The notes below the pieces were generated by a model. It was not told where the DNA came from. It searched no databases and was given only the letters and a program-made list of their open reading frames with translations. The position numbers and the translations under genes were made by a program. This document shows, piece after piece, positions 1-28,241 of a stretch of DNA of 28,241 nt; position 1 is the stretch's first letter; the number at the start of each line of letters is the position of its first letter. Source of the stretch: a virus; IMG/VR virus record IMGVR_UViG_3300025168_000482, positions 1-28,241 of that record; one strand, given 5' to 3'.

Positions 1-293
1 ATAAATTTAGAAAAGAATTTTTTGACTTAAGAGATAAGTTAGAAAGCGCAAAACAAAAAAGCGAAAGAGCAGATAAAGAACTTGATGCAAACTCAAGAGG
101 TATTAAAGATGTTCAAAAAAATATTGACAAATTAAATAAAAAGGTATCTCCACAGCTTAAACAAGCAAAGAAAAATATTACAACTTTTGACAAGCTTATT
201 GCTCAAGCAGAAAAAACAGCGCAAGAGTTAGGTGTAAAAATACCTACTGCCTCTTTTTCTAAAATGAGAGATAGGCTTCGTAAGTTTATTTAA
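1..293 (+). CDS. C-terminal part of coiled-coil structural protein split by the window ends
   Basis: The frame is open from base 3 to the TAA at 291-293 and has no start here. It encodes about 96 residues rich in Lys, Glu, Asp and Gln with heptad-like leucines, so an extended coiled coil is likely. The last base of the window plus bases 1-2 form GAT, which joins this frame exactly to the open frame beginning at 28040, giving a 164-residue protein. The C-terminal segment AQELGVKIPTASFSKM resembles AKDLGVDLPNTFKNKI of the protein at 27496-27855, so the two look like paralogues. It lies between the protease and capsid genes, which suggests a role in head assembly, but I do not know its function. 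Confidence 0.75.
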   Translation, partial: KFRKEFFDLRDKLESAKQKSERADKELDANSRGIKDVQKNIDKLNKKVSPQLKQAKKNITTFDKLIAQAEKTAQELGVKIPTASFSKMRDRLRKFI

Positions 294-316
294 AAATGCA
301 AAATTAATTTTTAACA

Positions 317-330
317 CTTATATATTAATA
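317..330 (+). promoter_or_regulatory. Late promoter-like 14-mer, copy 1 (CTTATATATTAATA)
   Basis: This is one of five matches to YTTATATATTAATA, all placed just before structural gene units. The final A is the A of the ATG at 330, so if the TATATAT core acts as a -10 element the transcript would begin at or near the start codon. The function is inferred from recurrence and position. Confidence 0.55.
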
Positions 331-938
331 TGAATACAAATGATATGATATCAAAAATCAAGGAAGTTGTAGGTTTATCTGAGGAAGTTAAACTAGAACA
401 ACAAACTTTAGAAAACGGAACTGTTTTAGAGGCTGATTCTTTTGAAGCTGGTAAAGAAATTTTTATTGTTACAGAAGATGAAAAAGTAGCTGTACCAGTA
501 CCAGTTGGCGAATACCAAATGGAAGACGGGCGTATTTTAGTAGTAGCTGAAGAGGGTATTATCTCTGAGGTTAAAGAAGCTGGAGAAGAACAAGTAGAAG
601 AGGTAGAAGCCGAAGAGGAAGAGAAAAAAGAAATGGCTTATGCAACTAAAGAAGAACTTGCTGAGGTTAAAGAAATGATTGAAGAAATCAAAGCAATGTT
701 AGAGCCTAAAGAAGATTTAAGCTCTGAGGATTTAGGGAATCTTATTACAGAAGAACTTTCTAAGCACGAATTAAACGAAGTACCACAAGAAGTACAAGAA
801 GAATTGAATGAGCCTTCCGCTGAGCCTATTATGGCAAACCCAGAAGCTGGCTCAACAAACAAATCAAGTTTGAAGTTTGCACAAAACCGCAGACCTTCAA
901 CTTTTGATAGAGTATTAAATAAAATAATTAACAACTAA
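330..938 (+). CDS. Acidic scaffold-like capsid assembly protein
   Basis: This 202-residue protein is strongly acidic. An N-terminal part (about residues 20-80) has repeated beta-strand-like phrases such as GTVLEADSFEAG and VGEYQMEDGRILVV. A Glu/Lys-rich helical stretch (about 84-125) is probably coiled coil, and the tail is basic (QNRRPSTFDRVLNKI). Acidic coiled-coil proteins placed directly before the capsid gene are typically scaffolds, and similar proteins occur before the capsid gene in Bacteroidota phages. A later in-frame ATG at 345 is possible, but the late 14-mer abuts the ATG at 330 just as it abuts the starts at 2585 and 26332. It is 11 bp upstream of the capsid gene. Scaffold function is inferred from position and composition. 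Confidence 0.65.
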   Translation: MNTNDMISKIKEVVGLSEEVKLEQQTLENGTVLEADSFEAGKEIFIVTEDEKVAVPVPVGEYQMEDGRILVVAEEGIISEVKEAGEEQVEEVEAEEEEKKEMAYATKEELAEVKEMIEEIKAMLEPKEDLSSEDLGNLITEELSKHELNEVPQEVQEELNEPSAEPIMANPEAGSTNKSSLKFAQNRRPSTFDRVLNKIINN

Positions 939-949
939 AATTAAATTAA

Positions 950-1882
950 ATGGCTAATCCAACGATTACAAACTCTAGTTATGCTGGAGAATTTGCTGGC
1001 AAGTACTTAGGTGCTGCCTTATTATCTGCTTCAACATTAGATGCTGGAGCTGTAACAATCTTGCCTAACATCAAGTATAAAGCTGCTATGAAAGTAGGTG
1101 CTTTTTCAAACTTAGTACGTTCTGCTGATTGTGATTTTGATGCTACTACTTCCGGTCTTACATTGACTGAGAAAGTATTAACACCAACTGAATTACAAGT
1201 TAACCTTCAAATCTGTAAAAAAGAATTACACGCAGATTGGGAAGCTGCTCAAATGGGCTTTAGTGCTTTTGATGAGCTGCCACCTTTATTCTCTGACTAT
1301 GTTATTTCAAGAGTAGCTGCTGAGGTAGCAAACGCAACTGAAAGCTCTATCTGGAGTGGTGCTGCTGGAGAAGGTTCTTTTGATGGATTCTTACAAGTAG
1401 GTTTAGCTGATGCAGATGTAAACGATATTACTGCCGTAGCTATTACGTCTGCGAATGTTATTGCTCAAATGGGTGCTGTGATAGATAAAGCAGTTGCTAA
1501 CGCACCAGCTATTTTAGGTAAAGAAGATTTAACGCTTTACGTTTCAACTAACGTAGCACAAGCTTATATTAGAGCTTTAGGTGGATTTGCTGCAACTATT
1601 GGCGGAGCTGGTACAGACAACAAAGGTACACAGTGGTACAATGGTGGTGCTTTATCTTTTGAAGGTGTTAACATCTTTGTAGCAAAAGGATTCGGAAGTA
1701 ATAAAATGCTTTTGACACCTAAGTCTAACTTATTCTTTGGTACTGGTCTATTAGATGACAGAAACGAAGTAAGAGTGATTGATATGGCCGATACTGATGG
1801 GAGCCAGAATGTTCGCGTAGTAATGCGTTACACTGCTGGAGTACAAATAGGAATTGGAAACGATATCGTATTATATTCTTAA
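950..1882 (+). CDS. Major capsid protein
   Basis: This 310-residue protein forms the head shell. It lacks Walker, nuclease or other enzyme motifs and is rich in Ala, Gly and Val with alternating helix and strand. The N-terminal arm (ITNSSYAGEFAGKYLGAALL) followed by TLDAGAVTILPNIKYK is typical of capsid proteins of Bacteroidota siphoviruses. The C-terminal part (EVRVIDMADTDGSQNVRVVM then YTAGVQIG) matches the usual last strands of HK97-type shells. It follows the acidic scaffold-like gene and is followed at once by a strong terminator, so it ends a short transcript, as expected for a highly made protein. I assign an HK97-like fold from general pattern, not from alignment. Confidence 0.85.
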   Translation: MANPTITNSSYAGEFAGKYLGAALLSASTLDAGAVTILPNIKYKAAMKVGAFSNLVRSADCDFDATTSGLTLTEKVLTPTELQVNLQICKKELHADWEAAQMGFSAFDELPPLFSDYVISRVAAEVANATESSIWSGAAGEGSFDGFLQVGLADADVNDITAVAITSANVIAQMGAVIDKAVANAPAILGKEDLTLYVSTNVAQAYIRALGGFAATIGGAGTDNKGTQWYNGGALSFEGVNIFVAKGFGSNKMLLTPKSNLFFGTGLLDDRNEVRVIDMADTDGSQNVRVVMRYTAGVQIGIGNDIVLYS

Positions 1883-1900
1883 TTACTAATTAACTGATTT

Positions 1901-1933
1901 AAAGGGGTGGGCAAAAACTGCCTACCCTTTTTT
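1901..1933 (+). terminator. Rho-independent terminator after the major capsid gene
   Basis: A 13-bp stem (1901-1913 with 1919-1931, two G-U pairs) carries the loop AAAAC and is followed by a T run through 1933. The lower stem is A/T, giving an A-stretch before and a U-tract after. It lies 19 bp after the capsid stop. Confidence 0.9.
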
Positions 1934-1952
1934 ATTTAAAACCAAAAAAAAT

Positions 1953-2489
1953 ATGGCTTGTGCAATAACAAAAGGTAGGGGGGTAGGATGTAAGACCGCC
2001 TTCGCTGGAATTAAAAATATTTACATCTTAGACTTTAGCGCTGCTGTAGCTGCTTTGGCAGACAGTAGTGGAACTGTAACACTACCAAGTAGTGGGGCTG
2101 AGTTCTTCAAGTTTGAAGTAAAAGGAGGTCAAACATCACTTGAAACAACTGTAACATCTTCTAGAGAAAATGGAACTACATTTTATGAAAGTACTTTAAA
2201 TATTACTTTTCAAGTATTAGATGTAGCGACACAAGAAGAAATCAAACTCTTAAATAGAGGTCGAGCGCACTATGTGGCTGAACTTTATCCAAATGGTGCT
2301 GGGGTAACTAAGTATTTATTAATAGGTAAAGCTAACGGAGCTGAAATTACCGGCGGAACTATTGTTACTGGCGGAGCTCCTGGGGATATGCAAGGATTTA
2401 CATTAACAGCAGTAGCAACAGAGGTAGACCCACCGTTCTTCTGTACTATTCCAGATGTATCTTCTGCAACTTCTATAGTTCCAGCTTAG
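1953..2489 (+). CDS. Probable major tail tube protein
   Basis: This 178-residue protein is mostly beta strand. It has a Cys-containing N-terminus (ACAITKGRGVGCKTAF), a central region with FEVKGGQTSLETTVTSSREN and STLNITFQVLDVATQEEIKL, and a Thr/Gly/Pro-rich C-terminus. Small beta-rich proteins with alternating Thr/Val strands that follow the capsid gene in this phage group are usually tail tube subunits. It sits alone between two terminators with no recognisable promoter, so it is probably expressed by readthrough from the capsid transcript or from a promoter inside that gene. It could instead be another head or neck structural protein. The tail tube call is by pattern and context. Confidence 0.55.
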   Translation: MACAITKGRGVGCKTAFAGIKNIYILDFSAAVAALADSSGTVTLPSSGAEFFKFEVKGGQTSLETTVTSSRENGTTFYESTLNITFQVLDVATQEEIKLLNRGRAHYVAELYPNGAGVTKYLLIGKANGAEITGGTIVTGGAPGDMQGFTLTAVATEVDPPFFCTIPDVSSATSIVPA

Positions 2490-2511
2490 TAGATTATTTA
2501 TATTTAAAATT

Positions 2512-2539
2512 AGCCTTTCCTTTTGGGAGGGCTTTTTTT
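2512..2539 (+). terminator. Rho-independent terminator after the tail tube-like gene
   Basis: A 9-bp stem (AGCCTTTCC at 2512-2520 with GGGAGGGCT at 2525-2533, two G-U pairs) has a TTTT loop and is followed by seven T (2533-2539). It isolates the tail tube-like gene from the next late promoter-like site. Confidence 0.88.
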
Positions 2540-2571
2540 ATTTATATACAATACAAAATATTTTAGTTTTG

Positions 2572-2585
2572 TTTATATATTAGTA
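2572..2585 (+). promoter_or_regulatory. Late promoter-like 14-mer, copy 2 (TTTATATATTAGTA)
   Basis: It has one difference from the consensus. The final A is the A of the ATG at 2585. It directly follows a terminator, so the next gene needs a new promoter here, which strengthens the promoter reading of the motif. Confidence 0.62.
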
Positions 2586-2935
2586 TGAAGTTAATAGGAA
2601 CAAACGGAGATAAAACCTTTAAGGTCATACCAAGGCAATTTATTAATGGCGCTATAACCGTAAATCTAACAAGCGAAAGCACTGGAGCGGTAATAACTAA
2701 AACCCCCACAGCTTCAACGGATGTTAATTATATGTCTTTTACTGTTGCTTTTGGTACTCTAACAGAGGCAGACTTTTACACGCTTGAAATTAAAAACGGA
2801 ACTTCTGTTATATATAAAGACAGAGTATTTTGTACTAACCAGGCAATAAACCAAGTAAATAACGATTACTACTCTGTAAATGATGGAGAATATACCACAG
2901 AGAATAGTTTTGATAACGATTATATTATAATATGA
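2585..2935 (+). CDS. Small beta-rich structural protein of unknown function
   Basis: This protein has 116 residues with no recognised catalytic motif. Alternating hydrophobic and Thr/Ser residues (TFKVIPRQFINGAITVNLTS, MSFTVAFGTLTEADFYTLEI) suggest a single beta-sandwich of Ig-like type. An acidic, Asn/Tyr-rich tail (about residues 90-116) is probably disordered. It is the first gene of the portal unit and its stop overlaps the portal start (ATGA, 2932-2935), so the two are translationally coupled. It may be a head decoration or connector accessory protein. No firm function. Confidence 0.7.
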   Translation: MKLIGTNGDKTFKVIPRQFINGAITVNLTSESTGAVITKTPTASTDVNYMSFTVAFGTLTEADFYTLEIKNGTSVIYKDRVFCTNQAINQVNNDYYSVNDGEYTTENSFDNDYIII

Positions 2936-4752
2936 ACGATTTAAGAATAGTAAATTTAAGCACCTACACAAGCCCCCAAATTGTTGAGAAATCTAACAAA
3001 CAATGGGTAGCCTATGGAAGTGATAATAACTACTTTCAATACCTTATTGACCGCTATAACGGTAGCCCAACAAATAACGCTATTATAAACGGCGTGAGTC
3101 AAATGATTTACGGTAAAGGCTTAGATGCTTTAGACTCAAACAGAAAGCCAGAGGCTTACGCTAAGATGGTTTCTTTGTTTCATAAGGATTGTGTTAGAAA
3201 ACTATGTTATGACCTTAAACTTATGGGTCAGTGCGCTATACAAGTTATTTACTCAAAAGACAGAAAGACTATTGCGCAAGTTGCTCATATACCAGTAGAA
3301 AATTTAAGAGCTGAGAAGTGCAACGAAAAAGGGGAGATAGAAGGCTATTTTTATAGTGATGATTGGACAAATGTAAAACCAAGAACAGAACTAAAAAGAA
3401 TTCCCTCCTTTGGTTCTAGTAATGAAAATATAGAAATTATTTACGTTAAGCCTTACAGAGCTGGATATAAGTATTATTCAAGTCCAGACTATCAAGGTGG
3501 TTTACAATACGCAGAGTTAGAAGAAGAAATAAGCAACTATCATCTAAATAATATACTAAACGGATTAGCGCCAAGTATGTTAATTAACTTTAACAACGGA
3601 ACTCCAAACGCTGAAGAACGTCAAGCCTTAGAGAATAGAATTTACTCTAAGTTTAGCGGTTCTAGTAACGCTGGTAAATTTATATTAGCTTTTAATGATA
3701 ACTCAGAGAGTCAAGCAACAATTGAACCTATACAGTTAAGTGATGCGCATAACCAATACCAATTCTTAAGCGATGAAAGTGGTAAAAAAATAATGGTAGC
3801 ACACAGAGTTGTAAGCCCAATGCTTTTAGGTATTAAAGACAGCAGCGGATTAGGTAATAACGCAGAAGAATTAAAGACCGCATCTATATTAATGGATAAC
3901 ACAGTTGTTAGGCCATTTCAGCACCTTTTAATAGATGCCTTTGACTCTATACTAGCTTTTAATAATATCTCTTTAAAACTATACTTTAAGACCTTACAAC
4001 CGCTTGAATTTACAGACTTAGAAAATGTTGAAGATGATGAAACAAGGGAAGAAGAAACGGGAGTAAAATTAGCTAAAGAATTACCAGAGGGTTTAGGTAG
4101 TGATATTGCAGATGCCTTAATAGACCTAGGACAAGACGAATCAGAGCTTTTAAGCGACTTTGATGTAATAGATGAACGAGAAGTAGACTATGACGAAGAA
4201 AGCGGCTTAGACGAGGTTATAACGGACTTAAACAAACCTAAAGAAAAAAGCACCTTATCTAAAATATGGGAGTTTGTAAGTACTGGAAGCGCTAAACCTT
4301 ATAGGGAAAGCGAACAAGATGGTACTAGTAAACAAACGGATGAAAAAGGAAATGAATTTTTAGTACGATATAAGTACAGCCCAGAAAGATACAGCGCAAA
4401 CTCAAGACCGTTTTGTAAAAAAATGGTAGATGCTAAAAAGGTTTACAGAAAAGAAGATATTATAGCAATGGATAAAAAGGTTGTAAACGCTGGCTTTGGT
4501 AAAGGTGGGTCTAATACTTACTCAATATGGCTTTATAAAGGCGGTGCAAGATGTCAACATAAATGGCTGCGTAAAACTTTTGTCCGTAAAGAAGGTGGCA
4601 AAGGTTTAGGGGATGCAATAACAACAACAAAAGCAAGGTCAAGAGGTTTTAAGCCAGAGGCAAACGCACAGAAAGTACCGGTAGCCCCTAAAGATATGAA
4701 GTATAAAGGTTATACCGCTGAATATTGGAATAAAATAGGATTTAAGAATTAA
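2932..4752 (+). CDS. Portal protein with C-terminal cysteine domain
   Basis: This 606-residue protein forms the dodecameric DNA gate at the head vertex. Residues 1 to about 370 have the portal layout: an N-terminal helix region with YGSDNNYFQYLIDRYNGS, then NNAIINGVSQMIYGKGL, a stem region with SQATIEPIQLSDAHNQYQFL, and a late helix with GLGNNAEELKTASILM. An acidic linker (about 370-440) leads to a separate domain at about 479-552, beginning RYKYSPERYSANSRPFCKKM and containing GGARCQHKW, with Cys495, Cys541 and His543 as possible metal ligands. That domain is commonly attached to portals of Bacteroidota phages. It may replace a separate minor head protein, since none is seen nearby, but that is inference. 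Confidence 0.85.
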   Translation: MNDLRIVNLSTYTSPQIVEKSNKQWVAYGSDNNYFQYLIDRYNGSPTNNAIINGVSQMIYGKGLDALDSNRKPEAYAKMVSLFHKDCVRKLCYDLKLMGQCAIQVIYSKDRKTIAQVAHIPVENLRAEKCNEKGEIEGYFYSDDWTNVKPRTELKRIPSFGSSNENIEIIYVKPYRAGYKYYSSPDYQGGLQYAELEEEISNYHLNNILNGLAPSMLINFNNGTPNAEERQALENRIYSKFSGSSNAGKFILAFNDNSESQATIEPIQLSDAHNQYQFLSDESGKKIMVAHRVVSPMLLGIKDSSGLGNNAEELKTASILMDNTVVRPFQHLLIDAFDSILAFNNISLKLYFKTLQPLEFTDLENVEDDETREEETGVKLAKELPEGLGSDIADALIDLGQDESELLSDFDVIDEREVDYDEESGLDEVITDLNKPKEKSTLSKIWEFVSTGSAKPYRESEQDGTSKQTDEKGNEFLVRYKYSPERYSANSRPFCKKMVDAKKVYRKEDIIAMDKKVVNAGFGKGGSNTYSIWLYKGGARCQHKWLRKTFVRKEGGKGLGDAITTTKARSRGFKPEANAQKVPVAPKDMKYKGYTAEYWNKIGFKN

Positions 4753-4753
4753 T

Positions 4754-5269
4754 ATGGCAACAGCATTATTTATAAACAGAACGGACTTAGTTAAAAATTC
4801 TATTATTGATGGGAATGTAGATACAGATAAGTTTATACAATTTATTAAGGTAGCCCAGCAAATAGACATTCAAAACCTTTTAGGTACAGATTTATACAAC
4901 AAGATAGGAGCTGATATTGCTTCTGGTGCTGGCGGTGGTGCTGGTTTAAGCGGTAATTATTTAACGCTTGTTAATTCATACGTTCAACCTACCTTGATAT
5001 GGTTTGCACAAATGAACTATATACCGTTTGCTGCTTATCAAATTAAAAATGGCGGTGTATTTAAGCATAGCAGTGAAACAGCACAAAACGTAGATAAAAA
5101 CGAAGTTGATTATTTAGTAGGTAAGGCGAGAGAGTATGCAAATTACTATTCGACTAGGTTAGTAGATTATTTAATATTTAACGATAATTTATTTCCAGAG
5201 TATAACTCAAATAGTGATGAAGATATTAGCCCAGATACAGATACAACTTTTAAAGGCTGGGTCTTATGA
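4754..5269 (+). CDS. Head-tail connector (adaptor) protein, DUF6712-like
   Basis: This 171-residue mostly helical protein follows the portal by one base. The segments LFINRTDLVKNSIIDGNVDT, IQFIKVAQQIDIQNLLGTDL and the later KHSSETAQNVDKNEVDYLV match a family I know from Bacteroidota phages, including crAss-like phages, placed right after the portal. Its helix bundle and position fit an adaptor that binds under the portal. The acidic last 25 residues look flexible. Its stop overlaps the start of a microprotein (ATGA). Family recognition is from memory of the motif, and function is inferred from that and from position. Confidence 0.7.
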   Translation: MATALFINRTDLVKNSIIDGNVDTDKFIQFIKVAQQIDIQNLLGTDLYNKIGADIASGAGGGAGLSGNYLTLVNSYVQPTLIWFAQMNYIPFAAYQIKNGGVFKHSSETAQNVDKNEVDYLVGKAREYANYYSTRLVDYLIFNDNLFPEYNSNSDEDISPDTDTTFKGWVL

Positions 5270-5370
5270 AGTATAAAGTAAAAGAAACTAATCTCATTAA
5301 GCTAAAAAAATATATTGATGAGTCATTAAAGGAAGAATTAAATAAAAAAAATAAAAAATTAAAACTATGA
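5266..5370 (+). CDS. Lysine-rich 34-residue microprotein
   Basis: A 34-residue frame starts at an ATGA overlap with the connector gene and ends at an ATGA overlap with the next gene, so it is embedded in a chain of coupled starts and stops. It is very basic, with a Lys/Asn-rich C-terminus (EELNKKNKKLKL), and helical. It has no recognised family. The tight coupling on both sides is the main evidence that it is translated. Confidence 0.5.
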   Translation: MKYKVKETNLIKLKKYIDESLKEELNKKNKKLKL

Positions 5371-5540
5371 GCTGGGGAAAAATATATAACACTACTTACT
5401 GGGGATTACCAGAAGAAGATGGCTGGGGAAGTGTTTATTATGATGATGCTAACCCAAGCCCCACACCTTTCTTTGAGGTTTTAGCAGAAAATGGAGATTT
5501 TTTACTTACAGAACAAAACATAAATATAACTTTAGAATAA
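5367..5540 (+). CDS. Small WG-containing protein of the tail fibre cassette
   Basis: This 57-residue protein begins MSWGKIYNTTYWGLPEEDGW, with repeated Trp-Gly pairs followed by a Tyr/Asp-rich stretch, a short Pro-rich hinge (NPSPTPFFEVL) and a hydrophilic tail. Similar short WG proteins stand before fibre genes in flavobacterial phages. It overlaps the preceding stop by four bases and ends 11 bp before the S74 fibre gene. It may be a small fibre or neck component. Function unknown. Confidence 0.6.
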   Translation: MSWGKIYNTTYWGLPEEDGWGSVYYDDANPSPTPFFEVLAENGDFLLTEQNINITLE

Positions 5541-5551
5541 AATAAAAAATT

Positions 5552-6592
5552 ATGGCAAATAAAAAATTTAGTGAATTTACAGTAAAAACCTCGACTTCTG
5601 ATGTAGACTTCGTTGTAGGTTATGACGGAACAGACAATGTTAGAATAACACCAGCTAACTTAACCGGTGGTGGTGGTGCATCAAGTTTAAATGGTCTTAC
5701 TGATTGTTTAGTAGATACCAATAGTTTATATGTTGGAGAAGTACCAAGCGGCTTAAGTGGTAATCCTCAAGCAAATACTATACTAGGAATAGATGCTGGT
5801 AAAGATTTAACAACTGGAAATACAAATATTTTAGTAGGTGGTATAGCTGGTCAAAATATTACAACTGGAGCTGGTAATGTAGTTGTTGGATATGAGGCTG
5901 CAAACAACTTAACAAGTGGGCAAGATAATGTTTGTGTAGGTAAAGCAGCCTTTAGAAATACTACTATTGGATTTTTCAATACCGCTATAGGATATGATGC
6001 TTTAAGAGGTGGTGGTAATAAAAATCATAATACAGCAGTTGGGTTTGGTTCTGGAGCTGGAGTTACTACGGGTGCCGAAAATACTTTATTAGGGAGTCTA
6101 GCTGGGAATACTATTACTACTGGTGCAAATAATTTAGTAGTAGGTTATAACGCTCAAGCAACTTCAGTTACTGCTACAAACGAAATAACTTTAGGTAATT
6201 CAAGTATTTCAACTTTGCGTTGCTCTGTACAATCTATTACTTCTTTGTCGGATAAAAGAGATAAATCAGAAATAAAAAATTTAGAATATGGACTTGATTT
6301 TATTAGTAGTTTAAAACCAAGAGAATTTGTTTGGAATAATAGAGTTGAAACAATAACTACCACTGATGAGGAAGGTAAAGAAATTAAAGAAGAGTTTTAT
6401 TCTTCTAATAAAGGTAAAAAAGACTTTGGTTTTATAGCTCAAGAGGTTAAGGAGTTAGACAACGATACTTTAAGATTGGTTTATGACGAAAACCCAGAGA
6501 AATTAGAGTTAAGCTATGGGAAGTTGGTACCAATTTTAGTTAAAGCAATACAAGAGTTGAAAGCAGAGGTAGATTCACTAAAAAAAGTGTAA
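5552..6592 (+). CDS. Tail fibre/spike with C-terminal S74 self-cleaving chaperone
   Basis: This 346-residue protein has three parts. The N-terminus (1-45) begins MANKKFSEFTVKTSTSDVDF and probably attaches to the virion. The middle (about 70-215) is a series of degenerate repeats of the form TTGxxNxxVGxxAG, as in trimeric beta-roll or left-handed helix fibres. The C-terminus (about 225-346) is an intramolecular chaperone of the peptidase S74 family, with SLSDKRDKSEIKNLEYGLDF, FGFIAQEV and a final helix LVPILVKAIQELKAEV. The Ser233-Asp-x-Arg-x-Lys238 motif fits the self-cleavage site, so the mature fibre probably ends near residue 232. It acts in host surface binding. Neighbouring genes are also fibre-related. 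Confidence 0.88.
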   Translation: MANKKFSEFTVKTSTSDVDFVVGYDGTDNVRITPANLTGGGGASSLNGLTDCLVDTNSLYVGEVPSGLSGNPQANTILGIDAGKDLTTGNTNILVGGIAGQNITTGAGNVVVGYEAANNLTSGQDNVCVGKAAFRNTTIGFFNTAIGYDALRGGGNKNHNTAVGFGSGAGVTTGAENTLLGSLAGNTITTGANNLVVGYNAQATSVTATNEITLGNSSISTLRCSVQSITSLSDKRDKSEIKNLEYGLDFISSLKPREFVWNNRVETITTTDEEGKEIKEEFYSSNKGKKDFGFIAQEVKELDNDTLRLVYDENPEKLELSYGKLVPILVKAIQELKAEVDSLKKV

Positions 6593-6619
6593 ATACATCT
6601 ATAAAACAAAGAGTAAATT

Positions 6620-7783
6620 ATGCAAGACCCTATATTAGCTTTAATACCTAGTGGCTACAAAGCTCCTAAGCTTTACTCAATACTTCCTAGCAATGGGGGT
6701 GGGGATTTTACGTTAAATAGAGACACCGTAGGCACAAGAGTTCGAAAAGATGGGCTTTTAGAGACCCTTTCGGCTGATGTTCCGCGTTTAGATTGGTTAA
6801 ACAGTGATTGTCCTAACTTAATTTTAGAAACAGACAGAACTAACTTAACTACATATAACCAAGATTTAACAAACGCAGATTGGATTAAATCTAATAGCCC
6901 AACGGTTACAGCTAATCAAATTGTAAGCCCTACTGGAGAGTATAGCGCAGATAAAATTGTTTTTGGGACTGGCGTTTCATTAATTACAAATAATGCAACT
7001 GTTGTAAATAGCCAAAGTTATGCTTTATCAATTTATTTAAAAGGAGAAGAGGGCGGAGAGCAAGTGCAAATTGATTTTAAAAACAGCTCATCACAAGGCG
7101 TATCTGGAACTTTATTTACTCTTACTAATCAATGGCAAAGATATTCGGTTGTATTAACATCAAATCAAACATCTTTAGGGTTACAGTTAAGAACACCAAG
7201 CCTTACAGAAACTAAAACTATATACGCTTGGGGCGCTCAACTAGAATTAGGCGGTTATGTATCAAGCTGTATTAAAACAGAAGCTACTACGGTGACAAGG
7301 TTAAAAGATTCTATTATTACATCGTCTACTAGTTTATTTAATTCTAAAGAAAGTACATTTTTTGTTCAAATGGCTTCTTTTTTAAATACTCAAGCAAATA
7401 ATAACGGTATCGAATTGTCTGGTAATAGCGGTCAAGATAGAATTACTATACAATTTGATACTGCAAACAATCAAATAAGATGTGACGTTAGAGTGGCAAC
7501 CTCAGTTCAAGCAATAATAACAACTCAAAGTTTTGATGTTACTAATTTTAATAAAATAGCTATAACATATAAGTTTAATGAAGTTAAGTTTTATGTAAAC
7601 GGTCAACTAATTGGTACAGACACAAGTGTTAATTTATTTGCTCCAGGTGCTTTAACTCAAGTTAGAAGTACAATTGCGGATATAGCTAGCACACCATTTT
7701 TTTTACAAGCTAAAATAAAAGATTTAAGGGTTTACAACGAGGCTTTAACACAGTCCGAATCAATAAAACTTACAACAATATAA
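6620..7783 (+). CDS. Tail fibre/adhesin with lectin-like (LamG/concanavalin-type) domain
   Basis: This protein has 387 residues. The N-terminal 75 residues (YSILPSNGGGDFTLNRDTVG, RVRKDGLLETLS, CPNLILE) form a short motif common in fibre proteins of Bacteroidota phages. The central part (about 80-215) resembles a carbohydrate-binding beta-sandwich (SADKIVFG, YALSIYLKGEEGGEQVQIDF, WGAQLELGGYVSS). The C-terminal part (about 235-385) is a LamG-like fold (ESTFFVQMASFLN, FNKIAITYKFNEVKFYVNG, IKDLRVYNEALTQSE). It probably binds host surface glycans. There is no catalytic signature, and family calls are from motif pattern only. Confidence 0.75.
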   Translation: MQDPILALIPSGYKAPKLYSILPSNGGGDFTLNRDTVGTRVRKDGLLETLSADVPRLDWLNSDCPNLILETDRTNLTTYNQDLTNADWIKSNSPTVTANQIVSPTGEYSADKIVFGTGVSLITNNATVVNSQSYALSIYLKGEEGGEQVQIDFKNSSSQGVSGTLFTLTNQWQRYSVVLTSNQTSLGLQLRTPSLTETKTIYAWGAQLELGGYVSSCIKTEATTVTRLKDSIITSSTSLFNSKESTFFVQMASFLNTQANNNGIELSGNSGQDRITIQFDTANNQIRCDVRVATSVQAIITTQSFDVTNFNKIAITYKFNEVKFYVNGQLIGTDTSVNLFAPGALTQVRSTIADIASTPFFLQAKIKDLRVYNEALTQSESIKLTTI

Positions 7784-7793
7784 AAAAATATTT

Positions 7794-8126
7794 ATGAAAA
7801 TTGGTAAGTACGAATTTAAAGATAAAGAGACAGCTGAAAACAAAATAAAAGGATTAGGCACATTAATAGACGAAAACGGAAATGAATATCCTACACACCC
7901 TCATACTATTGTAAAGCTAGGGCGTATCACATTAGAAAAAGCTGAGTACGACGAACAAGGAAAAGAGATAAAAGCGGCTGTTTTAAGCGATAAATATCAT
8001 TTAGATGTGTTATTTAAAGGTATTGATAATCATCCTTACGGTTGGAAGTCAAGTGCTGTAGGTAATATAGATAATAACGGAGTTCACTCTTTTTATGGAG
8101 TTAACTATTCAATACATAAATTCTAA
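7794..8126 (+). CDS. Fibre-associated conserved protein of unknown function
   Basis: This 110-residue protein contains ENGNEYPTHPHTIVKLGRIT, LSDKYHLDVLFKGIDNHPYG and a C-terminal GNIDNNGVHSFYGVNY. Small proteins of this kind follow the fibre genes in flavobacterial phages, so it may be a fibre tip, chaperone or baseplate accessory. It is 10 bp after the adhesin, and its stop overlaps the start of the next microprotein (TAATG). It has no signal peptide or membrane segment. Confidence 0.65.
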   Translation: MKIGKYEFKDKETAENKIKGLGTLIDENGNEYPTHPHTIVKLGRITLEKAEYDEQGKEIKAAVLSDKYHLDVLFKGIDNHPYGWKSSAVGNIDNNGVHSFYGVNYSIHKF

Positions 8127-8224
8127 TGGTTAGAGGTTTAAGGTATTTGGCCGATAAAATAGAAATAGTCCAATTTTTCTGTATAGTCAAATGGAATAGG
8201 TTTTTAGAAAGTATTAAATTATGA
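8126..8224 (+). CDS. 32-residue basic/aromatic microprotein, doubtful
   Basis: A 32-residue frame links the fibre-associated gene (TAATG overlap at 8124-8128) to the next membrane protein (ATGA at 8221-8224). The product is basic with a hydrophobic middle (IVQFFCIVKW). The only evidence for translation is the overlap with both neighbours and the lack of other coding sense in this 95-bp stretch. It could simply be the spacer before the lysis genes. Confidence 0.35.
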   Translation: MVRGLRYLADKIEIVQFFCIVKWNRFLESIKL

Positions 8225-8388
8225 ATATACAAGATTTGAAAATAGGCATATTAAACGCTATTTCTTTAGGGATTAGCTTTACACAAGTAGAAAACAGTTT
8301 AAAGGTTATTTTATTGCTTTTGTCAATAGGATATACAGCGCAAAAGATATACGAAACGCATAAAAAAAAGAATGACAAAAAACTTTAG
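8221..8388 (+). CDS. Small membrane protein of the lysis cassette (holin-like)
   Basis: This 55-residue protein has two hydrophobic stretches, at about residues 7-20 (KIGILNAISLGISF) and 27-39 (LKVILLLLSIGYT), and a charged tail ending HKKKNDKKL. This is the pattern of very small phage membrane proteins that stand before the lysis peptidase in flavobacterial phages. It overlaps the peptidase gene by 17 bp. It may be a second holin, an antiholin or a spanin-like component. It has no signal peptide cleavage site or lipobox. Confidence 0.65.
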   Translation: MNIQDLKIGILNAISLGISFTQVENSLKVILLLLSIGYTAQKIYETHKKKNDKKL

Positions 8389-8737
8389 CTTAAAAGAATT
8401 TGAGTCTAAGGATGGTAGTAAAATGCCTTCTGATGTTTATTTAAACATTGTAAAACTTGTAGGACAACTACAGTTCCTAAGAGATTATACCGGAAGAGCT
8501 ATAACAGTAAATAGTGGATATAGAAGCCCAAAGCATAACGCAAAAATAGGAGGCTCTTTATCTTCTCAACACTTACTAGGTAAGGCAGCAGACATCACAA
8601 TAGAGGGCTTAAAACCAGCAGAAGTTTCTAGGCTAATAGATGAGCTTATTGATATGGGATTAATGCTTCAAGGAGGCATAGGAGACTACCCTACTTTTAC
8701 TCATTATGATATCAGAAAAACTAAAGCACGTTGGTAA
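8372..8737 (+). CDS. Endolysin, zinc peptidase of the M15 family
   Basis: This 121-residue enzyme probably cleaves peptide bonds of peptidoglycan cross-links. It has the M15 signature: NSGYRSPKHN (47-56), the zinc ligands His67 and Asp74 in SSQHLLGKAADI, and His111 in FTHYDIR. Length and motif order match the single-domain M15A-type endolysins of many phages, without a cell-wall-binding domain. There is no signal peptide, so release depends on the neighbouring holin-like proteins. It ends in a TAATG overlap with the 3TM holin gene. The substrate peptide bond cannot be told from sequence. Confidence 0.9.
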   Translation: MTKNFSLKEFESKDGSKMPSDVYLNIVKLVGQLQFLRDYTGRAITVNSGYRSPKHNAKIGGSLSSQHLLGKAADITIEGLKPAEVSRLIDELIDMGLMLQGGIGDYPTFTHYDIRKTKARW

Positions 8738-9129
8738 TGAAAAAAATACTTGAATTTTTAGGGGGCAATGTAATTAAAGAAATTGGCGGTATAATAGACA
8801 ACTTATTTACTAATGATGAGGAGCGTATAAATGCTAAGAACAAGATAATTAAAGTATTAAAGGAAAAAGAATTAGAGCTGCAAAAAATGCAGACTGATAT
8901 AATTATCGCAGAGGCTAAAGGAAATTGGCTGCAAAGAAGCTGGAGGCCTATTTTAATGCTTTCTTTTGGGTTTATAGTTATTTATGTAAAGTTCCTAGCG
9001 CCTTTGTTTGGGTTTACAATACCGCCTTTAGAGAATGAGTTTTGGAACTTACTACAACTTGGTATTGGGGGTTACGTTGTAGGGCGTTCTGCTGAAAAGA
9101 TAGCTAAAAGCGTCACATTTAAAAAATAA
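8737..9129 (+). CDS. Holin of the 3TM family
   Basis: This 130-residue protein starts at ATG 8737, overlapping the TAA of the endolysin gene. A TTG two codons earlier is less likely. An N-terminal amphipathic and coiled part (1-65, Lys/Glu-rich) precedes the family hallmark NWLQRSWRPILML and hydrophobic segments at about 73-95 and 103-120. This layout matches the holin_3TMs family also found in gene transfer agents and many prophages. It would form the membrane lesion that releases the M15 endolysin. It is the last gene of the late unit before a 160-bp AT-rich gap. Confidence 0.85.
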   Translation: MKKILEFLGGNVIKEIGGIIDNLFTNDEERINAKNKIIKVLKEKELELQKMQTDIIIAEAKGNWLQRSWRPILMLSFGFIVIYVKFLAPLFGFTIPPLENEFWNLLQLGIGGYVVGRSAEKIAKSVTFKK

Positions 9130-9171
9130 ATTTTTTTATTTAAAATAAAAGATATAACTTTGAGCCATTTA

Positions 9172-9202
9172 TTATTAGAATGTGTTTATGTTTTTCTAAT
9201 AA
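9172..9202 (+). repeat. Inverted repeat in the AT-rich gap between lysis and early genes
   Basis: The arms TTATTAGAA (9172-9180) and TTCTAATAA (9194-9202) pair perfectly over 9 bp around a 13-base spacer. A second smaller inverted repeat, TATATTT/AAATATA, lies at 9215-9232. The whole 9130-9289 gap is almost entirely A/T with short ATAAATAAA-like repeats. It could be an operator, a weak terminator or part of an origin. In such AT-rich DNA chance is also possible. Confidence 0.45.
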
Positions 9203-9289
9203 ATTATATATAAATATATTTCTAAAAATATAGATAAAAAAAATAAATAAAATCTAAATAAATAGATAAGATATCTGAGTTCTATTCAA

Positions 9290-9691
9290 ATGCCAAAAAA
9301 GAAAACCTTAAAATATTGGAAGACTAAGATAGATAAGGTATTTCACGAATATATTAGGCGTAGGGATGCAGATAATAATACTGGTTATTGTAATTGTGTA
9401 ACTTGTCAGAAGCCTATACACTTCACAGAAAGCGATGCTGGACACTTTATATCAAGAGGCAAGCTGTCAACTCGCTATGACGATAGAAACGTTTATAGCC
9501 AGTGCAGAAAGTGTAATAGGTTTGAATATGGTAGGCAGTACGAATACTCTTTAGCATTAGGAGAGCAACTATCAGAAGAATTACTAATAAAGTCAAGGGA
9601 AATATGTAAACGTTCAGAAGATGAATGGTTGGATATATTTAATAATTATAATACTAAATTAATAGAATTAAAAAAGCTGCAAAATTTTTAA
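9290..9691 (+). CDS. ninG: NinG-like recombination nuclease
   Basis: This 133-residue protein is basic and carries the NinG/Rap signature: zinc cysteines Cys34, Cys36 and Cys39, the catalytic-type motif DAGHFISRGK (49-58), and NVYSQCRKCN (67-76) with Cys72 and Cys75. In phage lambda this family helps RecBCD- or Red-type recombination by cutting branched DNA, and its fold is HNH-like. The length is shorter than lambda NinG but usual for phages of low-GC hosts. It stands alone between an AT-rich gap and a terminator, upstream of the main early promoter. Confidence 0.85.
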   Translation: MPKKKTLKYWKTKIDKVFHEYIRRRDADNNTGYCNCVTCQKPIHFTESDAGHFISRGKLSTRYDDRNVYSQCRKCNRFEYGRQYEYSLALGEQLSEELLIKSREICKRSEDEWLDIFNNYNTKLIELKKLQNF

Positions 9692-9749
9692 GTTTAATAT
9701 ATAATACTTATATTTGTTTTAATAATGTTTGTTTTGTTTTGTTTTAAAG

Positions 9750-9778
9750 AACCTTCCAGAGATGGGGGGTTTTTTTTT
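9750..9778 (+). terminator. Rho-independent terminator after ninG
   Basis: The stem AACCTTCC (9750-9757) pairs with GGGGGGTT (9764-9771) over 8 bp, including two G-U pairs, around the loop AGAGAT. The T run extends to 9778. It separates ninG from the early promoter at 9787-9817. Confidence 0.8.
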
Positions 9779-9795
9779 GTTTATAATTTGTTTAT
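9776..9795 (+). repeat. 20-mer direct repeat, copy 1, at early promoter
   Basis: TTTGTTTATAATTTGTTTAT here is identical to 13648-13667. Both copies overlap the -33 element of a host-type promoter, so the repeat may be an extended promoter element or an operator shared by two early units. Confidence 0.75.
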
Positions 9796-9817
9796 TAAAT
9801 ATTTTTTTATATATTTG
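9787..9817 (+). promoter_or_regulatory. Host-type (Bacteroidota SigA) early promoter
   Basis: TTTG (9787-9790), then 19 bp, then TATATTTG (9810-9817) matches the Bacteroidota housekeeping consensus TTTG-N19/20-TAnnTTTG exactly. The predicted start near 9822-9825 leaves a leader of about 20 bases before the ATG at 9845. It follows a terminator, so it should drive the early genes from 9845. Confidence 0.8.
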
Positions 9818-9844
9818 TGTTATTATTAATTTAAACAAAACATT

Positions 9845-10048
9845 ATGAATTTATTTGAAAGATTAAAAGACAACTACAAAGAAGAATTAACTAAAAAGAA
9901 TATTGTATACCCAGCTTTAGTTGGATATATAGTAGACACTTTAGAAGAAAACACTTATATTAGAAACCTATTATATGGAGATGTAATGGATTTACAGTCA
10001 TTATTACAAACTGAAAGAAGTCCATACGAACTATTTAACGAGGTTTAA
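9845..10048 (+). CDS. First early gene, 67-residue protein of unknown function
   Basis: This 67-residue acidic, helical protein (LFERLKDNYKEELTKKN at the N-terminus, DTLEENTYIRNLLYGDVMDL in the middle) has no recognised domain, membrane segment or cysteines. It is the first gene behind the best host-type promoter in the window, so it should be among the earliest expressed. Early phage proteins of this size are often host-takeover or counter-defence factors, but nothing in the sequence shows that here. Confidence 0.7.
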   Translation: MNLFERLKDNYKEELTKKNIVYPALVGYIVDTLEENTYIRNLLYGDVMDLQSLLQTERSPYELFNEV

Positions 10049-10049
10049 A

Positions 10050-10184
10050 ATGACATATTCAGAAGACGTAAATAGAATAGCAAGTAATGATACTATTGAT
10101 TTTTTAAATATGAGAATCAACGCACTAGAAGAAAGAATAGAATTTTTAGAAGCACAAAACGAAATTTTAAATAAACAACAATGA
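10050..10184 (+). CDS. 44-residue acidic coiled-coil microprotein
   Basis: This 44-residue frame starts at 10050, two bases after the preceding stop, and ends with an ATGA overlap with the next gene. The C-terminal half has heptad-spaced Leu/Ile (MRINALEERIEFLEAQNEIL), a clear short coiled coil, so it probably forms a dimer or binds a partner. Function unknown. Confidence 0.6.
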   Translation: MTYSEDVNRIASNDTIDFLNMRINALEERIEFLEAQNEILNKQQ

Positions 10185-10585
10185 ATAAACAAAAACTAAC
10201 AGATTTATATAAGAAATATAATCTAACAAAAGAAGACTTTTTTAAGCACCAACATTACACTATTATTACTAGACAAGGTATAGATAAGATACAAGCCTTA
10301 GAGCAGATGTCTGTAAACTATGATGTGATAAGGTGCGAGCCTAACTATGCTGTATTTAAAGCAATAGCCTCTAAAGATGATAAACGTATAGAAACTTTCG
10401 GTAGTGCCTTTAAAGGTGCTACTTACAAAGATGGTAACACTAACTCTTGGTACGTTGCAGAAATGGCAGAAAAAAGAGCTATGTCAAGAGCTGTTTTAAA
10501 ACTTACTGGATTCTATGAATTAGGAGTCTTTGGAGAAGACGAATCCGAATCATTTAAAAAACCTACACAAATAAAAACCCTTTAA
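10181..10585 (+). CDS. Probable single-strand annealing/recombination protein
   Basis: This protein has 134 residues. The N-terminal part (FKHQHYTIITRQGIDKIQAL) precedes a beta-rich middle with FGSAFKGATYKDGNTNSW, then YVAEMAEKRAMSRAVLKLTG and GVFGEDESESF. A helix with regularly spaced AEKRAxSRA followed by LGVFGEDE parallels the C-terminal motif of ERF/Rad52-like annealing proteins (TYAxRYAL...GxxxDDD). An SSB-like gene follows after 11 bp, and a RecE-like exonuclease is encoded further downstream, which together would form a recombination pair. The family assignment is tentative; the protein is short for an ERF. Confidence 0.45.
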   Translation: MNKQKLTDLYKKYNLTKEDFFKHQHYTIITRQGIDKIQALEQMSVNYDVIRCEPNYAVFKAIASKDDKRIETFGSAFKGATYKDGNTNSWYVAEMAEKRAMSRAVLKLTGFYELGVFGEDESESFKKPTQIKTL

Positions 10586-10596
10586 TATATATAAAT

Positions 10597-10899
10597 ATGA
10601 GTGCATTAATTAATTTTAATTTAAACGTAGCAAAGCTACCAAAAGAGAAGTTTATTGCTGGTAAAGATGGAGCGGTATATGTGAATCTTACAATGTCAGT
10701 AAATGACGAAACAAGATTCGGTAATAATACTGGTATCTATGTAAGCCAAACACAAGAAGAACGTGAGGCTAAAAAGAAAAAAGATTACTTAGGTAATGGG
10801 AAAGTCGTTTGGAATAGCGGAACCATTGTAAACGCTGAAAAACAACAACAACCAGAGCCGGTAACTCAAGCAGCAGAGGCAGATGGACTGCCATTTTAA
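10597..10899 (+). CDS. Single-stranded DNA-binding-like protein
   Basis: This 100-residue protein probably binds ssDNA during replication and recombination. The N-terminal strands (LINFNLNVAKLPKEKF then GAVYVNLTMSVNDE) resemble an OB fold, a variable linker contains QQQPEPVTQAAE, and the last residues DGLPF resemble the acidic DDDIPF-type tip of bacterial SSB that recruits replication partners. It is shorter than host SSB. It stands just before a terminator and downstream of the putative annealing protein. The C-terminal tip is the strongest evidence. Confidence 0.65.
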   Translation: MSALINFNLNVAKLPKEKFIAGKDGAVYVNLTMSVNDETRFGNNTGIYVSQTQEEREAKKKKDYLGNGKVVWNSGTIVNAEKQQQPEPVTQAAEADGLPF

Positions 10900-10914
10900 T
10901 TTTTTTTTATAACT

Positions 10915-10940
10915 AAGGGGTCTTAATTGACCCTTTTTTT
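10915..10940 (+). terminator. Rho-independent terminator after the SSB-like gene
   Basis: AAGGGGTC (10915-10922) pairs with GACCCTTT (10929-10936), 8 bp with one G-U pair, around a six-base loop, with T residues to 10940. It closes the first early unit, and the ATPase gene begins 34 bp later. No convincing -33/-7 pair was found between them. Confidence 0.82.
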
Positions 10941-10973
10941 ATACCTTTAAACAAAACAAAACAAAAACCAATA

Positions 10974-11846
10974 ATGACAGAAGAACAAACAACACATAAA
11001 ATGCTTATGGAGTTGATAGCTGAGGAGTGTACAATTGACACTTCGGAGGTTATGGACTATCCACCTACTGCTTTAAGCTTTGGGGAATCTACTATACAAT
11101 CAAAAGGAGGAGAAATTAAATTCCCTATTCCTATTGGAACTTATGGTAATTTTTCATTTATACAAGCGCCGCCAAAAAGTAAAAAGACTTTTTTTGTAAG
11201 TCTATTAGCGTCTGTGTATTTAAGTGGTGGTAATAATTTTGGGGGAAGAATTAAAGGGCATAGAGAAGGTAGATGTTTAATGCACTTCGATACTGAACAA
11301 GGAAGCTGGCACGCTCAAAGAGTATTTAAAAGAGTGCAAGATATGAGTATAACTAAAGACGTAGGTTGTTATAATACTTATGCCTTAAGAACAGTGGGTT
11401 ATAAAGAACGATTACAATTTATAGAATACTGCTTAGAAGAAAACAAAGGTAAAAATGGTTTAGTGATTATTGATGGGGTGGCTGACTTAGTAAGCGATGT
11501 AAACAACTTAGAAGAATCTAACTTATGCGTTCAAAAGATAATGCAATTAAGTGCAAGATATGATTGTCACATAATCACAGTAATACATAGTAATTACGGA
11601 AGCGATAAGCCAACGGGTCATTTAGGCAGCTTTTTAGAAAAAAAGACAGAAACACAAATACAATTAGAATTAAACACAACTAATAAAGAGTGGGTTACAG
11701 TAAGTTGTAAAAGAAGTAGGGGATATTCCTTTGAAACTTTTAGCTTTAGTATAAATGAGTTTGGATTACCTTTTGTAATTACTGATTATGTATTTGACCC
11801 TTTAAGACACTATGTACCTAGAACTTTAACTAAATCTACACTATGA
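10974..11846 (+). CDS. RecA-fold ATPase, RepA-like replicative helicase/loader
   Basis: This 290-residue protein has a single RecA-like domain. A Walker A-like loop APPKSKKT (65-72) follows a short strand, a Walker B LVIIDGVADL lies at about 163-172, and a motif-3-like strand IITVIHSNYG at about 190-199 is followed by GSFLEKKTETQIQLEL. This order matches the AAA_25/RepA-like family (hexameric helicases and loaders of plasmids and phages). No primase domain is present. It probably unwinds DNA or loads a helicase at the phage origin. The P-loop lacks the usual first glycine. It overlaps the next nuclease gene by four bases. Confidence 0.75.
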   Translation: MTEEQTTHKMLMELIAEECTIDTSEVMDYPPTALSFGESTIQSKGGEIKFPIPIGTYGNFSFIQAPPKSKKTFFVSLLASVYLSGGNNFGGRIKGHREGRCLMHFDTEQGSWHAQRVFKRVQDMSITKDVGCYNTYALRTVGYKERLQFIEYCLEENKGKNGLVIIDGVADLVSDVNNLEESNLCVQKIMQLSARYDCHIITVIHSNYGSDKPTGHLGSFLEKKTETQIQLELNTTNKEWVTVSCKRSRGYSFETFSFSINEFGLPFVITDYVFDPLRHYVPRTLTKSTL

Positions 11847-12328
11847 TAGAGTTAAAAATAACAAAAGAAATTATTGCAGAAGCTAAAAAGCTATATGAGT
11901 TTGGAGTTTTAAATAATAGCTATACACAAGGGCAAGGCAATAAATGCGGTGCTTTAGGAGAGGTTTTAGTTAGACAGTATTACAACGCTATTCAAGAAAA
12001 TACTTATGACTATGATTTAATAATAAACAATAAAAAGATAGACGTAAAAACTAAAAGATTTAATGCAAGATTAACGCCAACAATGAAATGGACTGCTAGT
12101 CTTTTTGATTTTAATACTAAACAAAAATGTGATTACTATTGCTTTGTTGGTATGGCTGATGATTATAAAACAGCCTATATATATGGTTTTATTGGAAAAC
12201 ATAAATTTTACAATACTGCAATATTTAGAAAAAAAGGAGATATTGACCCAAACGGAAGCAGCAAGTGGACGTTCAGAGCAGACAGTTACAGTACTACAAT
12301 ATCTGAATTAGACTTTAATTTAAAATAA
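11843..12328 (+). CDS. PD-(D/E)XK-fold nuclease-like protein
   Basis: This 161-residue protein has a core that fits the restriction-enzyme fold: GALGEVLVRQYY with Glu40, then DYDLIINNKKIDVKTKR with Asp58 and Asp67-x-Lys69 as the likely metal-binding and catalytic residues. A beta-rich second half (YYCFVGMADD, AYIYGFIGKHKFY) follows. It may act as a Holliday junction or flap nuclease in replication, or as a restriction-like enzyme. The gene couples to the ATPase by an ATGA overlap and is one base upstream of the sigma-like gene. Exact activity cannot be told. Confidence 0.65.
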   Translation: MIELKITKEIIAEAKKLYEFGVLNNSYTQGQGNKCGALGEVLVRQYYNAIQENTYDYDLIINNKKIDVKTKRFNARLTPTMKWTASLFDFNTKQKCDYYCFVGMADDYKTAYIYGFIGKHKFYNTAIFRKKGDIDPNGSSKWTFRADSYSTTISELDFNLK

Positions 12329-12329
12329 A

Positions 12330-12875
12330 ATGAAATCATTAGTAGAACTAGCTTACGAAAAACACAAAGATTGGATAAATATAGTAAAATCATTCGGGGC
12401 TAATAAAAACTATGCTGAAGATATTGTACAAGAAATGTATATCCAGCTTATTTGCGATATGAAAAAAGGGCTTGACCTTTCTTACAATCAAGACATAAAC
12501 ACTTACTACTGTTATAAGGTACTTAGAGGGATATATTTAAACACCCACAAGAAAGAGGCACGAATGTTAAAAGCATACATTGATGACGTATACTATAAAG
12601 ATAATGATGCACAAAAAAAGAAACAAAATTTATTAAAATATAATACTATTGTAAACAAATTAAACGAAACCACAATTGACGAAGAAGAATACGCAAAAAA
12701 TAAAATGAAATTAGACAATATACTTAGTGAGATGCGCTGGTATGATAGCAAGGTTTTTACTTTAGTAGCTTCTGGACAAAGCGTGGCATCACTAAGCAGA
12801 GAAACAAAGATAAGTTATTACAGCTTATACAACACTTATAGAACAGCACTTAAAAATATTAAAGAAAAATTATGA
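12330..12875 (+). CDS. Phage sigma-70-like transcription factor
   Basis: This protein has 181 residues. The N-terminal region with NYAEDIVQEMYIQL (27-40) matches sigma region 2, where AEDIVQE is the core-binding helix motif. A charged middle (about 75-125) replaces other regions. The C-terminal part (about 133-181) has MRWYDSKVFTLVASGQSV and a helix-turn-helix with LSRETKISYYSLYNTYRTAL, typical of sigma region 4 in small phage and ECF-type factors. It could redirect host RNA polymerase to late promoters, and the five-copy 14-mer is the obvious candidate target. It may also act as a non-sigma late activator. Its early position fits either role. Confidence 0.7.
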   Translation: MKSLVELAYEKHKDWINIVKSFGANKNYAEDIVQEMYIQLICDMKKGLDLSYNQDINTYYCYKVLRGIYLNTHKKEARMLKAYIDDVYYKDNDAQKKKQNLLKYNTIVNKLNETTIDEEEYAKNKMKLDNILSEMRWYDSKVFTLVASGQSVASLSRETKISYYSLYNTYRTALKNIKEKL

Positions 12876-13009
12876 GATTAGGAGATTTAGTATATTACTT
12901 TACTTACTACACTGGTATTAAGTATATTTGGAAAAAGATTAACCCAGACTGCGGGTGTGATAAACGCAGAGATGAGTGGAACGATATTGATATAGACTTA
13001 TGGAAATAG
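12872..13009 (+). CDS. Small CGC-motif protein conserved in Bacteroidota phages
   Basis: This 45-residue protein starts in an ATGA overlap with the sigma-like gene. It begins RLGDLVYYFTYYTGIKYIWK and contains NPDCGCDKRRDEWND, a pattern seen in many Bacteroidota phages (LGDxI...TGIK...DCGCxKRxxxLN). The Cys-Gly-Cys pair followed by basic residues suggests metal or partner binding. Function unknown. It ends in TAG, showing TAG is read as stop. Confidence 0.65.
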   Translation: MRLGDLVYYFTYYTGIKYIWKKINPDCGCDKRRDEWNDIDIDLWK

Positions 13010-13197
13010 AGCATAGAGAACAATGGAAGCAGTTTAAAGCTGATGTGAAAGGCAAGTTAACTCAAGAACAATATAAGCTATTATGTAAACTTCATTCTAT
13101 ATATTATAAACACAAGTATCACGAGCCTTGTAGCTGCAACCCTTCAAGATTAGTTCAATGGATTAATGAAATAAACAAGGTTTATGACAAAAATTAA
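13000..13197 (+). CDS. Small Cys-containing protein of unknown function
   Basis: This 65-residue helical protein contains LTQEQYKLLCKLHSIYYKHK followed by EPCSCNPSRLVQWINEI. The CSCNP...WI...Y motif recurs next to CGC-motif proteins in related phages. It overlaps the previous gene by ten bases and the next by fourteen. The cysteines here and in the previous protein may form a shared metal site, but this is speculation. Confidence 0.6.
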   Translation: MEIEHREQWKQFKADVKGKLTQEQYKLLCKLHSIYYKHKYHEPCSCNPSRLVQWINEINKVYDKN

Positions 13198-13642
13198 AGA
13201 TATACATAAGTGGGAGCGGTCAGTAATAACATTGCTTAATTTAGATGGTTGGAAGTTAAATCATACTGGAGAGGGCAGCGAGAGCTGGGATGCTGAGGGC
13301 AAAACTCCAAAACATCAAGAATGTGTCATAGAAATGAAATTTAGAAATAAATACTATGAGACTAAGATAATAGAAAAAGATAAGTTTGATAGATTAATAA
13401 ACACTGGTAAGGTTGCTCTGTATTTTGTTAATGACCCTAAAGGTAATTATATGTTTTGGCTTAATAATCTAAAAGACTTAGAAGTTAAAAATATTTACTG
13501 CCCAAGTTCTACCCTTTGGAACAGTAAGAAAGTATATAAGCCTTGTTATTTGCTTAGAGAAAGCGATGCAGCAATAATAAACATTAATGAAGAAGACACC
13601 GAGTTAGGTATATGGGATAGCTATTTTAAGATAAAAGAATAA
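13184..13642 (+). CDS. PD-(D/E)XK-like nuclease protein
   Basis: This 152-residue protein has WDAEGKTPKHQECVIEMKFR, giving Asp36 and Glu50-x-Lys52 in the spacing of the PD-(D/E)XK core, and a helix KIIEKDKFDRLINTGKVALY after it. The beta strands that follow (YFVNDPKGNYMFWL) fit the same fold. The N-terminal LLNLDGWKLNHTGEG is common in phage-encoded nucleases of this type. It may process recombination or replication intermediates. It lies at the end of the second early unit, just before the promoter at 13659. Confidence 0.55.
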   Translation: MTKIKDIHKWERSVITLLNLDGWKLNHTGEGSESWDAEGKTPKHQECVIEMKFRNKYYETKIIEKDKFDRLINTGKVALYFVNDPKGNYMFWLNNLKDLEVKNIYCPSSTLWNSKKVYKPCYLLRESDAAIININEEDTELGIWDSYFKIKE

Positions 13643-13647
13643 AATAC

Positions 13648-13667
13648 TTTGTTTATAATTTGTTTAT
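13648..13667 (+). repeat. 20-mer direct repeat, copy 2, at early promoter
   Basis: It is identical to 9776-9795 (TTTGTTTATAATTTGTTTAT), 3.9 kb away in the same orientation, again overlapping the -33 element of a host-type promoter. An exact 20-base match at two equivalent positions is unlikely by chance even in AT-rich DNA. Confidence 0.75.
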
Positions 13668-13689
13668 AAGTATAATTAATTTTATATTG
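13659..13689 (+). promoter_or_regulatory. Second host-type early promoter (one base short of consensus)
   Basis: TTTG (13659-13662), 20 bp, then TATATTG (13683-13689) resembles the Bacteroidota -33/-7 promoter with one T missing in the -7 box. It lies in the 72-bp gap before 13715 and shares its upstream 20-mer with the early promoter at 9787. It probably drives the third early unit (13715-17563). A separate TATATTAATA string at 13693-13702 resembles part of the late motif. Confidence 0.62.
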
Positions 13690-13714
13690 CGGTATATTAA
13701 TAAAAAAAAACAAA

Positions 13715-13909
13715 ATGGCTAAAGAGATTTACACTAATTTACACGACATTAATACTTTTATGAGTACAAAAAATAATGAAACTTATCTAAGCGGTGTTAA
13801 TGAGAACGGAGAACAAGCAACAATAGTTTTTAATACTGTTGAATTACTTGAATGGTTAGATATTGATTATATGAAAAACCAAACGATTAAGTATATTAAA
13901 AATATATAG
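13715..13909 (+). CDS. 64-residue early protein of unknown function
   Basis: A short acidic protein (EIYTNLHDINTFMSTKNNET then IVFNTVELLEWLDIDYMKNQ) with no recognised domain or membrane segment. It is the first gene after the second host-type promoter, so it should be expressed early. Its start has the A-rich leader (AAAAAAAAACAAA) typical of this genome. Confidence 0.65.
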   Translation: MAKEIYTNLHDINTFMSTKNNETYLSGVNENGEQATIVFNTVELLEWLDIDYMKNQTIKYIKNI

Positions 13910-13911
13910 TT

Positions 13912-14058
13912 ATGCGAACACAATTAACTGACTTAAATATTGAGTTAAAACAAATTAACAGAACCTTACGCTTTCCAGATAACGTACCAGAAGACGTATT
14001 AAAAAAATTATTAGAAAGAAAAGACCATATAAATAGTATAATAATTAATATACAATAA
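13912..14058 (+). CDS. 48-residue helical microprotein
   Basis: This 48-residue frame starts two bases after the preceding stop. It has Leu/Ile-spaced helices (TDLNIELKQINRTLRF, VLKKLLERKDHINSIIINI) interrupted by PDNVPED, so it probably forms a helical hairpin. No family was recognised. The tight spacing to neighbours supports translation. Confidence 0.55.
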   Translation: MRTQLTDLNIELKQINRTLRFPDNVPEDVLKKLLERKDHINSIIINIQ

Positions 14059-14059
14059 G

Positions 14060-14239
14060 ATGAAAAAAACAAAAACGGGATTACACATTGATGTTAAAGG
14101 TAAACGTATTGAGGTTTACACCAAGAAAGAGTTAGAGAAGTTAGAGCAAGAAGCCCAGACTAAATTAGATTTACTTATTGTTTTTTCTATATCTATTTTA
14201 TTATTATCCATTGGGGTTATAATAGGAATGTCAATATAA
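14060..14239 (+). CDS. Small tail-anchored membrane protein
   Basis: This 59-residue protein has a charged N-terminal half (KKTKTGLHIDVKGKRIEVYT, then a Glu/Lys helix) and a single hydrophobic segment at about 37-57 (LDLLIVFSISILLLSIGVII), so it is probably anchored in the inner membrane with the N-terminus in the cytoplasm. It is in the early region, away from lysis genes, so superinfection exclusion or host takeover is possible but unproven. It overlaps the next gene by one base (TAATG). Confidence 0.6.
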   Translation: MKKTKTGLHIDVKGKRIEVYTKKELEKLEQEAQTKLDLLIVFSISILLLSIGVIIGMSI

Positions 14240-14514
14240 TGACTTTACTACAAAGACAGTCTTATGTGTTATGGTTTAACTTTATATCCGATAGGGTTAT
14301 TAAGTGGTCAGATGCAAAGCCAAAGAACAAAGACCTTAAACACTTTATACAAGGGGTTAGCGAGATAGGTCAATATGTTAACCAGCTTAATATAGAAAAT
14401 AAAGTACTTGAACAAAAAGTAAGCGCTATAAGGGATAGTAAGAACCAAACTATATTAGAGCTTAATAAACAAATAGAAGACTTAGAAAACAAATTAAAAA
14501 AATATAATATATGA
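14239..14514 (+). CDS. 91-residue coiled-coil early protein
   Basis: The N-terminal part contains LLQRQSYVLWFNFISDRVIK. The C-terminal half (about 48-89) is a long coiled coil with LNIENKVLEQKVSAIRDSKN and ELNKQIEDLENKLKKY. It probably dimerises. No enzyme motif is visible. It overlaps its neighbours by one base and four bases, so it belongs to one coupled operon. Confidence 0.6.
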   Translation: MTLLQRQSYVLWFNFISDRVIKWSDAKPKNKDLKHFIQGVSEIGQYVNQLNIENKVLEQKVSAIRDSKNQTILELNKQIEDLENKLKKYNI

Positions 14515-14633
14515 ATTACTTCGACACCTACATAGATGAACCAGATGAGTTAACGGAGTGTAGAACTTGTGGAACGGAAACTAACAGAGATACTTATTGC
14601 TCTAAAAATTGCTACAACTATGATACAGAATAA
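14511..14633 (+). CDS. 40-residue zinc-ribbon-like microprotein
   Basis: This 40-residue frame starts in an ATGA overlap and contains CRTCGTETNRDTYCSKNC, that is Cys17-x2-Cys20 and Cys30-x3-Cys34, a probable zinc knuckle. The acidic N-terminus (DTYIDEPDELTE) and Tyr-rich tail are unusual for DNA binding, so a protein-binding role is equally likely. It overlaps the RecE-like gene by 14 bases. Confidence 0.65.
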   Translation: MNYFDTYIDEPDELTECRTCGTETNRDTYCSKNCYNYDTE

Positions 14634-15399
14634 AATAAAACTATTAGACGGAAAGCATTACGATAGAGCTGAACTACTTAAGCGTATGGAAGATGACACT
14701 TTTTACTATGGAGAACTAAACAAGTTAGCTCTTAGTAGTAGTAGTCTTAAACAGCTTCTATCAAGCCCTAAGACATATAACTTTAGCTTGAAGTATGGAA
14801 CTGCTGAAAGTCAACCTTTAAGGGACGGCTGGTTATTTCACACTGCTATATTAGAACCAGAGGTATTTGCAGCACAAACCTTTATAGATGTTCAATCTAA
14901 GAACACAAAGAAGTTTAGAGAGGCTAAGGCAGAAAACCCACGAGTATTTACTATTAAAGAACGTAATGATGCTGATAGGCTTGTAGATGCGTTTTACAGA
15001 AACGAACACGCTAAGGAACTAATAACCAAAGCAGAGTTTGAGATACCAGCTATTGATAATGTGTTAGGTATGCCGTTTAGAGGCAAGGCAGATGTATTAG
15101 CCACTAATAGGATAGTAGACCTTAAAACTACTACAAACATAAAGGACTTTGCTTGGAGTGCTAAGAAGTATGGCTATGATGTTCAATGTTATTTATATTG
15201 TAATCTATTTGGTAAAACTCACAAAGACTTTTACTTTTTAGCTTTAGATAAAGGCTCGCTTGATATTGGTATATTTAACTGCTCAGAACAATTTTATTAT
15301 CAAGGCGAGGAAAAAGTAGAAAAAGCAATACACCTATATAATCAATTTTTTATAGAGGGTGCAGACTTAGATAACTATTGCTTAACTGGCGAATTATGA
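14620..15399 (+). CDS. RecE/Cas4-like exonuclease of the PD-(D/E)XK family
   Basis: I start this at ATG 14620 (259 residues). An upstream in-frame ATG at 14569 would overlap the zinc-ribbon gene more. It matches RecE-like (exonuclease VIII, DUF3799) proteins: LSSSSLKQLLSSPKTY near the N-terminus, WLFHTAILEP with His74, MPFRGKADVL with Asp158, IVDLKTTT with Asp167-x-Lys169, and the RecB-type motif YGYDVQCYLY with Gln189. It would resect one strand of duplex DNA for annealing by a recombinase, possibly the product of 10181-10585. The following HNH gene overlaps its stop (ATGA). Confidence 0.85.
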   Translation: MIQNKIKLLDGKHYDRAELLKRMEDDTFYYGELNKLALSSSSLKQLLSSPKTYNFSLKYGTAESQPLRDGWLFHTAILEPEVFAAQTFIDVQSKNTKKFREAKAENPRVFTIKERNDADRLVDAFYRNEHAKELITKAEFEIPAIDNVLGMPFRGKADVLATNRIVDLKTTTNIKDFAWSAKKYGYDVQCYLYCNLFGKTHKDFYFLALDKGSLDIGIFNCSEQFYYQGEEKVEKAIHLYNQFFIEGADLDNYCLTGEL

Positions 15400-15917
15400 C
15401 AGCAAGTTTATTAAGTAGAATAGGTATTGAGGTTTGGAAAGATATACCAGGATATGAAGGCTTATATCAAGTTAGTAATTTAGGAAATGTAAGGAGTTTA
15501 AATTATAGAAGGAAAGGCATTATTAATAAACTTAGTAAAAACTTAAATACTAACGGAAGATATAGAGTTAATTTATGCAAAAATGGAAAGTCCTGGGGTA
15601 ACGCAAAAATACATCAACTATCTGCAATGGCTTTTTTAAATCATAAACCTTGTGGCCATAAAATAGTTGTTGACCATATAGATAATAACAAAGAAAATGA
15701 TAAGCTATATAATTTACAATTACTCACAACTAGAGAGAATATAGTAAAAGATATGAAGAATGGCTCATCAAAATATACTGGGGTTTGTTGGAATAAAAGA
15801 CAAGGTAAATGGCAAGGGTCTATAAGAGTAAATGGAATAATAAAACACTTAGGATATTTCAAAGATGAAAAAGAAGCAGCAAAAGCATATCAAAACGGGT
15901 TAAATGAAATAAAATGA
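15396..15917 (+). CDS. NUMOD4-HNH-AP2 homing endonuclease
   Basis: This protein has 173 residues from ATG 15396; an earlier in-frame ATG at 15378 lies inside the exonuclease gene. The domains in order are NUMOD4 (EVWKDIPGYEGLYQVSNLGN, about 12-35), an HNH core (IHQLSAMAFLN, VVDHIDNNKENDKLYNLQLL, about 70-115), and an AP2-type DNA-binding domain (SKYTGVCWNKRQGKWQGSIR to GYFKDEKEAAKAYQ, about 125-168). This is the architecture of free-standing phage homing endonucleases that nick neighbouring DNA and spread to phages lacking them. It is fitted into the operon with ATGA overlaps on both sides. No intron or intein was seen nearby. Confidence 0.88.
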   Translation: MTASLLSRIGIEVWKDIPGYEGLYQVSNLGNVRSLNYRRKGIINKLSKNLNTNGRYRVNLCKNGKSWGNAKIHQLSAMAFLNHKPCGHKIVVDHIDNNKENDKLYNLQLLTTRENIVKDMKNGSSKYTGVCWNKRQGKWQGSIRVNGIIKHLGYFKDEKEAAKAYQNGLNEIK

Positions 15918-16051
15918 AACAGAAGAAACACACACAGATACAACGCATACTTAGACTTGAAAACATAGTAGCCCAAATGTATGTAAAGTTAGAGGCACTA
16001 AAACTAATAATAGACAAAGATAATGAAGAAACAGATGAACAACAAAAATAA
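15914..16051 (+). CDS. 45-residue basic helical microprotein
   Basis: This 45-residue frame starts in an ATGA overlap with the homing endonuclease. It begins KQKKHTQIQRILRLENIVAQ, contains a Leu-spaced helix, and ends with an acidic Gln-rich tail (DNEETDEQQK). It is probably a small coiled coil. No function was recognised. The next gene starts two bases after its stop. Confidence 0.5.
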   Translation: MKQKKHTQIQRILRLENIVAQMYVKLEALKLIIDKDNEETDEQQK

Positions 16052-16052
16052 T

Positions 16053-16280
16053 ATGAGAGCAACCTATTTACATTACGAGAACGGAAAAGGCTATGATGTT
16101 ATAGACTTTATAAAAGATTATCAATTATCCTTTAACAAGGGTAATATAATTAAGTACGTTTGCAGAAGCGGTAAGAAAGACGATGAGTTAAAAGACTTAG
16201 AGAAAGCAGCGGACTACTTAAGGCGTGAGATAGAATACTTAAGAGAACAACAACAACAATGGATAGAAAAAAATAAATAA
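16053..16280 (+). CDS. DUF3310 (SaV-like) protein
   Basis: This 75-residue protein contains YDVIDFIKDYQLSFNKGNII and KYVCRSGKKDDELKDLEKAA followed by DYLRREIEYL, the full signature of the DUF3310 family found in many phages, sometimes annotated as nucleotide kinase-related. I chose ATG 16053, right after the preceding stop, over 16023, which would overlap it. The repeated Gln run near the C-terminus is not part of the family core. Molecular role unknown. Confidence 0.82.
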   Translation: MRATYLHYENGKGYDVIDFIKDYQLSFNKGNIIKYVCRSGKKDDELKDLEKAADYLRREIEYLREQQQQWIEKNK

Positions 16281-16281
16281 G

Positions 16282-16416
16282 ATGTATATAAATATTGAAG
16301 TAAAAGACACAGAAAGAAAAGACTACTATAGGTTTCTAATAAATGGAGTAAACTTAGGAGAGTGGGAGCGAAGTCAATTAAGATACTTAATAGAAGTAGT
16401 AGACAATAAGATATGA
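16282..16416 (+). CDS. 44-residue microprotein of unknown function
   Basis: This 44-residue frame has alternating strand and helix (YINIEVKDTERKDYYRFLIN, GEWERSQLRYLIEVV). It starts two bases after the DUF3310 stop and overlaps the next start (ATGA). It has no recognised domain and is probably a single small beta-alpha unit. Confidence 0.55.
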   Translation: MYINIEVKDTERKDYYRFLINGVNLGEWERSQLRYLIEVVDNKI

Positions 16417-16934
16417 AATTAGATATAATAAAAGAAGCGGTTAATAATAAATTTAACTTAGACATTACCTTAAAAACAAGGCAAAGGAATTACACATATG
16501 CAAAGAAAGTGTTTTGTAAACTTGCTTATGAATCTGGAAGTACTTTTAAAGAGGTTGGGGATATAATAAAAAAAAGTCATTGTAATATACTACATCACGT
16601 AAATAGTGTTAATGTAATAAGCTTAGAAGATAAAAGAAAACACGACGAGATAATACAAGAACTAGACTTAGTATTTTCTAAGCCTTTCTTCAATTCAGAC
16701 CAAGACAAAATTAAGAAAGAGATTAAAAAAGCAGAAACAACTAAGATAATAAAAGAAATACAAGACGTTGTAGACATCTTAAGCGGCTGGGATGTAGAAA
16801 CAGTAACAGAGTTTAAACAAACACGCTTAGACCCCTTTAACAAATCATTAAAGCACAGAGTCAAACCAAAGACAGTAGCAGAGGTGAAAGGTGCTACACT
16901 AAACAAGAGAATTAAAAGCTCATTACTATGCTAA
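16413..16934 (+). CDS. DnaA domain IV-like DNA-binding protein
   Basis: This protein has 173 residues. The N-terminal part (about 15-66) strongly resembles the DNA-binding domain of DnaA: TRQRNYTYAKKVFCKLAYES then TFKEVGDIIKKSHCNILHHV, matching the R-x-x-R...AxxLxRE...SLxEIGxxFGGRDHTTVLHAV pattern. The rest is Lys/Glu-rich helix (about 95-125) and a basic tail. There is no ATPase domain, so it is not a full initiator. It could bind DnaA boxes at the phage or host origin, either to start phage replication or to control host replication. The methyltransferase start overlaps its end by seven bases. Confidence 0.7.
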   Translation: MKLDIIKEAVNNKFNLDITLKTRQRNYTYAKKVFCKLAYESGSTFKEVGDIIKKSHCNILHHVNSVNVISLEDKRKHDEIIQELDLVFSKPFFNSDQDKIKKEIKKAETTKIIKEIQDVVDILSGWDVETVTEFKQTRLDPFNKSLKHRVKPKTVAEVKGATLNKRIKSSLLC

Positions 16935-17563
16935 TAACAAACGAAGATAATATGGAGTTAATGGCTAGGTATAAAGACAATCATTTCGACCTTGCTATTG
17001 TAGACCCACCCTATGGAGGTAATGATGCAATAGGATTAAAAGATAATACATCTAAAAATAAACAAGCGACTAAAAGAACTAATTACAATGTTTTTAAAAA
17101 TATAGCACCATCAAAAAAATACTTTGATGAACTTATAAGGGTTAGTAAAAATCAAATAGTTTGGGGGGTTAACTTTTATAACAATTATGATTTATCTGGG
17201 GGTCGTTTGGTTTGGGATAAAAAAGGTACTGCATTTGGTAGAGCTGAAATGGCTTATTTATCAATGACTAAAAGTGTTAATATTTGCGAGATTATATGGA
17301 ACGGTATGATACAACACAATATGAAAAACAAAGAACATAGAATACATCCAACACAAAAACCAGTTAAACTTTATGAATGGCTATTAATGAATTACGCTAA
17401 AGAAGGGGATAAAATATTAGATACTCATTTAGGTAGTGGCTCAATAGCAATAGCGTGTCATAATCTAGGATTTGATTTAACAGCTTGTGAATTAGATACA
17501 GAATACTACAACGCAGCAATAAAAAGAATAGACCAACACAAGGCACAAATTAGAATGTTCTAA
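16928..17563 (+). CDS. DNA methyltransferase (N6-adenine or N4-cytosine), beta-type order
   Basis: This 211-residue enzyme transfers a methyl group from S-adenosylmethionine to an exocyclic amino group. The catalytic motif IV DPPYGG (26-31) comes first, then HRIHPTQKP (138-145), then the AdoMet-binding motif I DTHLGSGSIAIAC (165-177) and CELD (187-190), the order of beta-group enzymes. There is no separate target-recognition domain beyond the middle loop (35-60). No matching restriction gene is adjacent, so it probably protects phage DNA from host restriction or marks it. It is the last early gene, 15 bp before the late promoter of the terminase unit. Confidence 0.87.
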   Translation: MLITNEDNMELMARYKDNHFDLAIVDPPYGGNDAIGLKDNTSKNKQATKRTNYNVFKNIAPSKKYFDELIRVSKNQIVWGVNFYNNYDLSGGRLVWDKKGTAFGRAEMAYLSMTKSVNICEIIWNGMIQHNMKNKEHRIHPTQKPVKLYEWLLMNYAKEGDKILDTHLGSGSIAIACHNLGFDLTACELDTEYYNAAIKRIDQHKAQIRMF

Positions 17564-17578
17564 AATAAATTAAAAGTG

Positions 17579-17592
17579 TTTATATATTAATA
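17579..17592 (+). promoter_or_regulatory. Late promoter-like 14-mer, copy 3 (TTTATATATTAATA)
   Basis: It matches the consensus exactly, lies between the methyltransferase and small terminase genes, and is preceded by AAAATAAATTAAAA, which also precedes copy 5. Here the nearest ATG (17628) is 36 bases downstream. Confidence 0.6.
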
Positions 17593-17627
17593 ACTTGAAT
17601 AAACAAGATATATCAAGATTTAAAACT

Positions 17628-17891
17628 ATGAGTGAGAAACACGGAGGAGCAAGAAAAGGAGCTGGAAGACCAGCTAAAGCAGACGAAGTAAAACTAATTG
17701 AGAGATTAGATGCTATAATAGACAAAGACGAAGCACTAAGTAAATTAGGCGAGTTAGTAGCAAAAGCTGATATAAGAGCCTTACAGCTGTATTTAAGCTA
17801 TCGTTATGGGAAACCTAAGGAAAGTATAGACCTTAACTCTAGTGAGGGCTTAAACATCAATTTTAGAGATTTAATAAAGTTTGTTGATTAA
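17628..17891 (+). CDS. terS: Small terminase subunit
   Basis: This protein has 87 residues from ATG 17628. A TTG 33 bases upstream is possible but the usual family start is MSEKHGGARKGAGRPAK, as here. The basic N-terminal AT-hook-like part is followed by helices (EVKLIERLDAIIDKDEALSK, RALQLYLSYRYGKPKESIDL). Terminase small subunits with this N-terminus recognise phage DNA and regulate the large subunit. It lies directly before the large subunit in the same reading frame, separated by one stop codon and one codon. Confidence 0.78.
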   Translation: MSEKHGGARKGAGRPAKADEVKLIERLDAIIDKDEALSKLGELVAKADIRALQLYLSYRYGKPKESIDLNSSEGLNINFRDLIKFVD

Positions 17892-17894
17892 CCA

Positions 17895-19103
17895 TTGATT
17901 GAAGTAAAAAAGAAATATCTGCCTATTGTTGAAACAGATAGTAGGTATTTTATAGTAAGCGGTGGGCGTGGTTCTGGGAAGTCATTTTCAGTAAACGCCC
18001 TTTTAGTTATGCTTACCTATGAGGCTGGGCATACTATCTTATTTACACGTTATACATTAACCTCAGCTTATATATCTATCATACCAGAGTTTATAGATAA
18101 GCTCGAACAGTTCGGCTCAATAGAACACTTCCACATTACTAAAGACGAGATACTAAACAAGAAGACTGGTAGCAAGATTATCTTTAGAGGGATAAAGACA
18201 TCAAGCGGAGACCAGACCGCAAACCTTAAATCTTTACAAGGTATTACCACTTGGGTAGTAGATGAAGCGGAAGAACTAACAGATGAGCAGAAGTTTGATA
18301 CAATAGACTTATCGGTTAGACAGAAAGGAAATAAGAACAGAGTTATACTAATACTAAACCCAACAACTAAAGAGCATTTTATTTATACTAGATTCTTTGA
18401 ATCTAAAGGAGTGCAAGAGGGTAGTAATACAACCAAAGATAATACTACCTATATACATACTACTTACATAGACAACATAGACAACTTATCTAAAAGCTAT
18501 ATAGACCAGATATCGCAGATGCGTGAACGTAGACCAGAGAAATACAAGCAACAGATGTTAGGTTCTTGGCTAAACAAAGCTGAGGGGGTTATATTTGATA
18601 ACTGGACCATAGGAGAATTTAAAAGAAGTAGTGTAAGTGTGTGGGGTCAAGATTACGGATTTGCCGCAGACCCTTCTACATTGGTTGAGTGTAATATAGA
18701 CACTAGCACTAAAACAATATATCTAAAAGAATGTTTCTACTTGCAAAGATTAACCACTACACAAATAGCTGAGCTTAATTTAAAGCACTCTAAAGGTGGT
18801 TTAATAATTGGAGACAGCGCAGAGCCAAGACTACTAAGCGAGATAAAAGCAAAGGGATGCAATGTAAAACCAAGCATAAAAGGACAAGGAAGTGTTACAT
18901 ACGGAATAAGCCTACTACAAGACTATGACTTAGTGGTAACTCCAGACAGCACAAACTTAATTAAAGAACTAAATAATTATAGTTGGCTAGAAAGAAAATC
19001 TAATACTCCAGTAGATAAATGGAATCACTTAATAGACGCTATTAGATACGCTGTAGGCTACCAGTTGCAAAACCCAAATAGAGGTAAGTATATTGTTCAC
19101 TAA
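17895..19103 (+). CDS. terL: Large terminase subunit (packaging ATPase and nuclease)
   Basis: This 402-residue motor pumps DNA into the prohead. The ATPase domain has Walker A GGRGSGKS (23-30), Walker B WVVDEAEEL (120-128) and the coupling segment LILNPTTKEHFIYTRFFE. The RNase H-fold nuclease domain has Asp253 in GQDYGFAADP, Asp307 in IIGDSAEP and Asp381 in NHLIDAIRYAVG. It is of the Terminase_3 (PBSX) type. No ATG exists before Walker A, so the start must be the TTG at 17895, three bases after the terS stop. Translation is probably coupled to terS. Confidence 0.93.
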   Translation: MIEVKKKYLPIVETDSRYFIVSGGRGSGKSFSVNALLVMLTYEAGHTILFTRYTLTSAYISIIPEFIDKLEQFGSIEHFHITKDEILNKKTGSKIIFRGIKTSSGDQTANLKSLQGITTWVVDEAEELTDEQKFDTIDLSVRQKGNKNRVILILNPTTKEHFIYTRFFESKGVQEGSNTTKDNTTYIHTTYIDNIDNLSKSYIDQISQMRERRPEKYKQQMLGSWLNKAEGVIFDNWTIGEFKRSSVSVWGQDYGFAADPSTLVECNIDTSTKTIYLKECFYLQRLTTTQIAELNLKHSKGGLIIGDSAEPRLLSEIKAKGCNVKPSIKGQGSVTYGISLLQDYDLVVTPDSTNLIKELNNYSWLERKSNTPVDKWNHLIDAIRYAVGYQLQNPNRGKYIVH

Positions 19104-19118
19104 AAAAAAGTAAAAACG

Positions 19119-19132
19119 TTTATATATTAATA
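19119..19132 (+). promoter_or_regulatory. Late promoter-like 14-mer, copy 4 (TTTATATATTAATA)
   Basis: Exact consensus in the 40-bp gap between terL and the tail unit. The ATG at 19144 is 12 bases downstream, with the A-rich spacer AGTAAAAGAAT. Confidence 0.6.
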
Positions 19133-19143
19133 AGTAAAAGAAT

Positions 19144-19791
19144 ATGAAAGTAAATCTTAGAATACCGACATCTTTAAATGAATTGTCTTTAAGTCAATAC
19201 CAAGAGTTTGCAAAACTAGAAGGTCAACAGCAAACAACTGCTATACAATTAAAAATGATTGAGATATTTTGTAACGTTCCAGAGGTTGTAGTTAGAAATA
19301 TGAAGGCTACTGATATTTCAGAAATATGCGAAATATTAAATAATATGTTTGATACCGAACACCAGCTTATTACTAGGTTTGATTATAATGGGGTTCAATA
19401 TGGCTTTATCCCAGATTTAGACGATATGAGTTTTGGAGAGTATATGGACTTAGACACTTTTATAGGGGATAACGAAAATATACATAGAGCTATGAATGTT
19501 TTATACAGACCTATAAAACTAAAAAAAGGAGATAGATATGTAATTGAAGATTATGATACAAACACAAGTGAAGATGCTAAAAACTTTCCACTTGATGCGG
19601 TTCTTGGTGCTATTGTTTTTTTTTACACTTTAGGCAAGGACTTGTCACTAGTTATGATGAGCTCTTTGGACTCCAAGAACGAGAAGGCTTTAGCACAACA
19701 TCTAATTTCACTGCAAAATACGGATGGTACAATTCCATCTATGGAATCGCTAACGGAGATATTACAAAATTTAAACATATCACTAAACTAA
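19144..19791 (+). CDS. Tail assembly chaperone, short (unshifted) form
   Basis: This 215-residue protein has the N-terminus of tail-unit openers in flavobacterial phages (LNELSLSQYQEFAKLEGQQQ, VPEVVVRNMKATDISEICEI), a middle with GVQYGFIPDLDDMSFGEYMD and RAMNVLYRPI, and a C-terminal part GAIVFFYTLGKDLSLVMMSS. The stop at 19789-19791 is followed by about 90 bases that are open only in the -1 frame, and a T9 run lies inside the gene, so I take it as the gpG-like product of a G/GT pair. Such chaperones coat the tape measure during tail assembly and are absent from the virion. Part of the sequence (19624-19791) encodes protein in two frames. Confidence 0.78.
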   Translation: MKVNLRIPTSLNELSLSQYQEFAKLEGQQQTTAIQLKMIEIFCNVPEVVVRNMKATDISEICEILNNMFDTEHQLITRFDYNGVQYGFIPDLDDMSFGEYMDLDTFIGDNENIHRAMNVLYRPIKLKKGDRYVIEDYDTNTSEDAKNFPLDAVLGAIVFFYTLGKDLSLVMMSSLDSKNEKALAQHLISLQNTDGTIPSMESLTEILQNLNISLN

Positions 19792-19880
19792 ATTTACACG
19801 AATGCTTAACCTATTTAGAATACACTAAAGAAAAAAACCAAATAGAAGCAGCACAAATAAAAAACAAATTCAATAGATAA
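19144..19880 (+). CDS. Tail assembly chaperone, long form made by -1 frameshift
   Basis: The predicted product has 245 residues: 160 from the 0 frame up to the T9 run, then 85 in the -1 frame ending with TAA at 19878-19880. The -1 frame is open from 19596, has no ATG, GTG or TTG start, and encodes plausible protein (AKYGWYNSIYGIANGDITKF, LHECLTYLEYTKEKNQIEAA). Its stop overlaps the next start (TAATG). This is the gpGT-like arrangement of tailed phages, in which a small fraction of ribosomes makes the longer form that contacts tail tube and tape measure. The shift site is inferred. Confidence 0.72.
19616..19624 (+). promoter_or_regulatory. Slippery site for programmed -1 frameshift (T9)
   Basis: In the 0 frame the run is read as GTT TTT TTT TAC, giving the ideal heptamer T TTT TTT at 19617-19623. 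Both frames are open on each side. No strong downstream pseudoknot was evident by eye. Confidence 0.65.
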
Positions 19881-20350
19881 TGAGCCAACAAGGAATAAGG
19901 GGATTTTACCAACTAACAGAAACGATTAAGACACAGCTCTTAAGCGATGTAAATGTTAACACTGTAACAACTGGCGATATTTTTGATATTGATTTATCTA
20001 AGCAAAGTATTTTCCCATTAAGTCATATTGTTATAAACTCTGTAACTACACAAGAGCAAGTATTATCTTTTAATATTACTGTAATGGCAATGGATATTGT
20101 TGATGAGAGCAAAGAAAAAACAGAAGATATATTCAGAGGCAACAACAACGAACAAGACGTGCTTAATACACAGTTAGCAGTATTAAACAAGTTGGTAATG
20201 GTATTGCGTAGGGGTACGCTTTATAGCGATAAGTTTCAACTAGAAGGGGATGCAACCTTAGAGCCTTTTTATGAGCGGTTTGATAATCGTTTAGCTGGGT
20301 TTGCTGCCACTATGGATATTGTAATACATAACGACATCAGTATATGCTAG
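19880..20350 (+). CDS. Tail terminator-like / tail completion protein
   Basis: This 156-residue alpha/beta protein has an N-terminal helix (GIRGFYQLTETIKTQLLSD), strands with HIVINSVTTQEQVLSFNITV and a long helix with DVLNTQLAVLNKLVMVLRRG, ending with AATMDIVIHNDI. This pattern resembles tail terminator proteins that cap the tube and join it to the head. It starts in a TAATG overlap with the long chaperone form. The function is inferred from fold pattern and from its position next to the gp10-like gene. Confidence 0.55.
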   Translation: MSQQGIRGFYQLTETIKTQLLSDVNVNTVTTGDIFDIDLSKQSIFPLSHIVINSVTTQEQVLSFNITVMAMDIVDESKEKTEDIFRGNNNEQDVLNTQLAVLNKLVMVLRRGTLYSDKFQLEGDATLEPFYERFDNRLAGFAATMDIVIHNDISIC

Positions 20351-20853
20351 CAGATAAGTATTTAAGGGATGAGTTAAACAAGTTTGCTAAGTATGTTATA
20401 CAACAATCACGAAGTAACTTAACTAAGGGCAAAAAGAACTCGTCTAAGGAACTTTATAACTCTTTAGACTATGATATAAGCCAGAGCAGTGGAACCACCT
20501 CTATGAGCTTTAATATGGCTGATTACGGAAAGTTTCAAGATAGGGGTGTAAGCGGTACTGAAAAAAAATATAATACACCTTACTCATACAAATCAAAGAT
20601 GCCGCCAGTCAAGGCTTTTGATAAATGGGTAGTAAGAAAAGGATTAGCGCCAAGAGGTAAGGGCGGTAAGTTTGCATCAAGAGAAGGAATAAAATTTGCT
20701 ATTGCTAAGTCTATTTATAAAAAAGGAATAAGGCCAAGTATGTTTTTTACTAAGCCATTTGAAGCAGCTTTTAAAAGGCTGCCAGATGAATTATTAGAAG
20801 CTTACTCAATAGGATTAGAAAAACAGATACAAGTAAACATAAATAAGAAATGA
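20344..20853 (+). CDS. HK97 gp10-like neck/tail protein
   Basis: This 169-residue basic protein has helices (YLRDELNKFAKYVIQQSRSN, SKELYNSLDYDIS), a central strand pair (TTSMSFNMADYGKFQDRG), a flexible basic section, and a C-terminal RPSMFFTKPFEAAFKRLPDE. The sequence MADYGKFQDRG followed later by a conserved F/P-rich helix is typical of HK97 gp10-like proteins of the neck. Overlaps of seven and four bases with its neighbours place it firmly in the tail operon. Confidence 0.65.
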   Translation: MLADKYLRDELNKFAKYVIQQSRSNLTKGKKNSSKELYNSLDYDISQSSGTTSMSFNMADYGKFQDRGVSGTEKKYNTPYSYKSKMPPVKAFDKWVVRKGLAPRGKGGKFASREGIKFAIAKSIYKKGIRPSMFFTKPFEAAFKRLPDELLEAYSIGLEKQIQVNINKK

Positions 20854-21968
20854 GCAAGATTAATGTAAGAAGTCCGTACTATATAAGCAATGGGGTTGTA
20901 ACTGGGTTAAACAGTACACTTATAGAAATATACATTTATACGGGTACACAAAATAGCAGACCCCCAGCACCAACTTATAATCTAAGTGGTTTTGCAATTA
21001 ATAATCAAGTTACATTTGAGATATCAGAACTTGTTAAGGATTATATATCCCAAACATTTAGCGGAGCTTATTCAACCGAAATTCTGTGGGTAGATTTTGC
21101 AACTATTGAAACAATAAATGGGGTTGCTCAAAGGAGAAGCGCTTTAACCAACTTAAAAGGCTTTAACGGTTACGGTTATTTTGAAGACGCAGCAAACCCT
21201 CAAAACAATACAGCTCTTTTACAATCAAATACTAGTATTGTAAAATTAGACGATGCTCCAGCAGTAATAGCAGTAGACACTTCACTAGCAACTCGAGTGA
21301 CCTATGAGTTAAACGGAGAGCAAGTTTACACTAAAGCAATAAGCACAAGCACAAATAGTAATGCGCAAATAGAATATGTTACAAGCGGTGTTAATGGTTC
21401 AGATGAATTTAAAGACAGAGTTATACAAGACGGCGGTATTTTTGAGGGCAGCGACTGTTTGACTCAGTTTGCAAATGAATTTACTTTATTTGACTTTGAT
21501 ACTATTTATATAGATAGTTCACAAGGGGTTACAAAGTTAAATGTAAAAAGTGAAAGCGAATGCAAATACACACCATACAAAGTAACGTTTATAAATAAAT
21601 ATGGTACACTTCAAGACGTATGGTTTTTTAAAAGAAGTAATAAAACACTGTCAACTAAAAAAGAGTCTTTTAAAAGGAATACAGTAACTGGTATAAGTTA
21701 CTCAATAAACAAACACCAAGACACTATTTTAACAAATCAAGGCAGCGAAAAGTTAACCTTAAACACTGGCTACTACCCAGAGTCTTATAATGAAGTATTT
21801 AAGCAAATGGAACTTAGCGAAGAATGCTGGATAGAAATAGACTCCAAGTCTTTACCTATAAACATAAGTTCAAGCAGCCTAGCGTTTAAAACACAATTAA
21901 ACGACAAAATAATAAATTACACTATTGATGTTGAGTTTGCAAACAACACAATTAACGATATAAGATAG
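20850..21968 (+). CDS. Baseplate/tail tip structural protein 1
   Basis: This 372-residue beta-rich protein begins INVRSPYYISNGVVTGLNST, which suggests a beta-barrel start, with later motifs FEISELVKDYISQTFSG, CKYTPYKVTFINKYGTLQDV followed by WFFKRSNKT, and a C-terminal NDKIINYTIDVEFANNT. Proteins of this type precede the large tip protein in flavobacterial phages and probably form part of the distal tail or hub. No enzymatic motif. It overlaps the previous gene by four bases, and its stop directly abuts the next start. Confidence 0.62.
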   Translation: MSKINVRSPYYISNGVVTGLNSTLIEIYIYTGTQNSRPPAPTYNLSGFAINNQVTFEISELVKDYISQTFSGAYSTEILWVDFATIETINGVAQRRSALTNLKGFNGYGYFEDAANPQNNTALLQSNTSIVKLDDAPAVIAVDTSLATRVTYELNGEQVYTKAISTSTNSNAQIEYVTSGVNGSDEFKDRVIQDGGIFEGSDCLTQFANEFTLFDFDTIYIDSSQGVTKLNVKSESECKYTPYKVTFINKYGTLQDVWFFKRSNKTLSTKKESFKRNTVTGISYSINKHQDTILTNQGSEKLTLNTGYYPESYNEVFKQMELSEECWIEIDSKSLPINISSSSLAFKTQLNDKIINYTIDVEFANNTINDIR

Positions 21969-24431
21969 ATGCAAATAATTGAGTTATACATCCGTAGTCA
22001 ATCCCTTACGAGTGGGACAGCAAGTTCAACAGTTTCAAACAAACTTGTTAACTCCTCTGCTTCTTTTATTGGTACTGTTTCAATTGGGGATGTAATAGAA
22101 AACATATCTAATAATACAACAGCTAAAGTAACAGCGGTAGACTCAAACACTCAATTGACTTTAGATAATAATATAATGTTTGCTTTAAATACTTACGCAG
22201 TTTTTAGTGAGTATGTTAAAATGGATTTGTTTAAAGATGAAAGTTTGAGCATTTCTGACAGCATACAAGATGTTCGGGATATATCAAAAATATTTACTAC
22301 ATTTTCTCAGCAGTTTAATTTACCAGCTTCTAAAAAAAATAATAAGTTTTTTAAACATTACCAGGATTCTGATGTTTTAAACAGTTTTGACGCAAGGTTT
22401 AAAACAGATGCAATTATAAAGTTAAACGGAATTGATTTTAGAAAAGGCAAAATAAGACTAAACGCTGTTGATTTAAAAGATAATAAAGCCTACTCTTACA
22501 AAGTAGTTTTCTTTGGGGATGTAATAGAACTTAAGGACTTGATGCAAGACGATGACTTAAGCTCCCTATCTATTGACCCTAGCTTAAATTTTACTTACGA
22601 CAATGCAACTGTTTTATCTAAGTTTCAAAGCTCTATTGATTTAGATGTAGCGTTTCCACTTATAACGCACAGTAAACACTTCAATATACACACTAATAAT
22701 AAATATCAAAGCGGTTCTGATAAGGTTATTTATACGGATTTAAAACCAGCTTTAAAAGTTCGTAAGATTATAGATGCTATTGAGTCTAAATATAATATTA
22801 CTTTTAGCAATGACTTTTTTAATAATACAAATTTTAGAAGCCTTTATTTATTATTACATAGGGCTTCGGGTGCTGTTAGTAATGCTTTGCCGTCGGGTGG
22901 AATTTTTACAGTAACAAATAGCTTTAATGACGATTTAACACTTTCATCCACAACCCCAGATGATGAGGTTCGACCGTTTAACTCAACTAATTATTATAGT
23001 TTTGATTATACAATAACACTTTCAGCACCGACAGAGGTAATAGTAAGGATAACTAGCGCAAGTGGTACGCTTTACGCCCAAGCAACGTTTAATACAGCTG
23101 GCAGCCATACTTTAAGTTTTAATTTTGGAGGAGTCTTTAATTCAAACCCTAGCGCGCCAACAGATGTTTTGTTTACTGTTGAATCTGAAAACACCTTAAC
23201 TATTGGTGCGCAATCTTTATCGGTTTCTACATACACACCAACCCCAGGAGGCGGCGGAGTGGGGTTTTTAGACGCTGTTTATGATTTTCCAGCTTCAACT
23301 TTACAAAACACTTTTGTAATTAATAGGCAATTACCACAAATAAAAGTTATTGACTTTTTAACATCTTTATTTAAAGCATATAACTTAACAGCTTATAAAG
23401 AAAATGGTATTATTGTAGTTAAGTCTTTACAAGATTTTTATAATTCTGGTATCAGTTATGATATTACCGAATATGTAGAAGTCGATAAATCAAACATAAG
23501 TAAACTGTTACAATTTAAAGAAATTGATTTTAAATTTAAAAGTAAAGAATATTTTTTAGTTCAAGCCTCTGACCTTATACAAGATGATAATTTCGGAAAC
23601 TTATCGTATGGAAATAAACAATTTGATGGAGAAAACTATGAAATAGAAATAGACTTTGAGAAAATAATGTACGAGAGGTTAAAGGATGGGTCAGTTTTTA
23701 CAAATATGACTCAAGGCTCATTGCTAGACAGTAACTTAGAGCCGACAATTGGCGCTCCTTTATTATTGTACTGTATAAACACAAATCCAAACGGTGTATT
23801 GGTTTGGGGCGGTACTGGAACCCCAACACTAACCAATTACAAAAGACCTTCTAATTTAAATTCTAGCGGAAACGACTCTTTAAATTTTGGTACTGAAATG
23901 GATGAAACGACTTTAGCTAGTGTAACAAATTCACTGTTTCAAAATAACTATATAGACTACATATCAAATATTTATGACTCACAAGCTAGAAAACTAAAAG
24001 TAACCGCGTATTTACCGTTAAGAATACTGCTTAATTATAATCTTAACGACACTTTTGTAATAGCAAATAAAAGCTATAGAATAAACACTATAAAAACAAA
24101 CCTATTAACAAATAAAACAGACTTAGAACTGTTTAATGTTTTTACAAGTTTAGAGAATTTAGGCAAAAATATAAATGAGTCATTGCCTAGAGTGGTTGAT
24201 TTTGAAACAAGCGCAATAAGTTCAACAACAGTTAACAAAAACTGGACTGCTTTAAGCGGTGCAACTAAATATTTGCTTTTTAAAGATAATCAATTAATAA
24301 ACAGTCAAACCGCTACATCATATCAATACACTGGTTTAGAATCTGGTGTTACTTATAAATTAAGTGTTCAAGTAGAATATGGCACAGATAATTTTAGCGG
24401 TTTTACAGATAGTACAGAAACAACAACTTAA
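21969..24431 (+). CDS. Large tail tip/baseplate protein with C-terminal fibronectin III domain
   Basis: This 820-residue protein is the largest in the genome. The first 75 residues (TSGTASSTVSNKLVNSSASF, VTAVDSNTQLTLDNNIMF) form a beta domain that looks added to the common core, which begins about residue 85 (DLFKDESLSISDSIQDVRDI, FSQQFNLPASKKNNKFFKHY). The core includes a Gly/Pro-rich beta section near 425 and a region with IKVIDFLTSLFKAYNLTAYK. The last 85 residues (about 735-820) are a fibronectin III domain (KNWTALSGATKYLLFKDNQL, YTGLESGVTYKLSVQVEYG). It probably forms the tail tip that contacts the cell. Confidence 0.68.
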   Translation: MQIIELYIRSQSLTSGTASSTVSNKLVNSSASFIGTVSIGDVIENISNNTTAKVTAVDSNTQLTLDNNIMFALNTYAVFSEYVKMDLFKDESLSISDSIQDVRDISKIFTTFSQQFNLPASKKNNKFFKHYQDSDVLNSFDARFKTDAIIKLNGIDFRKGKIRLNAVDLKDNKAYSYKVVFFGDVIELKDLMQDDDLSSLSIDPSLNFTYDNATVLSKFQSSIDLDVAFPLITHSKHFNIHTNNKYQSGSDKVIYTDLKPALKVRKIIDAIESKYNITFSNDFFNNTNFRSLYLLLHRASGAVSNALPSGGIFTVTNSFNDDLTLSSTTPDDEVRPFNSTNYYSFDYTITLSAPTEVIVRITSASGTLYAQATFNTAGSHTLSFNFGGVFNSNPSAPTDVLFTVESENTLTIGAQSLSVSTYTPTPGGGGVGFLDAVYDFPASTLQNTFVINRQLPQIKVIDFLTSLFKAYNLTAYKENGIIVVKSLQDFYNSGISYDITEYVEVDKSNISKLLQFKEIDFKFKSKEYFLVQASDLIQDDNFGNLSYGNKQFDGENYEIEIDFEKIMYERLKDGSVFTNMTQGSLLDSNLEPTIGAPLLLYCINTNPNGVLVWGGTGTPTLTNYKRPSNLNSSGNDSLNFGTEMDETTLASVTNSLFQNNYIDYISNIYDSQARKLKVTAYLPLRILLNYNLNDTFVIANKSYRINTIKTNLLTNKTDLELFNVFTSLENLGKNINESLPRVVDFETSAISSTTVNKNWTALSGATKYLLFKDNQLINSQTATSYQYTGLESGVTYKLSVQVEYGTDNFSGFTDSTETTT

Positions 24432-24441
24432 TGTTAGAGTA

Positions 24442-24582
24442 ATGATAAAATTAATATTAGAGGGTTTAAAATATGTAAACGGAGAAACTGAGGCTATCCG
24501 TATAGCAAAAGGAAAACATAAACTACCTACAACACTAAAAGAGGGTTACAAAGCACTTAAACAAGAGATACAATGGCGATAG
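24442..24582 (+). CDS. 46-residue microprotein before the tape measure
   Basis: This protein has 46 residues from ATG 24442. An in-frame ATG at 24379 would lie inside the tip protein gene and encode an unlikely N-terminus. It is basic, with LILEGLKYVNGETEAIRIAK and a helix ending ALKQEIQWR. It overlaps the tape measure start by ten bases. It occupies the slot between tip and tape measure, so a small tail component is possible. No family recognised. Confidence 0.5.
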   Translation: MIKLILEGLKYVNGETEAIRIAKGKHKLPTTLKEGYKALKQEIQWR

Positions 24583-26297
24583 AAAAAACAATTAATATAG
24601 ACGTAGAAAGTAAAGAGGCCTTAGCTGGTATTAAGTCTATAGATAGTGGTTTAACCGGTCTTGATAAAAGTGCTGGAACTGCAAGTAAGGGCGTTGGTGG
24701 AATATCAAAGGCTTTTAAAAGTCTCGGAACTGCTATGAAGGCAGCTGGTATTGGTTTAGTCATTGGTGCCTTAGCTAAGCTGTCAGAAATTTTTATGCAA
24801 AACCAAAAGGTTGCTGACGGCTTTAATACAGTTATGGAAGCTCTTAGTATTGCTTTCAATGATTTTGTAGGTTTTATTGTTAATAATACAAGCGGAGTAG
24901 TAGATTTTTTTAAGGCTATTTTTGAAGACCCCAAGCAATCGCTGATTGATTTTGCAGATGCTTTTAAAAGAAATATACAAGAAAGATTTGAAAGCTATCT
25001 AGATACGCTAGGTTTTTTAGCAAGTGCAGTAAAAAAAGTATTTAGTGGAGATTTTAAAGGTGCTTTAGAAGATGTTAAAAACGCTGGTAAAGAAAGTATA
25101 GACGTTTTAACTGGAGTTAATAATACTTTTGACAAGGCTACTGAGTTTGTGGGCGAAGCAACTGATGCTGTAAAGAATTATGCAACAGAAACATTTAAGG
25201 CTGCTTCTAAAAATGTAAAGCTAGCAAAGGCAGCAGAGTTAGCGGCGGTTAAAAATCAAGGTTTAATTGAGAAGTTTGATAGACAAGCAGAGCAACTAAG
25301 ACAGATAAGAGATGACGAAAGTAAGAGCATAGAAGAACGCATAAAAGCTAACGAAGATTTAGCAAAGGTTTTAGATGAGCAAGAAAAAGCAATGAAAGAA
25401 AATGCAGCTATTCAAGTTGCTGCTGCTGGTGCGGAACTGTCTAAAAATAAAGAAAATATAGAACTGCAAAAAGCCTACGCAGAAGCCCTAAACGAACAAG
25501 CAGCTATTGAAGCGCAAATAACTGGTTTTAGAAGTGAACAGCAAACTAATACAAACTCTTTACTTAGAGAGCAAAAAGATATACAAAACGAACTTGCTTT
25601 AATTGGTAAAAGTGAAAGAGATGTACTACGAGAAGAATTACAGCAACAATACTTAGAACAAAAAGAATTAATAGATAGACAAGTAACAGATGAAGAGCAA
25701 AAGAACGAACTACTACTTATTGCTGCAAATGACTTTCAAACTAAATTAAAAGAATTAAACGCTGGTTTTGATGCAGAAGATTTAGCAAACACAGAAGCTA
25801 ATGCCGCTGCTAAAAAGAAGATTGATGATGCTACTAAAAACGCACAGTTAGACAATGCAGAAGCTGTTGGTTCAGCGATTGGTACTTTAGCTGGTATAGC
25901 TGGAGAGGGTACTGCTGCTGGTAAGGCTTTAGGGGTTGCCTCAGCCACTATTGATACTTATGTAGGTGCAAACAAAGCAATTGCACAAGGCGGTATTGCT
26001 GGTATTGCTTCTGCTGTTGCTATAATTGCTACTGGTTTAACTAACGTAAAAACAATTTTAAGCACTAAAATACCTAGCTCTAATATTGGAGGTGCAAGTA
26101 CTGGGGGCGGCGGAGGTGGTGGCTCAGCCCCACAAGCGCCAGCATTTAATATAGTGGGCGCAAGTGATACAAACCAATTAGCTGAGGTAATAGGTGGGCA
26201 GACACAACAACCAGTCCAGGCTTTTGTAGTGTCAAATGATGTAACAACCGCCCAAAGTTTACAAAACAATATTGTTGAGGGCGCAACGATTGGGTAA
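24573..26297 (+). CDS. Tape measure protein
   Basis: This 574-residue protein spans the tail lumen and sets tail length. The N-terminus has INIDVESKEALAGIKSIDSG and a Gly/Ala/Lys-rich helix with a hydrophobic patch (AAGIGLVIGALAKL, about 58-71). Residues about 210-400 are long Glu/Gln/Lys coiled coil (EEQKNELLLIAANDFQTKLK). The C-terminal part is Ala/Gly-rich (GIASAVAIIATGLTNV) with a poly-Gly stretch near 510. Using about 1.5 Angstrom per residue the tail would be short, under 100 nm. It lies downstream of the tip proteins, the reverse of the common order. Confidence 0.8.
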   Translation: MAIEKTINIDVESKEALAGIKSIDSGLTGLDKSAGTASKGVGGISKAFKSLGTAMKAAGIGLVIGALAKLSEIFMQNQKVADGFNTVMEALSIAFNDFVGFIVNNTSGVVDFFKAIFEDPKQSLIDFADAFKRNIQERFESYLDTLGFLASAVKKVFSGDFKGALEDVKNAGKESIDVLTGVNNTFDKATEFVGEATDAVKNYATETFKAASKNVKLAKAAELAAVKNQGLIEKFDRQAEQLRQIRDDESKSIEERIKANEDLAKVLDEQEKAMKENAAIQVAAAGAELSKNKENIELQKAYAEALNEQAAIEAQITGFRSEQQTNTNSLLREQKDIQNELALIGKSERDVLREELQQQYLEQKELIDRQVTDEEQKNELLLIAANDFQTKLKELNAGFDAEDLANTEANAAAKKKIDDATKNAQLDNAEAVGSAIGTLAGIAGEGTAAGKALGVASATIDTYVGANKAIAQGGIAGIASAVAIIATGLTNVKTILSTKIPSSNIGGASTGGGGGGGSAPQAPAFNIVGASDTNQLAEVIGGQTQQPVQAFVVSNDVTTAQSLQNNIVEGATIG

Positions 26298-26318
26298 TTA
26301 CAAAATAAATTAAAAATC

Positions 26319-26332
26319 TTTATATAATAATA
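26319..26332 (+). promoter_or_regulatory. Late promoter-like 14-mer, copy 5 (TTTATATAATAATA)
   Basis: It has one difference from the consensus. It is preceded by AAAATAAATTAAAA, shared with copy 3. The final A is the A of the ATG at 26332, as in copies 1 and 2. Confidence 0.58.
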
Positions 26333-27483
26333 TGCGAATAGTAGAACTGATTTTAGACGAAGAGCAAGAAATAGGGATTGAAGCTATTAGCGTAGTGGAA
26401 AACCCAGCAATAGAAGAAGATTTTATTGCCCTTAAATCTCAAGAGTTTAAACTTGCAGAGGTTGACAAAGAAAAGCGAATACTTATGGGTGCGCTACTTA
26501 TACCAAATAAGCCCATATACAGACGTAACGGAGAAGATGAGTATTATATATATTTCTCAAAAGATACTGTCTTAAAAGCCTCGCAAATGTACTTAATGCA
26601 AGGTAAACAAAACAACTCAACCCTAGAGCACCAATACGAATTAAACGGACTTAGTTTAGTAGAAAGCTGGATAGTAGAAGATAAGGTACACGATAAAAGT
26701 GTAAAGTATGGAATGGATTTGCCCTTAGGTACTTGGGTAGGTGCTGTAAAAGTAAACAACGATAAAATCTGGAATGAGTTTGTAAAAACTGGCAAGGTAA
26801 AGGGCTTTAGTATTGAGGGATACTTTGCGGATAAAATGGAAAGACCTAAAGAAAGTATTAAAGACGAACTTGCTAAGATTGAAGAAGCCGAAGCAGAGTA
26901 TTTACTAAGCCAAGTAACAGCTATCTTAAAAAATAAAGATATAGAGTTAGAAAGCTACTCAGACTACCCTAGTGGTGTTAAGAATAATGCTAAAAGAGGT
27001 TTAGAGCTTAACGAGAAAGTAGACAATAAATGTGCTACTCAAGTCGGTAAGGTAAGAGCCCAGCAATTAGCACAAGGAAAACCAATAAGCAAAGAAACTA
27101 TAAAAAGAATGTTTAGCTATTTGTCAAGAGCTGAAGAGTATTATGACGAAGGGGATTCTAAAGCTTGTGGTACTATCTCTTATTTACTATGGGGTGGTAA
27201 AGCTGGTTTAAGATGGGCAGGTAGTAAGTTGAAAGAGTTAGAAAACTTAAGCCTTGCTTCTATGACAGTAAACGAAGATTTTGCTATTATAGATGATAGA
27301 CTTGCATACTCAACAGAACAAAAAGCTAAAGAGATGTCTAACGATTTAGGATGTGAGGGAATACATACACACGATTACGAGGGTAAGACTTGGTTTATGC
27401 CTTGCGAACAGCATAGCGTAGAAATGTACGACAAGTGCCCAAAGGGTTACAAGAAAAAAGATGGTAAATGTATCAAAAACTAA
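26332..27483 (+). CDS. XkdF-like prohead protease with two added C-terminal domains
   Basis: This protein has 383 residues. Residues 1 to about 170 match the XkdF-type phage serine protease: ISVVENPAIEEDFIAL, LMGALLIPNKPIYR, TLEHQYELNGLSLVESWIVE with His100, and GTWVGAVKV then VKGFSIEGYF with Ser160. Residues about 205-300 form a second domain (SYSDYPSGVKNNAKRGLELN, ISKETIKRMFSYLSRAEEYY, ISYLLWGGKAGLRWAGSK) common in Bacteroidota phage head proteins. The C-terminus (about 330-383) has THDYEGKTWFMPCEQH and CPKGYKKKDGKCIKN. It would cleave scaffold and capsid during head maturation. It is the first gene of the head unit. Confidence 0.82.
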   Translation: MRIVELILDEEQEIGIEAISVVENPAIEEDFIALKSQEFKLAEVDKEKRILMGALLIPNKPIYRRNGEDEYYIYFSKDTVLKASQMYLMQGKQNNSTLEHQYELNGLSLVESWIVEDKVHDKSVKYGMDLPLGTWVGAVKVNNDKIWNEFVKTGKVKGFSIEGYFADKMERPKESIKDELAKIEEAEAEYLLSQVTAILKNKDIELESYSDYPSGVKNNAKRGLELNEKVDNKCATQVGKVRAQQLAQGKPISKETIKRMFSYLSRAEEYYDEGDSKACGTISYLLWGGKAGLRWAGSKLKELENLSLASMTVNEDFAIIDDRLAYSTEQKAKEMSNDLGCEGIHTHDYEGKTWFMPCEQHSVEMYDKCPKGYKKKDGKCIKN

Positions 27484-27495
27484 ATAATAAATAAA

Positions 27496-27855
27496 ATGAG
27501 TAAAGAAAAAGCATTAAAATTAATAAACAAGTATTTAGCAAAGCAAGAGCCTAAAAAAGTGGAGTTGTCTTTAGTAGATGATTTCGAAAAAATATTTAAT
27601 AAAGCAATAGACGAAGATGCACAAATTGGAGTTGCGTTAATAAACTCTTTATCAAAAGGCGAAAGCAAATACAAAAATCTAATTAATGATTATGAAAAGG
27701 CAATAAAAATAGGCGAAAATGCTTTAAATTCCGCAAAAGATTTAGGGGTTGATTTACCTAACACATTTAAAAATAAAATTGCTTCAAGTAAAGAGGGCGT
27801 TAAGGAAGCAAGAAAACTAATAGGTAAAATAAACCAACTTTATAGCTTGTTTTAA
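27496..27855 (+). CDS. Coiled-coil head-unit protein, paralogue of the split gene
   Basis: This 119-residue Lys/Glu-rich helical protein has an early motif KKVELSLVDDFEKI and a late motif AKDLGVDLPNTFKNKI separated by a long helix. The protein formed by 28040-28241 plus 1-293 has QKVELGIIDDLNDV and AQELGVKIPTASFSKM in the same order, so the two are paralogues differing in length of the central coiled coil. It lies 12 bp after the protease. A structural or assembly role in the head is likely, but nothing more specific is visible. Confidence 0.7.
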   Translation: MSKEKALKLINKYLAKQEPKKVELSLVDDFEKIFNKAIDEDAQIGVALINSLSKGESKYKNLINDYEKAIKIGENALNSAKDLGVDLPNTFKNKIASSKEGVKEARKLIGKINQLYSLF

Positions 27856-27874
27856 CGCTTAATGCATTGATACA

Positions 27875-28021
27875 ATGAGAAAACTATTTAAAAGATTTAT
27901 AACACCAAGTAAAACAAGTCCTAAGGGGAGTAGCAGAGGCGGTTGTTTGTGTGAAGATAACACTTATAAAACCAAATGCTGTGATGGAAGCTTAAGGGCG
28001 CAAGGTGTAGGAAACGTATAA
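27875..28021 (+). CDS. Conserved Cys microprotein (CLCED type)
   Basis: This 48-residue protein has a basic N-terminus (RKLFKRFITPSKTSPKGSSR) followed by GGCLCEDNTYKTKCCDGSLR and AQGVGNV. The CxC...CC...G...AQGIG pattern is a small protein found in many Bacteroidota phages near head genes, function unknown. Cys24, Cys26, Cys35 and Cys36 could bind a metal or form disulfides in the virion. It lies between the two coiled-coil paralogues. Confidence 0.78.
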   Translation: MRKLFKRFITPSKTSPKGSSRGGCLCEDNTYKTKCCDGSLRAQGVGNV

Positions 28022-28039
28022 TAAATAAATATATAAAAA

Positions 28040-28241
28040 ATGAGTAATTACAAAAGAGTAATAAAACACTTAAACAAAGCGCAAAAGCTACAAGACAAAA
28101 CAGAACTAACAACCCAAAAAGTAGAGTTAGGTATTATTGACGATTTAAACGATGTTTTGCAACAGTCTGACACAATTATAAAAGAGTTAAGGGACAACGA
28201 AAATATTGTTGCAAGAAACCAAAAACTTCTTAAAGACAGAG
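28040..28241 (+). CDS. N-terminal part of the coiled-coil protein split by the window ends
   Basis: ATG 28040 opens 67 full codons and one extra base with no stop before the end. The sequence has the motif QKVELGIIDDLNDVLQQS, matching the paralogue at 27496-27855, and is followed by a Lys/Asp/Glu-rich coiled coil. With bases 1-293 it gives a 164-residue protein. The exact frame fit and the paralogy on both sides of the cut are the evidence that the ends join. Confidence 0.78.
   Translation, partial: MSNYKRVIKHLNKAQKLQDKTELTTQKVELGIIDDLNDVLQQSDTIIKELRDNENIVARNQKLLKDR

Follow-up and report, generated by a model that had tools for sequence, protein, structure and literature searches.

A probable programmed -1 frameshift with a long dual-coded segment in a putative tail chaperone gene pair of flavobacterial phages

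In the virus record studied here, referred to as the window (28,241 bases), a small gene ends at position 19791, and a second frame, displaced by -1, is open from 19596 to 19880 (95 codons) and runs through the end of the first. The question raised by this locus is whether the second frame is read as an extension of the first, and whether both frames of the shared segment are in use. Frameshifted tail chaperones are common. Very likely, a programmed -1 frameshift gives here, from one start, a G-like protein of 215 aa and, at a lower level, a GT-like fusion of 245 aa, and the two would probably act as a tail chaperone pair. The kind of system is already known, and this variant of it is unannotated. 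The family of flavobacterial phages in which it occurs is large and for the most part unannotated; in most of its lineages 140-254 nt are dual-coded, and selection is measurable in both frames.

Layout of the two reading frames

The features of the locus, and the gene downstream that bears on its function, are as follows.

19144..19791, + strand: 0-frame gene for a G-like protein of 215 aa (open reading frame; hundreds of viral-contig homologues; AF2 model)
19616..19624, + strand: run of nine T (T9) with the slippery heptamer T TTT TTT at 19617-19623 (sequence; T9 or T10 in 195/195 relatives)
19623..19880, + strand: -1 extension, a T-like domain of 85 aa with its stop TAA at 19878-19880 (open frame; conserved motif)
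19624..19791, + strand: dual-coded segment of 168 nt, in which the 0-frame tail (55 codons and its stop) coincides with the first part of the -1 domain (constraint in both frames)
19880..20350, + strand: next gene, 156 aa (list of open reading frames)
24573..26297, + strand: tape-measure-like gene (PHROG tape-measure matches, best E 5e-13)

A preliminary description of this stretch had given the end of the 0 frame, the limits of the open -1 frame, and a TAATG overlap with the next gene, and every coordinate was verified; in TAATG, the final A of the -1 stop is the first base of the ATG of the next gene (19880). It had also held that the -1 frame lacks any usual start codon, and indeed no ATG, GTG, or TTG is present in any of its 95 codons in the window. 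The heptamer lies in the shared part as described, in-frame and within the T9 run. The estimate of about 168 bases coding for two proteins agrees with the segment listed above, in which constraint was found in both frames, and the expected product of 245 residues has the computed length of the fusion, which is predicted to join the first 160 residues of the 0 frame to the 85-aa -1 domain. This domain carries the conserved motif KWGWY...DI..F..ITKL..H.CL. Two more T9 runs are present in the window, at 9770-9778 and 10900-10908, apparently outside the listed open reading frames.

The second open frame is more than a product of chance. When codons were redrawn by usage with the 0-frame protein held fixed, the -1 frame stayed open across the overlap in 0-3.5% of redraws, depending on the sequence. 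With the -1 protein held fixed, the 0 frame extended at least as far as the observed stop in 0-0.95%.

The slip site and the change of frame

In viral contigs, relatives number in the hundreds. Among 195 distinct homologous loci, the run at these codons is T9 in 171 and T10 in 24, with no shorter or longer run, and the downstream domain lies in the -1 frame in every one. Further distant loci, including the isolated Nonlabens phage P12024L, show the same arrangement. Neither a lack of conservation of the -1 frame nor an independent start within it, the two findings which the preliminary description named as speaking against a frameshift, was encountered: the frame is conserved in every readable relative, and none of the 195 loci has an ATG from the point where the -1 frame opens up to the run.

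As judged from its wobble positions, the heptamer is conserved beyond the need of the amino acids. All three of these positions are invariant in 85 sequences, compared with about ten substitutions at an upstream wobble site. Both Phe codons of the site are always TTT (75% TTT elsewhere), and the Val, Ile, or Leu codon before the site always ends in T, whereas two-thirds of the Val and Ile codons elsewhere in the gene have A as their last base. The codon sets which form the run differ between loci (VFFY, LFFY, IFFL, VFFF, SFFF, FFFW, and others), and its length is constant at nine or ten. In four loci (L210, L259, L262, and L283), the residue after the Phe codons has no T-starting codon, and a third TTT codon holds the run at 9-10.

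No stimulatory RNA structure was found downstream of the site in windows of 60 and 90 nt, where the mean folding z is near 0; therefore, no pseudoknot or hairpin stimulator is proposed. A Shine-Dalgarno-like stimulator was also considered and is not favoured: the Gly codon four codons upstream is free at its wobble base, and the upstream wobble positions evolve about as they do elsewhere. As a slip site in E. coli, U_UUU_UUU is weaker than A_AAA_AAG (PMC5009743), which, like the missing structure, counts against a programmed ribosomal shift.

The proposed scheme can be described as follows. Ribosomes on GTT TTT TTT TAC would slip one base back at T TTT TTT, probably without a strong stimulator, and continue reading into the T-like domain. 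Normal decoding would give the 215-aa protein, and the 245-aa fusion would be the product of lower level. The G-like protein may coat the tape measure protein, the T domain may recruit the tail tube protein, and the ratio of G to GT would be set by the rate of slipping. The 0-frame tail past the slip would be a second selected segment, probably overprinted on an older -1 domain.

Alternatively, RNA polymerase may slip on the T9 run and add a U to some transcripts, in which case ordinary translation would give the same V-F-F-L fusion, and a ribosomal shift would be unneeded or secondary. This is unlikely as the whole explanation, and polymerase slippage is a live rival or helper in the clade with T runs. 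The run is nine or ten in the 195 loci and never seven or eight, though a ribosomal heptamer requires only seven, and the extra TTT codon of the four loci above appears to be in keeping with a requirement for length. Runs of A or T are prone to slippage from nine upwards in many bacteria (PMC1088944). The absence of a stimulatory structure, used elsewhere as an argument for polymerase slippage (PMC4256274), points the same way, as does the scarcity of T9 elsewhere in the contigs of the family (78 runs in 80 loci, about one each). However, the bases which extend the run from T7 to T9 are non-wobble positions in conserved hydrophobic or aromatic codons, so that protein constraint can explain much of the length, and chaperones of the P2 type shift at the T-rich TTTTTTG without a structure (PMC3091744).

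Evidence for a ribosomal shift comes from the seven loci L426-L432, a sister clade with 58-100% identity to L413, in which A_AAT_TTT stands at the same position and the -1 domain is intact. This is a valid X_XXY_YYZ heptamer and the only heptamer in the overlap of these loci, which is about 240 nt long (L413:1501-2222, L426-L432). A homopolymer of at least about nine is present at the frame transition in the T clade and absent from this one, where no homopolymer reaches 6 and the polymerase should not slip; nevertheless, the gene pair and its -1 frame are kept. Since A_AAT_TTT is the substitution expected of a ribosomal site, ribosomal frameshifting is favoured over polymerase slippage. With T9 in some members of the family and A_AAT_TTT in others at a single position, the two kinds of slippage, ribosomal and polymerase, can readily be tested against each other. 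A combined reading, that T9 or T10 serves both kinds of slippage in most of the family, with the length for this reason never falling below nine, and that the 0-frame tail (up to 254 nt) has a separate function in the short chaperone only, has a small chance of being correct.

The two frames of the overlap

The length of the overlap depends on the lineage and ranges from 22 to 254 nt, 168 nt being the value for the lineage of the window. Measured after the run, the 0-frame overlap is 164-173 nt in all measurable loci but four, which have 22 nt (L197), 77 nt (P12024L), 185 nt (L215), and 188 nt (L219). More distant searches added lineages with overlaps of 50 nt (the 0-frame tail of L312), 140-146, 161-176, 185-197, and 239-254 nt; in the lineage with the longest overlap, nearly the whole -1 domain is covered by the 0 frame. 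With this natural series of lengths from 22 nt upwards, the family is well suited to work on the origin and shortening of overprinted segments.

For the substitution rates, changes among 85 distinct sequences were placed on their tree by parsimony, and the opportunities for each class of change were counted. Within the overlap, changes silent in frame 0 only, which alter the -1 protein, occur at a rate of 0.150 (95% CI 0.106-0.199), and those silent in the -1 frame only, which alter the 0-frame protein, at 0.161 (0.115-0.215), against silent rates in single-coded DNA of 0.486 (0.431-0.548) upstream and 0.356 (0.255-0.465) downstream. Taking sites as independent under parsimony is a crude method, and RNA-level constraint on the overlap lies outside the model; the differences are still at least two-fold. 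When other clades were compared with their own upstream silent rate, the depression was clear for the 185-nt and 254-nt overlaps, and a set with a 194-nt overlap showed the same pattern with only 8 sequences. The comparison of the two frames across homologues which the preliminary description had called for therefore gave codon-level constraint in the clade of the window and in two more, with a small third alike. As far as substitution rates can tell, purifying selection acts on both frames of the overlap.

It is rather improbable that only one frame of the overlap is real, with the 0-frame tail a passive side effect of conservation in the -1 domain, or vice versa. The -1 domain is more widely conserved than the 0-frame tail, short tails exist in P12024L, L312, and L197, and in its codon usage the overlap is slightly nearer the norm of the gene in the -1 frame, all of which would suit a passive tail. 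However, the rate of changes silent in the -1 frame that alter the 0 frame is below half of that for silent changes in the adjacent single-coded -1 DNA, and the other tested clades show a like depression against their upstream silent rate. Moreover, a 0 frame reaching to the observed stop, obtained in fewer than 1% of redraws given the -1 protein, is present in nearly all relatives.

With selection on both frames, it may be asked which of the two is older. All lineages have the -1 domain, whereas the 0-frame tail varies in length; together with the codon usage mentioned above, this is a weak indication that the 0-frame tail is the younger of the two and was added by overprinting. In L197 (a single contig; L197:1136-1869), the 0 frame ends 22 nt past the run and the -1 domain is intact. 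Therefore, the tail can be lost and is not strictly required everywhere.

A separate origin of the T domain by internal initiation is very improbable. The second frame of P12024L is annotated as a 55-aa gene of its own, starting at an internal ATG; conservation of the -1 frame, however, begins at the slip site, upstream of this ATG. None of the 195 loci has an ATG in the -1 frame before the run, and in 63 of 190 loci, the window among them, the -1 open reading frame holds no ATG, GTG, or TTG at all. An assembly error, a pseudogene, or DNA-level phase variation at the homopolymer can practically be dismissed since, although long T runs are mutable and error-prone, the out-of-frame relation is kept in 195/195 loci and no in-frame fused version of the gene pair was found among them.

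Protein identity, known systems, and hosts

The preliminary description named the gene product a tail assembly chaperone. This role is likely: the G/GT-like architecture and weak matches to tail proteins agree with the name, whereas no curated family and no solved fold do. The assignment therefore rests on that architecture, on the weak profile matches, and on the tape-measure-like gene downstream. As in G/GT, a short product and a frameshift-extended product are predicted from one start on the comparative evidence.

Neither protein has a match in Pfam or NCBIfam. The AF2 model of the 0-frame protein (pLDDT 78.5) can be trusted up to about residue 170, and its helix 150-174 contains the slip position; the model of the -1 domain is poor (pLDDT 56.5). 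No solved structure matched the 0-frame model significantly in Foldseek or in a second look with VIA-align, and the sequence search against solved structures gave one match, at chance level. Weak matches to phrog_166 (‘tail protein’) were obtained in 9 of 13 members (best E 3e-4). In the predicted structures of BFVD, there was a weak match (E 0.035) to an annotated tail assembly chaperone, R9VW65, which from its length of 191 aa is presumably gp10 of Flavobacterium phage 6H.

In phage 6H (L221:10047-10927), about 300 bases without annotation come after gp10 (191 aa), and other frames are open over long distances there; this may be a frameshift extension that went unrecognised or an error in the sequence. 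Its frames look more complicated, and gp10 of phage 6H was left out of the evidence.

Among known systems, lambda G/GT is alike in having one start, a -1 frameshift late in a small gene, and a C-terminal extension that ends at the next gene. Its overlap, however, amounts to about 18 nt, from the annotated start of T at 10115 to the end of G at 10133, compared with 168 nt here, and its tape measure gene follows at once, whereas four genes precede the tape-measure-like gene in the window. No curated-family match to the lambda-type chaperones was found. E/E+E' of phage P2 also shifts by -1; its heptamer, TTTTTTG, is T-rich, and no RNA structure is reported for it (PMC3091744). There the overlap is 20 nt, from the annotated shift at 19685 to the end of E at 19705, and the tape measure gene is adjacent. 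The proposal that the overlap is much longer than usual for G/GT thus holds against these two classic phages, to which the comparison of lengths was confined, and no record is claimed for 168 or 254 nt. Genes with transcriptional slippage, such as Thermus dnaX and those of IS elements, likewise have a run of nine inside a conserved frame transition (PMC1088944), but the present family includes a sister clade in which A_AAT_TTT stands without a homopolymer.

The closest true homologue in an isolate is gp40/gp41 of Nonlabens phage P12024L (phrog_32199 and phrog_38404; L220:2501-3195, JQ823123.1). Its 0-frame protein is 31% identical, the T9 run is in the same place, the -1 domain contains KWGWY, and the overlap after the run is 77 nt. 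They are annotated as two separate hypothetical genes; gp40 and gp41 have the appearance of a single frameshifted pair that carries a T9 site, and annotation of isolates of this kind would split one programmed gene in two. No published description of the frameshift of this family was found in searches of the openly accessible literature.

Phage P12024L infects Persicivirga (Nonlabens). Four relatives lie within assemblies of bacteria; the label is Winogradskyella or Flavobacteriaceae for three and Bacteroidetes for the fourth. From this host and these labels, the hosts of the family are probably marine Flavobacteriia, and we infer the same for the host of the window itself.

The large terminase gene lies directly upstream of the chaperone-like gene, and four genes separate the latter from the tape-measure-like gene, which is on the same strand. 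Chaperone genes of the G/GT type stand between those for the major tail protein and the tape measure; the position next to the terminase counts against this role, and no major tail protein was recognised in the neighbourhood. This order (17895-26297), large terminase, chaperone-like gene, four genes, and tape-measure-like gene, is unusual. Elsewhere in the window, positions 5552-7783 encode a protein with Peptidase_S74 (endosialidase chaperone) and one with a laminin-G-like lectin domain, which are probably tail fibre or receptor-binding genes.
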